Shown: positions 1 through 64,000 of the stretch, piece after piece | Layout of the letters: the number at the start of each line of letters is the position of its first letter | How positions within the stretch are numbered: the stretch's first letter is position 1 | Source of the DNA: Archangium sp. | GTDB lineage: Bacteria; Myxococcota; Myxococcia; Myxococcales; Myxococcaceae | Length of the DNA: 64,000 nt | Reading direction: 5' to 3' | Assembly (NCBI GenBank): GCA_030695565.1 | Contig: JAUYRZ010000105.1 | Span: 1 to 64,000, forward strand | The notes under the pieces: generated by a model | Database searches by the model: none | What the model saw: only the letters and a program-made list of their open reading frames with translations | Told to the model about the DNA's origin: nothing | Translations under genes and position numbers: made by a program

Positions 1-2
1 GG

Positions 3-83
3 TGCCTGCAGCCCGTATCCAACACCCGTGGCCGATGGAGCGCTTCGAACGTCACCACCAGCTGCAAGAGCCGAGTGCGGTAA
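3..83 (+). CDS. 3' end of an unidentified gene (partial)
   Basis: The frame starting at base 3 is open from the window edge to a TAA at 81-83 and encodes 26 residues ending in SNVTTSCKSRVR. Third codon positions are mostly G or C, as in the real genes here, whereas the other two plus frames look less coding-like. The two cysteines would fit a secreted protein. I cannot identify the family from so short a tail. It would be convergent with the lipoprotein gene ending at 197. Confidence 0.4.
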   Translation, partial: CLQPVSNTRGRWSASNVTTSCKSRVR

Positions 84-108
84 TTCCGCTCGCTCGGATC
101 CGTGCGGG

Positions 109-130
109 GGGCGGCCCGTAAGGGCCGTCC
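109..130. terminator. GC-rich hairpin between convergent genes
   Basis: A nine-base stem, GGGCGGCCC / GGGCCGTCC with one G-T wobble, closes a GTAA tetraloop. It lies between the end of the partial gene at 83 and the end of the minus-strand gene at 197, where a terminator is expected. No U-tract follows on either strand, so it is a candidate only. Confidence 0.35.
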
Positions 131-160
131 CTACCGCGACGGCCGTTTGGGCACCGTCCC

Positions 161-206
161 CGAGCCCCTCACCCGGCCTGCGGCCGACCTCTCCCCTCAG
201 GGGCTC
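161..206. repeat. dispersed CCCTCACCC/CTCTCCCC intergenic repeat, copy 1
   Basis: The arms CGAGCCCCT and AGGGGCTCG are inverted and enclose the core CACCCGGCCTG...GGCCGACCTCTCCCC. The core is nearly identical to a second copy near 54940-54975. The right arm overlaps the last codons of the minus-strand lipoprotein gene, so this copy may form part of that gene's 3' end. Confidence 0.6.
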
Positions 207-1912
207 GACTTGTTGCTCTGCGGCTGCACGGCGGGCAACACGACCTCGTACCTGCCACGGTCATCCGCGATCGACGTGCCCAGCAGGATCGAAGCAGGGC
301 GCCCCTCGACCGTCGTCACCCGGAAGAACCGCAGCTGAGAGTACGGCACCGGCTGCTGAACCGTGCCCGTGGCGCTCGTCACCGTGCCCGACACCGTGCG
401 GCCGAACGACAGCTCGACCGGCGTGAGCGCCTGAGTGGGGACCTTGAGGCCCGTCTTGTCGTCGATGACGGTCTTGATGGTCACCAGCCGGCTCGAGATG
501 GGCAGCTTCTCGCCCGGGGTGAACTCGAAGCGCCAGATGCCCGGATCGAGCGGCAACTCGAAGCTGCCGTCCTCCGCGGTGACGCTCTCGGCAGGCTCGA
601 CGGGCAGGGCCTTCAGGTCTTCCAGGGTGCGCGTCTCGGCCTGAAGCGTGGCGCGAACGGACACGCCCTTCGCTGCGTCCTTGCCACCGGGGCGCGTGAC
701 CGTGCCCTTGGCGATCAGCCGGTCATCGAGCGTGAAGCTCGAAGGCGTGAGCCTGCCGACGTTCTGGTTGCTGCCCGGCGTCCTGGTCAGCTTCACCGTC
801 ACCTGGCGCTGGCTGTAGGCGGCGCGGCTGCCCTTGGGCGGCACCACGGTCAGCTGGAAGCTGCCATCAGAGCGCGAGCCCAGCGAGCTGACCCTGAAGT
901 CACCGGTCGCGTTGGTCTCGACGATCTTCGAGCGGAACGTGCCGTCGCCCACCACGGTGCCCTCGAGCACCACCTGCGCGCCCGCCACGGGGGTGCCCTG
1001 GCTGTCGAGAATGGTTCCTTCCACGTCGGCCGGTTCACCGAAGTCGCCGTATTCCAGCGAGACGGCGGTGGCCACCTGGGCCTCGACCACGAAGCGTTTG
1101 GTGGGAATCGGCACGCCCGGCTCGCGGGGCGAGGCGACCAGAATCACGTGTGTGCGGCTGCGTGCTTCGGGGCTGACCGTGATGGCGAACTCACCGGTGC
1201 CGCTCATGGGAAACCGCTGCGAGAGCGGTTGGTTCGTCTGCACGTCGAAGAGCTGCAGATCGACTCCATCGGCGACGGTCAGCAGCACCGGCTCAGGGGG
1301 AATCAGCGTGTTGTCGACCCGCTTGACGAGCTGCCCGCTGATGGCCGGAGCGCCATCGACCGCGGGGAACACGAAGGTGAGGGTGGGGTACATGCTGGGC
1401 ACCTGCACGTTGTTCATCACGGGGGGCACGGTGCGATCGCTGGGGATCGCGGTGAGCGTGTAGCTGCCCGCGCCCACCCGCATCTCGAACGAGCCGCGCT
1501 CGGGGCTGGCGAAGCGCTCTTCATAGACCCGCGAGATGCCCGGCAGGAGCATGCTCTGGCCCACGGCACGCACCACCACCGCCTCGGTGTACGAGGTGCG
1601 ATCGAGCGGGTTGCTCGACGTGGAGCGCTCCCGCTGGAACTCGCCGCTCACCGACAGGGGGCCCTCGAGGGGAAAATCGTAGACCGCGCCGAGCGTGCCC
1701 GGCTCGAGGGGAAAGTCACGCGCCAGCTGCCCGTTGAGCGCGCCGCCTTCGATCTCCACCACGATGTTCTTGCCTGGGTCACCACACCCTTCGGCAAAGC
1801 AGAGCTGCCCTGAGTCACACTGCTCGTTCGAAGTGCAGCTGGCCACGGGCCCGACGTAGGAGGTCGCGCAGGCACTGAGCAGCAGAAGCAACGTGGCGGG
1901 AAAGTGCCTCAA
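197..1912 (-). CDS. secreted lipoprotein with carboxypeptidase-regulatory-like repeats
   Basis: This 571-residue protein begins with a lipoprotein signal (MRHFPATLLLLLSAC) that predicts lipidation at Cys15. A short Cys-rich stretch (CTSNEQCDSGQLCF) follows. The rest is a chain of beta-sandwich-like segments with the pattern VEGTILDSQGTPVAGAQVVL and VSGTVTSATGTV, typical of carboxypeptidase-regulatory/SpaA-like Ig-fold repeats. It has no enzymatic motif. The start codon overlaps the stop of the gene upstream (1909-2508) by four bases, so the two lipoproteins are probably co-translated. A surface role is inferred; the partner is unknown. Confidence 0.75.
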   Translation of the reverse strand: MRHFPATLLLLLSACATSYVGPVASCTSNEQCDSGQLCFAEGCGDPGKNIVVEIEGGALNGQLARDFPLEPGTLGAVYDFPLEGPLSVSGEFQRERSTSSNPLDRTSYTEAVVVRAVGQSMLLPGISRVYEERFASPERGSFEMRVGAGSYTLTAIPSDRTVPPVMNNVQVPSMYPTLTFVFPAVDGAPAISGQLVKRVDNTLIPPEPVLLTVADGVDLQLFDVQTNQPLSQRFPMSGTGEFAITVSPEARSRTHVILVASPREPGVPIPTKRFVVEAQVATAVSLEYGDFGEPADVEGTILDSQGTPVAGAQVVLEGTVVGDGTFRSKIVETNATGDFRVSSLGSRSDGSFQLTVVPPKGSRAAYSQRQVTVKLTRTPGSNQNVGRLTPSSFTLDDRLIAKGTVTRPGGKDAAKGVSVRATLQAETRTLEDLKALPVEPAESVTAEDGSFELPLDPGIWRFEFTPGEKLPISSRLVTIKTVIDDKTGLKVPTQALTPVELSFGRTVSGTVTSATGTVQQPVPYSQLRFFRVTTVEGRPASILLGTSIADDRGRYEVVLPAVQPQSNKSSP

Positions 1913-2508
1913 TTGCAGGGCACCACGTCGAGGGTCCAGGTGAACGTGTCGAACGAGCCCTTGTCGACTTCGATGCCGCCGTCGGGGAGCTCGACCTGCG
2001 GGCCGGGGCGGGGCTCGAGGGTGAGCTTTCCGTTGATCACTTCTTCGAAGTTGGTGTCAGCCACGTAGGCCGTGAGGGTCGCCGTGCCGGTGCGCAGGTC
2101 GGCCAGCGCGCTCTTGAACCCCAGCGCACTCGGGGCGGTGACGGTGCGGTTGACCGACGTCCCACCCGGCACCGAGGTCGGGGTGAACGGCGTGCTGGTC
2201 GTGCTGCCGATGAACCACCGGCTGTGGATGCGGTCGCCCACGTCCTCGTCCTCCACCGTCAGCGAGAAGACCGGGTTCCGATCAGGGCACATGGTGCTGT
2301 TTCGGAAGGTGGTGCGAGGCTCGGGCAAACTCTGAGCGACGATGCGGAGGGCGCCGTTTCGTTTGGGAGGGAGCGTCGGGATCACTTCTTCATCCTGAGG
2401 AAACAGGCAGCCGACCATCGGCAAGCACGTCATCCCCATGAGCAACAACCCGGCCATGGCAGGCATGCCCCTCGCCCCCTGTAATGTCGGCCGCTTAGTC
2501 ATTGTCAC
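1909..2508 (-). CDS. hypothetical lipoprotein
   Basis: This 199-residue protein has a basic N-region, a hydrophobic stretch (MAGLLLMGMTCLPMVGC) and a lipobox ending in Cys34, so it is predicted to be a lipoprotein. The mature part is mostly beta-like and ends ...FTWTLDVVPCN. I recognise no catalytic motif or family. It overlaps the sigma54-activator gene by four bases (2505-2508) and the next lipoprotein by four bases (1909-1912), placing both at the end of the pfkA-pkn4 transcription unit. Its function is unknown. Confidence 0.7.
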   Translation of the reverse strand: MTMTKRPTLQGARGMPAMAGLLLMGMTCLPMVGCLFPQDEEVIPTLPPKRNGALRIVAQSLPEPRTTFRNSTMCPDRNPVFSLTVEDEDVGDRIHSRWFIGSTTSTPFTPTSVPGGTSVNRTVTAPSALGFKSALADLRTGTATLTAYVADTNFEEVINGKLTLEPRPGPQVELPDGGIEVDKGSFDTFTWTLDVVPCN

Positions 2509-4385
2509 GCCTCTTCGTACTCTGTCTCGGATGGCATGGTTCCCTCTGCGCGTTCACCCTCCAACTTCTCCAGATGCCTGAAGATGGTGCGCGGATCGAC
2601 CCCCAGATCCTTGGCGGTCTTGGTGCGGTTGCCGTTGTTCCGCTCCAACACTTCGTTGATGTACCGCTTCTGGAACTCTTCCTTCGCCTGGGCCAGCGCG
2701 AGGATGGGCGGCAGGTTTTCAGGCCGCAGGTCGAGGTCTTCGGGCCCCAGCAGCGGCTTCTCGCACAGCACCACCGCCTTCTTGATGCGGTTCTCCAGCT
2801 CGCGAATGTTGCCCGGCCAGTTGTACTTCTTCATCGCCACGATGCTGGCGGGCGTGAAGCCGCGGGCCTTGCTGTCGAACTCCTTCGAGTAGCGATTCAA
2901 GAAGAACTTCGCGAGCACCGTGATGTCGTCGCCACGATCGCGCAGGGGCGGCAGCTTGAGCGTCACCACGTTGATGCGGAAGTAGAGGTCTTCGCGGAAG
3001 GCGCCCTTGCGGGTCTCTTCTTCGAGGTTCTTGTTGGTCGCCGCCACCACGCGGATGTCGACGGGCTCGGGCCGGTTGTCGCCGACCTTGTAGACGACCT
3101 TTTCCTGCAGGGCGCGCAGCAGCTTGACCTGCAGCTGCAACGGCATCTCGCCGATCTCATCGAGGAAGAGCGTGCCGCCGATGGCCGCCTGGAACTTGCC
3201 CATCTTGGTGGCGACCGCGCCGGTGAACGCGCCCTTCACGTGACCGAACAGCTCGCTCTCGAGCAGGTTCTCGGGGATCGCGCCGCAGTTGATCGAGATG
3301 AACGGCCCCTTGGTGCGCGGGCTGTGGCGGTGGAGCTCCTTGGCGATCAGCTCCTTACCAGTGCCCGTCTCACCGATGACGAGCACCGAGATGTCGGTCG
3401 GCGCGATCTTGTCGATGCGCTTGTAGACGTCTTTCATGCCCTGGCAGGCGCCGACGATGTCGCCGTAGGTCTGCTCCTCGAGGCGCGTCTTGAGGGTGGT
3501 GTTCTCGAGCTTGAGCGTGTTGACCAGCAGCGCGTTCTGCACCAGCAACGAGGCCTGCGCCGCGAAGATGGTGAGGGTGTCGAGCGCCTTCTGATCGAAG
3601 CGGTTCACCAGGCGATCGTTGCCCAGGTAGATGAGCCCGAACAGATCCCCCTTCATCATCAGCGGTGCGCACATCACCGACAGCAGCTTCAAGTTCACCA
3701 CCGACTCCGAGCTGTTGAACTCGGGGTCATCGAGAGCGTCGGCGATGATCAACGCTTTTTGCTGCGCAACCACCTTGTTCACGATGGAGTCCGACACCCG
3801 CTCCAGCGCGTCTTCGATGGTCTCGCGCTGCACGTTGCGGGCGACCTTCACGCGCAGCTGGTTGCTCTCCATCAAGATGAGGAAGCCCTTGTCGGCGCGC
3901 GCCACCTCGATGCACTCGTCCATGAGCGACTCGAGCAACCGATCGATGTCCGTGCTCGAGAGCAGGCGCTCCGAGAACGAGGTCAGCCTGCGCAGCGCCG
4001 AGAGCTCACGGCCGGGCACACCGGGCTGCTCCTGGGTCGAGGCGTCGGGATCTTTCGAGTCGTTGCGGGTGAAGCGGGTGGCGAGCGCGGGCTGCGCCAT
4101 CGGGGCTTCGGCAGAAGAGAAGGTCAGCTCGGTGTCGCCCACGCGCACCACGTCGTTGGTCTTGAGCTCGGCCTCGTCGGTCGACTTGCCGTTGACCTGG
4201 AACTTCGACTCGCCGCCGACCTTGTACGAGATGCCGTCGAACATGATCGCGAAGGCCGTCTCGGGCACCCGCGTGTCTTCCAGCACGATGTCGTTGTCAG
4301 CGCTCTTGCCGAGGCTGGTGATTCGCTTGAGGAGCGTCACCGAGCGGGTCTTCCCGTCCGGCGTTTTGATGGTGAGGCTGGGCAT
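2505..4385 (-). CDS. FHA-GAF-sigma54-interacting transcriptional activator
   Basis: A 626-residue bacterial enhancer-binding protein. Residues 1-95 form an FHA-like domain, about 140-290 a GAF domain, and about 310-550 the AAA+ sigma54-activator domain with Walker A GETGTGKE (338-345), the sigma54-contact loop GAFTGA (385-390) and Walker [12 protein letters not shown] (403-413). A Fis-type helix-turn-helix ([20 protein letters not shown]) lies near the C-terminus. It should activate sigma54 promoters in response to a signal sensed by FHA/GAF; there is no receiver domain. The FHA domain lacks the usual SRxH phosphothreonine-binding residues, having RVPETAF at that position. The gene sits 18 bases after the membrane-protein gene and two genes below the Ser/Thr kinase, a plausible input. 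Its target genes are not evident. Confidence 0.93.
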
Positions 4386-4403
4386 CGAAGTGCTCCTGGA
4401 TTC

Positions 4404-5345
4404 CTAGAAACCGATGGTGACCCCCGCGCCGAGACCGCCGGGCGTGGGGTAGATCTTGAAGTGAGCCGTAGGGGCCTTCGGAGCGGGTACACGAGGCTCC
4501 CTGGTCTCGGTGGTGATGCTGTCCTGGTGGTGCCAGATCGCGTCGCCGACCCCGATGGCCCACAGGGCGTAGAAGGCGATGCCGGTGCCGTATTTGAGGC
4601 CTGTCCACACCGCCGCTTCGGTCTTCCGATCAGCCGGAATCTGCCGCACGCGAATGGTGAAGGCGGGCCCGAGGCGATCGGTCCAGGTGTAGGGCACCTC
4701 GACGAAGAGCGACTCGATGGCGAAGTACGAGACGATGCTCAAGACCGCCATCAACGCTTCTGACGCAGCGAAGGCCGCGCCCCAGCCCGGGCGATCCTGC
4801 TGAAACTGCCCCGCCCCGAAGGGGATGAAGTTCACCAGCATCGAGCGCTTCTCGATGGTGCGCACGGTGACGTCGTTGGTGAGCTGTTCGGTCTTTCGGC
4901 GCCGATCTTCCTGCTCCAGGCGCAGCCGCTCGCGCTCGGCGGCGGCCCGCTTGTCCTGATCGATGCGCAGGGCGATCTGCTGGCGCACCAGGTTGAGCGC
5001 GTCTGCGTTCTCCTTGCGCACGACCTCGAACACCTTGATCGCCGACGGCGGCACCGCGAACGGGTCGAGGATGTAGTCGGGGTTGACGCGCAGCAGCTGA
5101 AGGAAGGCGCTCTGCGCACCCTTCTGATCGTTCAGGTTGAACGCCGACAAGGCGGCGATCTCGTGCAGCCGCACCCGTTGCGGATCAGAGAAGTTCGCCA
5201 GCGCCAGTGACTCGTTCGCGCGGCGCGCGGCCTCGGCGTACTTGCCGGTGTCGTAGAGCGACTGAATGATCTCCACCTCGCGCTCAGGCACCACCTGCGC
5301 GAAGGCAGGGAAGGCGACCAGGATCAGGATCAGCCAATTCTTCAT
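4404..5345 (-). CDS. secreted/membrane protein of the pkn4 operon
   Basis: A 313-residue protein with a signal peptide (MKNWLILILVAFPAFAQ). Next comes an alpha-helical TPR-like region (about 20-90, YDTGKYAEAARRANESLALA), then a charged coiled coil (about 125-155). A C-terminal part has one or two membrane segments (AAFAASEALMAVLSIVSYFA; GIAFYALWAIGVGDAIW). The phrase PFGAGQFQQDRPGWG resembles the small DUF5683-like membrane proteins often linked to TPR regions. It overlaps pkn4 by four bases (ATGA). A supporting role at the envelope is inferred; the function is not known. Confidence 0.75.
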   Translation of the reverse strand: MKNWLILILVAFPAFAQVVPEREVEIIQSLYDTGKYAEAARRANESLALANFSDPQRVRLHEIAALSAFNLNDQKGAQSAFLQLLRVNPDYILDPFAVPPSAIKVFEVVRKENADALNLVRQQIALRIDQDKRAAAERERLRLEQEDRRRKTEQLTNDVTVRTIEKRSMLVNFIPFGAGQFQQDRPGWGAAFAASEALMAVLSIVSYFAIESLFVEVPYTWTDRLGPAFTIRVRQIPADRKTEAAVWTGLKYGTGIAFYALWAIGVGDAIWHHQDSITTETREPRVPAPKAPTAHFKIYPTPGGLGAGVTIGF

Positions 5346-7132
5346 GGCTCGATCACCAGCGGTTTGCCCGGTGCCGCGTACTTCACCCCTTTGCCCACGA
5401 TCTCGCCGCCCACGCTGACCGTGTACTCGATCTTGTGGCGCATCTCAGGGTTGCCGGAGGGCGGGGTGAATTGGCGGAAGGGCGTGACCTGGGACTCCTT
5501 CACCGTCTTCTCGATCGCACCCACGCGCACCTTCGCGTCGTCGGGCCAGCCCTGAAACGAGACGAGCGACGGCTTGAGCGGCGCCACCAGGGGGATCTCG
5601 TCGCCCTTCTTGCTGATGTCGATCGTCACGCTGCGGCCCTGCGTCTCACAGAGATCGCAGGTGACCGTGAAGCGGTGGGGCCCGGGCGGCAGCTTGATCA
5701 CGTGGCGGGCGAGCGCGTCGACGCTGCGCGGCCCGTCGTCGACCTGCAGGTACCCGAAGGGCCGAACGATCAACGCGACCTCGAGCAACTCCACCGTGGG
5801 CCGGGGCACGTAGGTCTTCACTGGCATCGGGAGCGGCTTGACCGGCTCCACCCCCACCGGCGGGTCGCTCTGGGGCGGGTCCACCTTGATCGGCTCGGGG
5901 AGCCGCGGCCAGGCCACGCTGGCCAGCGTCACGTCGGTGGGGGCGAGGGCGAAGTGATGCACGAACGGCAGGGGCCGCAGCGCGACGCGCACGCCCTGAA
6001 TCGCGCTCATCGCCACGATGAAGGCAGCGCCGCCCATGAAGGCGAGCCGCCGCATGCGTTTGACCCGGGCTTCGCGCTGTTTGCGCGCGCGCATCTGGCC
6101 CAGCAGCTCGTTCGCGCGCGAGTTCGACGGCTCGTGCGCCAGCACCTGGTTGAGCGCCGACATCGCCTTGGCCGATTTCTTCTCGGCGATCGACTTCTCG
6201 GCCTGGGCCAGCAGCGCCGAGGTGATGCGCGGCGTGAGCTCTTTGCGGTAGCCGCGCGGCTCGAGGAAGAACTTCGTCAGCTCTTCGTGCGGGCGGGTGA
6301 GGCCGACGGTGGCCAGGTAATCGGCGAGCGCGTCACGCAACTTCGCAGCGGTCGGAAAACGATTGGCCGGCTGGCGCTGCAGGCAGTTGCCGATGATCTC
6401 CGCCAACTCATCCGAGACGGTGGGCACCACCTGCCGCGGGTCGTCGTACACGCAGTCAAGGATCCGCTTGAGCGTGGCGGTGGTGTTGGGCGCGACGAAC
6501 GGCAGCTTCCCCGTGGCGAACAGGTACAGCATCGTGCCGAGCGAAAACACGTCGGCTTCTGCGCCGGCTTCTTCGCCTTCGATGATCTCCGGGGCCATGT
6601 GCGCGGGGCTGCCCACCAGCGCGCCGGTCATGGTCATCTTCTCATCGCGGTCCAGGATCTTCGCGATGCCGAAGTCCATCAGCTTGAGCAGGCCGTCTTC
6701 ACGCACCATCACGTTCTCGGGTTTGAGATCGCGGTGGAGAATGCCCGCCTCGTGCGCATGGGCGAGGGCCGAAGCGAGCTCGTGCACCACCATCGCCGCG
6801 ACCTCCGGCGGCTGGAGCGCCTCTTCGGTGATGAACTGCCGCAGCGTCTGCCCGCGGATGTACTCGGTGACCAGGAACGCGTCGGCCGCCGTTTCGCCGG
6901 AGTAGTCGAACACCTCGAGGATGTTCGGGTGATGCAGCCGGGCCACCGCCTTCGCTTCACGCTCGAGGCGCTTGCGAGACTCGGCCCGGCCGGCGAGGTG
7001 AGGGTGCAGCACCTTGACCGCCACTTCGCGGTCCAGCGTCGTGTCGAGGCCCTTGTAGACGACACTCATCCCGCCCTGGCCGAGCTGCTCCAGGATCCGG
7101 TATCGCCCGATGTGACGGCCGACGAGTGACAC
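5342..7132 (-). CDS. pkn4: transmembrane Ser/Thr protein kinase, Pkn4-type
   Basis: A 596-residue Hanks-type kinase. It has the glycine loop GQGGMSVVYKG (18-28), catalytic Lys40 in VAVKVL, HRDLKPEN (133-140), DFG (153-155) and APE-like MAPEIIEG. After the kinase domain come a helical region, a basic stretch and one membrane helix (about 363-383). The extracytoplasmic part is proline-rich with beta-like segments resembling PEGA domains. The GTG start follows the pfkA stop with no spacer. In M. xanthus, Pkn4 is encoded next to phosphofructokinase and phosphorylates and activates it; the same arrangement here supports the name, although orthology was not tested by alignment. Confidence 0.9.
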   Translation of the reverse strand: MSLVGRHIGRYRILEQLGQGGMSVVYKGLDTTLDREVAVKVLHPHLAGRAESRKRLEREAKAVARLHHPNILEVFDYSGETAADAFLVTEYIRGQTLRQFITEEALQPPEVAAMVVHELASALAHAHEAGILHRDLKPENVMVREDGLLKLMDFGIAKILDRDEKMTMTGALVGSPAHMAPEIIEGEEAGAEADVFSLGTMLYLFATGKLPFVAPNTTATLKRILDCVYDDPRQVVPTVSDELAEIIGNCLQRQPANRFPTAAKLRDALADYLATVGLTRPHEELTKFFLEPRGYRKELTPRITSALLAQAEKSIAEKKSAKAMSALNQVLAHEPSNSRANELLGQMRARKQREARVKRMRRLAFMGGAAFIVAMSAIQGVRVALRPLPFVHHFALAPTDVTLASVAWPRLPEPIKVDPPQSDPPVGVEPVKPLPMPVKTYVPRPTVELLEVALIVRPFGYLQVDDGPRSVDALARHVIKLPPGPHRFTVTCDLCETQGRSVTIDISKKGDEIPLVAPLKPSLVSFQGWPDDAKVRVGAIEKTVKESQVTPFRQFTPPSGNPEMRHKIEYTVSVGGEIVGKGVKYAAPGKPLVIEP

Positions 7133-8218
7133 TCAAACTCCGAATGAGATGCCGATTGCTTTGGCCAGCCGCACCTTGTCGCCGTGCGGATCGACCTGAC
7201 GTTCCTTGCGCGACTCGGCCAGTGGCGAGAAGCCCAGCTTTCCGTCGCGCAGGCAGACCATGTGGTCCCATTTTCCGTCGCGAATGAGGTCGAGCACCAT
7301 CGCGCCGTACATGGTGGCCAGCACCCGATCCATCGGGCTGGGGCTGCCGCCGCGCTGCAGGTGACCCAGCACGGTGACGCGAATCTCGGCCTCGATGTGC
7401 GGCGCGAGCAGATCGGCGAGCACCTTGCCTGAGCCGCCCAGCCGCACCACCCCGCGCCCGGGGATCTCGTCGGCCTGTTGCTGCACCGCCTGGTGGCCGC
7501 CCTTGGGGAACGCGCCTTCGGAGATGGCCACGATCGCGAACTTCTTCCGCGTCTCGTAGATCTCCTGCAGCTTCGCGACGATCTTCTCGACGTCGTAGGC
7601 CAGCTCGGGAATGAGGATGAAGTCGGCCCCACCCGCGATGCCGCCCTCGAGCGTGAGGAAGCCCGCGTTGCGGCCCATGATCTCGACCACCATCACCCGC
7701 TGGTGCGCCTCGGCGGTGGTGTGCAGGCGATCGATCGCCTCCGAGATCACGTTCACGGCGGTGTCGAAGCCGAAGGTCTGATCGGTGCCAGAGAGATCGT
7801 TGTCGATGGTCTTGGGGCAGGCGACCACCTTCACGCCGCGCTCCGAGAGCTTGTGCGCCATCGTCAGCGTGCCGTCGCCACCGATGCAGACCAGCCCGTC
7901 GAGCTTGAGCGCCTTGATGCGCTTGAGCACCACGTCGCTCATGTCTTTGGTGACCGTCTGGCCGCCTTCTTTCATCACGTAGGCGAACGGGTCGGCCTTG
8001 TTCGAGGTGCCGAGAATCGTGCCGCCTCTCGGCAAAATTCCGCGCACCTCTGCCATGCCCAGGGGCATCGTGAGGTCGGGAAGAATCAGGCCGTCGAAGC
8101 CGTTCTGGATGCCGACGAACTCGTACCCGAGCTCCATCACCCCGCGGCGAACCAGGCCTCGCAACACTGCGTTCAAACCTGGGCAGTCACCGCCGCCCGT
8201 CAGCACTCCAAGTCGCAT
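7133..8218 (-). CDS. pfkA: 6-phosphofructokinase
   Basis: A 361-residue phosphofructokinase of the group III type, phosphorylating fructose 6-phosphate in glycolysis. Motifs are GVLTGGGDCPGLNAV (4-18), GGDGT (114-118), PKTIDND (136-142), MGRNAGFL and GHLQRGGSPS. Gly at the GGDG position is the residue associated with ATP use; pyrophosphate enzymes have Asp there. Lys in PKTIDND is shared with actinobacterial ATP enzymes and PPi enzymes, so ATP is likely but not certain. It is the first gene of the run down to 197 and lies directly upstream of pkn4, whose M. xanthus counterpart activates this enzyme by phosphorylation. Confidence 0.96.
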   Translation of the reverse strand: MRLGVLTGGGDCPGLNAVLRGLVRRGVMELGYEFVGIQNGFDGLILPDLTMPLGMAEVRGILPRGGTILGTSNKADPFAYVMKEGGQTVTKDMSDVVLKRIKALKLDGLVCIGGDGTLTMAHKLSERGVKVVACPKTIDNDLSGTDQTFGFDTAVNVISEAIDRLHTTAEAHQRVMVVEIMGRNAGFLTLEGGIAGGADFILIPELAYDVEKIVAKLQEIYETRKKFAIVAISEGAFPKGGHQAVQQQADEIPGRGVVRLGGSGKVLADLLAPHIEAEIRVTVLGHLQRGGSPSPMDRVLATMYGAMVLDLIRDGKWDHMVCLRDGKLGFSPLAESRKERQVDPHGDKVRLAKAIGISFGV

Positions 8219-8344
8219 CTCAGCTCCGGCAAACGTGTCGGTGGGACACCGGAGCGTATGACAGCGCCGCCTGATGTTGCCAGCGCTTACTGACTGCGTT
8301 GTCAGGGCACTGTGGCGTGGTTGGCGTGGTGCTGCCTGACCCGC

Positions 8345-8791
8345 TCACCCCCGCTTGCGCGTGGTGATGCGATCCAACAGGTGCTCCAGCGTGCCTTCGT
8401 GATTCAGGCCGCCGCGGTTGGGGGCCGCGACCTGAGCGAGCTGAAAGAGCTCTGCCAGCCGCTCTTTCACCAGCTCCCAGTCGGGCCGGGCTTCCAGCAG
8501 CTGCCGATAGATGAGGATCGCCTCTTTGTACTTGCCCCCGGCCGCCAGGGCTTCGGCCTCGTGCATCGGCGTCTTGTGTTTGCCCGTCGGCTCGATGCGG
8601 CTCATCGCCACCCGGCGGCGCTCGGCGGGATCCAGACCCTGCTCGAGCTGCACCAGCCGGTCGGCGAGGAGCGCGTCTTCGGGAAACGCGCTGCACAGCC
8701 GCTCGAGCAGCGCGCGCGCTTCGGACAACTCGCCGCGCCGGACATGGCGTTCGACCTGCGTCTCCAGCTGCACCCGTTCGTCCTGCGTCAT
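8345..8791 (-). CDS. TPR-like hypothetical protein
   Basis: A 148-residue, almost entirely helical protein with two repeats resembling tetratricopeptide units (ELSEARALLERLCSAFPEDALL and GKYKEAILIYRQLLEARPDWEL). There is no signal peptide, so it is probably cytoplasmic and acts by binding another protein. It is 126 bases upstream of pfkA on the same strand, so it could share the transcript, but the gap leaves room for a separate promoter. It is divergent from the gene at 8852. Its partner is unknown. Confidence 0.7.
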   Translation of the reverse strand: MTQDERVQLETQVERHVRRGELSEARALLERLCSAFPEDALLADRLVQLEQGLDPAERRRVAMSRIEPTGKHKTPMHEAEALAAGGKYKEAILIYRQLLEARPDWELVKERLAELFQLAQVAAPNRGGLNHEGTLEHLLDRITTRKRG

Positions 8792-8851
8792 CGGCCTCTG
8801 GGCTCAGCACAGCAGAGCGAGTGATGGGAAACCAGTTACGCTGCTCGAACG

Positions 8852-9496
8852 ATGTGGAGCGCCGTCGTTCTCTTGCTGCTGAGCGCCGATCTGGGGCCGG
8901 TGCTGCGCCAGGACGGTTTTCAGATGAAGCCGCCCGCCACCTTCCGGATGGCGCGCATGGATCTTTTTCACGGCACCCAGGTGGGCACCATCGCGGTGAA
9001 CGCGTCGTCCACTCGCTACCTGAGCGCGGCCCTCGTCGATGGGGAAGGGGAGGACGCCGCGTCGCTGCTCATCTCGGTGGTGGAGTCGACCTTCTCTCTG
9101 GGGCCTTCTTCGCGCGACGAGCTGTCGACGGCGTCGGTGCGGCACCTGAGGGATGAGCTGGGTCAGTCGTTTCAACTCGAGCGCGCCGAGGTGACGAAGG
9201 GCCGGGTGCAGGTGATTGGTTCAGTGCGCCAGGGCAGTCAGCTGCGGCGCATTCTGGTTTCGGCCTGGCCAGGTGATTCGCGGCACGTGGTGGCCATCTG
9301 CAGCGTACCTTCGGGGCGGTGGGATTCACTCGCCCCAGTGCTGTCTGACAGCTTCGATTCGTTGCGGGTCGAGCAGGCGAGCTCCCCGCGGCCCTCTCAG
9401 CGATTGCTCTGGGCGTTCGCCGCCCTGGTCGCGGCGCTGATGTTGATCTCGATCGGGTTGTGGCGGCGCAGACAGGTGGCGAGGAGTGCAGGGTAG
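8852..9496 (+). CDS. membrane-anchored hypothetical protein
   Basis: A 214-residue protein with a short hydrophobic N-terminus (MWSAVVLLLLSADLGPVL). A soluble beta-rich domain follows, and a C-terminal membrane helix (about 186-203, LLWAFAALVAALMLISIGLW) is followed by Arg-rich RRRQVARS. The topology suggests an extracytoplasmic domain anchored by its C-terminus. No catalytic motif is visible. It is divergent from the TPR-like gene at 8791 and convergent with the protease gene at 9521. Confidence 0.7.
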   Translation: MWSAVVLLLLSADLGPVLRQDGFQMKPPATFRMARMDLFHGTQVGTIAVNASSTRYLSAALVDGEGEDAASLLISVVESTFSLGPSSRDELSTASVRHLRDELGQSFQLERAEVTKGRVQVIGSVRQGSQLRRILVSAWPGDSRHVVAICSVPSGRWDSLAPVLSDSFDSLRVEQASSPRPSQRLLWAFAALVAALMLISIGLWRRRQVARSAG

Positions 9497-9520
9497 GCGG
9501 CTGTAACTTCGCGGGTGAGC

Positions 9521-10906
9521 TCAGCGGCGCGGTCTCCGTCTGGCGAGGAGCGCCGCGAGCCCTCCGATGAGCAGCGAACCCGACGTCGAACATCCACTCG
9601 GAGCGCCGGGCAGCTCGATCGGGGTCGCCGACTCGAGGGTGACCGGCGCAGGTGGCAGCTTCTCCTGGCACGCCTGCCAGGAACTCAGACCAAAGCGGCA
9701 CTGCTTGTCTGCCGCACACTCGCTCTGCTTCGTGCACGGCTTTGCGCAGAACGCGCGCATCGGCTCGAGCGAATGACACTGGGTGCCGGTGATGCAGCGG
9801 TCGCCCGGCTGACACGCCTGGCCTTCCGTGAAGATCGTCTCCTGGCGAAGACGGCAGGTGCCCTGAAAGCACTCCGACCGATCGAGCGCTGCGCAGCTCG
9901 CGTCGCTGTTGCACGCCATCGAGCAATACGTGGCCGCGTGCTGCGGATCAGAGATGCAGCGCTGACCCAGACACTGATCAGCGCGATCGCACGGAGCGCC
10001 TGGCGAGCGGCAGTCGACGTCTGCGATGGGGCACGACTGCGCCGCGCAGACGCCGTCGGATCCGCAGTGCGCGGGGCAATCGGGGTCGAACTCCGGCCGA
10101 GTGCAGGCGGCGGTGCATTGGCCATCGGTCGCGCACGTGCAGTCGAAGTCGATCGCGAGACACGCGGGGTCGCACTGTCCGTCGCGCGGGCACACGTTGG
10201 CCGCGAACCAGTCCTCGATCGCGGGCGTGTTCGCGTCAACACGCGCTCCGGCGCCGCCGCCGCAGGTCGGGTCGTTGGTGTAGCTGTGCACCGCGACCAG
10301 CGTCTCGACGCCGTCGATGTCGGCGAAGAGTGGCCCGCCTGAGTCGCCGAAGCAGATCGCGGCGCCGGGAGAGCCGTACCGAATCTGCCCAGGGAGCACC
10401 GAGGTGATCGGGAGATTGATGGTGTAGCGATCTCCATACGGCGGGTTGGCGCCGACGGACCGCTGGCCGTAACCGACGGCGCGACCATTCGCCAAAGGCG
10501 GGAGCGCGGAGCGCATGATCGGCTTGGGCGTGACCGAGGTGACAGGCGCGCTGAGGAGCACGAACGCGAAGTCGAACTCGGCGTTCCCCGAGGCTGCGTA
10601 CCCCGGGTGGGCCCAGGTCGACGCCACCGTCGGAGATTGGTCGTAGTACCCCAGCGGATCGCGCGACACGTAGAGGAAGCTGTTCTCCACGCAGTGCGCT
10701 GCGGTCATCAAGACGCGCGGATGGATCAGCGTCGACGAGCAGAAGGGGCTGCCCCTCATCAGCGCGAACACGTTGGGATCCGCCGGTCCTGTGGGCGTGC
10801 CTCCGATGATGGCGTCGGCGCGAGACTCGTGCGGCTCGGAGTCAAGCGGCGCACATGCGGTGACCCAGATCCCAACGACCAACCCCAGCCCAACGACCGT
10901 TCGCAT
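9521..10906 (-). CDS. trypsin-like serine protease with Cys-rich repeats and MYXO-CTERM-like tail
   Basis: A 461-residue exported S1-family protease. The signal peptide ends in a lipobox-like WVTAC (Cys18). IIGG at 33-36 marks a zymogen-type cleavage site. The catalytic triad is His71 (TAAHC), Asp112 (FDFAF) and Ser189 (GDSGGP). Residues about 240-420 are Cys-rich modules (DGQCDPACLAID, DRADQCLGQRC, CVxxCxxNSDAS-like). The C-terminus is SGC, then a hydrophobic segment, then ARRRPRR, the layout of the MYXO-CTERM sorting tail. It is therefore likely a surface or secreted protease used in predation or remodelling; this role is inferred. A downstream ATG could replace the chosen start, but this start gives the best signal peptide. 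Confidence 0.88.
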   Translation of the reverse strand: MRTVVGLGLVVGIWVTACAPLDSEPHESRADAIIGGTPTGPADPNVFALMRGSPFCSSTLIHPRVLMTAAHCVENSFLYVSRDPLGYYDQSPTVASTWAHPGYAASGNAEFDFAFVLLSAPVTSVTPKPIMRSALPPLANGRAVGYGQRSVGANPPYGDRYTINLPITSVLPGQIRYGSPGAAICFGDSGGPLFADIDGVETLVAVHSYTNDPTCGGGAGARVDANTPAIEDWFAANVCPRDGQCDPACLAIDFDCTCATDGQCTAACTRPEFDPDCPAHCGSDGVCAAQSCPIADVDCRSPGAPCDRADQCLGQRCISDPQHAATYCSMACNSDASCAALDRSECFQGTCRLRQETIFTEGQACQPGDRCITGTQCHSLEPMRAFCAKPCTKQSECAADKQCRFGLSSWQACQEKLPPAPVTLESATPIELPGAPSGCSTSGSLLIGGLAALLARRRPRR

Positions 10907-10978
10907 GCGCCCTGCTCTAGCTCACTTCCTCCTGCCCCGGCGAGGGTGTTCGCCGCGTTGGCATCACCCTGACCCTCA

Positions 10979-11494
10979 TCAAGGGGCGACGACGCTGACG
11001 ACCGAGGAGCCCAGCTCTTTGTCGCCGCGCATCACCTTGATGGTCCACTTACCGACCTTGTTGAAGTTCTCGCCGCGCCAACCGCGGGTGCGCCCGAAGC
11101 CGACCACCGGGTTGTCGACCGTCTTCCGCACCTGCCCCTCGTGCAAAAACTGGATGGACACGTCTTCGTACTTCCCGTCTTTCGGGCACAACCACTGCAG
11201 CCACGCGAAGACGGTGGTGCCCTTGGGCACCGACTCGCCCACCGGCTCGATGCACTGATATTGGGTAGGGCTGCCCTTGGTCGAGTCGACCTTCACGCAC
11301 GGAATCAGGTCGAGCAGCGCCGGGCCGCGATCCTTTCCGTTCTCCTGGTAGTCGAGGAACTTCTTGATCAGCTCGGCGCTGGGCGGCGGTTCGACCGGGC
11401 CCGTCGGGGCAGGGGCGGCAGCAGTTCCGGCGTCTTGAGCGAAGGCCAACGTGGCGAAAAGCAGTGCTGCAGCAGCGACGGTACGGCTCATCAT
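10979..11494 (-). CDS. secreted hypothetical protein
   Basis: A 171-residue protein with a clear signal peptide ([20 protein letters not shown]) and a low-complexity Ala/Pro linker. A compact beta-rich domain follows, containing three cysteines and the pattern [19 protein letters not shown], which looks Ig-like. The stretch [25 protein letters not shown] resembles DUF2914-type secreted proteins, but I cannot confirm this. It is divergent from lepA with about 100 bases between them. Function unknown. Confidence 0.7.
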
Positions 11495-11593
11495 GTGTGC
11501 CCCCAGAGTGTGAAAACGCCGGGGAGTGTGCCCAATGCGCCACCCGGGAGGAATGGATTTCGCATGGGGCGGATGCTACGGCCCCGCTCGCTC

Positions 11594-13405
11594 ATGCCGT
11601 CTGAAAACGCTCACATCCGCAACTTCTCGATCATCGCCCACATCGATCACGGCAAGTCCACGTTGGCTGACCGGTTGCTGGAGAAAACCGGCACGGTGAA
11701 CAAGCGCGAACAACAGGCGCAGTTCCTCGACAACATGGATCTCGAGCGTGAGCGCGGCATCACGATCAAGGCCCAGACCGTGCGCATGAAGTACCGCGCG
11801 AACGACGGCAAGGACTACATCCTCAACCTCATCGACACGCCCGGTCACGTCGACTTTGCGTACGAAGTCAGCCGCTCGCTGGCCGCCTGCGAAGGCGCGC
11901 TGCTGGTGGTCGATGCCACCCAGGGTGTCGAGGCGCAGACGCTGGCCAACGTCTACATGGCGGTGGAGACCAACCTCGAGATCATCCCGGTCATCAACAA
12001 GATCGACCTGCCTTCCGCGAACGTCGAAGGCACCCGGGTCGAGATCACCGATTTGATCGGGCTCGATGGCGACAAGGCAGTGCCGGTCTCCGCGAAGGAG
12101 GGCGTGAACATCGACCAGCTGCTCGAGGCGATCGTCACCCAGATTCCGCCCCCGCAGGGCGAGCTGACCGCGCCGCTCAAGTGCCTGGTGTTCGACAGCT
12201 GGTACGACAACTACCGCGGCGTGGTGATGCTCATCCGCGTGGTCGAAGGCGTGGTGAAGATCGGCCAGAAGATCCGCCTCTGGTCGAACCAGAAAGAATT
12301 CGAAGTGCAGGAGCTCGGCGTGATCGCCCCGCACCCCGTCGCCGTGAAGCAGTTGATGGCCGGCGAAGTGGGCATCTTCGTGGCGAACATCAAGGAGCTC
12401 GCGGACGCGAAGGTCGGCGACACCATCACCGACGCGGTGGTGCCCACCGTCACCCCCTTCCCCGGCTTCAAAGAGGTCAAGCCGATGGTGTTCTCGGGCA
12501 TCTTCCCGATCGACGCCGCCGACTACGACAACCTGCGTGACGCGCTCACCAAGCTGCGCCTCAACGACTCGGCCTTCACCTGGGAGCCCGAGACCTCCAC
12601 CGCCCTCGGCTTCGGCTTCCGCTGCGGTTACCTGGGCCTGCTGCACATGGAGATCGTTCAGGAGCGCCTGGAGCGCGAGTACAACCTGAACCTCATCTCC
12701 ACAGCGCCCTCCGTGGTCTACAAGGTCTTCCCGCACGGCGGCGACGTGCTCACCATCGACAACCCGGCGAAGCTGCCCCCGGTTCAGAACATCGAGCACC
12801 TCGAGGAGCCGTTTCTGATCGCCCACATCCACGTGCCCAACGAGCACCTGGGCGCGATCTTGGGCCTGTGCCAGGACCGCCGCGGCATTCAGAAGGCGAT
12901 CGACTACCTCGGCTCGTCAGGTACCCGCTGCCGTGTCACGTATGAAATGCCGCTGGCCGAAGTGGTGTTCGACTTCTTCGACAAGATGAAATCGGTCAGC
13001 CGCGGCTACGCGTCACTCGATTACGAGCTGGGTGGCTACCGCACCGCCGATCTGGTGCGCGTGGACATCTTGATCAACGCCGAGATCGTCGACGCCCTCT
13101 CGATCATCGTGCACAAGGATCGCGCGTATCAGCGCGGCCGCGAGGTCTGCGAGAAGCTCAAAGAAGTGATCCCCAAGCAGATGTTCGAGGTGGCCATTCA
13201 GGCCGCCATCGGCAGCCGGATCATCAGCCGCGAGACCATCTCGGCCATGCGCAAGAACGTGCTCGCCAAGTGCTACGGCGGCGACATCTCGCGTAAGCGC
13301 AAGCTCCTCGAGAAGCAGAAAGAGGGCAAGAAGCGCCTCAAGTCGGTCGGCAGCGTCGAGCTTCCCCAGGAGGCTTTCCTCGCCGTTCTGAAATCGGAGA
13401 ACTGA
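11594..13405 (+). CDS. lepA: elongation factor 4 (LepA) GTPase
   Basis: A 603-residue translational GTPase that back-translocates or remodels stalled ribosomes. From the chosen ATG the protein begins [20 protein letters not shown], with the P-loop HIDHGKST, the switch II motif DTPGHVDF and NKID. The LepA-specific C-terminal domain follows (GYASLDYEL, then the Lys-rich [18 protein letters not shown]). Upstream in-frame ATGs at 11564 and 11573 are possible: GGAGG lies at 11547-11551, twelve bases before 11564. I prefer 11594 because family members start just before [14 protein letters not shown]. lepB begins two bases after the stop, the classic lepA-lepB pairing. Confidence 0.96.
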
Positions 13406-13406
13406 C

Positions 13407-14744
13407 GTGGCCGCTGAGGCGAAGCCGGTGGAGCCGTCGCTCGCGCAGGCGGTGTTGGGCAAGCTCTCTCCTGAAGATCAGAAGCGCCTCGAGAAGTGGC
13501 GCTGGCATGATCGGCTGGTCAGCCTCTGGGCGCCGGTCACCGTGCTCGCGCTGGTCTTCGTGGTCTACCTGACCATCGTGGAGAGCGTGGTCTGCACGTA
13601 CCTCTGGCTGCAGCCGCTGATGCAGGGGCTGGGGCTCATCTGTTTCGCGTGGTGGCTGGGGCTGGTGATCGCGCGCACGCCGCTGTTCAAGAAGTGGAAC
13701 GACACCCGCGAGGCGCGCTACCGCGCCGAAGAGATCCTCGCCGAGGTCGAAACACTCGCCGGCAAGGCCCGCAAGCAGCTCAAAGACAAGGCGTGGGAAG
13801 AAATCGTCGCCGCGTCCGAGGCCACGGTGCGTTCGTTCGGCCAACCGCTCGAGCAGGTGAAGGGCGCCTCGAGGGGCCTGGAGCAGGCCTACGACAAACA
13901 CCTCAAGTCGCACAAACGCGGCTGGCTCGATCTGAGCGGCGGCTTCGTGCGCGCGCTGCTGATCGCGCTGTCTTTCCGCGCGGTGTTGCTCGACCCGTTC
14001 AAGATTCCCTCGGGCTCGATGATCCCCACGCTGGAACTCGGCGATCAGATCTTCGTCAACAAGTTCATCTACGGCGTGCGGCTGCCCTTCACCAACTACG
14101 TGCCGTTCGTGATCGTGCGGCCGCCGAAGGCCGGCGACGTGATCGTGTTCAACAACCCGGTCAACCCGCAGTACGACTACATCAAGCGCGTGGTGGGCGT
14201 GCCGGGTGACACCCTCGAGTTCAACGAGGAGGGCCTGGTGGTCAACGGCGTGCTCGCCCCGCGCACCCTGGAGAACCCGAACTACGGCTTCTGGGAACAC
14301 AACGAGGTGCAGGTCACCAGCTTCGACAGTTTCAAATACTGGGTGAGCACCTGGCGCGAAGACGACTGGGTGCAGCGGCCCGAAGCGCTCTACCGCGAGA
14401 CCTTCGCCGGGGTACCCCACCTGATCCTCGACGAGGTCGAACGCCGCAAGGGCACCTTGTCTCAGATGGAGGTGCGCACCGTCAAAGTGCCCGAAGGCTC
14501 GGTCTTCGTGATGGGCGACAACCGCAACAACTCCCTCGACAGCCGCCTGGGCCTCAACAACCTCAACGGCAGCCGGGCGCCCGAGTTCGTGCCGTTCAGC
14601 AGCATCAAGGGCAAGGCCACGGTGATCTGGTTCTCGCTCTCGCACGGCGGCTTCTTGAGCTCGTTCTTCGGAGGGACCGGCATCCGGTACGACCGGTTCT
14701 TCACGCCCGTGACCATGTGTGGGGCTGAAGCGCCTCGGAAGTAA
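13407..14744 (+). CDS. lepB: signal peptidase I with long N-terminal extension
   Basis: A 445-residue type I signal peptidase, cleaving signal peptides on the outer face of the inner membrane. The Ser/Lys dyad is Ser204 in SGSMIPTL and Lys260 in YIKRVVGVPGD, and the last family box is GDNRNNSLDSR. The catalytic domain follows a membrane helix at about 178-194. Before it lie an unusual extension with two more membrane helices (about 42-60 and 68-90) and a charged coiled coil (about 95-170). The start is GTG, one base after the lepA stop codon. The next gene begins just downstream, suggesting one operon. Confidence 0.94.
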   Translation: MAAEAKPVEPSLAQAVLGKLSPEDQKRLEKWRWHDRLVSLWAPVTVLALVFVVYLTIVESVVCTYLWLQPLMQGLGLICFAWWLGLVIARTPLFKKWNDTREARYRAEEILAEVETLAGKARKQLKDKAWEEIVAASEATVRSFGQPLEQVKGASRGLEQAYDKHLKSHKRGWLDLSGGFVRALLIALSFRAVLLDPFKIPSGSMIPTLELGDQIFVNKFIYGVRLPFTNYVPFVIVRPPKAGDVIVFNNPVNPQYDYIKRVVGVPGDTLEFNEEGLVVNGVLAPRTLENPNYGFWEHNEVQVTSFDSFKYWVSTWREDDWVQRPEALYRETFAGVPHLILDEVERRKGTLSQMEVRTVKVPEGSVFVMGDNRNNSLDSRLGLNNLNGSRAPEFVPFSSIKGKATVIWFSLSHGGFLSSFFGGTGIRYDRFFTPVTMCGAEAPRK

Positions 14745-14790
14745 TACGAGGTTCCTTGACGCTGCGCGGGCAGCGTGGCTACTTCGTGCC

Positions 14791-15213
14791 GTGCGCACCA
14801 ACGGCGAAACCAACCCCGTCACCTACCTGGTCGTGGTCCTCCTGGCCGGGGTGTTCTTCTACGGGTACCACGTGGGGCCGCTGTACATCGACAACCTCGA
14901 GGCCAAAGAGGCGGCCGCCGAAGCGTTCAACGTCTACATCCTGCAGGGCGAAAAGATCGCGCTCGACAACCTGCTCATCCGGCTCAACGCCAAGAGCCCC
15001 AACACCAGCCACTACGAGGTGGACGAGGAGGGGGTCGAGTCGGTCAAGCCGGGGTACGGGTTGACCGAAGACAACGTGAAGATCACCTTCGATGAGGCGA
15101 GCAAGAAGCTGACGATTCACATCGAGTACGACCGCATCGTCGAGTTCGCGCCACTCAAGAAGCGAAAGAGTTACCACCTGGTGGCCGAGAAGACCGGAAT
15201 CGTCTCCAAGTGA
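14791..15213 (+). CDS. single-pass membrane protein, DUF4845-like
   Basis: From GTG 14791 the protein has 140 residues. One N-terminal membrane helix (TYLVVVLLAGVFFYGYHVGP) is followed by an extracytoplasmic domain ending EYDRIVEFAPLKKRKSYHLV. This layout resembles DUF4845 proteins found next to lepB in proteobacteria, but I cannot confirm the family. An in-frame ATG at 14719 would overlap lepB by 26 bases; GTG 14791 avoids the overlap and places the helix at the N-terminus. The stop overlaps the pyrB GTG (GTGA). Function unknown. Confidence 0.7.
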   Translation: MRTNGETNPVTYLVVVLLAGVFFYGYHVGPLYIDNLEAKEAAAEAFNVYILQGEKIALDNLLIRLNAKSPNTSHYEVDEEGVESVKPGYGLTEDNVKITFDEASKKLTIHIEYDRIVEFAPLKKRKSYHLVAEKTGIVSK

Positions 15214-16106
15214 GCTCGACGCGACACCTGCTCGGTATCGAGGGGCTCCCCAGGGCCGAGCTCGAGCAGTTGCTCACCCGTGCTCACGAGTACCGCGAAG
15301 GCCGCGTCGGCGGTCGGCACCTCGTGGGCCGCGTGGTGGCGAATGTCTTCTACGAAGCGTCGACCCGCACCCGCTCGAGCTTCGAGGTCGCGGCGGCCAG
15401 CCTCGGCGCGCACGTGCTCAACTGGACGGTGACCGGCTCGTCGGCCTCCAAGGGCGAGACCCTGGTGGACACCGCCAAGAACATCGCCGCGCTGGGCGTG
15501 AGCATCATCGTGGTGCGCCATCAACACAGCGGCGCGGCGGCCCTGGTGGCGCGTTCGGTGGGCTGCTCCGTGGTCAACGCAGGTGACGGCCAGCACGAAC
15601 ACCCCAGCCAGGCGCTGCTCGACGCGTACACGCTCTGGCGACGCTGGGGCACGCTGGCGGGGAAGCGGGTGGCGATCGTGGGCGACATCCTCCACAGCCG
15701 CGTGGCGCGCTCGAACCTGCATTGTCTGAAGGCGCTGGGCGCGAGCCTGGTGTTCTGCGGGCCGCCCACCATGTTGCCGATGGGCCTGGCGGCGCTGGGC
15801 GCCGAGGTGACCACCGAGCTCGATCACGCGCTCGACGGCGCCGACGCGGTGATGATGCTGCGCATCCAACGTGAACGGCAGGGTGACGCGCTCTTCCCCA
15901 CGCCTGCCGAGTACCACGTGCGTTGGGGCCTCACGAACGAGCGGGCCGCGGCCCTCAAGCCCGAAGCGGTGGTGCTGCACCCCGGCCCGGTCAACCGGGG
16001 GCTCGAGCTCTCGCCCGAAGTGGCTGACGGGCAACGCAGCCTGATCCTCGAGCAGGTGCAAAACGGCGTCGCCGTGCGCAAGGCGATCCTGGAGGCCGTC
16101 TCATGA
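15210..16106 (+). CDS. pyrB: aspartate carbamoyltransferase catalytic subunit
   Basis: A 298-residue enzyme joining carbamoyl phosphate and aspartate, the committed step of pyrimidine synthesis. The carbamoyl-phosphate loop is STRTRSSFE (51-59). Other matches are GDGQHEHPSQALLDAYTL, the Asp/carbamoyl-binding GDILHSRVARSN, and LRIQRERQ. The usual RHPxEGAA is RHQHSGAA here; the His is kept. The GTG start overlaps the upstream stop by four bases and the stop overlaps the dihydroorotase-like gene by four bases. There is no pyrI regulatory-subunit gene, which fits the class whose ATCase assembles with a dihydroorotase-like partner. Confidence 0.95.
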   Translation: MSSTRHLLGIEGLPRAELEQLLTRAHEYREGRVGGRHLVGRVVANVFYEASTRTRSSFEVAAASLGAHVLNWTVTGSSASKGETLVDTAKNIAALGVSIIVVRHQHSGAAALVARSVGCSVVNAGDGQHEHPSQALLDAYTLWRRWGTLAGKRVAIVGDILHSRVARSNLHCLKALGASLVFCGPPTMLPMGLAALGAEVTTELDHALDGADAVMMLRIQRERQGDALFPTPAEYHVRWGLTNERAAALKPEAVVLHPGPVNRGLELSPEVADGQRSLILEQVQNGVAVRKAILEAVS

Positions 16107-17209
16107 GGCTCCTCCTGCGCGGTGCGCGTCTCCTCGACCCAGCCGCCAAACGTGACGGCGTGGCCGAAGTGCTGATCGTCGACGGCGAGATCGCCTCAGT
16201 TGGCTCCAAAGTCGACGCCACCGGAGCGCGCGTGATCGAGCTCGACGGCCAGTGGGTCACCCCGGGCTTCGTCGACCTGCACAGCGTGCTGCGCGACACG
16301 AGCGATCTCGACGCTGCCCTCAAAGGCGGCTTCACCACCGTCGTCGCGGCACCTGAATCAAACAAGCTGCGTGACGATCGCCTGCAGCTCCTCACCGCCG
16401 CGCCGCTGACCCGCAAGCTCGAGGGTGAAGAACTCGGCGAGACGCCCGAAGACGCGGCCTGCTTGAGCCAGGGTTTCCGGCCCCTGGTGAAGTCAGGCGT
16501 GCTCCGGCGGGCGCTCCAGTATTCCCGCGGCAAGCTGCTGGTGCTGCACGCCGAAGATCCCTCGCTCACCGGCGCAGGGGTGCTCGGCGAAGGCCTGACG
16601 GCCACCAGGCTGGGCCTGCCTTCCGTGCCGGTGGCTGCTGAGGCCGCCGTGGTCGCGCGAGACCTGCTGATCCTCGAGGAGACCGGGGGCCGGCTCCACT
16701 TCGCGCACCTCACCACCGCCCGCAGCGTCGAGCTGATCCGCGCCGCCAAACAACGGGGCCTGCAGGTGTCGGCCGACTGCACGCCGCACCACCTGACCCG
16801 CGATGACCGCTCGGCTGAAGGCTACGCCCTGGAGGCCCGGGTGTGGCCGCCCTTGCGCAGTGAAGCCGACGTGAAGGCGCTCGGCCTCGCGCTCGCCGAT
16901 GGCACCCTCGACGCCGTGGCCTGCGATCACGTGCGGGTCGACGTGCTCGACCGCGAGCACCCGTTCGAGGCGTGCGCGCCCGGCTGTGAAGCGTTCGAGC
17001 AGGCGTTGCCTGCGGTGTGGGGCCTGGGGCTGACGCCGCTGCGGCTGGTCGAGGTGCTCTCGACCGCCCCTGCCCGGTTGCTGGGGCTCGAGACGGGGAT
17101 CCTGCCCGGCCTGCGGGCTGCGTTGACCATCATCGATCCACAGGCGCGTGCGGTTGCAGGCGTCATCAGTGGTGCGCGTTATCTGTCGTCGACTGGAGTG
17201 ACCACGTGA
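16103..17209 (+). CDS. dihydroorotase-like protein, probably inactive (PyrC'/PyrX type)
   Basis: A 368-residue amidohydrolase-fold protein of the dihydroorotase family. Several metal and catalytic residues are altered. The HxH motif is VDLHSVLRD, with His60 kept but the second His replaced by Val62. The DAPH loop is ACDHVRVD, which keeps DH but loses the rest. TPHHLTRDD and HLTTARS remain recognisable. It overlaps pyrB and carA by four bases each. Inactive dihydroorotase homologues encoded beside pyrB (Pseudomonas pyrC') are structural partners needed for ATCase assembly, and I infer the same here. A working dihydroorotase should then lie elsewhere in the genome. Confidence 0.85.
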   Translation: MRLLLRGARLLDPAAKRDGVAEVLIVDGEIASVGSKVDATGARVIELDGQWVTPGFVDLHSVLRDTSDLDAALKGGFTTVVAAPESNKLRDDRLQLLTAAPLTRKLEGEELGETPEDAACLSQGFRPLVKSGVLRRALQYSRGKLLVLHAEDPSLTGAGVLGEGLTATRLGLPSVPVAAEAAVVARDLLILEETGGRLHFAHLTTARSVELIRAAKQRGLQVSADCTPHHLTRDDRSAEGYALEARVWPPLRSEADVKALGLALADGTLDAVACDHVRVDVLDREHPFEACAPGCEAFEQALPAVWGLGLTPLRLVEVLSTAPARLLGLETGILPGLRAALTIIDPQARAVAGVISGARYLSSTGVTT

Positions 17210-18321
17210 AGCGAGCTGTCCTGGCCCTGGCAGATGGTTCCCTCTTCGAAGGGCGTTCTTTTGGTGCTGCTGGCGAGACCGTCGGTGAGGTGGTCTTCAA
17301 CACCTCGATGTTCGGCTACCAGGAGATCCTCACCGACCCGTCGTACGTCGGGCAGATCCTGACCATGGCGTACCCGCAGATGGGCAACGTCGGCACGACT
17401 CCGGAAGACGACGAGTCGGGCAAGCCGCACGCGGTGGGGATGATCGTGCGCGAGTACTCCGAGCCGTCGAACTGGCGCAGCCAGGAGTCGCTCGACGCGA
17501 TGCTCTCCCGCTGCGGCGTGGGCGGCATCGAAGGCATCGATACGAGAAGGCTCGTTCGTCACCTGCGCACGCACGGCGCGCAGATGGGCGTCATCTCCAC
17601 CGGCGATCACTCTGCCAGGGCGCTGGTCGAGAAGGCGAAGCAGGCGCCCGGCATGGAGGGCATGGACCTGGCGACCGGCATCTCCACCAAGACGGTCTAC
17701 GAGTGGACGAAACGAACGCCCAACGTGCTCAACGACGCGACGCTGGCCCAGGTGCCGACACGGTTCCGGGTGGTGGCGGTCGACTACGGCCTCAAGAAGG
17801 CGATGCTGCAGTTCCTGGTCGACGTGGGCTGCCACGTCACCGTGGTGCCCGCGTGGTCGACCTCGGCCGAGATCCTCGCGCGCAAGCCCGACGGGGTGTT
17901 CCTCACCAATGGCCCCGGCGATCCGGCGGCGGTGAAGGGTGCTGACAAGACGGTGGCCGAGCTGCTCGGCAAGGTGCCCGTGTTCGGCATCTGCCTGGGC
18001 CACCAGATCCTCGCGCTCGCGCTGGGCGGGAAGACCTGGAAGATGAAGTTCGGTCACCGCGGCGCCAACCAGCCCGTGAAGGATCTGGTCACCGGCAAGG
18101 TCGAGATCACCGCGCAGAACCACGGCTTCGCCGTCGACGCGAAGAGCCTCGAGGGCAAGGCCGAGGTCACGCACCTGAACCTGAACGACTCCACGGTCGA
18201 GGGCCTGGTGGTGCCCGGCGCGCGCGCGTTCTCGGTGCAATACCACCCCGAGGCTTCGCCCGGCCCGCACGACGCCCGCTACCTGTTTCAGCGCTTCGCC
18301 GACGTGATGGCTGGAGCCTGA
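17206..18321 (+). CDS. carA: carbamoyl-phosphate synthase small subunit
   Basis: A 371-residue glutamine amidotransferase that passes ammonia to CarB for carbamoyl phosphate synthesis, feeding pyrimidines and arginine. The N-terminal CPSase small domain (FNTSMFGYQEILTDPSY) is followed by a class I glutaminase with nucleophile Cys263 in FGICLGHQ and the His-Glu pair in QYHPEASPGP. The GTG start overlaps the preceding stop by four bases (GTGA). carB is not adjacent. Tight coupling to pyrB and the pseudo-dihydroorotase suggests that the first pyrimidine steps are co-expressed. Confidence 0.96.
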   Translation: MKRAVLALADGSLFEGRSFGAAGETVGEVVFNTSMFGYQEILTDPSYVGQILTMAYPQMGNVGTTPEDDESGKPHAVGMIVREYSEPSNWRSQESLDAMLSRCGVGGIEGIDTRRLVRHLRTHGAQMGVISTGDHSARALVEKAKQAPGMEGMDLATGISTKTVYEWTKRTPNVLNDATLAQVPTRFRVVAVDYGLKKAMLQFLVDVGCHVTVVPAWSTSAEILARKPDGVFLTNGPGDPAAVKGADKTVAELLGKVPVFGICLGHQILALALGGKTWKMKFGHRGANQPVKDLVTGKVEITAQNHGFAVDAKSLEGKAEVTHLNLNDSTVEGLVVPGARAFSVQYHPEASPGPHDARYLFQRFADVMAGA

Positions 18322-18326
18322 AGCCC

Positions 18327-18971
18327 ATGAGCGGCGCCCCACACCCTTTCCTCGAAGAGCTGATCGCCTTCGCCACGCCTGAAGAGACCAAGCCCGATCT
18401 GTTGGCGGCACGGTCGGCGTGGTTCGAGAAGAACGGCGAGGTCTTCGACGAAGATCGCCAGCTCGAGCAGCGCATGGCGGGCTTTCTCGAACACTACGCG
18501 TGCGATCGCGTCGCGCCGCATTTCGGCAAGACGCCGGCGCGGCAGCGCTACGAGCTGTCGCTCCAAGAAGACGTGCCCGAGCGGGCTGCGGCGTTCCGTT
18601 CGCTCACCGAGACCATTCACGGAATCTTCGAAGTACGGCGCATCGCGAAGGGTGAAGTGCGGCTGCGCGGGCTCTTCTCCGGCATCACCTGGGACGTGAC
18701 TGAGCGCCGGCAGATCGTCGGGCTGGGCGTGGGTGATGTGCTCGAGGCGCGCCTGCTGCCGTTCGCCGGTCATCTCCACTTCTCGGCCTCGTACTGTTTC
18801 CACCCGCACGAGGCGGCCAGGCAGATCAAGGCCGAGGCGAAACGCAGGCTGAAGGCAGGCGTGGCCGACGAAGCAGCGTTCGTGCACGAGTGCGCGGTGA
18901 GGAGCCTGAAGACCGAGCGCTACCGGCAGATCGCCGTTGAGAAGATCTACGACTTCACGCCGCGCAAATGA
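18327..18971 (+). CDS. conserved-looking hypothetical protein downstream of carA
   Basis: A 214-residue cytoplasmic protein with no signal peptide or membrane segment. It is helical at both ends, with a central beta part (FEVRRIAKGEVRLRGLFSGITWDV, VGLGVGDVLEARLLPFAGHLHF). The string SASYCFHPHEAARQI recurs in unrelated hypothetical proteins of myxobacteria as far as I recall, but I cannot name a family. It begins five bases after carA, so it is probably in the same operon; nothing in the sequence links it to pyrimidine synthesis. Confidence 0.75.
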   Translation: MSGAPHPFLEELIAFATPEETKPDLLAARSAWFEKNGEVFDEDRQLEQRMAGFLEHYACDRVAPHFGKTPARQRYELSLQEDVPERAAAFRSLTETIHGIFEVRRIAKGEVRLRGLFSGITWDVTERRQIVGLGVGDVLEARLLPFAGHLHFSASYCFHPHEAARQIKAEAKRRLKAGVADEAAFVHECAVRSLKTERYRQIAVEKIYDFTPRK

Positions 18972-19010
18972 ACTCCCTCTCCCCGCTGGCGCAGGGCGAG
19001 GTGTTCAACG

Positions 19011-19382
19011 TCACCGGCTGTCCAGCAGATCCAGAAAATCCCGAAGCCGCTCCAGCTCTTCATCATTGAGCTGATCGAACTCCACCCCATACCCGCGCAC
19101 GGCCACGCTCACGTGCTCCGCGCGAGGGGTCCTCACATCGATTCGCCCCGTGCCGGCGCGCGTGAACTTGATGTGCGCGACCCACGGATCGCCACCCGGC
19201 ATGGGAATGCCGATCACGCCGCCTTCACCGGTCTGCACGTCATCGATCGCCTGCACCTCCTCGATGAAGGCGCCGGTCTCCGAGAGCTCCAGCACCCGCG
19301 CGCGCGCCGCATCACCGCCGCTGTCGAGCTCGATCTGGGAGCTCAACTCGCAGCGGTAGCGAACGGGGCGGGGCGTCGTCAT
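19011..19382 (-). CDS. PilZ-domain protein
   Basis: A 123-residue single-domain protein with a PilZ-like pattern: an N-terminal Arg-rich start (RPVRYRCELSSQIEL), then LELSETGAFIEE corresponding to the (D/N)xSxxG motif, then strands ending YGVEFDQLNDEELERLRDFL. PilZ domains bind cyclic-di-GMP; the RxxxR motif is weakly kept (RPVRYRC), so binding is uncertain. The gene starts 15 bases after the pyruvate kinase stop on the same strand and may be co-transcribed. The 39 bases before it carry a short CCCTCTCC repeat remnant (18972-19000). Confidence 0.8.
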   Translation of the reverse strand: MTTPRPVRYRCELSSQIELDSGGDAARARVLELSETGAFIEEVQAIDDVQTGEGGVIGIPMPGGDPWVAHIKFTRAGTGRIDVRTPRAEHVSVAVRGYGVEFDQLNDEELERLRDFLDLLDSR

Positions 19383-19397
19383 GCAGCCAGCAGCATC

Positions 19398-20792
19398 TCA
19401 CAACCGCCGAATGGTCATCAGGTTGGTGTTGCCCGGCTGGCTCAGCGGCGTGCCCGCGACGATCACCACCGTCTGCCCCGGCTTGGCCCAACCTTCTTTC
19501 GCACACAGCTTGCGCACCGCCTGGATCATGGCGTCGGTCGAAGCGAGCTGGGGTGCGAGGTGGCCGGTGACGCCCCAGTACATCCCCATGCGCCGCACGA
19601 TGGCGGGGTGGGGTGTGAGCGCGATGATGCGTGCTCGGGGCCGCAGCTCCGAGATGAGCCGCGCCGTCTGACCGCTCTCGGTGAACGCCACGATCGCCGC
19701 CGACTGCAGCCGATCTGCCGCGCTCACGGCAGCCGCCGACACCCCGGTCGAGATGTCCTGGGTGACCTGGTACGGCTGCGGTCGCAGGTGGCTGCGCCGC
19801 TCGGCTTCGCACACGATCTTCGCCATCATCTTGATGGTCTCGACCGGGTGTTTGCCCGCCGCCGTCTCGCCCGAGAGCATCACGGCGTCGGCCCCGTCAT
19901 AGATGGCGTTGGCCACGTCGGAGACCTCGGCGCGCGTGGGGCGTGGGCTGTTCACCATGCTCTCCAGCATCTCGGTGGCGACGATCACCGTGCCGCCCCG
20001 CGCGTTGGCCGCGGTCACCGCTGCTTTCTGAATGCCGGGCAGCTGCTCCAGGGGCATCTCGACCCCCAGATCGCCGCGGGCGATCATGATGCCGTCGGCT
20101 GCTTCGGCGATCGCATCGAGATCCGCCACGGCCTGCGGCTTCTCGATCTTCGCGATGAGCGGCGTGCCCAGCTTCTTCACGTACTGCCGCGCCTGGTGAA
20201 TGTCCTTCGCGCTGCGCACGAAGGAGAGCGCCACGAAGTCGACGCCCAGCTCCTGGCCGAAGGCGAGATCTTCGATGTCTTTGCGCGTGATGGTCGGCAC
20301 CGAAACGGCCGCGCCCGGCAGGTTCATGCCCTTGTGATCCTTCAGCACGCCGCCGACGAGCACGAGGCAGGAGATCTCGGTGCCCTTCACCGCGATCACC
20401 TGCAGCTGCACCCGGCCGTCATCCAGCAGCACCGGGTCGCCCTTCTTCACGTCGCGGGTGAGTGCCTTGATGGGGGTCGGCAGCACCCCACTCTCGCCCA
20501 GCACCTTGCGGGTGGTGATGGTCACCTTCTGACCCTCCACCACGGTCATCGAGCCGCTCACGAAGCGGCCCAACCGCACCTTGGGCCCCTGGATGTCCTG
20601 AAGCAGCGCGATGGGTTTGCCGAGCTTCTTCGAGATCTTTCGAAGCAGATCGACCCGGGCGCGGTGCTCGTCGTGCGTGCCGTGGGAGAAGTTGAGCCGG
20701 GCGACATCCATGCCCGCGAGCACCATCGCCTCGAGCACTTCTACCGAGGAAGAAGCGGGGCCGAGGGTGCAGATGATTCGGGCTTTGCGCAT
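19398..20792 (-). CDS. pyk: pyruvate kinase
   Basis: A 464-residue pyruvate kinase converting phosphoenolpyruvate and ADP to pyruvate and ATP. The N-terminus ARIICTLGPASSS and NFSHGTHDEHR are typical. The active-site signature is IAKIEKPQAV followed by GIMIARGDLGVEMP, and the domain closes with TETAAGKHPVET-like MLSGETAAGKHPVETI. The C-terminal domain ends with VVIVAGTPLSQPGNTN, a normal length for the family. It is followed by a PilZ gene on the same strand. No sequence feature for allosteric control can be read directly. Confidence 0.97.
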   Translation of the reverse strand: MRKARIICTLGPASSSVEVLEAMVLAGMDVARLNFSHGTHDEHRARVDLLRKISKKLGKPIALLQDIQGPKVRLGRFVSGSMTVVEGQKVTITTRKVLGESGVLPTPIKALTRDVKKGDPVLLDDGRVQLQVIAVKGTEISCLVLVGGVLKDHKGMNLPGAAVSVPTITRKDIEDLAFGQELGVDFVALSFVRSAKDIHQARQYVKKLGTPLIAKIEKPQAVADLDAIAEAADGIMIARGDLGVEMPLEQLPGIQKAAVTAANARGGTVIVATEMLESMVNSPRPTRAEVSDVANAIYDGADAVMLSGETAAGKHPVETIKMMAKIVCEAERRSHLRPQPYQVTQDISTGVSAAAVSAADRLQSAAIVAFTESGQTARLISELRPRARIIALTPHPAIVRRMGMYWGVTGHLAPQLASTDAMIQAVRKLCAKEGWAKPGQTVVIVAGTPLSQPGNTNLMTIRRL

Positions 20793-20922
20793 GAGTGAGC
20801 GGCTAGCAGCGGAACGCTGCGCGCGACAGATGGAAGCAACGCGGACATCTGGCCGAGGAGGAACGAACCAGAAACAGGGGGTCTCCTTCAGTCTGTGAGG
20901 CTGTGTCGGGAAAATGCCCCGG

Positions 20923-20952
20923 TTGACGCCTTCGAGCGCGACTTTCTACTCT
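20923..20952 (+). promoter_or_regulatory. candidate sigma70-type promoter for the PilZ gene at 21028
   Basis: TTGACG at 20923-20928 is followed after 18 bases by TACTCT at 20947-20952, a fair -35/-10 pair. Transcription would start near 20959, giving a leader of about 70 bases before the GTG at 21028. The 235-base gap from the divergent pyk gene also carries pyk's upstream region. Confidence 0.45.
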
Positions 20953-21027
20953 GTCGGCTGTGGTGGCGGCGAAGTGCCATCCGGGGGGAGCGCAGGAGCT
21001 GTTTCCTTGGCTCGCACGGAGGCGGAA

Positions 21028-21366
21028 GTGAGTGACAACCGGAAGTTTGAGCGCGTGTCTTCCCGCCTTCGCTGCTGGTGCGAAGGCGAGAACATCACCG
21101 TTTACGCGCGCATCGGGAACTTGAGTGAGGGCGGGATCTTCTTACGAACCAGCACGCCGCTGGAGCGCGGCAGCAAAGCCACCTTGCGCTTCGGCACCGA
21201 TGGGGTGGAGGCGCCGGCGCGGGTGGTGTGGAGCCGAAACGAAGGGCAGGGCGGGCCGCCGGGAATGGGGCTGGTGTTCGAAGAACTTCAAGACGGCGTT
21301 CGCGATGCGATTCGCCGGTTGATCGAAGAAGATCGCTCGCCTTCCAAGGCGCAGATCAGTAACTGA
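21028..21366 (+). CDS. PilZ-domain protein, TIGR02266-like
   Basis: From GTG 21028 the protein has 112 residues. It starts with DNRKFERVSSRLRCWCEG, continues with NLSEGGIFLRT, and ends with GMGLVFEELQDGVRDAIRRLIEE. This is the myxobacterial PilZ pattern (TIGR02266-like): R....R at the start and NxSxxG in the core, both needed for cyclic-di-GMP binding. GGAGG at 21018-21022, five bases before the GTG, decides this start over the longer frame from 20914. The next gene begins 36 bases later on the same strand. Its partner, possibly a motility or polysaccharide protein, is not evident. Confidence 0.85.
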   Translation: MSDNRKFERVSSRLRCWCEGENITVYARIGNLSEGGIFLRTSTPLERGSKATLRFGTDGVEAPARVVWSRNEGQGGPPGMGLVFEELQDGVRDAIRRLIEEDRSPSKAQISN

Positions 21367-21402
21367 AATCAAACCCTTTGGACCTGAAGTACGAGGAGCG
21401 CC

Positions 21403-22134
21403 TTGCGGATCGCCATCATCTCCGACATCCACAGCAACATCGAAGCGCTCACCGAAGTCCTGAAGACCATCGACAAGCAGAAGGTCGATCGCATCGTCAG
21501 CCTGGGTGACGTCGTCGGCTACGGCGCCTCGCCCAACCCCTGCTGCGAGCTGGTGCGTGAGCACGCCGAGGTCACGCTGCTGGGCAACCACGACGCCGCC
21601 GTCGCCGGCCGAATGGACTACTCGTTCTATTACGACGCCGCTCGCCATGCCCTCGACTGGTCGGCGAACGTGCTCAACGAAGAGAACCTCAGCTGGCTGC
21701 GCAGCCTCCCGTACACCTACCGGATCGGCGACGTGGGCTTCTGCCACGGCTCACCGGTCGAGCCGCGCAGCTACGAGTACATCTTCGCGCTCGAGCAGGC
21801 GCGCGAGCTGACCCCGTTCGCGGGCGACCTGCCCGAGGTGACCTTCATCGGGCACAGCCACCTGTGTAAGGCCTTCGCCATCGGCTCGGGCGAAGTGAAC
21901 GACGTGGTGGCCCAGAAGTTCGGCATCCGCAAAGGCTACAAGTACATCATCAGCGTCGGCTCGGTCGGCCAGCCCCGCGACTACGACAACCGCTCGTGCT
22001 TCGTGATCCACGACACCGAAGCGCGCACCGTCGAATACGTCAGGGTCGAGTACGACATCCAGGCGTCGGCCCAGCGCATCTTCGATGCCGATCTGGCGCT
22101 GAACTTCGGCAAGCGCCTCTTCCTCGGCGTCTAA
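21403..22134 (+). CDS. metallophosphoesterase (calcineurin-like)
   Basis: A 243-residue calcineurin-like phosphoesterase with the full metal-binding set: ISDIHSNIEAL (D-x-H), SLGDVVGYG (GD), LGNHDAAVAG (GNHD), FCHGSPV and FIGHSHL (GHxH). The TTG start is preceded by GAGGAG at 21393-21398. The C-terminal part VGSVGQPRDYDNRS is typical of the small YfcE/MJ0936-type branch. The substrate, phosphodiester or nucleotide, cannot be predicted. It is followed by psd after 49 bases. Confidence 0.88.
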   Translation: MRIAIISDIHSNIEALTEVLKTIDKQKVDRIVSLGDVVGYGASPNPCCELVREHAEVTLLGNHDAAVAGRMDYSFYYDAARHALDWSANVLNEENLSWLRSLPYTYRIGDVGFCHGSPVEPRSYEYIFALEQARELTPFAGDLPEVTFIGHSHLCKAFAIGSGEVNDVVAQKFGIRKGYKYIISVGSVGQPRDYDNRSCFVIHDTEARTVEYVRVEYDIQASAQRIFDADLALNFGKRLFLGV

Positions 22135-22183
22135 TTCGCGCTTGCGACCCGTCGGCGGCGGGGCGAGAACAGCCCTGCTCCCG

Positions 22184-23026
22184 ATGCGCGATCAAACCTT
22201 CATGACGTTGATGCGGTTGTTGCCGAAGTCGGCCCTTTCTCTGGCCGTCGGCAAAGCCACCCGGGCACCCATTCCCGCGGCCGTTCACCAGGCTGCGATG
22301 CGGGTGTTCGCCAAGCAGTACGACGTGAATCTCGAAGAAGCCGAAGGCTCCATCGAAGACTTCCCCACGTTCGGCGCGTTCTTCACGCGGAAGTTGAAGG
22401 CGGGCCGCCGCACCATCGACATGGATCCGAAGGTGATCGCGAGCCCTGTCGACGCTCAGGTCTCGCAGATCGGCACCATCGAACGTGGTGCGTGCCTGCA
22501 GGCCAAGGGCATCAGCTTCCCGGTCGACAAGCTGCTCGGTGACGCTCGCCGCGCGCTCGACTTCGAAGGCGGTTCGTTCGCCACGCTCTACCTGTCGCCG
22601 CGCGACTACCACCGCTTCCACTCTCCGTTGCCGGGGCACATCACGGGCTACCAGTACCTGCCCGGTGAGTTCTGGCCGGTGAACCAGAAGTCGGTGCGCA
22701 CCAAAGACGCGCTGTTCGCCATCAACGAGCGGCTGGTCACGTACCTCGACACGCCCGCCGGGCCCTGCGCGTACATCGCGGTCGGCGCGACCTGCGTGTC
22801 TCGCATTCACGCGGCCTACGACGAGATCATCACGCACCGCGGTGAGCCCCAGAAGGGCCACACCTATCCCCGGCCCATCGCCATCGAGAAGGGCGGCGAG
22901 ATCGGCATGTTCGAGATGGGCTCGACGGTGATCCTGTTGTTCGCGCGCGGCAAGATGACCTGGGAGCCTTCGCTGCTGGCCGATTCGCCCGTGGTGCTGG
23001 GTCAGAAGATCGGAACCATCACATGA
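22184..23026 (+). CDS. psd: phosphatidylserine decarboxylase proenzyme
   Basis: A 280-residue pyruvoyl enzyme making phosphatidylethanolamine. The autocleavage site is MGST near residues 245-248, and its Ser becomes the pyruvoyl group. Residues of the self-processing triad are visible in SPVDAQVSQIG and DYHRFHSPLPG. The start at ATG 22184 (MRDQTFMTLMRLLPKSALS) matches family N-termini; ATG 22202 is an alternative, and the 5' frame to 22142 looks non-coding. The stop overlaps the hisS start by four bases (ATGA). Confidence 0.93.
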   Translation: MRDQTFMTLMRLLPKSALSLAVGKATRAPIPAAVHQAAMRVFAKQYDVNLEEAEGSIEDFPTFGAFFTRKLKAGRRTIDMDPKVIASPVDAQVSQIGTIERGACLQAKGISFPVDKLLGDARRALDFEGGSFATLYLSPRDYHRFHSPLPGHITGYQYLPGEFWPVNQKSVRTKDALFAINERLVTYLDTPAGPCAYIAVGATCVSRIHAAYDEIITHRGEPQKGHTYPRPIAIEKGGEIGMFEMGSTVILLFARGKMTWEPSLLADSPVVLGQKIGTIT

Positions 23027-24327
23027 GCAAGACGTTCGCCGCAGTGAAGGGGATGAACGATCTCCTCCCGCCGCAGATCGAGATCTGGCAGCGCATCGAG
23101 GGCATCGCGCGCAAGTTGTTCGGCCGCTACGGCTTCTCCGAGGTGCGCACGCCGATCGTCGAAGACACCGCCTTGTTCGTGCGCAGCGTCGGCGAGGTGA
23201 CCGACATCGTGGGCAAGGAGATGTACACCTTCATCGACAAGGGCGACCGGTCGATCTCCATGCGGCCCGAAGGCACGGCGCCCGCAGCGCGCGCGTACAT
23301 CGAGAACGGGGTGGCGAACACCGAGCCGCTGACCCGCTGGTTCTACATGGGCCCGATGTTCCGCTACGAGCGCATGAAGACCGGGCGGTATCGCCAGTTC
23401 TACCAGCTCGGCGCCGAGGCCTACGGCGCGCTCGACCCCGCGCAGGACGTCGAGGTGATCTCGTTGTGCCACGAGTTCTTCAAGCAGATCGGCGTGCCTG
23501 ACGTCGTGCTGCACTTGAACTCGTTGGGTGATGGCTCGACGCGGCCGGCGTACCTGGAGCTGCTCAAGCAGCACTTCCTGCCGTTTCTCGAGGTGATGAG
23601 CCCGGAGGCGAAGCTCGCGTACGAGAAGAACACCATGCGCCTGCTCGACTCGAAGGAGGCCGCGCTGCAGGAGGCGATCGCTTCCGCTCCGGCGATTCTG
23701 GATTCGATCGACGAAGGTTCGAAGCAACACTTCGCCGACGTGCAGCGGCTGCTCATCAAGCTCGGCATTCCTTTCGAGCTCGATCGCCGGCTGGTGCGCG
23801 GGCTCGACTACTACACGCGCACCACCTTCGAGTTCATCTACGAGCCGAAGTCGGGTGAGAACGCGCTGGGTACGGCGGGCACGGTGTGTGGTGGCGGCCG
23901 GTACGATCGCCTCGTGCACGAGCTCGGTGGGCCCGAGAAGCCAGCGGTCGGTTTCGCCATGGGCCTCGACCGGCTGGTGCTGTTGGTGGAGAAGCTCAAG
24001 GGCATCGAGCGCGCGGCGCCCACGTTGTTCATCGGCACCTTCGATGGGCCGGAACGCGATGACGCGATCGCTCTGGTGATGAAGCTGCGCAACGAGGGCT
24101 TCGACGTCGACTTCGATCCGCGCAACGGCAAGCTGCCCAAGCAGAAAGAGAGGGCGAGCAAGGTGAACGCCGCCTGGTTCGCGGCTTACGGTGTCAACGA
24201 GCACACGGCGCGCACCTTGAAGATCGACAACATGCGCCTGGCACCGGGCGCTCCGAAGGAGACCGTGGAGGTCGCCCTCGACGCGTTGCCCGCGTGGCTG
24301 AATTCGAAGAGCAAGACCCCGTCGTGA
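23023..24327 (+). CDS. hisS: histidyl-tRNA synthetase
   Basis: A 434-residue class II aminoacyl-tRNA synthetase charging tRNA-His. It has motif 2 MFRYERMKTGRYRQF and the His-specific signatures VRGLDYYTRTTFEF and CGGGRYDRL. The C-terminal anticodon-binding domain contains IGTFDGPERDDAIAL and ends in AWLNSKSKTPS. The first residues KTFAAVKGMNDLLPPQ are those of the family. The ATG overlaps the psd stop, so translation is probably coupled. A thioredoxin-like gene follows after eight bases. Confidence 0.96.
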   Translation: MSKTFAAVKGMNDLLPPQIEIWQRIEGIARKLFGRYGFSEVRTPIVEDTALFVRSVGEVTDIVGKEMYTFIDKGDRSISMRPEGTAPAARAYIENGVANTEPLTRWFYMGPMFRYERMKTGRYRQFYQLGAEAYGALDPAQDVEVISLCHEFFKQIGVPDVVLHLNSLGDGSTRPAYLELLKQHFLPFLEVMSPEAKLAYEKNTMRLLDSKEAALQEAIASAPAILDSIDEGSKQHFADVQRLLIKLGIPFELDRRLVRGLDYYTRTTFEFIYEPKSGENALGTAGTVCGGGRYDRLVHELGGPEKPAVGFAMGLDRLVLLVEKLKGIERAAPTLFIGTFDGPERDDAIALVMKLRNEGFDVDFDPRNGKLPKQKERASKVNAAWFAAYGVNEHTARTLKIDNMRLAPGAPKETVEVALDALPAWLNSKSKTPS

Positions 24328-24335
24328 GGACTTCC

Positions 24336-24884
24336 ATGAACCGAACGTTGCTGCTGCTCGCCCTCGTCGCCGCGCCGGTGTTCGCTGAAGACCTGGCCGA
24401 GGTGAACAAGCAGGTGCCGGCGTTCCGCTTGCCCGTCTACAACGCGAAGGAGTTCGGCGAGTCGTCGGTGGCCATCGATCATTTCGTCGGCCCGGAGGCG
24501 ACCGACAAGAACACCAAGGCGCTGCTGGTCTCGTTCATGGCGAGCTTCTGCGGGCCCTGCAAGAAGGAGATGCCGTATCTCCAGAAGCTCCACGAGAAGC
24601 ACAAGGCGAATGGTCTGCGCGTGATGATGGTGGCGATCGACACCGAGACCGAGGGGCAGCAGAAAGTCAGCGACCTGATCGCGGAGAACAAGGTGACCTT
24701 CCCGGTGGCGAAGGATCGATTCAACATCGTGGCGCGGCGGTGGCTGGGTACGAAGAGCCCGCTCCCGTCGCTGTTCATGGTGCGCCCGGATGGAACGATC
24801 AGCGCAGTGCACCGCGGCTACTCGACCGACGGCGCGGAGCTCCTGAACAAAGAAGTCGAAGCCGCGCTGGGTTTGAAGAAATGA
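24336..24884 (+). CDS. exported TlpA/ResA-type thioredoxin-like protein
   Basis: A 182-residue protein with a signal peptide (MNRTLLLLALVAAPVFA) and a thioredoxin fold. Its redox centre is CGPC (Cys72, Cys75) in SFMASFCGPCKKEMPYL. The pattern VMMVAIDTETEGQ and PLPSLFMVRPDGTI is that of TlpA/ResA reductases acting outside the membrane, for instance in cytochrome c maturation. No partner gene is adjacent. GAGGA at 24326-24330 supports this ATG over the longer frame. It stands between hisS and the miaA region. Confidence 0.88.
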   Translation: MNRTLLLLALVAAPVFAEDLAEVNKQVPAFRLPVYNAKEFGESSVAIDHFVGPEATDKNTKALLVSFMASFCGPCKKEMPYLQKLHEKHKANGLRVMMVAIDTETEGQQKVSDLIAENKVTFPVAKDRFNIVARRWLGTKSPLPSLFMVRPDGTISAVHRGYSTDGAELLNKEVEAALGLKK

Positions 24885-24895
24885 GTGAAGTACTT

Positions 24896-25003
24896 CCCTC
24901 TCCCCCCGAGCGAAGCCGATCCAGCGGAACGCTGGGCGTGCGCAGCTGAAGCGAAGCGAAAGATGCGCCGAGGCGAAGCGACCCCAGAAGGAGGGGGAGA
25001 GGG
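24896..25003. repeat. dispersed CCCTCTCCC inverted repeat, overlapping miaA 5' end
   Basis: CCCTCTCCCCC at 24896-24906 and GGGGGAGAGGG at 24993-25003 are perfect eleven-base reverse complements enclosing about 86 bases. The unit resembles the other intergenic CCCTCTCCC repeats of the window. It covers the start of the longest miaA reading frame, which casts doubt on the most upstream start. Confidence 0.7.
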
Positions 25004-25895
25004 CGGTCGCCTTGTGGTGATCGCAGGCCCCACAGCCTCAGGCAAAACAGCCCTCGCGCTCGAAGTCGCCAGGTGCCTGAACGCCGAAATCATCAGCGCC
25101 GACTCGCAACAGGTCTACCGGCACTTCGACATCGGCACAGCGAAGCCCTCAGCAGATGAGCTCGCTTCAATTCCTCACCACCTGATCTCAGTCGTCGATC
25201 CGCTCGAAGACTTCTCCGCCGCCCGTTTCGGCAAAATGGCCGACGCCGCGATCGCCGACATCCACTCCAGAGGCAAACGAGTCGTCGTGGTGGGAGGCAC
25301 CGGTCTCTACCTCCGGGTCCTCCTGCACGGCGTGATGCCCGGCCCTTCGAGAGACGAAGCGCTCCGAGCCGAGCTGGAAGCCTTTGCCGACAAAGAAGGC
25401 AACGAAGCGCTGCACCAACGCCTCGCCCGGGTCGACCCGGTGACCGCCGCGAAGCACCCGATCCAGGATCGCCTGCGCGTGATTCGCGCCCTCGAGATCC
25501 ACCAACTCACCGGCAAACCCGCCAGCGAACACCGCGACGAACACGCCTTCGCGGCCGATCGCTACGCCTACGACCTCTTCATCCTCAGCCCCGAGCGAGA
25601 GCGCGTGTACGCCGCCATCAACGCGCGCACCGCGAAGATGTTCGCCGCAGGCCTGGTCGAAGAGACGAGATCGCTGGTCGAGCAGGGCTACCGCAACGCC
25701 GCCCCGATGCGAGCGGTGGGCTACCTGCAGGCGCTCGAGGTCATCGACGGCAAGCGCGCGCGCGCTCAGGCCATCCAGGACACCGCACAAGCCACGCGGC
25801 ACTACGCGAAGCGCCAGCTGACCTGGTTCAAGAAGGAGAAGGGTGCCCGCAACGTCACGCCGGCCGAGGCGCTGGCCACCATCACCGGCGCATGA
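24963..25895 (+). CDS. miaA: tRNA dimethylallyltransferase
   Basis: A 310-residue enzyme adding a dimethylallyl group to A37 of tRNAs reading U-starting codons. The P-loop is GPTASGKTALALEV, followed by ISADSQQVYRHFDIGTAKPS, VVVGGTGLYLRVLLHG and the conserved QDRLRVIRALEIHQLTGKP. The start is uncertain: GTG 24885 would add 26 residues encoded inside an inverted repeat, ATG 24963 also lies inside it, and GTG 25014 gives the usual short N-terminus. A plus-strand gene continues without a gap from the thioredoxin gene. Its 3' end overlaps the minus-strand gene at 25882 by 14 bases, convergently. Confidence 0.92.
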   Translation: MRRGEATPEGGGEGGRLVVIAGPTASGKTALALEVARCLNAEIISADSQQVYRHFDIGTAKPSADELASIPHHLISVVDPLEDFSAARFGKMADAAIADIHSRGKRVVVVGGTGLYLRVLLHGVMPGPSRDEALRAELEAFADKEGNEALHQRLARVDPVTAAKHPIQDRLRVIRALEIHQLTGKPASEHRDEHAFAADRYAYDLFILSPERERVYAAINARTAKMFAAGLVEETRSLVEQGYRNAAPMRAVGYLQALEVIDGKRARAQAIQDTAQATRHYAKRQLTWFKKEKGARNVTPAEALATITGA

Positions 25896-26628
25896 AGCCT
25901 CGGCGGCGACCGCCACCGACGAACTGCGGCTGCTGCATCGGAGGCGCCTCGAGCCCGAGCTGCCACCACATCGGCTCCCAGGGCGACATCTTGAGCCGCT
26001 TGTCGTTCTGCAACGCCGAGAGCGCCTTCTTGAGCTTCTCGTCGCTGGGGTTCGCCTCGACGCCGCGCGAGAGCACCCTCAGGGCTTTGTCGTCCTGCTT
26101 GTTCTGAATGAGGCACCACGCGTACGCGGCCCACATGAGGCTCTCTTTGTTGCCGTGTTTCACGGCGGCCTCGAACGACTCAGCCATCGAGCCGAAGTCT
26201 TTCTTCTGGAAGTAGATGGCCGCCTGCATCGCCTTGGCGAAGTAGTTCCGGCCGCTGGCCTTCTGGAACGAGGCGAGGGCGCCGTCGTAGTCCTTGAAGA
26301 GGTGCTTGATCATGCCGATCTGGCCGTGGATCTCGCCTTCGACCAGGAACTGCCATTTGCCCAGGGGCAGGGCGGCCTCGAGCATCTTCACGGCCTTGTC
26401 GGCCTTAGCCATCTGCTCCTTCTTGTTGGCCGACATGCTGGAGAGCTCGGCCTGAACCCCCTGAACGACGGCCTGGAGCTGGGTGAACGAACGCCGGCCC
26501 AGGACCACGAGGATCGCCAGGAAAACGATGGTGCCGGGGATGATTCCGGCCAGCAGCCCGAAGCCGGCCAGCTTCACCAACACCACCACGAGGACCCCGG
26601 CGGCCAGGGAGAGCAGCAAATTGATCAT
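25882..26628 (-). CDS. membrane-anchored TPR-like protein
   Basis: A 248-residue protein with two closely spaced N-terminal membrane helices (LLLSLAAGVLVVVLVKLAGF and GIIPGTIVFLAILVVLGRR). A cytoplasmic helical part follows with TPR-like units (LFKDYDGALASFQKASGRNYF, DFGSMAESFEAAVKHGNKESL, QDDKALRVLSRGVEANPSDEK). The C-terminus is Met/Pro/Gly-rich. It probably serves as a scaffold at the inner membrane; no partner is visible. The gene is divergent from the tRNA-Leu region and convergent with miaA. Confidence 0.75.
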   Translation of the reverse strand: MINLLLSLAAGVLVVVLVKLAGFGLLAGIIPGTIVFLAILVVLGRRSFTQLQAVVQGVQAELSSMSANKKEQMAKADKAVKMLEAALPLGKWQFLVEGEIHGQIGMIKHLFKDYDGALASFQKASGRNYFAKAMQAAIYFQKKDFGSMAESFEAAVKHGNKESLMWAAYAWCLIQNKQDDKALRVLSRGVEANPSDEKLKKALSALQNDKRLKMSPWEPMWWQLGLEAPPMQQPQFVGGGRRRGFMRR

Positions 26629-26704
26629 GACGAAGCTCCCTTAACCGCTCGTCGTGCTTCCGTCGATGTCAGGTTCTGCTAAGAGGCGCGACCGTAGGGA
26701 GCAC

Positions 26705-26788
26705 GGCCCCCTGACGAAATTGGTAGACGTAGCGGACTCAAAATCCGCCGCCTTCACGGGCATCCCGGTTCGAGTCCGGGGAGGGCCA
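26705..26788 (+). tRNA. tRNA-Leu (anticodon CAA)
   Basis: An 84-base class II tRNA. The D-arm is ACG/CGT around AAATTGGTAGA, the anticodon stem GCGGA/TCCGC encloses the loop CTCAAAA (anticodon CAA), a long variable arm follows, and the T-arm is CCCGG-TTCGAGT-CCGGG. The discriminator is A, as expected for leucine. The acceptor stem GGCCCCC/GAGGGCC has a C-A mismatch at position 6. CCA is not encoded. It reads UUG codons. Confidence 0.93.
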
Positions 26789-26931
26789 CTCAAGTTGTTC
26801 GCGGGACCCGGGGACCATGCCCGCTCGCGCGCCATCGATTGCACTCGACAGAGCTCTTCAGGGTTACCAGCGCGTAACGCCGGTTCAGTGGTCTTGTTCC
26901 GAACCGGGAACTGAATGAGATCGCAGTCTCA

Positions 26932-27111
26932 ATGGAAACCGCTACGAAGTTTCCGTGCGCCTGCGGCAAGGGAGCGCTGGAGGTGAAATCGACGATATTC
27001 GGCACCTGGACGGTCGAAGAGGTCGTGGCTCCGTGTGACGTTTGCTCGTCGAAGGACCTCAAGGCCGCGCGCAAAGTGAAGGCAGCAAATCCTCCCGAGA
27101 GTGAGAGATGA
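26932..27111 (+). CDS. small zinc-ribbon-like protein, copy 1
   Basis: A 59-residue protein with the pattern FPCACGKGALEV near the start and VVAPCDVCSSKDLKAARKV in the second half. The pairs CxC and CxxC suggest a zinc ribbon. It is clearly a paralogue of the next gene: both share CxCGK, (P)CxxC, and S..DLKAAR. Its stop overlaps the start of the second copy by four bases (ATGA), so the two are translated together. It lies 143 bases after tRNA-Leu. No known function; nucleic-acid or protein binding is inferred from the ribbon only. Confidence 0.75.
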   Translation: METATKFPCACGKGALEVKSTIFGTWTVEEVVAPCDVCSSKDLKAARKVKAANPPESER

Positions 27112-27311
27112 AGAAGCGAAACCCCACCGTCGAGTTGATGGCCTTCAAGTGCTCGTGCGGGAAAGCGGCGATCAGGGCGACGGTGACCCACCTCTCGGTG
27201 GGCGTGATGCGCGCCACCGTCGAGGATCAGGTCATTCCGTGCCCGGCCTGTGGCTCGACCGACCTCAAGGCCGCCCGGGCGGCTGCGGAGGCAGTGAAAG
27301 ACAGGAAGTAA
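27108..27311 (+). CDS. small zinc-ribbon-like protein, copy 2
   Basis: A 67-residue protein with FKCSCGKAAIRATV near residues 13-26 and VIPCPACGSTDLKAARAAAE near residues 43-62. The cysteine spacing (CxC, then CxxC) matches a small zinc ribbon. It is a tandem paralogue of the 59-residue protein upstream. The stop at 27309-27311 is followed after 31 bases by the convergent end of the large lipoprotein gene. A CCCTCACCCTGACCC repeat remnant lies at 27313-27330. Function unknown. Confidence 0.75.
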   Translation: MKKRNPTVELMAFKCSCGKAAIRATVTHLSVGVMRATVEDQVIPCPACGSTDLKAARAAAEAVKDRK

Positions 27312-27342
27312 GGCCCTCACCCTGACCCGGATCGACGATCAC

Positions 27343-29940
27343 TCAGTAATAGCAGTTGAGCGGGTCGTTATTTTCCATGCGCGGCGACTGGTAGACGTGC
27401 TCGTGCGGCACGATGCACTGGCCGGAGCCCGTGAGGTTCGCGCGCAGTTTTCCGGCCGCGCCGCCGCCACCACCACCGCCCGCTTCGAAGAACGAGTTCA
27501 TCCCGTCATCGAACTGCGTTCCTGAACGGCCGCCGTAGGCCGGGTTGTTGAGCGCTCCGCCCTGGCCACCGTTGCCGCCGTTGCCGCTGAAGCCAGCCCC
27601 CCCCGAGGCGCCCCAGAAGCCGAACTGACGATCACCGTCCGCGCCGTTCTGGCCGGCAGAGAGGCGGCCTGCACCTTCCCCACCACCACCGCCCACCGCG
27701 ATGAGCCGGGAGTTGCGGCCGAAGATGTAGGGGCCTTCGAGGAGAATGGTGCCGCCCGAGCCTGCGCCGCCACCGCCATTGGCCCCGATGCCGTTGCTGC
27801 CCGACCCGCGGCCTCCGCGCCCACCGATGCCGTTGGCGTAGATGCCCGCGCCGTCGATCGAGATGCCGTACGCCGAGCTGATCTGAATCGAGCCGCCACC
27901 AGCGCCGCCGATGCCACCTGCGTTGCCGCCGTTGCCACCTGAACACCCGCCGACCAGCGCGCCGCCTGAACCTGCGCGCTGCGCACCTGCGGCCGCGCCG
28001 CCCGTGAAGGTGCTGCCACCTCCGCCCGGCCCGCCGGGGCCCGTGTAGCCACCTGCGCCGCCGCCGCCTTCAGAGGAGTTGGTGCCCTGAATGCCGTTGC
28101 CGCCGTTGGCGCTGCCGCAGTTGTTGCTTCCTCCGGGGCCGGGCACGGGCGTGTTGCCCACCCAGGTCGCGGAGACGTCGATCACGCCGAAGATCTCCAC
28201 CGTCTCGGTCGCCGCGATGATGAGCGGCTTGTCGCCCACCACCTTCAATGAGCTGCCGGCCGGGAGGTCGAAGCCTTCAGAGCCGAGCACGACGGCCTGA
28301 CCGCCCTGGGGCAGGGTGATCAACGTGACCGTCGGGCGCGAGGCCTGCCAGCCGCCGGAGAACGTCTGCGTGGTGGTGTCGAAGCCGGCCGCTCCCATGA
28401 TCCCCACGCGGCCAACCGTGATGCCCACCGCCGCCGGATTGAAGTTCGAAGGCGTGAAGGTGAACATGCCCGTCGCTTGCGGAGGACCACAGGTGCCGTT
28501 GGGCAGGCAGACGTTGGTGCCGCCACACGTGTCACCCACCGCGGGCGGATAGATGCAGGTCGAACCGGAGCAGGTCACCCCCATCGTGCGCTGACACAGA
28601 CCGGGCGAGTTGCAGGTGACCGTCTGCGTGGGCGTGCACGCGAAGCTCACGCAGCGTTCGCCCGAGGTGCAGCTGTTGCCGTCGTTGCACGTCTGGTAGC
28701 TGCAGGCGGGATCGATGCAGTCCGGCATGCCGTTGCCGTCGTTGTCCATGCCGTCTGCGCAGGCCACTTCGGAGCACTGCGAGGGGAGGCAGGGGCCACC
28801 GACCACGCCGCCGTCAGGCAAGAAGATGAGGCCGCCGTCGGGGCCCGCGATGCCGAGCACGCCGCCGTCAGGGCCACGCACGACGCCGGTTCCCCCACCG
28901 CTTGAGCCACCCGAGCCACCTGAGCCGCCGGTTCCCGATCCGCCGCCCGTCCCAGTGCCGCCGCCCGTACCAGTGCCGCCGCCCGTCCCGGTGCCGCCGC
29001 CCGTCCCGGTGCCGCCGCCCGTCCCGGTGCCGCCGCCTGTCCCGGTGCCGCCGCCTGTCCCGGTGCCGCCACCGCTGCCGGAGTTACCCGCGAAGCAGAA
29101 ACCCGACTGACACGAATAGCCCGTGGGGCAGGTCACCGAAGCACACGCCACGTCGACGCAGGTGCCCGCCAGACCGCACGCCTGGCCGGAGGGGCACGCC
29201 GAGCCGCCTGCTCCGCACGACGAGGTCACGCACACGCCATCGCTGCACGCATTGCCCGCGGGGCAGGTGACGCCCACGCAGCGCGACTCGATGCAGCTGT
29301 TGTTGATGCACACCTGAATCGGAGTGCAGTTGCTCATGCACGCGAGGTTGCCCGCGCCGCTCCCTCCGCCCGTTCCAACTCCTCCTCCGGTGCCCGTTCC
29401 CCCCCCCGTACCGGTGCCGCCTCCCGTGCCACCAGGCGCAGGGCCCGTACCCGAGCCGCCGCCGTAACCACCCCGCGGGTAGCAAACGCCGTCAGCCGCG
29501 CAGCGCTCATCACCGCGGCAGGTCACGCCCAGACATTTGCGCGCGACGCACGCCTCGGCGACGCAGACCTCGGCCGAGGTGCACGAGCTGTTGGCGCACT
29601 GAGAAGCGAAGCACGCGCCCTGAATGCAGACGCCGCCGGGGCACGACTTGCCCACGCACGCGGTGTCGACGCAGCGGTTGTTCGAACACACCTGACCCGT
29701 GCTGCAGGTGCGGTTGGGGCAACTCGGAGGCAGGCATTTCCCGCCCAGGCAGGTGTCCCCCGCGGCACACGGCGTCGAAGGACAGCTGGTGGGGGACACA
29801 CAGACTTTCCCATCACCACACACCTGGTCGCCGGCGCAGTCAGCGGTGCTGTTGCAGCTGATCGGCTGGGTCTCACCGCAGTTGCAACCGGCGAAGAAGA
29901 GACCCGCAATCGCGAGCGCCACCAAGTGGAAATTCCGCAT
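27343..29940 (-). CDS. large Cys-rich, Gly-rich surface lipoprotein
   Basis: An 865-residue protein with a lipoprotein signal (MRNFHLVALAIAGLFFAGC, Cys19). Residues about 25-155 and 200-285 hold many Cys-rich modules with spacing like CxxxxCxxGxxCxxxxC (CNSTADCAGDQVC, SCPNRTCSTGQVCSNNRC). Low-complexity linkers of GTGTGG sextets separate them; the main one is encoded by the 18-base repeats at 28940-29065. A second Cys cluster (about 380-500) follows. The C-terminal part is a Gly-rich parallel-beta-like region (GGNGGNAGGIGGAGGG). This composition is typical of large myxobacterial surface lipoproteins. Adhesion or predation contact is a guess. Confidence 0.85.
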   Translation of the reverse strand: MRNFHLVALAIAGLFFAGCNCGETQPISCNSTADCAGDQVCGDGKVCVSPTSCPSTPCAAGDTCLGGKCLPPSCPNRTCSTGQVCSNNRCVDTACVGKSCPGGVCIQGACFASQCANSSCTSAEVCVAEACVARKCLGVTCRGDERCAADGVCYPRGGYGGGSGTGPAPGGTGGGTGTGGGTGTGGGVGTGGGSGAGNLACMSNCTPIQVCINNSCIESRCVGVTCPAGNACSDGVCVTSSCGAGGSACPSGQACGLAGTCVDVACASVTCPTGYSCQSGFCFAGNSGSGGGTGTGGGTGTGGGTGTGGGTGTGGGTGTGGGTGTGGGTGTGGGSGTGGSGGSGGSSGGGTGVVRGPDGGVLGIAGPDGGLIFLPDGGVVGGPCLPSQCSEVACADGMDNDGNGMPDCIDPACSYQTCNDGNSCTSGERCVSFACTPTQTVTCNSPGLCQRTMGVTCSGSTCIYPPAVGDTCGGTNVCLPNGTCGPPQATGMFTFTPSNFNPAAVGITVGRVGIMGAAGFDTTTQTFSGGWQASRPTVTLITLPQGGQAVVLGSEGFDLPAGSSLKVVGDKPLIIAATETVEIFGVIDVSATWVGNTPVPGPGGSNNCGSANGGNGIQGTNSSEGGGGAGGYTGPGGPGGGGSTFTGGAAAGAQRAGSGGALVGGCSGGNGGNAGGIGGAGGGSIQISSAYGISIDGAGIYANGIGGRGGRGSGSNGIGANGGGGAGSGGTILLEGPYIFGRNSRLIAVGGGGGEGAGRLSAGQNGADGDRQFGFWGASGGAGFSGNGGNGGQGGALNNPAYGGRSGTQFDDGMNSFFEAGGGGGGGAAGKLRANLTGSGQCIVPHEHVYQSPRMENNDPLNCYY
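28940..29065 (-). repeat. seven 18-base tandem repeats inside the lipoprotein gene
   Basis: Seven consecutive units of CCGCCGCCYGTMCCRGTG (plus-strand reading), with single-base differences, encode the GTGTGG sextet on the minus strand. Three units are identical (28976-29029). This is intragenic low-complexity DNA prone to copy-number change, not a CRISPR array: there are no spacers. Confidence 0.9.
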
Positions 29941-30100
29941 GGCGCGGAACTCTATACTACTGGTGTCGGGCCGAGACGCTTCGCGGCATCAGGCGATCGG
30001 CCGCCTCTGGTCCCCTGTGGTTGCATGTAGTCAGCGGCAATCTCCAGTTTCGTCCACCTGACGGATGGAGAGGTGGAGGGTCTCGGCAGATACTCCTCAC

Positions 30101-30889
30101 ATGAAGAAGCATCGTGAATCAGGTCAGGCCGCAGTCGAGACCGCGATCGTCATGCCTCTCTTCGTGTTCACCCTGCTGGGAATGCTCCAGCTGGGGTTGC
30201 TGCACCAGGCACGATTGCTCACCAAGTACGCCGCGTACAAGGCCGTGCGTGCAGGTTCGATCAACCGCGCCAAGGTCGACGTGATGGAGAACGCGGCCGT
30301 GGCGGTGATGTTGCCCATGCTGGCCAAGTCGTCGCCGCGCTGGTCGGGTGATGGCCGCCGGCAGCCGCAACACATGGTCTACAACGTGGGTTCGGCCAGC
30401 AAGTACAGTCAGGCGTTCTCCGACGTGGTGTCGTCGCGCGGCAACCAGGCCTTCGGCAAGAAGATGGTCGAGGTCACCATCTGCGGCCCGATCACCAACG
30501 ACGGCATGAACAAAGACTTCGACGATCACCGCGTGAACCCGGGCGACTGGAAGGCCTTCGAGGCCACCAAGCTGGGCATTCAGGTCACCACCTACCTGCC
30601 GCTCTACATCCCCTTCGCCAACGCCTTCATCTGGTGGGCAGCGCGTGGTGAAGAAGGCCCGGCCCGTGCGCTGGCGATGAAGAACCTGCGCATGAAGACC
30701 AAGACGAGTTCTGCCGAAGCACGCACCTCGCCCAACGGCTCGTGGACGCTCAAGGAGCTCCAGGGTGAAGCCGAGAACGGCAACTACATCATGCCGGTGC
30801 GGGCCTCCTTCTCGATGCGCATGCACTCCAACTTCGCGACCAATCCTCCCAGCACCAACGAGTGCCACATTCCCTGGAAGAAAAAATGA
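30101..30889 (+). CDS. TadE-like pseudopilin, first gene of a Tad-like cluster
   Basis: A 262-residue protein. After a short basic N-terminus, GQAAVETAIVMPLFVFTLLG (about 9-28) gives the TadE pattern: Gly, Ala, Val, Glu, then a membrane helix. LLHQARLLTKYAAYKAVRAG follows the helix as in TadE proteins. The rest is a large extracytoplasmic domain unlike standard TadE, ending SMRMHSNFATNPPSTNECHI. ATG 30101 is preferred over the longer frame from 30065. The stop overlaps the next gene by four bases. Confidence 0.8.
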   Translation: MKKHRESGQAAVETAIVMPLFVFTLLGMLQLGLLHQARLLTKYAAYKAVRAGSINRAKVDVMENAAVAVMLPMLAKSSPRWSGDGRRQPQHMVYNVGSASKYSQAFSDVVSSRGNQAFGKKMVEVTICGPITNDGMNKDFDDHRVNPGDWKAFEATKLGIQVTTYLPLYIPFANAFIWWAARGEEGPARALAMKNLRMKTKTSSAEARTSPNGSWTLKELQGEAENGNYIMPVRASFSMRMHSNFATNPPSTNECHIPWKKK

Positions 30890-32358
30890 CCAGAACCCTC
30901 ACTCCTCCTCGTGGCCAGGTTCTTCCCCTCGCGTGCGTCGTGCTGTTGACGTGCGCCGTGATGATGATGGCCAGCTTCTCAGTGGCCAACGCGGTGCACG
31001 AACGCACCCGCATTCAGGCAGCGGCCGACGCGCATGCGTTCAGCGTCGCGACCTTGCAGGCCCGCGGCTTCAACACGATGGCGTTCATGAACCGCGCGAT
31101 CGCCGGTGCGATCGTGGCTGAGATGGGCATTCACGCCTGGCGATCGCTCGCCCGGCACAACGTGAACATGTACCAGGCCGGCATGATCGCCTTCTTCGTG
31201 GTCGCCGCGATGGAGTTCGCCCAGTGCCCGAAGTTCAAACTGCAGCACTGCGTGCACGGCTTTCAGGCCCTGAAGATCGCCTTCAAATACATGAAGGAAT
31301 ACAAGAACAAGAAGAGCGAGCTCGAGGGCAAGGACCAGCAGTGGAAAGACGCGGTCAAGGCGTACAGCGAGCTCATCAAGAAGATCAACGGCGACCAGAA
31401 GAAGATCCTCGACAAGGTGAAGGGCGAGATCGGGTCGACCAGCATCACCCTCAATCAGATGCTGAACCAGACAGCCCCCAAGGCCTCGTTGAGCATGGCG
31501 GTGGCCGACTACAACGTGAAGGGCTTCGCCTGCGCGCTCGAGGGGTCGAACTTCGACGACAAGTGTGAAGCCCCTTCGTGGAAGAGCGTGGGCTCGGTCT
31601 CCAGCGCCAGCGATCGCACCAAGGTGATGGAGAGCGCCGCCATGGCCGCCCGCACCAAGTGGGAGTCGGGCACCTTCTTCGAGCGCAGCGCCTCCGACAC
31701 CGGCTACCGCGGCAACATCCCCATCGGCATCCCCGTCTACAACCCGAGCAAGATGATGGATATCCAAGGCGAGGGGACCTACATGTTCGTCGGTCTCTCC
31801 AACAAGGCGTCTGTCAGCAACAACAAGATCAGCTCCTCCTCCGGCATGGGCTTTGGCATGGTGCAGTGGAAGCACGGCGTCGGCCCGCTGATCGTGATGA
31901 GCGGCTCGCCCCCCTCGTCGAGCGAATACGAAGGGGTGCCCTGCGATGGCAGCGGCGGCTGCTTCATCAACTTCCGCCTGGCCACCCAGGGCGGTGAGAC
32001 CGACTACGGGCAGCCCGCGACCTACGGCGGGGTGACTCAAGACTTGCGCAAGATGCGCCAGCGCGACGAGCAGCCCTGGGAGATCAACGGCACCGGCGAA
32101 GTGAAGATGCCCAACGGTGAGGGCAAGTTCAAATACGTGCCCGAAGGCCAGGGCTACGGCGTGGCGAAGGCCAAGACGTACTTCCACCAGCTCGACAGCT
32201 GGGCGGCGCCGCCGAACCTGTTCGACCCGTTCTGGCGTGCGAAGCTGCACCCCTTCGTGCGAGATGAACTCAAGGAGATCCTCCAGAAGGTGGGCGACTC
32301 CAACGGCTCACAGATCATCGGTGCAGGTCAGACCGCAGTGGAAGGAGTGGTCAATTGA
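30886..32358 (+). CDS. TadG-like protein with N-terminal Tad domain
   Basis: A 490-residue protein. Residues 1-60 match the TadG/Tad N-terminal helix: PRGQVLPLACVVLLTCAVM and a following segment rich in Ala/Asn with RIQAAADAHAFSVATLQAR, the usual ADAAAL-like stretch. The remaining domain is large, with alternating charged and Gly/Ser-rich parts (SNNKISSSSGMGFGMVQW). ATGA overlap with the previous gene and TTGA overlap with the next one show tight coupling. It is predicted to be an inner-membrane pseudopilin-like component; the substrate is unknown. Confidence 0.75.
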   Translation: MTRTLTPPRGQVLPLACVVLLTCAVMMMASFSVANAVHERTRIQAAADAHAFSVATLQARGFNTMAFMNRAIAGAIVAEMGIHAWRSLARHNVNMYQAGMIAFFVVAAMEFAQCPKFKLQHCVHGFQALKIAFKYMKEYKNKKSELEGKDQQWKDAVKAYSELIKKINGDQKKILDKVKGEIGSTSITLNQMLNQTAPKASLSMAVADYNVKGFACALEGSNFDDKCEAPSWKSVGSVSSASDRTKVMESAAMAARTKWESGTFFERSASDTGYRGNIPIGIPVYNPSKMMDIQGEGTYMFVGLSNKASVSNNKISSSSGMGFGMVQWKHGVGPLIVMSGSPPSSSEYEGVPCDGSGGCFINFRLATQGGETDYGQPATYGGVTQDLRKMRQRDEQPWEINGTGEVKMPNGEGKFKYVPEGQGYGVAKAKTYFHQLDSWAAPPNLFDPFWRAKLHPFVRDELKEILQKVGDSNGSQIIGAGQTAVEGVVN

Positions 32359-33515
32359 AGCCCTCGATGCTCCGAAAGCGTGGCGCTGCCGCGGTCGAAC
32401 TCGCGGTCACCATGGTGCTGCTGGTTCCGCTCATCCTCTACACGCTCTTCCTGGAAGACCTGCTCGCCTACAAGCTGGAGAGCCAGGAGCCGACCGTCAC
32501 CGCGGGTTGGGACTACATCACCAACGACTACATGCGCGGCCGCAAGGACATCGGTCGTTTGAACCGCCTCAAGTTCTGCGATCACTCCGCGGCGTTCGAC
32601 AGCTTCGATGTCGGCTACGACTGCAACGGTGTCGACACCGGCGGCAGCGGCAGCGAAGACACGGGTGCCGGCAGCGGTGCGGTCGACGTGACCGGCGGGT
32701 CGGGTGGTGGCGGTGCCAAGGGTCACCATCAGGCGGGCGCAGCTCACCAGTGCTGGCTCGTCCCCGGTGCCGATCAGGTGCGTTGCAGCATCGACTCCAC
32801 GGGCGGGGCCATGGCCACCATGGTGGGCACTGCGGCCCCCATGTACACGGCCTCGGGTTGGAACAAGGGCGGCATCGTGACCTGCAAGGCCAAGCTGGGG
32901 GTGATGAACTACATGCTCCCGATGAAGTTCATGGAGTGGGCGGGCAAGAACGACGTGAGCAACAAGGGCCGCAACAGCGCGGGCGCCGGCGACAACGCGA
33001 CCTTCACCCAGATCGACGCGGCCACCAAAGACACCACGGTGCACGACGACAAGAACAACGCGGGCAACGCGTGGGTGCTCACCGAAGAGACGTTCGCGGT
33101 GATGGCCGACCCCTGGGCGCTCAACGACATCGAAGACGTCGACCCCAGCAAGGGCTCGCCGATGACCTCGTTCCTCAAGCCCGGCATGATCCCCGGCCAG
33201 GACATCTACCACCCGCTGCTCGACCGCTCGGGCCACTACTACAACCGCTATGCGGGCGACGCGAACAGCAAGGCCAAAGACTGGTTCGACAACAGCGCCA
33301 TCAGCGGCAGCAACGGCCTGCTCAACAAGTCGGTGCTCTTCGGCGCAGCGCACGACGGCATCGCGGGCATGGGCGGCGACAACCCGGCCTCGCTCCCGGT
33401 GAAGTGGGAAGCCGCGCCCAGCCGCCCCGGCGATCCCGATGGCTACGCCTCGGGGTGGGCAGATCAGCGGCAGTCGCAGGCGTCGAGTTCGCGCAGCCAG
33501 TATCCATGGCAGTAA
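32355..33515 (+). CDS. second TadE-like protein
   Basis: A 386-residue protein starting at TTG 32355, or at ATG 32367, four codons later. The N-terminus KRGAAAVELAVTMVLLVPL is TadE-like, with the Glu after AAV and a following membrane helix. A Gly/Ser-rich linker (GGSGSEDTGAGSGAVDVTGG, about 95-115) precedes a long extracytoplasmic domain. It overlaps the next gene by ten bases. A role with the other TadE-like gene in one assembly is inferred from the gene order. Confidence 0.75.
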   Translation: MKPSMLRKRGAAAVELAVTMVLLVPLILYTLFLEDLLAYKLESQEPTVTAGWDYITNDYMRGRKDIGRLNRLKFCDHSAAFDSFDVGYDCNGVDTGGSGSEDTGAGSGAVDVTGGSGGGGAKGHHQAGAAHQCWLVPGADQVRCSIDSTGGAMATMVGTAAPMYTASGWNKGGIVTCKAKLGVMNYMLPMKFMEWAGKNDVSNKGRNSAGAGDNATFTQIDAATKDTTVHDDKNNAGNAWVLTEETFAVMADPWALNDIEDVDPSKGSPMTSFLKPGMIPGQDIYHPLLDRSGHYYNRYAGDANSKAKDWFDNSAISGSNGLLNKSVLFGAAHDGIAGMGGDNPASLPVKWEAAPSRPGDPDGYASGWADQRQSQASSSRSQYPWQ

Positions 33516-34360
33516 CGAAGAGCCCGGCCAGCTGGAGCTTCGGTCGCATCATTCTCCTCACCGCGGTGGTGGGGGCCGTGGCGGGCGTGGTGCTCGCGCG
33601 CAGTCGTGAAGATGATCGGCCTCCCGAGGAGATCGCGGAAGCAGAGGTCAACAAGGTCATGCTCGCCAACGAAGAGACCGACTCGACCGCGATGGAGCCC
33701 GACCCCCGGTCGTTGGCCGGCATCCCTCCGTACCCGGGCGCGTCACCTCGCAAGCTGACCTCGAGCGGCACGTTGCCCGGCGCACCGATGGTGGTCTCCT
33801 GGTTCTCCACGGTCGACCCGCCCGAGCGGGTGCTCGCGTTCTACGCCAAGGCCTTCGAGGCCGAACACCGGGTGGCGGTGGCGCAGCAGTTCTCGCCGAC
33901 CATGGGCTACATCGGGTGGATGGAAGACGCCGCCGACGGTGGGGCGGGGTTGCTGCACATGGTCTCGGTGAGCAAGCAGTACACCCAGACGATGGTGTTG
34001 CTCTCGGCCTCACACCCCGAGACGCTGGTCGACAATCGGGCGGTGCTTCCCGGTGGGTTGCAGTTGCCTGCCTACTCGAGCAGCCCTCAGATGGTGAAGA
34101 TGGGCGAAGGCGCGATGGCCAGTGAAGTCATCTACGCGCGGGTCTCGAATATGAGCGGGCCTGAGGTCGTCAGCCACTTCGAGCGCCAATTCAAGGAGCG
34201 CGGTTTCACCATCACCGAGTCAGGCTCAACGGCCGCACAGTTTTCGGTTGTGGGCACCAAGGCTGGAACTACCATCGTCGTCGGCGCTCGCAACGAGGGC
34301 GCCCACATCTCCATCGTCCTCACGTATTCGCGGAACCAAGCCCCAGGAGCATTCCCATGA
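33506..34360 (+). CDS. membrane-anchored protein of the Tad-like cluster
   Basis: A 284-residue protein with one N-terminal membrane helix (FGRIILLTAVVGAVAGVVLA, about 12-31) and an extracytoplasmic domain. The pattern MVVSWFSTVDPPERVLAFYAKAFEA suggests an alpha/beta fold occurring twice: EVIYARVSNMSGPEVVSHFERQFKERGFTIT repeats the same layout. I cannot name the family. The start overlaps the TadE-like gene by ten bases and the stop overlaps the Cys-rich gene by four (ATGA), so it belongs to the same operon. Confidence 0.7.
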   Translation: MAVTKSPASWSFGRIILLTAVVGAVAGVVLARSREDDRPPEEIAEAEVNKVMLANEETDSTAMEPDPRSLAGIPPYPGASPRKLTSSGTLPGAPMVVSWFSTVDPPERVLAFYAKAFEAEHRVAVAQQFSPTMGYIGWMEDAADGGAGLLHMVSVSKQYTQTMVLLSASHPETLVDNRAVLPGGLQLPAYSSSPQMVKMGEGAMASEVIYARVSNMSGPEVVSHFERQFKERGFTITESGSTAAQFSVVGTKAGTTIVVGARNEGAHISIVLTYSRNQAPGAFP

Positions 34361-34578
34361 AGTGGCTCATCGTCGGTCTCTCACTCTCTCTGGGCGGTGC
34401 GGCGTTCGCGGCTGATCGCTGCGAGGCAGACTGCGCCGATGTGGTGCAGCAGTGCTCCGACACCTGCAAGAAGGCGCTGAAGAAGGACGCCCCCGACAAG
34501 ATCAGTTTCTGCCAGGACAAGTGCAAGGAGTTCGCAAATGAGTGCAAAAAAGAGTGCGCCGCTGACAAGAAGAAGTGA
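34357..34578 (+). CDS. small secreted Cys-rich protein
   Basis: A 73-residue protein: signal peptide MKWLIVGLSLSLGGAAFA, then about 55 residues with eight cysteines spaced mostly by three (CEADCADVVQQCSDTCKKAL, then FCQDKC, ECKKEC). This looks like a helical hairpin held by disulfides. It overlaps the upstream gene (ATGA) and its 3' end overlaps the pilin-like gene by 41 bases. A role as a chaperone, pilin partner or secreted factor is possible but not supported by any motif. Confidence 0.7.
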   Translation: MKWLIVGLSLSLGGAAFAADRCEADCADVVQQCSDTCKKALKKDAPDKISFCQDKCKEFANECKKECAADKKK

Positions 34579-34750
34579 CGTCGTCCGCTCATCGCCGCGT
34601 GGTCAGGCGATGGTCGAATACAGCGTGGTCACCCACTTTCTCCTCATCGGAGGCACGCTCGCGCTCATGCCGGTGATGTCGATTTTGTACGACAGCCTGA
34701 GCAAGTACTACGAGAGCATCTTCTTCGTGCTCTCCACGGGCGCTGTCTAA
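34538..34750 (+). CDS. Flp-like small pilin-type protein
   Basis: A 70-residue protein with a basic N-terminus ending at RGQAMVEYSVVTHFLLIGG, matching the Flp/TadE pattern with Glu after the Gly-containing leader. The rest is one hydrophobic helix and a short polar tail ending in LSTGAV. Flp pilins are about this length with G-AxxE at the cleavage site, so it is a candidate major subunit. It starts 41 bases inside the Cys-rich gene, an unusually long overlap; no later in-frame start removes it while keeping the leader. Confidence 0.7.
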   Translation: MSAKKSAPLTRRSDVVRSSPRGQAMVEYSVVTHFLLIGGTLALMPVMSILYDSLSKYYESIFFVLSTGAV

Positions 34751-34765
34751 ACCAGGTACTTTTGA

Positions 34766-34790
34766 TGAGGGCGGTTGCCTTCGGCCCTCA
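34766..34790. terminator. hairpin between convergent genes
   Basis: TGAGGGC at 34766-34772 and GCCCTCA at 34784-34790 pair around an 11-base loop, between the Flp-like gene (ending 34750) and the FHA gene (ending 34793). TTTTGA before it on the plus strand reads as a short A-run after it on the minus strand, not a U-tract. Weak candidate. Confidence 0.3.
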
Positions 34791-34792
34791 CG

Positions 34793-36295
34793 TCACTCGA
34801 CCTCGCCGAGGTTTTCCAGATTGGCGAGGAGCCCCCGGCTCATCGAGAAGCAGGGGTGTTCTTTCTCGAAGTACGACGGGATGTCCTGGAGCACCCGGCG
34901 CGCCGCCGCGGTGTTCGGATATTTCTGGTTCATCTCGCGCTGGTAGCTGACCAGCATCAAGGCGCACTTCTTGTCGAGCTCGGGGCGGATCTCCTTCATG
35001 CGCGCGCGGGCGTGCTGGAGCAGCTCGTCGGGGCGGCCCGGCGTGGCCTCGAGCAGCAACCAGGCATCGCGGTACTGCTTCCACGAGCGGAACAGGTTCA
35101 TCGCGCCCACGCCGCGCAGCTCGTAGAGCTTGCCGGCGCGTTCGAGGTCTTCCTTCGCGCGGCGGCCCGCTTCATCGGCGCTCATCTGCGGCACGGGGAT
35201 CACCTCGACCCAGAGATTCCAGATCTTCCAGGGATCGTTCGCCGGCGGGTTGGTCACGTTGTCGAACACCACCTCGTTGGGCTCATTGACCTTCACCTGG
35301 CCCGCGGGGAGCACCACCTCGAGCTGCCGGTTGTCCACGTCGACGGTGTCAGCGGGCACGGTGCTCAGCTGGGTGCCGTTGAGCTCGATGCTCACCTCGT
35401 CTTTGCCGCAGTCGCGCGCCTGGTAGTGCAGCACGCCGACGATCGCGGTGGGCGCGGCGAAGGTGAAGGTGAACGACTTCATGTCGGGCCGGGGAAAGTC
35501 GATGCCGTCGCCTTCGCCGAACGACTCGACGATGGGATCTCCATTGGGCACCAATTCGTCAGGTTCGTTCCTCTTCACGTCGCGGCGCGGAATCATCGCC
35601 GAGACCAGCGCGCCCAACAGGCCGACGATCACCAGTGAGCCGATGAGGCCCACCACGATGCGGGTGGGTTTGGGGAACTCCTGCCAGAGCACCTGCAGCT
35701 TGCCCAGGTTGGAGCGCTGCAGCTCGCGGCGTTCACGCGCCCGATCGGCGGCGGTGGGCAGCAGCGGTGCTTCGTCGACCACCGGCTCGGGCGAGGTGAC
35801 CGGGATCACCTTCGAGGGCTTCCTGAGCACGGCACCCCGCGGTGCGGTCGGCTCGATGGCCTGCCGGCCCGGGTCGGTCGGCTTCCTCGGTTTGGCGACG
35901 CCTGCGACCGCCGGTTTGCGGGGCGGCTTGCCCTGCGGCTTGAGCAGCGTTGCGTTGGGATCTTCGTCGTCGTCTTCGCCCGCGAGGGTGGACGAGGGCC
36001 CCCCGGCAGCCACGAACTCCAGCACCACGCCGCCGATGGCGATCACATCTCCGGCCTCGAGCTGCACGGGCGCCTTGAGCGGGCGATCGTTCAAGGTGGT
36101 GCCGTTGGCGCTCTTGAGATCCTCCACGAAGACGAGGCCCTCTTCTTCGTAGACGCGGGCATGGCTGCGAGAAGACGAAGGGTCCCGAATCACCACGTCG
36201 TTGTCGGCGGTGCGGCCAAGGCGCACCTCGCCGCCGTCGAAGGAGAGATCTTCGGGGGCGTCGTCGCCTTGGGTGACTCGAAGGGTGAATGCCAC
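34793..36295 (-). CDS. FHA-domain membrane protein
   Basis: About 500 residues. Residues 1-90 form a canonical FHA domain that binds phosphothreonine peptides: LGRTADNDVVI, the SRSHARV core (42-48) and LKSANGTTLND. A Pro/Lys-rich linker follows, then one membrane helix (about 225-247, VVGLIGSLVIVGLLGALVSA). The extracytoplasmic part contains beta-sandwich-like segments (FTFTFAAPTAIVGVLHYQAR, VRVNEPNEVVFDNVTNPP-like) and a helical end. GTG 36295 gives MAFTLRVTQGDD, the likely start; an ATG at 36316 adds seven residues. It is divergent from the methyltransferase gene and convergent with the Tad-like cluster. Confidence 0.82.
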   Translation of the reverse strand: MAFTLRVTQGDDAPEDLSFDGGEVRLGRTADNDVVIRDPSSSRSHARVYEEEGLVFVEDLKSANGTTLNDRPLKAPVQLEAGDVIAIGGVVLEFVAAGGPSSTLAGEDDDEDPNATLLKPQGKPPRKPAVAGVAKPRKPTDPGRQAIEPTAPRGAVLRKPSKVIPVTSPEPVVDEAPLLPTAADRARERRELQRSNLGKLQVLWQEFPKPTRIVVGLIGSLVIVGLLGALVSAMIPRRDVKRNEPDELVPNGDPIVESFGEGDGIDFPRPDMKSFTFTFAAPTAIVGVLHYQARDCGKDEVSIELNGTQLSTVPADTVDVDNRQLEVVLPAGQVKVNEPNEVVFDNVTNPPANDPWKIWNLWVEVIPVPQMSADEAGRRAKEDLERAGKLYELRGVGAMNLFRSWKQYRDAWLLLEATPGRPDELLQHARARMKEIRPELDKKCALMLVSYQREMNQKYPNTAAARRVLQDIPSYFEKEHPCFSMSRGLLANLENLGEVE

Positions 36296-36382
36296 GGCCA
36301 AAGGGCAATACAGCAAGACCGTCTGGTCAAGCAGGTCGATACTGCTTTTCGATCAGGGGGCGGGGGCGTAGGCGGTGCGCCC

Positions 36383-37699
36383 GTGGCCGATCAGAACCCG
36401 CCCAGCCCCGCCGGCAGCCCGACCTCGACCGGTACGATCGTGGGCATCGCCTCACGGAAGGCCGCCACGGCCGTGCTCAACGCCCACGTGGCGGTGATCA
36501 AGGGCACCCCGATGCGCCGGGCCATCGGTGAGGCGTTGACCAACGGAGGCAACTTAGGCGGCAAAGAGCGCCGCTTCATCGCGTTTGCCACCCGCGAGCT
36601 GTCCCGCCACCTGCGAAGGCTGAACCTTTCGGCCAGCGCCCGCGGCTACGCCACCTCGAAGCTGCACCTGCCGGAGGACCAGGCGATCTTCCGCTACGCC
36701 ATGTGGCGCCGCGACGTGTGCGGGGCCGGGGTGGAGAAGATCATGACCGAGATCGCCTTGCCCGGGCCCATTCGCCCCCGCGGCATTCCCGACCAGGTCA
36801 TCCGCGCCGAGCTCGAGCGGGTGGTGCAGATCGACTACGGCTCGACGCCGCTCGATCGCGCGGCCAACGAGCACTCCTTCCCCACGTGGCTTGCCGAACG
36901 CATCGCCGCCATCGCCCCCGAAGGCGAGCTCTCGCAGGTGCTGGAGGCGCTCAACCGCGAGCCCACGCTCACCTTCCGGGTGCGGCCGCTGGGCACCCGC
37001 GATGCGCTGGTCAAAGAGCTGCTCGCCAAGAAGCTGGAGGTCGAGGCCTGTGCCGAGCTGCCCGACGCGCTGCGCACCACCGACGACAGCCGGGCCATCT
37101 TCGAGTCACGCTGGATGAAAGAGGGCCGCCTGCAGGTGATGGATCTGGGCAGCCAGCTGCTGGCTGCGTTCTGCCGCGCGCAGCCCGGCCAGACGGTGGT
37201 CGACTATTGCGCGGGCGCGGGGGGCAAGACGCTGGTGCTGGCCGACGCGGTGACCACCACGGGGCGGGTCTTCGCGTGGGATCACAGCGAGAAGCGGCTC
37301 AAAGAAGCGCGCAACCGGGTGGCCGAGCTGCGGCTGCGGCACGTGAGCTTTCCCAGCCCGCCGCGCATCGATCTGGCCGACCTCGTGTTGGTCGACGCGC
37401 CGTGCAGCGGCACCGGCACCCTGGGCCGGGAGCCCGATCAGAAGTGGAAGCTGAGCCCCAGGCAGATCGACGAGCTCGCCGTCACCCAGCTGGGCATCTT
37501 GAAAGACGTGAGCAAGCAGCTGAAGCGGGGCGGGGTGATCGTCTACGGCACCTGCTCGGTTCTGCGCGACGAGAACGAGGGCGTGGTGGAGCGTTTCGTG
37601 GCCGCCCAGCCGGAGTTCAAGCTCGAAGAGTCCTTGAGGGTCTGGCCCCACCGGCTGGAGGGGGGCGGCTTCTTCGGCGCGCGGCTCATCAAGTCCTGA
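36383..37699 (+). CDS. RsmB/Nop2-type RNA m5C methyltransferase
   Basis: A 438-residue SAM-dependent methyltransferase making 5-methylcytosine in RNA, most likely rRNA. The N-terminal helical part resembles the NusB-like region. The Rossmann motif is VVDYCAGAGGKTLVLADA; the two catalytic cysteines lie in DAPCSGTGTLGREPDQKW (motif IV) and YGTCSVL (motif VI). The C-terminus lacks the PUA domain of RsmF. GTG 36383 is the chosen start; GTG or ATG codons further in could also serve. The next gene follows after about 40 bases. Confidence 0.9.
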   Translation: MADQNPPSPAGSPTSTGTIVGIASRKAATAVLNAHVAVIKGTPMRRAIGEALTNGGNLGGKERRFIAFATRELSRHLRRLNLSASARGYATSKLHLPEDQAIFRYAMWRRDVCGAGVEKIMTEIALPGPIRPRGIPDQVIRAELERVVQIDYGSTPLDRAANEHSFPTWLAERIAAIAPEGELSQVLEALNREPTLTFRVRPLGTRDALVKELLAKKLEVEACAELPDALRTTDDSRAIFESRWMKEGRLQVMDLGSQLLAAFCRAQPGQTVVDYCAGAGGKTLVLADAVTTTGRVFAWDHSEKRLKEARNRVAELRLRHVSFPSPPRIDLADLVLVDAPCSGTGTLGREPDQKWKLSPRQIDELAVTQLGILKDVSKQLKRGGVIVYGTCSVLRDENEGVVERFVAAQPEFKLEESLRVWPHRLEGGGFFGARLIKS

Positions 37700-37742
37700 T
37701 ACCGTCGCGGCCCCCTCATTCTCCCTGGAGGCCTTGAAGCCC

Positions 37743-38153
37743 GTGCCCGAACGACTCCAACCGCAGCCCCCGCAGAACGCCGAGATGCTCAGGCAGATTC
37801 AGGCCGCCTGGGAAGAAGCGCAGGCCCAGCTCCACGTGCTCAAGTCGCAGGTCGAACACGCGGCGGCGATGGCGCAGGCGAAGGTCGGCTCGAACATGCT
37901 CGACCGCGACCTCGACCGGGCCTACCGCGATCTGGGCGAGGCGGTGTGGGCCGAGGTCAGCAAGGGCAAGCTGGTGCTGCCCGCCAACCTGACCGCCGTG
38001 CGCAAGCTGCTCGAAGGGGTGACCCAGAAGATCCGCACCCAGAACAACTCGATCAACGACTTGCTGGCCGAGGGCGCCGATATCGCCAAGCGCCTTCAGG
38101 AAAAAATGTCGGCTGCGTCGAAAGGTGTGGCGGGCGCACCCAAGAAGCGATAA
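37743..38153 (+). CDS. coiled-coil hypothetical protein
   Basis: A 136-residue, nearly all-helical protein with no signal or membrane segment. QAAWEEAQAQLHVLKSQVEHA and TQKIRTQNNSINDLLAEGADI are amphipathic and probably coiled coils. GGAGG at 37727-37731 is 11 bases before the GTG at 37743 and only two before the TTG at 37734, so I prefer 37743. It may be a small cytoplasmic regulator. It ends 25 bases before tRNA-Ala. Confidence 0.7.
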   Translation: MPERLQPQPPQNAEMLRQIQAAWEEAQAQLHVLKSQVEHAAAMAQAKVGSNMLDRDLDRAYRDLGEAVWAEVSKGKLVLPANLTAVRKLLEGVTQKIRTQNNSINDLLAEGADIAKRLQEKMSAASKGVAGAPKKR

Positions 38154-38178
38154 CTCCGCGCCCGCAAAGCAGCAACCC

Positions 38179-38251
38179 GGGGCTATAGCTCAGCTGGGAG
38201 AGCACCTGAATGGCATTCAGGGGGTCAACGGTTCGATCCCGTTTAGCTCCA
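38179..38251 (+). tRNA. tRNA-Ala (anticodon GGC)
   Basis: A 73-base cloverleaf. Acceptor stem GGGGCTA/TAGCTCC has the G3-U70 pair that is the alanine identity element. The D-arm is GCTC...GAGC, the anticodon stem CCTGA/TCAGG encloses loop ATGGCAT (anticodon GGC), and the T-arm is AACGG-TTCGATC-CCGTT. Discriminator A; CCA is not encoded. It is followed by an intrinsic terminator. Confidence 0.97.
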
Positions 38252-38267
38252 CAGAAGTGAAATCGAA

Positions 38268-38300
38268 GGGCCTCGGTGATGAACCGAGGCCCTTTTTCTT
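38268..38300 (+). terminator. intrinsic terminator after tRNA-Ala
   Basis: GGGCCTCGGT at 38268-38277 pairs perfectly with ACCGAGGCCC at 38283-38292 around a five-base loop. TTTTTCTTT follows directly. This is a complete rho-independent terminator for the plus-strand tRNA transcript. Confidence 0.95.
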
Positions 38301-38320
38301 TGCCCCTCACGGGACCCCCA

Positions 38321-38355
38321 AGAAAAAGGCCCCCTGGAGAAATCCAGAGGGCCTT
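38321..38355 (-). terminator. intrinsic terminator for the FKBP operon
   Basis: AAGGCCCCCTGGA at 38326-38338 pairs with TCCAGAGGGCCTT at 38343-38355, one mismatch, GAAA loop. On the minus strand the stem is followed by TTTTTCTT. It ends the transcript of the FKBP and aldolase genes, and sits 20 bases from the opposing terminator. Confidence 0.92.
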
Positions 38356-38379
38356 CGAACTTCGGGAGTCTGACCGCGC

Positions 38380-39201
38380 TTACTTGGTGGGCAGCGGAGG
38401 AGGCGGCGTCGCGCCCGTGGGCATTCCCGGGGGAGGCGTCGGATCCTTGATCGCCAGCAGCTCGACCTCGAACACCAGCGTCGCGCCGCCGGGGATGTTG
38501 GCCCCGGCCCCGCGATCGCCGTAGGCGATGTCAGCGGGGCACACGAGCTTCGACTTGCCGCCGACCTTCATCTTCGCCACGCCCTCGGTCCAGCACTTGA
38601 TCACGCCGTTGAGCGGGAACTCGGTGGGCTGGCCGCGCTTGTAGCTGGAGTCGAACTCGGTGCCGTCGATGAGGGTGCCCTTGTAGTGCACGCTGACCGT
38701 GTCGGTGGCGGCGGGCTGCTTGCCCTTGCCGGCGACGGTCTCGACGTAGATGAGGCCAGAGGGGAGCTTGGTGGCGCCCTTCTCCTTGGCGGCCTTGGCG
38801 GCGAACTCGGTGCCCTTCTTCTTCTCGCCTTCGGCCTTCGCGGTCTGCTTCTCGTTGAGCAGCTGCTCGACCTTGGGGCCGTACTCCTCCAGCTTGACCG
38901 CGAGCTCCTTGCCCAGGGTGGCGTCTTTCATGCCTTTGACGACCTCCTCGAGATCTTCAGGGCTGAAGCCAGCGGCCTTCACCGGGGTGCGCTCGGCGAT
39001 CAGCGCACCGAACGCGTACATCGCCTTTTGCTTGTCCTCCGCGCTCAGAGGAGGCGGCGGGGGAGGCGGGGTGACCGCGGGGGGCGTCACGGCGGTGTTG
39101 GTGTTGACCGCGGCGCCGGCGGCGTCGGGCTTGCTCTCCGAGGGGCACGCGGTGAGAACCAGCGCGCTGCCGATCAGGATCGAACGGAAGGTGGTCTTCA
39201 C
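38380..39201 (-). CDS. FKBP-type peptidyl-prolyl isomerase lipoprotein
   Basis: A 273-residue protein: lipoprotein signal (MKTTFRSILIGSALVLTAC, Cys19), a Pro-rich spacer, a helical N-terminal domain (about 55-145), and an FKBP domain at the end with VSVHYKGTLIDGTEFDSS, EFPLNGVIKCWTEG and ANIPGGATLVFEVEL. FKBPs speed folding of exported proteins. The two domain cysteines in KCWTEG and LVCPADIAYG are shared with the tandem copy upstream. The start overlaps that copy's stop by four bases. It should act in the periplasm. Confidence 0.92.
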   Translation of the reverse strand: MKTTFRSILIGSALVLTACPSESKPDAAGAAVNTNTAVTPPAVTPPPPPPPLSAEDKQKAMYAFGALIAERTPVKAAGFSPEDLEEVVKGMKDATLGKELAVKLEEYGPKVEQLLNEKQTAKAEGEKKKGTEFAAKAAKEKGATKLPSGLIYVETVAGKGKQPAATDTVSVHYKGTLIDGTEFDSSYKRGQPTEFPLNGVIKCWTEGVAKMKVGGKSKLVCPADIAYGDRGAGANIPGGATLVFEVELLAIKDPTPPPGMPTGATPPPPLPTK

Positions 39202-39935
39202 TGGGGGGCCGCCTTTCCGGCGATGCTGATGAGCTCGACCTCGAAGTTGAGGACCGAGTTCGGGGGGATGGTGCCACCCGCGCCGCGCTCGCCGTAGGCG
39301 ATGTCAGACGGGCACACGAGCTTCGCCTTGCCGCCGACCTTCATCTTGGCGACGCCTTCGGTCCAGCACTTGATGACGCCGGAGAGAGGGAACTCAGCGG
39401 GCGTGCCGCGCTTGAAGCTCGAGTCGAACTCCGTGCCGTTCACCAGGGTGCCGCGGTAGTGCACCTTCACCGTGTCGGCAGGCGAGGGCTGCGCGCCCGT
39501 GCCGGCCTGGGTCTCGAAGTAGATGAGGCCCGAGGCGGTCTTCTGGGCGCCCGGCGCCTTGGCCTGCTCCTCGAGGTACGTCTGGCCCTTCGCCTTCTCC
39601 TGCTCGCCTTTGATCTTCGCCCGCTCTTTGAGGAACTGGTCGACCTTGGGCATGTTCTCCGCGGTGGGGACCTTGAGTTCCTTGCCGAGGGTGGCGTCGG
39701 TGAAGCCGGCCATCACTTCGGCGAGCTCTGCCTCATCGAGGCCGGCCTGCGCCAGCGGGGTGCGCTGCGCGACCATCGCGCCGAGCGCGTAGAGCACCTT
39801 CTTGCGCTCTTCAGGGGTGAGGGGACCAGGCTTGGCGGCGACGGGGGCGTCGGCCGGAGCAGCCTTCTCCTTCGGGGGCGGGGCGGCAAAAGCGACCGAG
39901 CCCGTCAGGCACAGCACGGCAATCAGCTTCTTCAC
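39198..39935 (-). CDS. FKBP-type peptidyl-prolyl isomerase, exported
   Basis: A 245-residue protein with a signal peptide (MKKLIAVLCLTGSVAFA) and no lipobox, a helical dimerisation-like part (about 35-125), then an FKBP domain with VKVHYRGTLVNGTEFDSS, EFPLSGVIKCWTEG and GTIPPNSVLNFEVEL. The layout is FkpA/Mip-like. It is a tandem duplicate of the next gene, sharing the extra Cys pair. The GTG at 39935 is the start; no strong ribosome-binding site is seen. It begins 47 bases below the aldolase gene on the same strand. Confidence 0.92.
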   Translation of the reverse strand: MKKLIAVLCLTGSVAFAAPPPKEKAAPADAPVAAKPGPLTPEERKKVLYALGAMVAQRTPLAQAGLDEAELAEVMAGFTDATLGKELKVPTAENMPKVDQFLKERAKIKGEQEKAKGQTYLEEQAKAPGAQKTASGLIYFETQAGTGAQPSPADTVKVHYRGTLVNGTEFDSSFKRGTPAEFPLSGVIKCWTEGVAKMKVGGKAKLVCPSDIAYGERGAGGTIPPNSVLNFEVELISIAGKAAPQ

Positions 39936-39982
39936 GGTGGTTGTCTCTCTCGTTGTTTGGGACTGCGGGGGAATTGTGAAGC

Positions 39983-40897
39983 TCAGCTCTTGAAGACGTT
40001 CATCACGTCTTTGAGCAACTGAATCGACTCGGCGCGGGGGCGCTGGAAGGCGTTGCGGCCCATGATCGAACCGAAGCCGCCGCCGTCCTTGATGCCCTTG
40101 ATCTCTTCGAGCAGCGCGGGGGTCTCCTTCGATTCGCCGCCCGAGAAGATCACGATGCGCTTGCCGTTGAACGAGCTCTGCACCACGTGGCGCACGCGAT
40201 CGGCCATCGTCTTGGTGGGGATCGAGTACTTCTCGAACACCTTCTTGGCTTCGGCCTGCTCGATGAAGTCCTTCGGGGGCTTGACCTTGATCACGTGCGC
40301 GCCGAGCTGCGCCGAGATCTGCGCCGCGTAGGCCACCACGTCGACGGCGGTCTCGCCGTCTTTCGACATGTTGCCCCGGGGGTAGGCCCACAACACGGTG
40401 GGCAGACCGGCGGCCTTCGCTTCGGCGATCAGATCACGCAGGTCCTGGTACTGCTGATTGCGCGCCGAGGAGCCGGGATAAATCGTGTAGCCGATGGCCG
40501 AGCAGCCCAGGCGCACGGCGTCTTTCACGCTGCCGGTGAGCGCCGACATCGGCTCGACCTTCGACAACGAGTCTGAGTTGTTCAGCTTGAGGATGAGCGG
40601 GATCTCGCCCATCAGCTTGCCGGCGACGGCCTCGAGGAAACCCAGCGGCGCCGCGTAGGCGTTGCAGCCCGAGTCGATGGCCAGCTGCGCGTGGTAGTCG
40701 GGATCGTAGCCAGCCGGGTTGGGCTGGAAGCTGCGCGCGGGGCCGTGTTCGAAGCCCTGGTCGACGGGGAGAATGACCATCTTCCCCGTGCCGGCGAGCG
40801 TGCCCGTGTTGAGCAAGCGCGCCAGATTCGTCAGGACGCCCGGAGTGTCAGAGGGGTACCAGCTGAGGATCTGCTTGACGCGATCGGTGTGGGACAT
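39983..40897 (-). CDS. fbaB: class I fructose-bisphosphate aldolase (DhnA type)
   Basis: A 304-residue Schiff-base aldolase splitting fructose 1,6-bisphosphate. The pattern ILPVDQGFEHGPARSF and the Lys in HVIKVKPPKDF are those of the FbaB/DhnA family, as is IVIFSGGESKE near the end. No metal-ligand histidines of class II enzymes are seen. It heads the minus-strand run with the two FKBP genes, an unexpected partner set. With pfkA and pyk, it is one of three glycolytic genes in the window. Confidence 0.93.
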   Translation of the reverse strand: MSHTDRVKQILSWYPSDTPGVLTNLARLLNTGTLAGTGKMVILPVDQGFEHGPARSFQPNPAGYDPDYHAQLAIDSGCNAYAAPLGFLEAVAGKLMGEIPLILKLNNSDSLSKVEPMSALTGSVKDAVRLGCSAIGYTIYPGSSARNQQYQDLRDLIAEAKAAGLPTVLWAYPRGNMSKDGETAVDVVAYAAQISAQLGAHVIKVKPPKDFIEQAEAKKVFEKYSIPTKTMADRVRHVVQSSFNGKRIVIFSGGESKETPALLEEIKGIKDGGGFGSIMGRNAFQRPRAESIQLLKDVMNVFKS

Positions 40898-40934
40898 GCC
40901 GGCCGAGATACCGCACTTCGAAAACCCTCAACAC

Positions 40935-41558
40935 TCATTTCGCGGCTGGTGTTGGGGGGGCATTGGCAGCTACCAGCTTGAGGGGGAAGGTGCCCAGGGG
41001 GTTGCCCCCGATGCGAACGAGCACCTGAAATTCGCCCGGGTTGCGCACGCCGGTGGGCTCCCAATCGACCTGCCACTCGGCCTCGTCACCGCTCCCGAAG
41101 CGGATCTCACCCGACGCCTCCATCACGGTGTCGCCGCGCTGATCGAGGATCGCCACTTCGATGCGGGTGTTCTTCCTGGCCGGCGACTTCACCCGAACGA
41201 CTGAGCTGAACTTCTCGGTGGCCAGCGGGTTGCCCGAGACGGTGACCTGGGGAAACGGCGCCGAAGGTTTGGCGCCATCGGGGGCGCGCATGAAGCCCTT
41301 GCCGTGAATGACGCGCACCACCGTGTAGCCCTCGTCGAGGCGGGTGCCGCTGGGGCCCTGCTGCGCTTCGGGCGCTTCTTTGGGCTTCTCCAGCTTCTGA
41401 TCCTTGGGGATGTCCTTGAAGGTGGGGATCCCCAGATCGAGCCTGGGCGCGGTCTCTTTCTTCGAGCCCTTGAGCTTCGGATCTGCGGCCTGGGAAACGA
41501 GGGCCAGCGACATCGACGCGAGGAGCAGAGATCGGAGCATGCGCACGAGACGGAACAT
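40935..41558 (-). CDS. secreted hypothetical protein
   Basis: A 207-residue protein with a signal peptide (MLRSLLLASMSLALVSQA, if started at the internal Met at 41540). After a Lys/Pro-rich linker comes a beta-rich domain with two Ig-like segments (RIEVAILDQRGDTVMEASGE and GVRNPGEFQVLVRIGGNPLG). No enzymatic motif. It is divergent from the TolC-family gene at 41593 and upstream of fbaB by 37 bases. Function unknown. Confidence 0.7.
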   Translation of the reverse strand: MFRLVRMLRSLLLASMSLALVSQAADPKLKGSKKETAPRLDLGIPTFKDIPKDQKLEKPKEAPEAQQGPSGTRLDEGYTVVRVIHGKGFMRAPDGAKPSAPFPQVTVSGNPLATEKFSSVVRVKSPARKNTRIEVAILDQRGDTVMEASGEIRFGSGDEAEWQVDWEPTGVRNPGEFQVLVRIGGNPLGTFPLKLVAANAPPTPAAK

Positions 41559-41592
41559 ACGCCTTGCGCTTCACCTTGGGTCCACTCGGAAG

Positions 41593-43029
41593 ATGGCTCT
41601 TCTTTTCGATGGCCCGCTGCGGCAGAGTGCCCGCGCTTTGCGCCTGATTTCATTCATCATTCTGTTGGCAGCAGCGGGCGTCGAGGCCGCACCACTCTCG
41701 TTGCAGCAGATCATCGACCGGGCGCGGGCGAATGATCACCGCGTGAAAGAGGCGCAGGCGCAGCTGCGCTACTACCGCTCGAAGTACGACGAAGCGCGTT
41801 GGGCCTGGTTCCCCCGCATGGATTCGTACCTCATGATCGCCGGCCCCACGCCCGAGGCGCGCAACGATGCGCTGGGTGGGCCGCCGACCACCCAGTCGAC
41901 GCTCATGTACGATCTCGATTTCGGCCAGCCGGGCGTGATGATGCGCGCGGGGGCCGAAGCGGTGTTGCCCATCTACACGTTCGGAAAACTCGACGCGCTC
42001 GAGGAGGCCGGCCGCAACGGGGTGATCGCGCACGAGGCGCTCACCGTACGCGCGCAAGACGAGTCGGAGTACCAGGCCGCGCAGGCCTATTACGGGTACT
42101 GCCTCGCGAAGCAGGCCAGCGGCGTCGTGGACGACACGATGAAGCGCCTCGACGACGCCGAGAAGACGCTCACCCGGTTGCGCGCCGAAGGCAGCGAGCA
42201 GGTCACCCAGATGGATCTCTACAAGCTCGCTTTCTACAAGGAGCAGGGCGTGGTGCAGCGCCTCTCGGCAGAGAACGGCGCCGGGTTCGCGCTGGCCGCG
42301 ATTCGCCTGCTGATCGCCGCGCAGCCCGACGAGAACATCGAGATTCAGGTCGAGCCGTTGACCGCGACGGACGGTTCGTTGGCGGCGGTCGACAGCTACA
42401 TCATCACCGCCGCGAAATACCGGCCCGAGCTCAAGGCGATCGCCGCGGGGCTCGAAGCGCGCGCGCAAGAAGTGAAGATTCGCGAGGCGATGTACTACCC
42501 GGACTTCGGCATCGCCGGCTTCTTCCGGTGGATGTGGACGACCAGCGCGACGCGGCAGCGGTCTCCGTTTGCGTACGATCCGTACAACGACCTCTCGGCG
42601 GGTGTCGGCCTGGTGATGCGCTACCAGTGGGACTTTCCGCAGAAGAGCATTCACCTCGAGCAGGCGCGTGCCGAGTACGAAAAGATGGAGCACCAACGCG
42701 ATCTGCTCGGCGGCGCGGTGCGGCTGGAGATCGAGAAGAGCTGGGGCGACACCAACCTCGCGATGAAGAAGGCCGAGCGGCAGGGCGAAGCCGAGAAGAA
42801 CGCGCGGCGTTGGGCGAACGCGGCGTACACCTCGTTCGAGCTGGGCACGGGCGACACGCGTGAGCTGGTCGATTCGTTCAGCGCGTACGCCTCATCGAGC
42901 CTGCAGCGGTTGCAGGCGTACCACGACGTGAAAGTGGGCCTGCGAGCGCTCACCCGCGCGGTCGGTCAGCCGATCGAGTTGCAGGCCAAACAAGTCGCGC
43001 CGCCGCCGGTCATGCTCCAGCCCAAATGA
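41593..43029 (+). CDS. TolC-family outer-membrane efflux protein
   Basis: A 478-residue outer-membrane channel protein. A signal peptide (about 10-32, ALRLISFIILLAAAGVEA) precedes LSLQQIIDRARANDHRVKEAQAQL, the standard start of the TolC repeat. Two helical repeat halves follow (about 45-230 and 250-450), typical of an alpha-barrel tunnel. The full length suggests it is intact. No pump or adaptor gene is adjacent, so its partner must be elsewhere. The ATG is preceded by CGGAAG. Confidence 0.88.
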   Translation: MALLFDGPLRQSARALRLISFIILLAAAGVEAAPLSLQQIIDRARANDHRVKEAQAQLRYYRSKYDEARWAWFPRMDSYLMIAGPTPEARNDALGGPPTTQSTLMYDLDFGQPGVMMRAGAEAVLPIYTFGKLDALEEAGRNGVIAHEALTVRAQDESEYQAAQAYYGYCLAKQASGVVDDTMKRLDDAEKTLTRLRAEGSEQVTQMDLYKLAFYKEQGVVQRLSAENGAGFALAAIRLLIAAQPDENIEIQVEPLTATDGSLAAVDSYIITAAKYRPELKAIAAGLEARAQEVKIREAMYYPDFGIAGFFRWMWTTSATRQRSPFAYDPYNDLSAGVGLVMRYQWDFPQKSIHLEQARAEYEKMEHQRDLLGGAVRLEIEKSWGDTNLAMKKAERQGEAEKNARRWANAAYTSFELGTGDTRELVDSFSAYASSSLQRLQAYHDVKVGLRALTRAVGQPIELQAKQVAPPPVMLQPK

Positions 43030-43037
43030 ATGAGGTC

Positions 43038-43058
43038 CCCTCTCTCTTTGGGAGAGGG
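43038..43058. repeat. CCCTCTC hairpin repeat copy
   Basis: CCCTCTC and GAGAGGG pair around a seven-base loop just after the TolC-family stop. It belongs to the same repeat family as the copies at 48454 and 57343. It may stop transcription, though no U-tract follows. Confidence 0.5.
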
Positions 43059-43141
43059 CCAGGGCTTGGTTGCCTTCGCTTTCTGAAACGATCCATCGCG
43101 AACCAAATGAATTATCGCCAACCCTGACCTCACTACGAGGC

Positions 43142-43717
43142 ATGAACCTCCTCGTCCTGGTGCTCCTGGCGCAAGCGCAGCAAGTCTCCACCAAGCTGCC
43201 AGAACCGCCGCCCCGAGAGCCGCCGAAGTGGGAAGTGTTCGCGGGTTTTCAGGGCGGCATCCGGCCCGACTCGCTGGGTGGTGGCGGTGGGGCGTTGATC
43301 GGCGTGAACCGTCAGATCCTGAAATGGCTGCGAGCCGAAGTCTCGGTGGGCCTGGGCATGTACACGCAGCCGATCGACGTGCTGACGATGATTCGACTGG
43401 GCGCGCGGTTCGAGTGGCCGACGCAGGGGCGGCTCAAGCCGTTCCTCCTGTTGAACTTCGCGCACCAGCACGAGGCAGGCTGGGAGCACGTGAAGATGGA
43501 TCCCATTCCCGTGGTGCTGGGGTTGTCTGAGCACGAGAACGGCGTTCACCACCGCAGCGGCCTCGAGACGGGGCTCGGGCTGGTCTACGAACTGCCTGCG
43601 CGAAAGAACTCGCCCATCTCCGGGCGCATCGGGGTGAAGGCGTCGTTCACCGCGCTGCTGGGCGACGGCCCTCCGCGCTACATCGATCTCACGACGCTGG
43701 TCGGGCTCTGCTTCTAA
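43142..43717 (+). CDS. small outer-membrane beta-barrel-like protein
   Basis: A 191-residue protein with a short signal (MNLLVLVLLAQAQQ) and alternating amphipathic strands (WEVFAGFQGGIRPDSLGGGG, LRAEVSVGLGMYTQPI, GRLKPFLLLNFAHQHEAGWE). It ends in Phe (VGLCF), a common outer-membrane insertion signal. A barrel of about eight strands is inferred. It is 112 bases downstream of the TolC-family gene, with a hairpin repeat between them, and directly upstream of the thr region. No function can be assigned. Confidence 0.7.
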   Translation: MNLLVLVLLAQAQQVSTKLPEPPPREPPKWEVFAGFQGGIRPDSLGGGGGALIGVNRQILKWLRAEVSVGLGMYTQPIDVLTMIRLGARFEWPTQGRLKPFLLLNFAHQHEAGWEHVKMDPIPVVLGLSEHENGVHHRSGLETGLGLVYELPARKNSPISGRIGVKASFTALLGDGPPRYIDLTTLVGLCF

Positions 43718-43729
43718 GGAGGGTCCTGG

Positions 43730-43837
43730 ATGAGCGGTGTCCGTTCGCTATTTCGATCAACCCTGCGCTCGATGCGAACGGTGGCAGCGAAGCCGGTGCC
43801 CCTGCTCCGGAGGACCGGTGTACTGTCATTCGGGTGA
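43730..43837 (+). CDS. possible 35-residue ORF upstream of thrA
   Basis: The ATG at 43730 is preceded by AAGGAGGG (43717-43724), the best ribosome-binding site in this stretch. The frame gives 35 residues ending at TGA 43835-43837, overlapping the thrA GTG by four bases (GTGA). Three codons are Thr and none is Ile, so a classical thr attenuator leader is not indicated. Third-position GC is lower than in neighbouring genes, so it may not be a real product. It could serve to couple translation into thrA. Confidence 0.4.
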   Translation: MSGVRSLFRSTLRSMRTVAAKPVPLLRRTGVLSFG

Positions 43838-46260
43838 TCGGTCACAAGTTCGGGGGCAGCAGCGTCGCCAACGCGGAGTGCATCTCGCGGGTGGTGGACA
43901 TTCTTCTGGCGCGTTCAGAGCGCCAGGTGGTGGTGATCTCCGCGATGAAGGGCGTGACGGACGCGCTCATTGAGCTGGTGAAGCTCGCCGCTGCGCGAGA
44001 TGGATCGTGGAAAGACGCGCTGCTCGCGCTCGAGCTCAAGCACGTCGACACCGCGCGCGCGTTGCTGGGCGCTCAGGTCGAGCCGGTGCTGGAGCGGCTG
44101 CGAGCGGAGTTCGCTTCGTTGCGCGATCTGCTGCACGCGCAGTCGTTGATCGGCGCCGTCTCCAGCGATCTGATGGATCTGGTCTCTGGCCTGGGAGAGG
44201 TCTGGTCCTCCACGCTGGTCGACGCGACCCTTCGGGCCCGGGGCGCCAACAGCCGCTGGCTCGACGCGCGTGAAGTGCTGGTGGTCGAGAAGAGCGATCT
44301 CGGCGCGATGGTGAAGTGGGAGACCTCGACCCAGAAGCTGATCGCGCACCTGGGAGAGCCCGGCGAGCGCACCATCGTCACCGGCTTCGTGGCGCGGACA
44401 CCCGATGGCCGCATCACCACGCTGGGCCGCAACGGCTCTGACTACTCGGGTGCGATCTTCGCCGCGCTCTTCGCAGCGAAAGAGCTGCACATCTGGAGCG
44501 ACGTCGACGGCGTGCTCTCGGCCGATCCGCGGCTCGTCCCCGAGGCGGTGTTGATCGAACGGCTCTCCTACAGCGAAGCGTGCGAGCTGGCGTACTTCGG
44601 CGCGAAGGTCATTCACCCGCAGACGATGGCGCCGGCCTTCGAGCGCAACATTCCCATCATCGCGCGCAGCACCTTCAACCCGAACCACACCGGCACGCGC
44701 ATCTCTGCCGAGCGCGACCTGGCCACGCCGGTGAAGGGCGTCACCACCTTCACGGGCCTGGCGATCCTCAACATCGAAGGCGCGGGCATGATCGGCGTGC
44801 CGGGCACCGCCGAGCGCGCGTTCCAGGCGCTGAAGCTTGCGGGCGTCTCGGTGGTGATGATCTCGCAGGGCTCTTCAGAGCACTCCATCTGCTGCGTCAT
44901 CCGCGAGACCGATGGAGAGGCCGCTCGCAAGGCGGTGCTCGAGGCGTTCACCCGCGAGCTGCAGAGCAAGCAGCTGACCGACGTGACGGTGACGAAGGGC
45001 ATCGCGGCGCTGGCGGTGGTCGGTGATGGCATGGCGGGTACGCCGGGTGTGGCGGCCCGGCTCTTTGCTGCGCTCGGCCGCTCCGGCGTGAACGTGCGCA
45101 TGATCGCGCAGGGCGCTTCTGAGCGGAACATCTCGGTGGCCATCGACGCGGCCGACGCACGGAAGGCGCTGCGCGCGGTGCACGCGGGGTTCTATCTCTC
45201 GGCGCAGACCATCTCGGTGGGCGTGATCGGCCCCGGCAACGTCGGCCAGGCATTCCTCAAGATGCTGCACGAAGCGAAGGAGCGGCTGCTCGAGGTCTCC
45301 AACATCGATCTGCGCGTGCGCGCCGTGGTGGGGCGTAAGCACATGGTGCTCGCCGAGCCGACGGTCTCCTTCGAGAACGGCAAGGCGAAGCTCGAGACTG
45401 CGACGGACCTCGATGCCTTTGCAGCGCACGTGCACGCCGATCACCTGCCGCACGCGGTGATCGTCGACTGCAGCCCCAGCGATGCGGTGGCCGAGAAGTA
45501 CGTCGGCTGGCTCGAGCGCGGCATTCACGTGATCACCCCGAACAAGAACGCCGGAGCAGGGCCGTTGGCCCGCTACACGGCGATCAAGTCGAAGCGCGCG
45601 CACTTTCGGTACGAGTCGACGGTGGGCGCCGGACTTCCGGTGATCAACACGCTGCGCGATCTGATCGACACGGGCGATGAGGTGCGTTCGGTCGAAGGGA
45701 TCTTCTCGGGCACGCTCGCCTACCTCTTCAACAAGTTCGACGGCACGGTGCCGTTCAGCGCGCTGGTGCGCCAGGCGAAGGAGCTCGGGTACACCGAGCC
45801 GGACCCGCGGGACGATCTCTCCGGGCTCGACGTGGCGAGGAAGCTCACCATTCTCGCGCGTGAGAACGGCTCGAAGATGGAGCTGTCGGAGGTCGCGCTC
45901 GAATCGCTGGTGCCCGAGGCGCTGCGAGCCGTGAGCGTGGCCGACTTCATGGCGCGGCTGCCCGAGCTCGATGCGCCGATGCGGGCGAAGTTCGAGGCGG
46001 CCAAGAAGGAGCAGCGGGTGCTCCGCTACGTCGCGAAGCTCGATGCGGGTGGCAAAGCGAGCGTCGGGTTGGTGGCGCTACCGCTCGATCATTCGTTCGC
46101 GCACATCAAGCTGACGGACAACGTCGTGCAGTTCACCACCAAGCGGTACAGCGAGAATCCGCTCGTGGTGCAGGGGCCGGGGGCGGGGCCCGAGGTCACG
46201 GCCGCGGGTGTGTTCGCCGATCTGCTCCGCGTCGCCGCGGCCATCGGAGCAAAGCTGTGA
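43834..46260 (+). CDS. thrA: bifunctional aspartokinase/homoserine dehydrogenase
   Basis: An 808-residue fusion catalysing the first and third steps from aspartate to homoserine. The kinase part starts KFGGSSVA (5-12) and has GRNGSDYSGAIFAAL; two ACT-type regulatory domains follow (about 310-455, TGLAILNIEGAGMIGVPG and LAVVGDGMAGTPGV). The dehydrogenase part begins with the Rossmann motif GVIGPGNVGQAF (about 465) and includes NKNAGAGPL and the catalytic region DDLSGLDVARKL. Threonine feedback through the ACT domains is usual for such fusions; not shown here. thrB overlaps its end by four bases. Confidence 0.95.
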   Translation: MIGHKFGGSSVANAECISRVVDILLARSERQVVVISAMKGVTDALIELVKLAAARDGSWKDALLALELKHVDTARALLGAQVEPVLERLRAEFASLRDLLHAQSLIGAVSSDLMDLVSGLGEVWSSTLVDATLRARGANSRWLDAREVLVVEKSDLGAMVKWETSTQKLIAHLGEPGERTIVTGFVARTPDGRITTLGRNGSDYSGAIFAALFAAKELHIWSDVDGVLSADPRLVPEAVLIERLSYSEACELAYFGAKVIHPQTMAPAFERNIPIIARSTFNPNHTGTRISAERDLATPVKGVTTFTGLAILNIEGAGMIGVPGTAERAFQALKLAGVSVVMISQGSSEHSICCVIRETDGEAARKAVLEAFTRELQSKQLTDVTVTKGIAALAVVGDGMAGTPGVAARLFAALGRSGVNVRMIAQGASERNISVAIDAADARKALRAVHAGFYLSAQTISVGVIGPGNVGQAFLKMLHEAKERLLEVSNIDLRVRAVVGRKHMVLAEPTVSFENGKAKLETATDLDAFAAHVHADHLPHAVIVDCSPSDAVAEKYVGWLERGIHVITPNKNAGAGPLARYTAIKSKRAHFRYESTVGAGLPVINTLRDLIDTGDEVRSVEGIFSGTLAYLFNKFDGTVPFSALVRQAKELGYTEPDPRDDLSGLDVARKLTILARENGSKMELSEVALESLVPEALRAVSVADFMARLPELDAPMRAKFEAAKKEQRVLRYVAKLDAGGKASVGLVALPLDHSFAHIKLTDNVVQFTTKRYSENPLVVQGPGAGPEVTAAGVFADLLRVAAAIGAKL

Positions 46261-47180
46261 AACGCGCCACGGCGTTCTCGCCTGCCTCGATCGGGAACGT
46301 GGCGGTGGGCTTCGACATCCTCGGTCACTCGGTGGCCGGGGCAGGTGATCGGGTCACCGTCACCTTGACCGATTCAGGCACCGTGAAGGTCGTCGCGATT
46401 CGGGGCGCTGAGATCCCGCTCCCGTTGACGGCGATCGAGAACACGGCAGGGCGTGCGTTGCTGACGATGCTCAAGTCGCTGCCCGCGGGCCTGGGCTTTG
46501 AGGTGGAGATCGACAAGGGCATCGCGATGGGCTCGGGCATGGGTGGCTCGGCCGCTTCAGCCGTCGCTGCCGTCGTGGCGGCCAATGCCGTGCTCGACGC
46601 GCCTGTCTCGCGCGAGATTCTCTATCAATGCGCGATGGATGGAGAAGCGGCGGCCACCGGCAGCGCGCACGGCGACAACGTGGGGCCGATGTTGTTGGGT
46701 GGCCTGGTGATCGCTCCGGCGGAAGGTGCGCCAGTGAAGGTGCCCACGCCGGAGTGGCTGCACGTCGCGCTGGTGCACCCGCACTTCGTGCTGGAGACGC
46801 GGAAGGCGCGCGCGGCCCTGGCGGGTTCGTACGAACTGCACGACTTCGTGGTGCAGAGCGAGGGGCTCGCCTTGTTGCTCTCGGGTTGTTTCCTCAATGA
46901 CGCCTCGCTCATTCAGCGTGGATTTCGAGACGTGCTGGTCGAGCCTCGCCGCGCTTCGTTGATTCCGGGCTTCGCCAAAGTGAAACAGGCCGCGCTCGAT
47001 TCAGGGGCACTCGGGGCGAGCATCTCCGGGGCGGGGCCAAGCGTGTTCGGGTGGTTTACGTCTCGCGAAGGCGCCGAGCGTGCGGGCAAGGCGATGGCAG
47101 CGGCCTTCAAAGAAGCAGGGCTCGAGAGCGACCAGCTCGTGAGCCCCGTGAGTGGTCCTGCCGCCGGGGTGATTCCATGA
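46257..47180 (+). CDS. thrB: homoserine kinase
   Basis: A 307-residue GHMP kinase phosphorylating homoserine. The ATP-binding loop is GSGMGGSAAS (92-101), with the N-terminal motif SPASIGNVAVGFD (8-20) and the C-terminal GASISGAGPSVFGWF. Length is normal. The ATG overlaps thrA (ATGA) and the stop overlaps thrC (ATGA), so the three enzymes are translated together. Confidence 0.95.
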   Translation: MKRATAFSPASIGNVAVGFDILGHSVAGAGDRVTVTLTDSGTVKVVAIRGAEIPLPLTAIENTAGRALLTMLKSLPAGLGFEVEIDKGIAMGSGMGGSAASAVAAVVAANAVLDAPVSREILYQCAMDGEAAATGSAHGDNVGPMLLGGLVIAPAEGAPVKVPTPEWLHVALVHPHFVLETRKARAALAGSYELHDFVVQSEGLALLLSGCFLNDASLIQRGFRDVLVEPRRASLIPGFAKVKQAALDSGALGASISGAGPSVFGWFTSREGAERAGKAMAAAFKEAGLESDQLVSPVSGPAAGVIP

Positions 47181-48439
47181 AGGTGATCAGCACGCGTGGG
47201 GGCAGTGAGGTCTCGGTGTCCGAGGCGATCTCCGTGGGGCTTGCGCCGGATGGCGGGTTGTACACGCCGCCTTCACTTGCGGCGCACTCGGGGCCCTGGG
47301 GACATGATCTCCGCACCCGTGTCAGTACGCTGCTGCGCCCGTTCTTCGCCGGTGAAGTGCTCGAGCCTTCGCTCGAAGACATCGTGCAGGAGGCGTTCAC
47401 CTTCGATGCTCCGACGAAGTGGCTCTCGGAAGACACCGGCTTGCTCGAGCTGTTTCACGGCCCGACCGCGGCGTTCAAGGACTTCGGCGCGCGGTTTCTC
47501 GCGGCGTGTCTGGCGCGGTTGACGAAGGTCGATCGCGTCACCACGGTGCTGGTGGCCACGTCGGGTGACACGGGGGCCGCGGTCGCTTCTGCCTTTCATC
47601 GCCGGCCGGGATTTCGCGTGGTGATTCTGTATCCCGATGGGCGCGTGTCACCGCGGCAGGCGCATCAGCTCGGGGCCTTCGGAGACAACGTCAGTGCGTT
47701 CCGCGTCGACGGAACCTTCGATGATTGCCAGCGCATGGTGAAGGCGGCGTTCGGCGATCGCGCGCTGTCGACGAAGCATGCGCTCGTCTCGGCGAACAGC
47801 ATCAGCCTCGGACGGTTGCTGCCGCAGATGGCGTACTACGCGCAGGCCTCGCTTTCGGCCCTGGAGCAAGGCAGGGGCTCGGTGTCGTTCGTGGTGCCGA
47901 CGGGGAACCTGGGCAACGCGTTTGCCTGCCTGCTCGCGAAGGAGTGCGGTCTGCCGATCGATCGCGTCGTGCTCGCCACGAACGCGAACCGGGTGCTCGC
48001 TGATTTTCTGGCGACGGGGCACTACGAGCCGAAGGCCAGCCTGGCGACGCTCGCCAACGCGATGGATGTCGGGGCGCCCAGCAACGTCGAGCGGCTGCGG
48101 CATCGGTTTCCGGAGGTCGCGAAGGTGGTCGAGGCGGATTGGGTCGATGACGAGACGATCCGTTCGACGATCACGCGCACGCTGGAGCAGCACGGCGAGA
48201 TCATCTGTCCTCACACCGCGTGTGGCGTCGAGGTGCTTCGGCGCGTTCGAACTCGGGGCGCGAAGGGAACGTGGATCGTCGCGGCGACCGCGCACCCCGC
48301 GAAGTTCGATTCGATCGTCGAGCCGTTGATCGGGCGGCCGGTTCCGGTGCCTCCGGCGCTCGCTGAATTGCTCTCGCGGCCGTCGAGGGCCGAGCCTCTG
48401 GCGGCGACTGTCGCCGCGCTCAGCGTCGCTTTGACTTGA
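47177..48439 (+). CDS. thrC: threonine synthase
   Basis: A 420-residue PLP enzyme making threonine from O-phosphohomoserine. The PLP lysine is Lys101 in HGPTAAFKDFGARF. TSGDTGAAVASAF binds the phosphate, and VVPTGNLGNAFACLLAKE is typical of the family. ATG 47177 overlaps the thrB stop; the longer frame from 47051 is not used. The operon ends here, followed by a GGGAGAGGG hairpin (48454-48474). Confidence 0.95.
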   Translation: MKVISTRGGSEVSVSEAISVGLAPDGGLYTPPSLAAHSGPWGHDLRTRVSTLLRPFFAGEVLEPSLEDIVQEAFTFDAPTKWLSEDTGLLELFHGPTAAFKDFGARFLAACLARLTKVDRVTTVLVATSGDTGAAVASAFHRRPGFRVVILYPDGRVSPRQAHQLGAFGDNVSAFRVDGTFDDCQRMVKAAFGDRALSTKHALVSANSISLGRLLPQMAYYAQASLSALEQGRGSVSFVVPTGNLGNAFACLLAKECGLPIDRVVLATNANRVLADFLATGHYEPKASLATLANAMDVGAPSNVERLRHRFPEVAKVVEADWVDDETIRSTITRTLEQHGEIICPHTACGVEVLRRVRTRGAKGTWIVAATAHPAKFDSIVEPLIGRPVPVPPALAELLSRPSRAEPLAATVAALSVALT

Positions 48440-48453
48440 GGCCCTCACCCCGA

Positions 48454-48474
48454 CCCTCTCCCGAAGGGAGAGGG
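48454..48474. repeat. CCCTCTCCC hairpin repeat after thrC
   Basis: CCCTCTCCC (48454-48462) and GGGAGAGGG (48466-48474) are perfect nine-base arms around GAA, preceded by CCCTCACCCCGA. It follows the thrC stop by 15 bases. Same family as 57343-57385. Confidence 0.7.
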
Positions 48475-48488
48475 AGTTCATGGGTCGA

Positions 48489-48905
48489 TCAGAAGGCGTA
48501 ACGAAGTTCGATTGTCGGGCTGAAGCGCAGACCCACGTCGACCACGTGATTCTTTCGATCGACCTTTGTCTCGGGCGTTGTCGTCGTGGCCTTCCCCTGG
48601 CCGTAGCTGAATCCGATGATGCTGCTCGACAGACGGAGCGCGAGACCTTCAATGAGCTCGCGCTCGAGCGTCAGGCCGGTGACCGCGCCGACCGAGAAGG
48701 TGTGGCTTAGAAGGGCGGTGACGACGAGATTCGCATGGAGCTCCTGTCAGGTGGCCCGCGCCTTTGAGCAAGTTGAAGGCCACCGAGACGCCCTCTCAAC
48801 CTGTCGAAACTGCCAATGGTTGAGGTTCAGGGCAGACCAACCGCTGACGATTTGTCGCGCGAGGTCGACCCCGGCCAGCAGCCCGTGGAACGACCGGGGC
48901 CTGCC
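48489..48905 (-). pseudogene. decayed 3' half of an outer-membrane protein gene
   Basis: On the minus strand, three reading frames in succession encode parts of one barrel-like protein. They read RSFHGLLAGVDLARQIV and GWSALNLNHWQF (about 48905-48800), then VSVAFNLLKGAGHLTGA (about 48785-48735), then TALLSHTFSVGAVTGLTLER and LALRLSSSIIGFSYGQG. The last part ends in PTIELRYAF followed by a TGA at 48489-48491. The terminal Phe is the outer-membrane insertion signature. Frame changes between the parts and in-frame stops indicate frameshift decay. The start of the gene is missing: gltB lies directly upstream on the other strand. No other gene is seen in 48440-48986. Confidence 0.65.
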
Positions 48906-48934
48906 ATGAGATCTGCTGCGACTCTCATGACGCG

Positions 48935-48953
48935 ACGCATTAGAGTGATGCGT
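48935..48953 (+). promoter_or_regulatory. inverted repeat in the gltB upstream region
   Basis: ACGCAT at 48935-48940 and ATGCGT at 48948-48953 are perfect six-base inverted arms with a seven-base spacer, about 34 bases before the gltB ATG. It could be an operator or overlap the promoter; the regulator is unknown. Confidence 0.35.
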
Positions 48954-48986
48954 GCATCGCGTCGATAGCGCCGAATCGGAGTCGCC

Positions 48987-53486
<4,500 letters not shown>

Positions 53487-53489
53487 GCC

Positions 53490-54875
53490 GTGGGCAAACC
53501 GACTGGCTTCATGGATTGGGAGCGCCACCCCCCTGAGAAGCGCGATGAGGCGCAGCGGGTGAAGGACTCACGCGAGTTCATTCTTCCGATGGCTCCGGAA
53601 GAGGCCAAACACCAGGCCGGTCGCTGCATGGATTGCGGCGTTCCGTTCTGTCACCAGGGCTGCCCGCTGGGGAACATCATCCCGGACTTCAACGAGCACG
53701 TGTACGCGGGCCGGTGGAAGGCGGCGTGGGAGGTGCTTTCCAGCACCAACAACTTCCCCGAGTTCACCGGCCGGTTGTGTCCAGCGCCGTGTGAAGGCGC
53801 GTGCGTGCTGGCGATCGATCAGGATCCGGTCACCATCGAACACCTCGAAAAGGAGATCATCGAGCGCGCGTTCGCCGAGGGCTGGGTGGTGCCTCGGGTT
53901 CCTGCCGTTCGAACGGGGAAGCGGGTGGCGATCGTAGGCTCGGGCCCAGCGGGCCTGGCTGCCGCGGCTCAGCTCAACCAGGCCGGTCACACGGTCACCG
54001 TGTACGAGCGCTCGGAGAAGGTCGGCGGGCTGCTGCGGTTCGGCATTCCCGACTTCAAGATGGAGAAGTCGGTGATCGATCGCCGGCTGGAACTCCTCGA
54101 GGCCGAGGGCGTCGAGTTCCTGACGGGGGCCGACGTCGGGGTGAAGCCCACCTGGGTTGAGCTGAAGGCGGGTGCTGACGCGGTGGTGATCGCCATCGGG
54201 GCACAGCGACCGCGCTTGCTCGAGCTTCCGGGCACGGAGTTGAGGGGCGTCGTGCTCGCGATGGATTTCCTCGAGGCGCAGAATCGCGGTCAGCCTGCGA
54301 TCGCCACCGGGAAACGTGTGGTGATTCTGGGCGGTGGTGACACGGGCTCTGATTGCCTGGGGACCTCGCATCGGCAAGGTGCTGCGTCGGTGATGCAGGT
54401 GGAGTTGATGCCCGCTCCACCTCAGGCGCGCTCAGAGAAGAATCCCTGGCCGCAGTGGCCGCTCGTGTTCAGGACTTCGTCGAGTCAGGAGGAGGGCGGG
54501 AAGCGGTTGTTCGCCCGCCGCACCACCCGGCTCGAGGGACGTGATGGGCAGCTCACCGCGCTGCACTGGGTCGACGTGAACAATCCGGCCGATGAAGAGC
54601 GGGTCGAGGTTGATCTGCTGATTCAGGCCATGGGTTTTGTCGGCGCGGATGGCCGGCAGGTTCACGAGCAGCTCGGCGTCGAGTTGGATGCGCGGGGCAA
54701 CGTGAAGGTGAGCCCGTCGTTTGCCACCAGCGTGCCGGGCGTCTTCTCGGGTGGCGACTCGTCTCGAGGTGCCTCTTTGATCGTCTGGGCGATCAGCGAT
54801 GGCCGCGAGCTGGCGCGATCGGTCGATACGTTTCTGACGCAGAGGCCGTCGCGACTGCCTTCGAAGAAAACCTGA
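53490..54875 (+). CDS. gltD: glutamate synthase, small subunit
   Basis: A 461-residue flavoprotein passing electrons from NADPH to GltB. N-terminal [4Fe-4S] cysteines are in [17 protein letters not shown] and [16 protein letters not shown] binding is [17 protein letters not shown] (about 147-163), NADPH binding [16 protein letters not shown] (about 280), and the C-terminal FAD motif [20 protein letters not shown]. The GTG start has a strong site AAAGGAGGG (53474-53482). The gene is followed by a repeat-rich gap. Confidence 0.96.
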
Positions 54876-54991
54876 TCTCCCTCTCCCTGCGCAGCGGGGA
54901 GAGGGTCGGGGTGAGGGGCCGTCGAAGCTCCGGAGCCGGGCCCCTCACCCGGCCTGACGGCCGACCTCTCCCCGCTGTCGCAGGGCGAGGT
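54876..54991. repeat. dispersed repeat cluster in the gltD 3' gap
   Basis: CTCCCTCTCCC (near 54880) and GGGGAGAGGG (near 54896) make a hairpin. Then come a CGGGGTGAGGGGCC segment and its mirror GGCCCCTCACCCGGCC, and then GACCTCTCCCCG near 54962, whose core almost matches the repeat at 161-206. The stretch separates gltD from the convergent FHA gene ending at 54992 and may terminate transcripts from both sides. Confidence 0.65.
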
Positions 54992-56155
54992 TTACCTGAC
55001 CTCGAACCTGAACCTCGTGCCGCGAGGTTCCTCGATCACATCTCCCGGCAACAGCCGCGTCTCCACTGCGCGGCGCCCGTTCAGCAACACCCCATGCTCC
55101 AACGGAATGAGACACCACTGCGGCGACTGCTGCCGCACCAGGAACGACTCGACCACGCCGCTGCGATGGACCCCGGGCGCCAACGCGCGCAGCTGCCCTC
55201 GCGCCGAACTCCCTACCCACAGCCCCGAATCGAGTGGAATGCGCTCATCTCTCGCCGCCGGCGCGTGAAAGTCGAGCTCCAGCGGCACGTGGAGCACCTC
55301 CAACGTGGCGGTCTTCGCCGCTGAAAGCAGCGTGCGCGGGTTGGTGGTCAGCTTCGGAAACCGATTCTTGAGCCGATCCAGCATGTTCATCAGGAACACC
55401 GACGGCGGCAGCGGCTCGGCGAAATACCCGAAGGACAGCTTCTCCAAGCAGGGCAGGTGAGGGCCCGTCAGGAGCCCGCGCAACACCGCCGCGGCGTCTT
55501 GGTGAATGCGGTTGGCCGAAGGCATCACCCAGGTCGACAGATCCACCGTCAGCTCACGCGTCCACCGCGCCACCCGCAACGAGAGGAACCGCGCGATCAG
55601 CTCGACGTCGCTGTACGTCGCGTCGTTGATGCACCGCAGCCGGGCGGTGTGAATCAACCCGTGACGCCAGATCAGCTCGAGCCGGCCGTCTTTCACCAGG
55701 GGCGAGAGCCCGTCGAGCGCGCGGTCGGTGGGGCGCGCAGAGAGCAGGTGCTCACCGAGTGGATCGCCGCGCTCCAGCAGCCAGTCAGCCCACACCTGCA
55801 CGCGGCTGGCGTCGTCGGGATCTTCGTCGAGACCTGCTTCGGGCCCGCCGGTGGTCGGCGGCGCCTCGAGGAACACCAACAACGCGTCGTAGAGCCACAA
55901 GGTGTCGCCGTGAACGAGCTTCTGCCGGTGCACCTTCCGGCCGTTCAAGAACGTGCCGCCGGTCGAGGTCGCGTCTTCCACCAGCCAGCGCCCGTCGTCG
56001 CTCACGAACGCACACTGTTTTCGGGAGACGCGCGGGGAGTTGATGATGATGTCCGCGTCGCGGCGGCCCACCGTCACCACGCCCGCGCCTTCCACCAACT
56101 CGAAGACCGTCGAGGCGAAGGTGTCGAGGTCGATGCGGCGCACCCAGCTGTTCAC
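54992..56155 (-). CDS. FHA protein with TIGR02996-like segment, copy 2
   Basis: A 387-residue protein. Residues 20-105 form an FHA domain: VTVGRRDADIIINSPRVSRKQCAF, with Gln in place of the usual His of SRxH, and TSTGGTFLNGRKVH. Residues about 108-145 match the TIGR02996 pattern (SRVQVWADWLLERGDPLGEHLL). The middle (about 150-310) is helical and Leu-rich, with LIWRHGLIHTARLRCIND. The C-terminal 55 residues (VLLNGRRAVETRLLPGDVIEE) resemble a second, degenerate FHA-like module. It overlaps copy 1 by four bases (ATGA). Function unknown; binding to phosphoproteins through FHA is inferred. Confidence 0.8.
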   Translation of the reverse strand: MNSWVRRIDLDTFASTVFELVEGAGVVTVGRRDADIIINSPRVSRKQCAFVSDDGRWLVEDATSTGGTFLNGRKVHRQKLVHGDTLWLYDALLVFLEAPPTTGGPEAGLDEDPDDASRVQVWADWLLERGDPLGEHLLSARPTDRALDGLSPLVKDGRLELIWRHGLIHTARLRCINDATYSDVELIARFLSLRVARWTRELTVDLSTWVMPSANRIHQDAAAVLRGLLTGPHLPCLEKLSFGYFAEPLPPSVFLMNMLDRLKNRFPKLTTNPRTLLSAAKTATLEVLHVPLELDFHAPAARDERIPLDSGLWVGSSARGQLRALAPGVHRSGVVESFLVRQQSPQWCLIPLEHGVLLNGRRAVETRLLPGDVIEEPRGTRFRFEVR

Positions 56156-57327
56156 GCCACCACCTCGACTCGAAACTTCCCGCCCGCGATCACGTCGAGC
56201 ACGTCGTCAGGCAACAACTCGTAGAGCGCGTCGATGCGGTTGTTGATGCGCACCTCTCCGCGCATGCGGCCCGCGACCAACTTGGCCCGCCCGCCTGTCA
56301 GCGAGAAGAAGCACGGGTTGCCGTCAGCCATGAAGGCCATGCCCGGGTTGCTCTCCAGGAACAGCTCGTTGCGGTTGCCCCGGCGAATGCGGGTGACCCC
56401 GGTGAGCACCCGGTTGCCCTCGATGCCGCCCAGCTTCACCCCGTCGACCACGCTGATGACCCGCAGGCGAACGCCGTTGACCCGTTGGTACACCGGCGTG
56501 CCGCGCAGCCGGGGAACGCGCAGGGCCAGCTCTTCGGTGACGGACAACGCGCCGCTCGAGGGTTGCGCCACGTGGTACCCGAACGACAATCGCTCGAGCG
56601 TGCTGGGCAACGCCGGTAGCTCCGCGAGAAAGTGTTGGGCCGCCACCACCTCGTGCGGAATCTGCATCGGGGTGAGGTTCTCCAGTCGAGGCAGATCGAT
56701 CACCAGCGAACGCAGGAAACGCCCGATGCGCAGGTTGAGCAGCGTCGAGACCATCGGTCTCCACTCGGCCGGAAGCCGGCCCGCCGCGGTGCGAATGGTG
56801 GCGCGTTTGACGAAGCCGAACTGCCACTCGATCTCCAGCTCACCGGCCACGAACGCGTCCCACAAAGGGCCCAGCCACGGCATGTGATCGAGCCGGCCGC
56901 CCGAGCGCGAGCGGGTGATGCGTTCACCCAGCGGGTCGCCGCGTTCCTGGAGTTGGTCCGCGTAGACGAGCCAGTTCGACTCGGCTTCGGGTGAACGGCC
57001 GATCGCATCGAGCAGTTGCGGGTCGTCGACGGGAAGATCGGTGCGGAAACGCAGACGGACGGAGCCGAACTCCACTCGATCGCCGGCGAACAGAGCGCGC
57101 GCGTGCGTCAGCGGGTGGCCATTGAGACGGGTACCGACTTCACTGCCCAGGTCGCGCAGCTTCCAGAAGCCCGCATCCCACGACAGCTCGCAGTGACGGG
57201 CCGACAACGTGATGTCGTCGAAGACCAGCGTGCACTTGGAGGATCGGCCGAAGACGAGTGAGCCCGATCCATCTGGGAGGGTGATTTTGTCACCCTCCGG
57301 GCTCTCTCGTTCTAGCCAGGCTCGCAC
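56152..57327 (-). CDS. FHA protein with TIGR02996-like segment, copy 1
   Basis: A 391-residue paralogue of the next gene. The FHA domain at about 20-95 has LVFGRSSKCTLVFDDITLSARH and LGSEVGTRLNGHPL. The TIGR02996 segment is DAIGRSPEAESNWLVYADQL followed by QERGDPLGERI. A Leu-rich helical part follows, with LEIEWQFGFVKRATIRT matching the LIWRHGLIHTARL region of copy 2, and a C-terminal degenerate FHA-like module (RINNRIDALYELLPDDVLDV). GTG 57327 avoids the repeat-derived longer frame that starts at 57366. It is adjacent to typA on the same strand, with a repeat between. Confidence 0.8.
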   Translation of the reverse strand: MRAWLERESPEGDKITLPDGSGSLVFGRSSKCTLVFDDITLSARHCELSWDAGFWKLRDLGSEVGTRLNGHPLTHARALFAGDRVEFGSVRLRFRTDLPVDDPQLLDAIGRSPEAESNWLVYADQLQERGDPLGERITRSRSGGRLDHMPWLGPLWDAFVAGELEIEWQFGFVKRATIRTAAGRLPAEWRPMVSTLLNLRIGRFLRSLVIDLPRLENLTPMQIPHEVVAAQHFLAELPALPSTLERLSFGYHVAQPSSGALSVTEELALRVPRLRGTPVYQRVNGVRLRVISVVDGVKLGGIEGNRVLTGVTRIRRGNRNELFLESNPGMAFMADGNPCFFSLTGGRAKLVAGRMRGEVRINNRIDALYELLPDDVLDVIAGGKFRVEVVA

Positions 57328-57342
57328 CTCGCCACTGTAGCG

Positions 57343-57385
57343 CGAGGCCCTCACCCTGACCCTCAACCAAAGGGAGAGGGAACTT
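57343..57385. repeat. CCCTCACCCTGACCC repeat copy between typA and the FHA gene
   Basis: CCCTCACCCTGACCCTC followed by AAAGGGAGAGGGAAC is close to the copy at 48441-48477. It separates typA (ending at 57390) from the next minus-strand gene, whose start is at 57327. The longest FHA reading frame runs into it, so the upstream start at 57366 is probably an artefact. Confidence 0.55.
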
Positions 57386-57389
57386 CAGC

Positions 57390-59240
57390 TCAGTCGTCTT
57401 CGCGCTTCTTCCCGCGCTGGTCGCGGTACCGATCCTGGAAGGGCAACACGCGCTTGCGGAGGCGGATGGACTTCGGGGTGACCTCGACGAGCTCATCCTC
57501 GGCGATCCACTCCAGCGCCTTCTCGAGGTTCATGTCGACCGGGGGCGTGAGGATGACGTTGTCATCGCGCCCCGCGGCGCGAATATTTGTCAGCTTCTTC
57601 GCGCGGCTGGCATTCACGTCGAGATCGCTGGGGTGCGCGTTCTCTCCGATGACCATGCCTTCGTACAGCGCGTCGCCCGGCGAGACGAACAGCTTGCCGC
57701 GCTCCTGGATGCTGAACAGCGCGTAGGGGATCGCGTCGCCCAGGCGGTCGGCGATGATCGCGCCGTTCGCGCGGCGGGGGATGTAGCCCATGTGGGGCTC
57801 CCAGCCGTCGAACTGCGAGCTCATGATGCCTTCACCCTTGGTGATGGTGAGGAACTCGGAGCGGAAGCCGACCAGGCCGCGCGCAGGAATGCGGTACTGC
57901 ACGCGGGTGCGTGCGCCGCCCAGCGGGGCCATGTCGACCATGCGGCCCTTGCGGGGCCCCAGGCGCTCGGTCACGACGCCGACCGACAGCTCGGGCACGT
58001 CGCAGAACACCAGCTCCATCGGCTCGTGCTTGACGCCGTCGATCTCCTTGATGATCGGCTCGGGGTTCGAGGCGGTCAGCTCGAAGCCTTCGCGGCGCAT
58101 CGTCTCGATGATCACCGCGAGCTGCAATTCGCCACGGCCGACCACGCGGAAGGCGTCGGGCGAATCGGTGGGCTCCACGCGGATCGACACGTTCTTGTAC
58201 GACTCGCGCATGAGGCGGTCGCGCAGGTTGCGCGAGGTGACGTACTTGCCTTCGCGGCCGGCGTACGGGCCGTTGTTCACCTTGAACACCATCATCATGG
58301 TGGGTTCATCCACCTTGATGCGGGGCAGGGGCTGCGGGTTCTCGAAGTCGCAGATGGTGTCGCCGATCGAGAGCTCTTCGATGCCGGCCACACAGACGAT
58401 CTCGCCGGGGCCTGCTTCGGCGATCTCGACGCGCTTGAGGCCGGAGAAGCCGTAGAGCTTGACCACCTTGCCGCTCTCGACCTTGCCCGCGTCGCGGGCG
58501 ATCGACACCTGCATGCCGGGCGCGAGGCGGCCCGCGCTCATGCGGCCGATGCCCAGACGGCCGACGTAGTCGTCGTAGTCGAGGTTCGCCAGCAGCAGCT
58601 GCGTACCGGCGCCAGGCGCAGGGGCCGGGGGCGGCGACATGTGGCTGACGATCGCGTCGAACAGCGGGTGAAGCGTGTTCCCGATGTTCTCGAGGTCGTA
58701 TCCAGCCTTGCCTTCACGCGCGATGGCGTAGAGCACGGGCATCTCGAGATCTTTCTCGTCTGCACCGAGGTCGATGTAGAGCGAGTAGACGAGGTCGAGC
58801 ACGTCTTTGGCGCGCGCGTCCTTGCGGTCGATCTTGTTGATCACCACCACCGTCTTGAGACCGAAGCCCAGCGCCTTACCGAGCACGAAGCGGGTCTGCG
58901 GCAACGGGCCTTCAGCCGCGTCGACCAGCAGGAGCACGCCGTCGACCATGCGCAGACCGCGCTCGACCTCGCCACCGAAGTCGGCGTGGCCAGGGGTGTC
59001 GACGATGTTGATGAAGTTGTCCTTCCACCCGATGGCGGTGTTCTTCGCCATGATGGTGATGCCCTTTTCACGCTCGAGGTCGTTCGAGTCCATCACTCGT
59101 TCGGCGACCTGTTCGTTGGAGCGGAATGCACCGCCCTGACGAAGCATGTGGTCGACGAGCGTGGTCTTGCCGTGGTCGACGTGGGCTACGATTGCGACGT
59201 TTCGGATTTTTTCTCGGGGGAACATCTGGGTCGCGCCCAT
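57390..59240 (-). CDS. typA: ribosome-associated GTPase TypA/BipA
   Basis: A 616-residue translational GTPase tied to stress, virulence or low temperature in other bacteria. G1 is [12 protein letters not shown]3 [17 protein letters not shown]4 NKIDRKDA. The C-terminal part has the typical [20 protein letters not shown] and a Lys/Arg tail. A start at the internal Met ([10 protein letters not shown]) would shorten it by five residues. It is divergent from the Cys-cluster gene with 51 bases between, so a shared promoter region is likely. Confidence 0.95.
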
Positions 59241-59291
59241 CGCAGGTTCTCAGGCCGAATACAACGAATTGGGGCGTGATACAGGCAGCTC

Positions 59292-59843
59292 GTGCTGCTT
59301 CCCATCTCTTCAGTCCCCAGCCTGTCGCAGGTCGACACCGACATCTTCAAGCTCCGCTACTTCGGTCACTGCATGCAGTGCACCTACTGTGCAGACGGGT
59401 GTTGCCAGCATGGCTGCGACGTCAACCTCGCGGAGCGAGACCGGATCCTCGCGGTCAAAGACCAGCTGGCGCCCTTCATCGCCTCCCCGCCTGAGCAGTG
59501 GTTCGGAACCGAGGTGAAGGAAGACCCCGAGTACGAGACCGGCAAGTTCGTGCGTACCAACGTGGTGAAGGGCGGGTGCGTTTTCCTCAACCCGAACGGC
59601 CGGGGCTGCGGCATCCACGCCTTCGCGCTGGCCAAAGGGCTCGACTACCACTCGATCAAGCCCGCGGTGTGTTGGCTCTTCCCGGTGACCTGGGACAAGG
59701 GCGTGCTGCGGCCGAGCTGGGACGTGACGGAAGATCTGGTGTGCCGCGCGACGGGCCCTGTTCTCTACGACATGTGCCGCGACGAGCTGGGCCACTTCTT
59801 CGGCAAGTCGTTGCTCGGTGAGCTCGACGCACTGAGGGGCTGA
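59292..59843 (+). CDS. YkgJ-type Cys-cluster protein
   Basis: A 183-residue protein. Near the N-terminus CMQCTYCADGCCQHGCDVN carries six or more cysteines, and GCGIHAFAL, PAVCWLFPV and MCRDELGHF add others, the pattern of the zinc- or iron-chelating Cys-cluster family (YkgJ). The metal and role are not known. GTG 59292 is the start. It is divergent from typA. The gap after it (59844-59960) carries a CCGCTCCCC/GGGGGAGAGGG repeat remnant at 59851-59876. Confidence 0.75.
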   Translation: MLLPISSVPSLSQVDTDIFKLRYFGHCMQCTYCADGCCQHGCDVNLAERDRILAVKDQLAPFIASPPEQWFGTEVKEDPEYETGKFVRTNVVKGGCVFLNPNGRGCGIHAFALAKGLDYHSIKPAVCWLFPVTWDKGVLRPSWDVTEDLVCRATGPVLYDMCRDELGHFFGKSLLGELDALRG

Positions 59844-59960
59844 AGACGCCTCCCGCTCCCCAGCGGGGGAGAGGGCTGACGGCGCCGCTGCCTGCTTCAG
59901 TGCGCGTTTCCCCTCAGTCCTGGGGTGGCGCGCCGACCTGTCTTCCTGAAGATCACGCGC

Positions 59961-60590
59961 GTGCGTCGACTCCTCGCGTTCGTCCTTCTCAGCTGTGCTG
60001 TCTCTTGCGCACCTCGCGCAGAAACCCTCCGCCCGACGACGCCGGTCGTTCGTGGCCCGCTTCGAAGCGTGGCTGACTTTTCTGCGCTGACCGATCGGAA
60101 GAAGCGATCACGCGCGTTGTTCCTCGAAGCGAGCAAGGTCTTGCGCCATCCGCGCTGCGCCAACTGCCACCCCGATGGCGACGTCCCCTTGCAGGCCATG
60201 GAGGCGGTTCCTCACGAGCCGCCCGTCACCCGGGGCCCCGCCGATCGCGGTGTCGTCGGTATGGAATGCACCAGCTGCCATCAAGATCGGAATCTCGAGA
60301 ACGCGCGTGTCCCGGGCGCACCGAATTGGCATCTTGCTCCCCGCGAGATGGCCTGGGTGGGGAAGAGCCCGCGGTTCATCTGCGAGCAGATGAAGGATCC
60401 CCGGCGCAACGGCGGCAAGTCGCTCGCGCAGATCGTTCACCACAACGCCCATGATGAGTTGGTGGCCTGGGGTTGGCTCCCCGGCCATGGGCGTGAACCT
60501 GCACCCGGCACGCAGGCTCAGTTCGGCGAGTTGGTCGCGGCGTGGGTCGAGACGGGCGCCGAGTGCCCCGACGAAGGAGCGCAGCCATGA
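59961..60590 (+). CDS. dihaem cytochrome c-type lipoprotein, electron partner of iorAB
   Basis: A 209-residue protein with lipoprotein signal [16 protein letters not shown] and two haem-binding motifs, CANCH and CTSCH. Other conserved-looking parts are [15 protein letters not shown] and [22 protein letters not shown]. It is predicted to be an outer-leaflet or periplasmic cytochrome that takes electrons from the molybdenum enzyme encoded next. The GTG at 59961 gives the best signal peptide; GTG 59925 would add 12 residues. It overlaps iorA by four bases. Confidence 0.85.
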
Positions 60591-61045
60591 GCATCTCCCT
60601 TCGCATCAACGGTGAGGAGCGCCTGCTCGACGTCGATCCCGAGATGCCGCTGCTCTGGGTCCTGCGTGATGTGCTCGGCCTGACCGGAACGAAATACGGT
60701 TGTGGCGCGGCGCTCTGCGGGGCGTGCACGGTTCATCTCGAGGGGCAGGTGGTTCGCTCCTGTGTGACCCCCGTTCGACGCGCCCAGGGCAAGAGCGTCA
60801 CCACCATCGAGGGGCTCTCGCCCGACGGAAGCCATCCGCTCCAGAGGGCGTGGGTCGAGCAGGGCGTTCCCCAATGCGGGTTCTGCCAGGCGGGGCAGTT
60901 GATGACCGCCGCGGCGCTGCTCAAAGAGCACCCCGTGCCCACCGACGCGCAGATCGACCAATCCATGGCCGGGAACCTGTGCCGATGCGGCACCTACTGC
61001 CGAATTCGCGATGCCATCAAGAAGGTCAGCGGAGGTGGCCGATGA
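60587..61045 (+). CDS. iorA: isoquinoline 1-oxidoreductase-like small subunit (2Fe-2S)
   Basis: A 152-residue [2Fe-2S] protein of the xanthine-dehydrogenase family. The plant-type cluster is in [18 protein letters not shown] and the second, C-terminal cluster in [16 protein letters not shown] and CRCGTYCRI. It moves electrons from the Mo site. AAGGAG precedes the ATG at 60587. Its stop overlaps iorB (ATGA). Confidence 0.92.
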
Positions 61046-63324
61046 CCGGGCCGTTGGTCATCGCGCGCCGTTCGTTCCTCCGCGGTCTCAACCTCGCGGT
61101 CGGCGGCCTGACGCTGGGCTTCAGCTTCTCTGCGCGCGCGCAGAAGGCGCCTGTGCCGAGCGGCTCACAAGCCCTCGACGCGACGGCGCCCGGGCTCAAC
61201 CCCAACGTCTTCCTGCACGTCGCGCCCGATGGGCTGGTCACCATCGTCTGTCATCGATCCGAGATGGGGCAGGGCATTCGGAGCTCGCTGCCGGTGCTGA
61301 TCGCCGATGAGCTCGGTGCGCAGATGGCCCGGGTGAAGATCCGTCAAGCCGACGGCGACGTCGTCTACGGCGATCAGAACACCGACGGCTCGAACAGCAT
61401 TCGCGGGTTCTACGAAGACCTGCGTCGGGTGGGCGCCACCGCGCGCATGATGCTCATCGAAGCCGCGGCAGCCCGGTGGAAGGTGCGCGCCGACGAATGC
61501 GTCGCGAAAGATCACCTCGTCACGCATCGGCCGACGAAGCGCAGGCTCGGCTTCGGAGCCCTCGCGGTGGAGGCAGCCCGACGGAAGATCCCCGAGCCGA
61601 AGACCGTCGTGCTCCGGCCGCGAAGTGAGCTGACTTCGCTCACGGCGAACATGCCGCTGCTGGATGGCCCTGCGTACGTCACCGGCCAGGCGATGTTCGG
61701 CGCAGATGTGAGGCTGCCGGGAATGCTCACGGTGGTGATCGCCCGGCCTCCCGTCGTCGGGGGCACGATCGTTCGCTTCGATGCCGCTGATGCGTTGGCG
61801 GTGCCGGGCGTGGTGAAGGTCGTCGAGATGCCGCAGCCGAAAGTGCCCTGGCATTTCCAACCCTGGGGCGGCCTGGCCGTCGTCGCGGAGAACACCTGGG
61901 CGGCGATGCGCGGGCGCGCGGCGTTGCACATCACGTGGGCTGCCGGACCCAACGGAGCGTACGACTCGGAGGTCTTCAAGGCGGCTTTGTCGAAGGCGGT
62001 CTCGGTGCCGGGGCTCGTCGCGCGCAAGGTCGGCGACGCCGAGGCGGCCTTGAAGAGCGCCGCCCGAACCGTCGAGGCGGAGTACCACGTGCCGCACCTG
62101 CCGCATCTGCCGATGGAGCCACCGGTCGCGGTCGCCCGCATGACCTCAGACCTCTGCGAAGTCTGGGCACCGACCCAGAACCCCCAGGCTGCCCAGAAAG
62201 AGGTCGCGCGCGCGCTCGGCGTGCCGCTCGAGAAGGTGCGCGTTCACGTCACTTTCCTGGGCGGGGCTTTCGGCCGGAAGGCGAAGGCCGACTTCTGCTC
62301 GGAGGCGGCGGTGCTCGCGAAGATGCTCGGCGTGCCCGTGCGCATGCAGTTCACGCGCGAAGATGATCTGCGCCATGACTACGTGAACACGGTCAGCACG
62401 AACCGGCTCACCGCGGGTCTCGACCCGAGCGGCAGGGTGGTCGCGCTGCGTTACAGGACTGCGTTCCCCTCGATTCAGAGCCTGTTCGGTGACCCTGCCA
62501 CGCCTGAGCCCGAAGACTTGCAGCAGGGCGTGCTCGATCTGGCGTTCGCGGTTCCGAACCTCACGGCTGAGATCGGCGTGGCCACCGCGCACACACGCAT
62601 CGGGTGGCTCAGATCGGTCTACAACATCTTCCAGGGGTTCTCGATCGGGTCCTTCGTCGATGAGCTCGCGCACGAAAGGAAAGCTGATCCGCGCGACGTG
62701 TGGCTCGAGCTCATCGGCCCGCCGCGCAAGCTCTCCCTGTCGGACCTGGGCGTGAAGGAGCTGAAGAACTATGGCCAGCCGCTCGAGCTGCACCCGGTGG
62801 ATGCGGGGCGGCTGCGCAACGTGATCGACCGCGTCACCCGCGCTGCCCGGTGGGATGAACGGGGGCGTGACGGCCGGTTTCTGGGCCTCGCCGCCCACCG
62901 GAGTTTCCTCAGCTATGTCGCGGCGATCGTGTCGATGATCAAGCGCCCCGACGGCAAGCTGGTCGTCGACGAGGTGTGGGTCGCGCTCGACGCTGGAATC
63001 ATCGTGAACGCCGAGCGCGTGCGCGCGCAGATGGAAGGCTCCGTCATCTTCGGCATGAGCCTGGCGCTCTATGGCGGCATCACGATGAAGAACGGAGCCA
63101 TCGAGCAGGAGAACTTTCGCGACGGAGGCCGCATCGTTCGCATGGGCGAAGCGCCGAGGAAGACCTGGGTCGATCTCATGGAGAGCGACGCCGCGCCCGG
63201 TGGCGTGGGAGAGCCCGGCGTTCCACCGATCGCTCCTGCGATTGCGAACGCCGTCTTTGCATTGACCGGTCAGCGCGTTCGCGAACTGCCGCTGATCAAA
63301 GCGATGGGCCGCCAGCGCGTGTAG
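61042..63324 (+). CDS. iorB: isoquinoline 1-oxidoreductase-like molybdopterin subunit, Tat-exported
   Basis: A 760-residue molybdenum hydroxylase large subunit. A twin-arginine signal ([22 protein letters not shown] at 9-10) predicts Tat export. Two Mo-binding domains follow, with [17 protein letters not shown], the [19 protein letters not shown] loop and [15 protein letters not shown], whose Glu is the expected active-site residue. The substrate (aldehyde or N-heterocycle) cannot be told. No XdhC-type Mo-insertion chaperone gene is in the window. The cytochrome c gene at 59961 is the likely electron acceptor. Confidence 0.92.
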
Positions 63325-63367
63325 TGCCGACCACCCGGCCCGAGGGGTATCTGACCTCGGCGCCATC

Positions 63368-63592
63368 TCAGAACGTCGCGATGACGGTGCCCTCGCAGTC
63401 GCCTTGAAAGGCGCTCTCGGTTCTGCCGCCGTGTTTGACCTTCGCGTCGAAGGCCCGACGCTTCGCCAACTGCACGGGCAGCAGCACCAGGCCGATGATG
63501 AGCCGAACCAGCGCGACCAGGCCGACGGCTCCGCCGACCAAGAGAACGCCGAAGAGATCCCAGCTCCTGGGCGCCACCGCCGCGAAGAGCAC
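63368..63592 (-). CDS. small membrane protein
   Basis: A 74-residue protein with a long hydrophobic stretch (DLFGVLLVGGAVGLVALV and LIIGLVLLPVQLAKRR, about 12-45) followed by a polar tail. Two short or one kinked membrane segment is likely. GTG 63592 is the start. It is convergent with iorB and divergent from the methyltransferase gene. Codon third positions look normal, so it is probably real. Function unknown. Confidence 0.55.
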   Translation of the reverse strand: MLFAAVAPRSWDLFGVLLVGGAVGLVALVRLIIGLVLLPVQLAKRRAFDAKVKHGGRTESAFQGDCEGTVIATF

Positions 63593-63647
63593 CGCGGGCT
63601 CGCTCGCTGCTCGGCTGCTCCGGGCGCGGCCGTGTTACGTGAGGTTG

Positions 63648-64000
63648 ATGCGCGGCGTGGAGCAGATCCCCTGGCTGTATGACGCGATGTGTTTCTGGCT
63701 CGAGCGTACGGGGCTCCAGCGCTGGCGTGACTGGCTGGCCGGCGGCGCGCGTGGGCGTGTCCTCGAGGTGGGCTGCGGCACCGGCCGCAACTTGAAGGGC
63801 TACCCGGCGCCGGAGCAGGTGGTGGCCCTCGAGCCCGACGCGGCCGCCCTGAAGGTCGCCCGGCGGCGCGCGCCCGGCGTGCACTTCGTACGCGCGAGCG
63901 CAGAGGCGCTGCCGTTTCGCGCGGGCGCCTTCGAGACCGTGGTCAGCAGCCTGGTGTTCTGCAGCGTGCCTCGGCCCGACGTGGGGCTCTTGGAGCTGCG
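63648..64000 (+). CDS. class I SAM-dependent methyltransferase (cut by the window end)
   Basis: An open frame from ATG 63648 to the window edge, 117 complete codons. It begins MRGVEQIPWLYDAMCFWLER and has SAM motif I VLEVGCGTGRNL, then VVALEPDAAALKVARRRAPG and RASAEALPFRAGAFETVVS, typical of UbiE/type 11 methyltransferases. GTGAGG just before the ATG serves as a ribosome-binding site. The C-terminus is outside the window. Substrate unknown. Confidence 0.85.
   Translation, partial: MRGVEQIPWLYDAMCFWLERTGLQRWRDWLAGGARGRVLEVGCGTGRNLKGYPAPEQVVALEPDAAALKVARRRAPGVHFVRASAEALPFRAGAFETVVSSLVFCSVPRPDVGLLEL

Follow-up and report, generated by a model that had tools for sequence, protein, structure and literature searches.

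Bacterial Ser/Thr kinases that act on a metabolic enzyme are commonly illustrated by Pkn4 and its substrate 6-phosphofructokinase (PFK). The phosphorylated residue of the M. xanthus enzyme is Thr226, reportedly identified in a 2002 paper, and synteny of the pkn4 region was reportedly described in a 2008 study. FHA-domain enhancer-binding proteins of M. xanthus, said to have been described by Jelsbak in 2005, combine an FHA domain, a sigma54 AAA+ domain and a Fis HTH. GarA, OdhI and FhaA belong to FHA signalling systems linked to central metabolism. The canonical residues of the FHA phosphothreonine pocket are Arg, Ser and His.

Phosphorylation and activation of PFK by Pkn4 in M. xanthus is cited in PMC2887360, PMC6213207 and PMC6791715. 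The locus is MXAN_4016–MXAN_4017 (pfk1-pkn4; pkn4 = pktD1) according to PMC2129111 and PMC3427377. Expression of fruA was raised in a four-kinase-knockout set including pkn4 in M. xanthus, and PMC3427377 (section 5) attributes this rise to what is known of fruA regulation, not to the activator discussed below. The Pkn4-associated proteins MkapA, MkapB and MkapC, considered as possible members of the unit described below, appear only as strain mentions in PMC6458408.

The locus compared with these systems lies in the window, i.e., the whole analysed stretch of 64,000 nucleotides of Archangium sp. DNA, where the gene of a predicted membrane Hanks-type kinase is directly downstream of the 6-phosphofructokinase gene. 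A preliminary description had placed here a six-gene minus-strand unit in which the pfk stop (7133) abuts the kinase GTG (7132), and the following genes overlap by 4 bases or lie within 18; the positions of the open reading frames bear out the unit, its coordinates and all these junctions. The features are the following:

8345..8791, minus strand: upTPR, a small TPR protein (148 aa) without a hydrophobic segment, a conserved upstream neighbour
8219..8344, minus strand: leader of the unit
8218-7133, minus strand: pfk, 6-phosphofructokinase (361 aa), ATG start, TGA stop at 7135-7133, an optional member of the unit
7138..7141, minus strand: GGAG ribosome-binding-like site of the kinase, within the last pfk codons
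7132-5342, minus strand: Pkn4-type Ser/Thr kinase (596 aa), GTG start immediately after the pfk stop
5345-4404, minus strand: TPRm, a TPR/membrane protein, ATG start, 4-base overlap with the kinase gene
4385-2505, minus strand: activator (enhancer-binding protein, 626 aa) with FHA-like, GAF, sigma54 AAA+ and Fis HTH domains, after an 18-base gap following TPRm
2508-1909, minus strand: LP1, lipoprotein 1, GTG start with a 4-base overlap (alternative start ATG at 2502)
1912-197, minus strand: LP2, lipoprotein 2 with a carboxypeptidase-regulatory-like domain, TTG start, 4-base overlap

In many loci of family f1 upTPR precedes pfk, or the kinase where pfk is absent. It is probably not part of the translation unit of pfk, because 126 bases separate the two genes. 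In the alignment of upstream regions, TGTCATA (8263-8257) of the leader falls within a stretch conserved both before pfk in PFK-bearing loci and before the kinase in PFK-less loci; a GGAG ribosome-binding-like site is seen in the leader sequence at 8227-8224. In the window the kinase start follows the pfk stop without a gap and its ribosome-binding-like site overlaps the final codons of pfk, so translation of the two genes is probably coupled. Neither a terminator-like site on the minus strand nor a sigma70-type promoter was found in window positions 1-9500, and the unit is a candidate operon by its spacing, its overlaps and this absence of terminator-like sites.

Pfam matches were obtained for PFK (E 1.3e-96), Pkinase (1.2e-55) and Sigma54_activat (9e-72), and GAF and Fis-type HTH also scored above the cut-offs. 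The kinase has an N-terminal catalytic domain with VAVK, HRD and DFG all present and one hydrophobic segment near residue 363, its placing in the membrane being predicted from hydropathy. As a membrane Hanks-type kinase it resembles the PASTA kinases (PknB/Stk1 type) and matches NF033483 with E 9.6e-88 over residues 9-378; however, its score of 295.6 falls short of the cut-off of 450, Pfam reports no PASTA domain, and in the M. xanthus orthologue the C-terminal region is scored as PEGA. The TPR match of TPRm is below the Pfam cut-off. Inspection of this protein shows a signal sequence (AFA-Q), and its helices comprise TPR-like ones at about 20-112, a long one at 114-156 and two more long ones at 186-212 (hydrophobic) and 238-271 (less hydrophobic); it has no lipobox and therefore is not a lipoprotein. 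A fold search with its structure model (mean pLDDT 87, pTM 0.48) returned mostly TPR proteins as top matches, none at E<=0.001, and suggested no mechanism. LP1, for which no Pfam match was found, has its lipobox cysteine at Cys34 and a PQD that is conserved in most cases; Cys34, Cys74 and Cys198 are invariant (23/23 aligned).

The activator has the make-up of a sigma54 enhancer-binding protein, joining an AAA+ sigma54 domain, in which the Walker A and GAFTGA motifs are present, to a Fis-type HTH; GAFTGA occurs in 99 of 105 activators. It is like the FHA enhancer-binding proteins of M. xanthus in its FHA-like, sigma54 AAA+ and Fis HTH domains, but a GAF domain stands between and the FHA part lacks the canonical phosphothreonine triad.

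A contig of M. xanthus strain AM003 (L083) carries upTPR-pfk-kinase-TPRm-activator-LP1-LP2, the order of the window, although pfk and the kinase are separated by 18 bases in M. xanthus and by none in the window. Orthology of the two loci is indicated by this map, the activator tree and the PFK tree, and recurrence of the order in M. xanthus and many genomes of the family is more than chance.

Among 127 genomes of the order, and at the E-value limits set, 112 have the kinase, 114 the activator and 62 PFK. Kinase and activator occur together in 109 genomes. In 95 of these the two genes are less than 4 kb apart on the same strand of one contig; the remaining 14 genomes carry them on different contigs, and some of these cases may be real separations. 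Outside the order, 49 genomes (of 155 in the phylum) gave the kinase in 31, the activator in 33 and both in 30. The two are linked in 21 of these 30, with 1.0-2.2 kb between matches, and lie on different contigs in nine, some perhaps really separated. Wherever the kinase precedes the activator on the same strand in the loci fetched, the TPR gene is present as well (105 of 105, a few contigs entering this count twice). The conserved core is thus the kinase, the TPR membrane protein and the FHA-like sigma54 activator, and pfk comes and goes. The extended pfk-pkn4 arrangement of the preliminary description stands as far as the identity of the locus is concerned; its emphasis on pfk does not, the conserved part being kinase-TPR-activator with pfk optional. 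Its question whether the genes of the sigma54 activator and the lipoproteins accompany pkn4 in relatives is answered positively by the synteny comparison, and a lack of such conservation, which would have counted against it, is not observed.

The window locus and the Pkn4 locus of M. xanthus are orthologous. Gene order, linkage and conservation show a core in which a Ser/Thr kinase, an exported TPR protein (both predicted to lie in the membrane) and a sigma54-dependent activator are encoded together. It appears rather probable that the envelope parts (TPR protein, C-terminal region of the kinase and, in the family of the window, LP1 and LP2) sense a condition, that the kinase signals inward, and that the activator, through its GAF and FHA-like domains, turns the signal into sigma54-dependent transcription. 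PFK is the accessory first gene; lineages that retain it may use the kinase to adjust glycolytic flux as well, which has been reported in M. xanthus. The putative transcriptional output, also suggested in the preliminary description, is favoured by the joint retention of kinase and activator. If the constant partners of the kinase are the TPR protein and the sigma54 activator and PFK is dispensable, studies of Pkn4 should seek a regulon.

The genes could instead be held together only by a common promoter and leader, the kinase and activator acting in separate pathways, which is considered unlikely. Most junctions of the unit in the fetched loci are short gaps or overlaps, as this explanation would have it. 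A sigma54-dependent target promoter upstream of the unit genes was not found: in the 250 bases upstream of every gene, -24/-12 promoters are not enriched relative to single-base shuffles. Near matches were observed, with the shuffle expectation in brackets, in 1/53 loci for upTPR (2.9), 3/51 for pfk (2.8), 1/82 for the kinase (5.2), 6/94 for the TPR gene (5.7), 8/104 for the activator (5.2), 1/59 for LP1 (2.0) and 2/81 for LP2 (5.0). Loose sigma54 matches in the whole window number 12 against 28.5 expected. For the junction, promoter and motif counts, 13 or 14 second-copy loci were removed by hand, and a few duplicates may remain. The non-canonical FHA pocket also suits separate pathways, as do six distant loci (L102, L112, L113, L115, L119, L120) that have the activator and, although each was fetched with 3.6 kb or more of upstream DNA, no recognisable kinase orthologue. 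In contrast, joint loss of kinase and activator with PFK kept is seen in G043, G103 and G123, which are reduced genomes, and myxobacterial kinomes are otherwise poorly syntenic according to PMC2887360, so retention this wide is unusual.

It is quite improbable that PFK is the main substrate of the kinase, that the unit couples a signal to glycolysis and that the downstream genes are passengers, as in the classic interpretation of the activation reported in M. xanthus. The adjacency of pfk and kinase in 56 of 59 order genomes with both (match ends 3-42 bases apart; two contig ends and one separation account for the remaining three) speaks for this interpretation. However, among 96 genomes of the family (PFK in 69, kinase in 89, both in 66, PFK only in 3, neither in 4), 23 of the 89 kinase-bearing genomes are without this PFK, including G018, whose contig begins inside the kinase gene. 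The PFK-less kinases keep their catalytic motifs (HRD and DFG intact in 39/39, as in 36/36 with pfk), though the match in G008 has an internal stop. Where enough DNA was fetched around a PFK-less kinase, the genes for the TPR protein and the activator are still there, and kinase-activator linkage reaches far beyond the range of linked PFK. As PFK is optional and was lost while the kinase stayed, it is unlikely to be the only purpose of the kinase.

The reported phosphosite was considered as an explanation of the pfk-kinase linkage and rejected, the Thr226 column not being conserved. Of 40 PFKs linked to the kinase, 19 have Thr in this column and 14 lack any Ser/Thr there or one residue to either side, and the PFK-only reduced genomes have Thr there in 3/3 without any kinase. 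The transfer of activation by Pkn4 to the Archangium sp. of the window is uncertain because its PFK, unlike that of M. xanthus, has Glu in this column and Thr one residue later. The window PFK is of the GGDGT and PKTIDND type and matches TIGR02483 (PFK_mixed) just above the cut-off (432.8 vs 430.55). Gly in GGDG denotes the ATP type of PFK and Asp the PPi type; GGDGT is found in the window and the listed linked PFKs, but the Lys of PKTIDND leaves the phosphoryl donor uncertain. Another PFK of the PFK-less genomes, roughly 44% identical, was rejected as a partner of pkn4, no kinase orthologue adjoining it in the four loci fetched (L022-L025).

The FHA domain could also bind a phosphothreonine of the kinase in the manner of GarA, the kinase directly recruiting or activating the sigma54 activator; this is decidedly doubtful. 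The Pfam FHA model PF00498 gives no match in the activator at E<=0.01, and its N-terminus matches PF16697 (Yop-YscD_cpl) instead. Profile comparison of this N-terminus does find solved FHA domains (FhaA/TB39.8, GarA, EmbR, OdhI; best E 2.9e-9). The FHA fold, the occurrence of kinase and FHA genes together and the link to central metabolism are shared with GarA, OdhI and FhaA, whereas the FHA-like domain of the window is part of a transcription activator and has neither Ser nor His in its pocket. Arg is present in 73 of 104 activators and an [ST]xxH motif about two residues past the canonical place in 57, but canonical Ser occurs in 1, His in 14 and Arg, Ser/Thr and His together in none (paralogue L003 was excluded from these counts and from the activator tree by score threshold). 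The profile alignment is gapped at the canonical TNG loop. The window protein has Lys, Pro and Ala at the Arg, Ser and His positions, Lys for Arg being a difference from M. xanthus, and no shifted His.

Several lineages have lost pfk by deletion and retained the core. Eight PFK-less genomes keep the start of pfk, its end or both directly upstream of the kinase, so that in these genomes PFK was lost, not gained. In G007 the kinase ATG is directly preceded by a mini-ORF in which the initial 10 codons of pfk are joined to its final 4; the 5' end of pfk survives in four genomes of genus g16 (0/150 shuffles as good, each), one of them (G097) with the 3' end as well; and G022, G186 and G187 keep the 3' end. 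Repeated insertion of PFK beside the kinase, with PFK-less genomes primitive, would suit the presence of linked PFK, among the order's other families, only in f6 (fetched loci), and parsimony counts do not separate gain from loss, but it is very improbable in view of these remnants at the exact junction, which refute it within the family for the eight genomes, and of the single clade formed by the kinase-linked PFKs of two families with one unlinked PFK and the reduced-genome PFKs (SH-aLRT 95, quick tree). At the base of the order, and in the 11 remnant-free regions given below, either gain or loss may have occurred.

A broader, tentative reading is given slightly less than an even chance. Pkn4 would be the sensor half of an ancient Myxococcota operon (membrane kinase, TPR membrane protein, sigma54 activator with non-canonical FHA), and PFK a secondary client. 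Its gene would have been lost repeatedly through deletions within it that tend to leave the start codon or the end in place, because these carry translation signals of the kinase. The mini-ORF scars make pfk-kinase translational coupling directly testable, and genera g16 and g5, which hold genomes with and without pfk, provide a natural experiment.

The remnants were sought as in-register matches in 22 PFK-less upstream regions against 150 shuffles. No in-register remnant was found in 11 of them (L026, L142, L028, L135, L144, L032, L037, L167, L168, L172, L173). The 5' matches of L026 and L030 (0/150) are out of register, inside upTPR and in the leader, and were taken as chance. A weak remnant is present in three regions (L027, L129, L171), where 11, 102 and 11 of 150 shuffles, respectively, were as good and the matches are rightly placed. 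It is clear in eight (L029, L134, L133, L166, L031, L030, L169, L170). The best local match of L134 begins inside pfk, and the upstream alignment extends it to the start codon.

The unit on the minus strand of the window comprises six genes, encoding 6-phosphofructokinase (PFK, gene pfk), a Pkn4-type kinase, a TPR membrane protein, a sigma54 activator with FHA-like and GAF domains, and the lipoproteins LP1 and LP2. The gene calls and sequence of the window confirm the positions and spacing of the preliminary description:

8218-7133, minus strand: pfk, whose stop directly adjoins the kinase start
7132, minus strand: GTG start of the kinase gene, immediately after pfk
7141-7138, minus strand: putative ribosome-binding site of the kinase gene (GGAG), within the final pfk codons

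The kinase and TPR genes overlap by 4 bases, the TPR and activator genes are separated by 18 bases, and 4-base overlaps are found at activator/LP1 and LP1/LP2, with GTG (LP1) and TTG (LP2) as starts. PFK, kinase, GAF, sigma54, HTH and the LP2 domain are over the Pfam cut-off; the third gene's TPR match falls below it, the activator does not reach the Pfam FHA model, and LP1 has no Pfam match. The third gene product, with a signal sequence and no lipobox, is not a lipoprotein; the final two genes encode lipoproteins.

PFK, kinase and activator (E<=1e-105, E<=1e-75 and E<=1e-155, respectively) are present in 62, 112 and 114 of the 127 genomes of the order Myxococcales. In 95 of the 109 genomes of the order that have both, the kinase and activator genes share a contig and strand and lie no more than 4 kb apart; in the other 14 they are on different contigs. 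Outside the order (49 genomes, i.e., 155 of the phylum Myxococcota minus 106 of the order), the kinase was found in 31, the activator in 33 and both in 30; these are linked in 21/30 (1.0–2.2 kb between) and located on different contigs in 9/30. In all 105 retrieved loci where the kinase lies upstream of the activator and on its strand, the TPR gene is matched as well (a few contigs enter this count twice). The downstream genes thus travel with pkn4. LP1 is seen chiefly in the window's family (f1), and LP2 has a wider range but is weakly matched. At six distant loci (L102, L112, L113, L115, L119, L120), the activator has 3.6 kb or more of upstream sequence, and a kinase orthologue is absent. 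The preliminary description treats the locus as pfk-pkn4 with further genes attached; the observation stands, but by genome counts what stays constant is the kinase-TPR-activator unit, and PFK is what varies.

Six Corallococcus-type contigs (L070, L074, L082, L088, L136, L137) end within the kinase gene. Its repetitive proline-rich linker may break such assemblies, and therefore short-read surveys could overlook both the kinase and pfk.

PFK and kinase genes adjoin on one strand in 56 of the 59 genomes of the order that have both (3–42 bases between match ends), the exceptions being two contig ends (G004, G129) and one genome with the genes apart (G030). Among the 96 genomes of f1, 69 possess PFK and 89 the kinase: both occur in 66, the kinase only in 23, PFK only in 3 and neither in 4. 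Contigs begin within the kinase gene in two of the latter (G066, G114) and in kinase-only G018, and some assemblies of the kinase-only group are incomplete. Two genera are mixed: g16 (with PFK, G126, G129, G190; without, G020, G088, G091, G097) and g5 (G119 without, six genomes with). The three PFK-only genomes (G043, G103, G123; loci L126, L127, L128) are reduced, 2.1–2.7 Mb, with neither kinase nor activator at the E limits used; around their pfk no kinase, TPR protein, activator, lipoprotein or upTPR (small TPR protein upstream of pfk) gene was found. Pfk is retained there, adjoining the gene of P171, a protein that looks exported and whose function is unknown (window 10979-11494, minus strand, upstream of the unit), which stays near the unit in part of f1. 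Seven PFK-less genomes of f1 (G007, G011, G012, G013, G016, G020, G022) have another PFK elsewhere, with 42–44% identity to the window's, so glycolysis does not necessarily rely on the linked gene. The window's own genome has another PFK homologue (G000:C47:64042-64967) in two frames, with matches overlapping by four bases, representing either a split gene or a frameshift.

On a quick activator tree (n = 104), PFK state needs 7 changes across 74 tips of known state. Change counts alone cannot separate gain from loss, but DNA can, and PFK loss is shown by its scars. In G007, ATGCGACTGGGAGTGCTGACGGGCGGCGGGAGCTTCGGCGACTGA, located directly before the kinase ATG, is composed of pfk codons 1–10 (MRLGVLTGGG, the same residues as in the window PFK) fused to the final four codons (SFGD, matching M. 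xanthus) and the stop codon. Remnants were sought in 22 PFK-less upstream regions using 29 reference pfk genes and 150 dinucleotide shuffles each. No shuffle (0/150 each) scored as well as the match to the pfk 5' end in G007 and the four g16 genomes lacking PFK, or as the match to the 3' end in G007, G097, G022, G186 and G187. Remnants are clear in 8 regions and weak in 3 (L027, L129, L171), and 11/22 have none in register; the stop codon of the remnant overlaps the start codon (ATG) of the kinase at L029 and L134. PFK tblastn against 39 PFK-less upstream regions gave E values of 1e-8, 7e-5 and 1.9e-4 in three g16 genomes. At L176 (the L091 contig, MAG PMG_225), pfk lacks 124 bases near its 3' end relative to L090, and its frame is broken immediately upstream of the kinase, which may reflect early loss or an assembly error. 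A quick tree places kinase-linked PFKs of families f1 and f6, the unlinked G030 PFK (on a long branch) and the reduced-genome PFKs in a single clade (SH-aLRT 95), consistent with the linked gene having arisen once. No description of pfk deletions at the pkn4 locus, or of the activator as a core partner of the kinase, was found in the literature searched, which covered few subscription papers.

Named genomes were scanned with the C-terminal 52 residues of the activator, and window proteins and orthologues were mapped onto the best 80 of 276 relatives. In these best 80, M. xanthus AM003 (L083) displays the full order upTPR-pfk-kinase-TPR-activator-LP1-LP2; Pfk1 and Pkn4 are MXAN_4016 and MXAN_4017 (PMC2129111, PMC3427377). 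The activator and lipoproteins, previously considered to have "extended" pfk-pkn4, are no addition in the window organism, because they also adjoin pkn4 in M. xanthus. This order may already be present in a 2008 paper reporting synteny of the pkn4 region. A typical Myxococcus locus also occurs on a contig titled Comamonas sp. KCTC 72670 (L087); the record looks misnamed or contaminated.

Residue 226 of M. xanthus PFK is Thr, reportedly the residue that is phosphorylated (a 2002 study). Thr occupies this column in 19 of 40 distinct kinase-linked PFKs; 7 more, including the window's, have Ser/Thr one residue off, and 14 have neither at or one residue from it. All three PFKs of the kinase-less reduced genomes carry Thr there. 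This leaves three readings: the site shifts, other sites are important, or PFK is controlled in some lineages only.

Activation of the sigma54 activator by the kinase is proposed as the best explanation of the locus. The N-terminus of the activator matches solved FHA domains. Among 104 activators, the canonical FHA pocket retains Arg in 73, Ser in 1, His in 14 and the full triad in none, and [ST]xxH is displaced by about two residues in 57. This makes direct phosphothreonine reading by the window's activator doubtful. GAFTGA is found in 99/105 activators, and the sigma54 machinery is intact as judged from its sequence. The kinase could phosphorylate the activator; alternatively, the two could come into contact via the TPR protein. 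Expression of fruA is higher, as a group, in four M. xanthus kinase knockouts including pkn4 (PMC3427377); an influence of Pkn4 on transcription is therefore not novel as such.

In the Myxococcus-like part of f1, DNA before pfk aligns with DNA before the kinase of PFK-less relatives, spanning a TTGCAC..TACAAT-like pair, CTGTCATA and CTGACACCCGCGTCCGAC. Therefore, where PFK has gone, the kinase gene seems to be served by the former pfk leader, and such reuse would support joint expression. TGTCATA and CTGACACCCGCGTCCGAC are conserved in the leader (window positions 8219-8344) and in the corresponding DNA of relatives, preceding pfk or, if pfk is missing, the kinase; the TGTCA..TGACA halves of the leader could be an operator.

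Follow-up and report, generated by a model that had tools for sequence, protein, structure and literature searches.

Which machine would be served by a set of Tad-like pilins encoded without a motor of their own is the question raised by six overlapping genes of Archangium sp., g1 to g6, located on the plus strand at positions 30101-34750 of the window, i.e. the whole 64,000-nucleotide stretch of DNA analysed. The initial annotation regarded them as an uncharacterised surface or secretion assembly that borrows its motor from elsewhere. A 2025 study described this type of cluster as a Tip of the Kil pilus, the predation pilus of M. xanthus, which has tip3 among its Tips (Herrou 2025, PMC12075869), so "uncharacterised" no longer holds. 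In Myxococcus-type predators this pilus gets pushed into prey cells, and its tips are interchangeable (PMC12075869). M. xanthus has four Tips, each formed by three minor pilins, KilL, KilM and KilN, which are homologues of TadE, TadF and TadG. The genes of three Tips lie apart from those of the machine, and in the tip3 cluster there is in addition a 59-aa Flp adapter, KilO (mxan_1150) (PMC12075869). The features of the locus are the following:

30101-30889, + strand: g1, TadE-like minor pilin of 262 aa, KilM3-like by position (PF07811, E=3e-11; tree 99/99)
30886-32358, + strand: g2, large TadG-like minor pilin of 490 aa, KilN3-like (PF13400; alignment; tree 99/99)
32355-33515, + strand: g3, third minor pilin of 386 aa with a TTG start, KilL3-like (G-x4-E motif and hydrophobic helix; HMM E=9e-49)
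33506-34360, + strand: g4, Tip-associated protein with a predicted N-terminal membrane anchor and two predicted tandem periplasmic DcrB/Eag-like domains (conservation, AlphaFold, fold matches)
34357-34578, + strand: g5, small secreted Cys-rich protein with four CX3C motifs and a predicted helical hairpin (alignment; model)
34538-34750, + strand: g6, Flp-type small pilin of 70 aa, KilO-like adapter (G-x4-E motif; HMM E=3e-18)
34793-36316, - strand: linked FHA gene, encoding an FHA domain, one transmembrane helix and a periplasmic part, in a YscD/GltG-like layout (PF00498, PF16697)

Gene content and pilin-type helices

The coordinates confirm that the six genes overlap end to end, by 4, 4, 10, 4 and 41 bp successively, and the third-position GC content, 0.77-0.89 in the coding frames, is 0.42-0.62 when the frame is shifted either way. 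Each of the six reading frames is intact, and the identity to genus mates is 62-87%, the named relatives of the genus being environmental Archangium-like MAGs and the source genome itself a 134-contig draft.

Two of the genes were recognised by Pfam. The g1 product scores over the cut-off for TadE, and g2 matches PF13400 (Tad/TadG) at E=5e-4, slightly below the cut-off as a lone protein and above it in the genome scan. Both g3 and g6 carry the prepilin G-x4-E motif, GAAAVE in g3, followed by a hydrophobic helix, while g2 has no Glu at +5, as is also the case for its M. xanthus homologue. In Pfam and NCBIfam no family was found for g3, g4 and g6 (with no meaningful NCBIfam match for g3 and g6), and g5 gave weak low-complexity matches only. 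HMMs built solely from Tip3 clusters of genera other than that of the window matched exactly five of its 443 open reading frames, namely g1, g2, g3, g4 and g6 (E=5e-77 to 3e-18), and this selectivity indicates that the pilin calls are not due to chance. Thus, the proposed inventory of two TadE-like, one TadG-like and one Flp-like protein is borne out, and the outcome that would have spoken against it, four helices with no HMM match at all, was not observed, since g1 and g2 are matched by Pfam and all four by the Tip3 HMMs. The three adjacent TadE/TadG-type minor pilins g1-g3, each with an N-terminal pilin helix, have the composition of a Kil Tip.

Relationship to the tip3 cluster of M. xanthus

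In a search of the order, 114 of 145 genomes contained a homologue of g2. Two Myxococcus-like genomes have TadE/TadG pairs at about 0.41-0.45, 0.87-0.88, 1.41 and 5.74-5.80 Mb, and genome G118 has one pair beyond those at the four shared map positions. Among these clusters of the two genomes only the one at 1.41 Mb has the layout of the window, ending in a 59-aa Flp. The maximum-likelihood trees of g1 and g2, for both of which the program issued a long-branch warning, group the window with this KilO-bearing cluster with 99/99 support in each case, and place the Tip4 clade of kil cluster II, like the two clades from 0.4-0.9 Mb, apart from it. The second TadE/TadG pair of the same Archangium genome, on contig 104, groups with the 0.41/0.87-Mb Tips.

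The same order, g1-g2-g3-g4-Flp, is found in M. xanthus AM003, in which the Flp has 59 aa, as published for KilO; g1 is 45%, g2 28% and g6, compared with this Flp, 39% identical to the corresponding proteins. A g3 homologue occupies the same place in the Tip3 loci, g4 follows g3 in 35 of 35 Tip3-type loci and g6 is retained in 34 of them, the exception stopping at a contig edge. The anticipated co-conservation of the genes is seen across the Myxococcaceae. In kil cluster II of Myxococcus, pilins of 329, 694 and 397 aa are followed by a g4 homologue, one further gene and a 75-aa Flp in the place of KilK, an order from which we infer the equivalence of g1 with KilM, g2 with KilN and g3 with KilL. 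The large exported domains, previously taken as different from those of known TadE/TadG, belong to the KilN/KilL family.

The window cluster and M. xanthus Tip3 (KilL3, KilM3, KilN3 and KilO) have in common the gene order, the three minor pilins, an Flp adapter within the cluster, here g6, a site apart from the Kil core and the position in the trees; they differ in the additional CX3C gene g5 and in their overall identity of 24-45%. The cluster of Kil Tip4 (kil cluster II, mxan_4658-4660 region) shares the succession of TadE, TadG and third pilin, then the g4 homologue and later an Flp, but it forms a separate clade, adjoins core genes and is absent from the genome of the window. We consider it very probable, as judged from sequence comparison, that the cluster represents a tip operon of the Kil pilus, orthologous to tip3, a label which rests on Flp length, position and tree, and which concerns the identity of the Tip, apart from the roles of g4 and g5. 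So read, it is a divergent Kil Tip3, hence a system of known type, with an undescribed accessory family. The Tip3 set is now extended to a distant myxobacterial genus, in which the low identity to M. xanthus (24-45%) means that the prey range, and even the purpose, may differ.

The g4 family and the small Cys-rich protein

A profile of g4 detects a homologue behind the third pilin in each Tip cluster type examined (Tip1, Tip2, Tip4 and the fifth type), and in whole-genome searches of four genomes its matches are confined to Tip loci. The Tip1/2 version is homologous to g4 (hhalign P=97.4, E=1e-11). The family, which accompanies all these Tip types, is conserved, has no family name and is apparently undescribed: neither Kil paper refers to the gene in its main text, and a literature search with the presumed locus tags MXAN_1151 and MXAN_4657 found no paper.

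The aligned members have one N-terminal membrane helix, and the prediction for g4 is a periplasmic protein anchored in the membrane. In the AlphaFold model (pLDDT 83.8) two successive domains with the same strand-helix order are predicted, whose best structural matches are PA1624, DcrB, SciW and EagT6 (Z 11.8 to 8.6). The modelled domain 2 would have a DcrB/Eag-like fold (DcrB, Z 10.7, 2.3 Å over 92 residues; SciW, 9.1; EagT6, 8.6), and domain 1 matches this fold less well. The Foldseek matches reach E values of only 0.006-0.03, and at the sequence level a tandem duplication finds modest support (hhalign P about 80). None of 29 family members scanned against Pfam gave a DcrB/DUF1795 match, and the g4 profile matched no solved structure below E=0.4.

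SciW and EagT6 serve the T6SS as chaperones, and as dimers they hold the transmembrane helices of effectors. Given that the predicted fold resembles that of helix-binding chaperones and that the minor pilins carry a hydrophobic N-terminal helix, a chaperone present once per Tip type is our preferred role for g4, which could shield the hydrophobic alpha-1 helix of each cognate pilin until the tip is assembled, as fold and conserved position would suggest, its tandem DcrB/Eag-like domains working as a built-in dimer. On the modelled structure such a Tip-specific function is possible, though doubtful. There are differences from the Eag (DUF1795) proteins EagT6 and SciW, with which domain 2 shares its predicted fold and, hypothetically, the handling of hydrophobic helices: g4 is, by prediction, membrane-anchored, periplasmic and tandem, gives no sequence match to them and is encoded beside pilins instead of T6SS effectors. 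About as likely, and hence equally tentative, is that g4 is a fixed periplasmic subunit for docking or gating, by which each Tip would be coupled to one of three partners, the secretin, CpaB or the needleless T3SS. Its membrane anchor, the presence of one copy per Tip type and the reported Tip-specific dependence on the T3SS, KilA and KilK/KilO (PMC12075869) agree with a docking function, against which stands the resemblance to helix-binding chaperones, although DcrB/Mog1/PsbP-type folds serve many functions, a point that also weakens the chaperone reading. The more general form of the chaperone proposal, according to which every Kil Tip would have a dedicated membrane-anchored periplasmic chaperone, a fused DcrB/Eag-like tandem holding the alpha-1 helices of the three minor pilins until pilus loading, is speculative and we consider it rather unlikely. 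If true, the g4 family would be the pilus counterpart of the T6SS Eag chaperones, and a separate chaperone for each Tip would account for the coexistence of several Tips that do not mix.

The g5 protein has four CX3C motifs whose spacing is conserved in the alignment, and its model (pLDDT 75.8) predicts two helices, for which a fold search gave nothing significant. Relatives of g5 occur in about half of the Tip3 clusters and also in Tip1/2-type clusters, and are absent from tip3 of M. xanthus. One Cys-rich relative matched PF07822, an invertebrate neurotoxin family, which we took as a coincidence of Cys spacing. Small CX3C-repeat proteins with a spacing unlike that of g5 are also encoded in Tip1/2-type clusters (L143, 9637-10047; L147, 9861-10205; L153, 3564-3860).

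The Kil machine, the proposed tip and its neighbours

As first noted, no motor is encoded in the window: it contains neither T2SSE nor T2SSF matches and no further TadE or Tad match, all the others being on other contigs. The idea of a motor borrowed from a distance is supported by the Kil core genes of the same genome. On contig 112, Kil cluster I comprises an A24 prepilin peptidase, a secretin, an FHA+T2SSE fusion and a double-FHA protein, the FHA-ATPase fusion being the stated peculiarity of KilF and a published Kil signature. On contig 131, Kil cluster II comprises a sigma factor, an anti-sigma factor, a KilK-like Flp, a CpaB named by sequence and position without an HMM, two single-domain T2SSF proteins (TadB/C) and an FHA protein. 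The six-gene cluster is not a complete Tad pilus locus, which would hold ATPase, TadB/C, secretin and prepilin peptidase together, these genes being divided between contigs 112 and 131. The T2SSE matches on C40, C28, C110 (60 kb) and C104 (51-53 kb) were discarded as motors because they are PilT-type genes in unrelated surroundings. The published length of the major pilin KilP is 97 aa, and close homologues of the 97-aa Flp of G118 are present in the genome of the window, which thus has both the Kil core (FHA-ATPase, secretin, A24 peptidase, CpaB, TadB/C) and KilP. Two near-identical KilP-like genes are found on contigs 65 and 130 of G000, each locus cut by the contig end, and they may reflect a duplication or else a repeat in the assembly. 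Directly observed here are the order of the genes, their homology and phylogeny, and a genome that encodes both the motor and the major pilin.

We propose that g1, g2 and g3, assigned by gene order to KilM3, KilN3 and KilL3, would form a heterotrimer after prepilin cleavage, as expected from the work on M. xanthus, g2 being expected as the outermost part. By the same analogy, the helices of the trimer would dock at the KilP pilus terminus via the Flp adapter g6 (KilO), and upon prey contact the pilus would be polymerised by the machine encoded on the other contigs, formed by FHA-ATPase, TadB/C, CpaB, secretin and A24 peptidase. The weakest step is that of g5, which probably aids folding or disulphide formation of a Cys-containing tip. 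The killing of prey by a pilus with this tip would be expected from M. xanthus.

A Tip3-derived cluster that drifted in this genus to adhesion or another non-predatory role is unlikely. Such a drift would agree with a strongly diverged KilN3, with the presence of just two TadE/TadG pairs in the genome and with the absence of Tip4 next to KilK, where on contig 131 the interval between anti-sigma factor and KilK, occupied by Tip4 in Myxococcus, is empty; however, the full Kil core, KilP and the export-gate homologues, with three FliP-type matches, are retained. With two Tips only and no Tip4 by the core genes, the genome offers a simpler natural system for the study of Tip roles. Less probable still is an independent, uncharacterised surface or secretion assembly merely using Tad-like pilins: although the identity to M. 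xanthus is low and g3, g4, g5 and g6 match no named family, it is opposed by the KilO-bearing Myxococcus cluster, which is orthologous and syntenic, and by the Kil core genes of the same genome, including the diagnostic FHA-ATPase. A decayed, non-functional Tad remnant, which the lack of a motor gene in the window might suggest, is contradicted by the intact frames, the strong third-position GC signal and the conservation in genus mates, and can practically be dismissed.

The FHA gene at 34793-36316 (- strand) has a homologue inside an approximately 11-kb Tip3 locus in about ten other species, placed either convergently or upstream on the same strand. It is probably an accessory gene outside the operon, and may possibly link Tip3 to the needleless T3SS or to contact signalling. 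On the other side, divergent from the tip operon, an 865-aa secreted Cys-rich protein with long Gly/Thr repeats is encoded at 27343-29940 (- strand), and homologues of it lie upstream of Tip3 in genus mates.

Additional TadE/TadG/pilin clusters were observed in some Myxococcus- and Corallococcus-like genomes (L145, L151/L152), the clearest being L145 and L151, where the cluster includes a g4 homologue together with an Flp of 66-76 aa; they may correspond to the "fifth" Tip of which the Kil paper speaks (PMC12075869). A Myxococcaceae-like tip3 cluster with 70% identity to the Myxococcus query is also found in a record titled Comamonas sp. KCTC 72670 (L178), which is probably mislabelled or contaminated.
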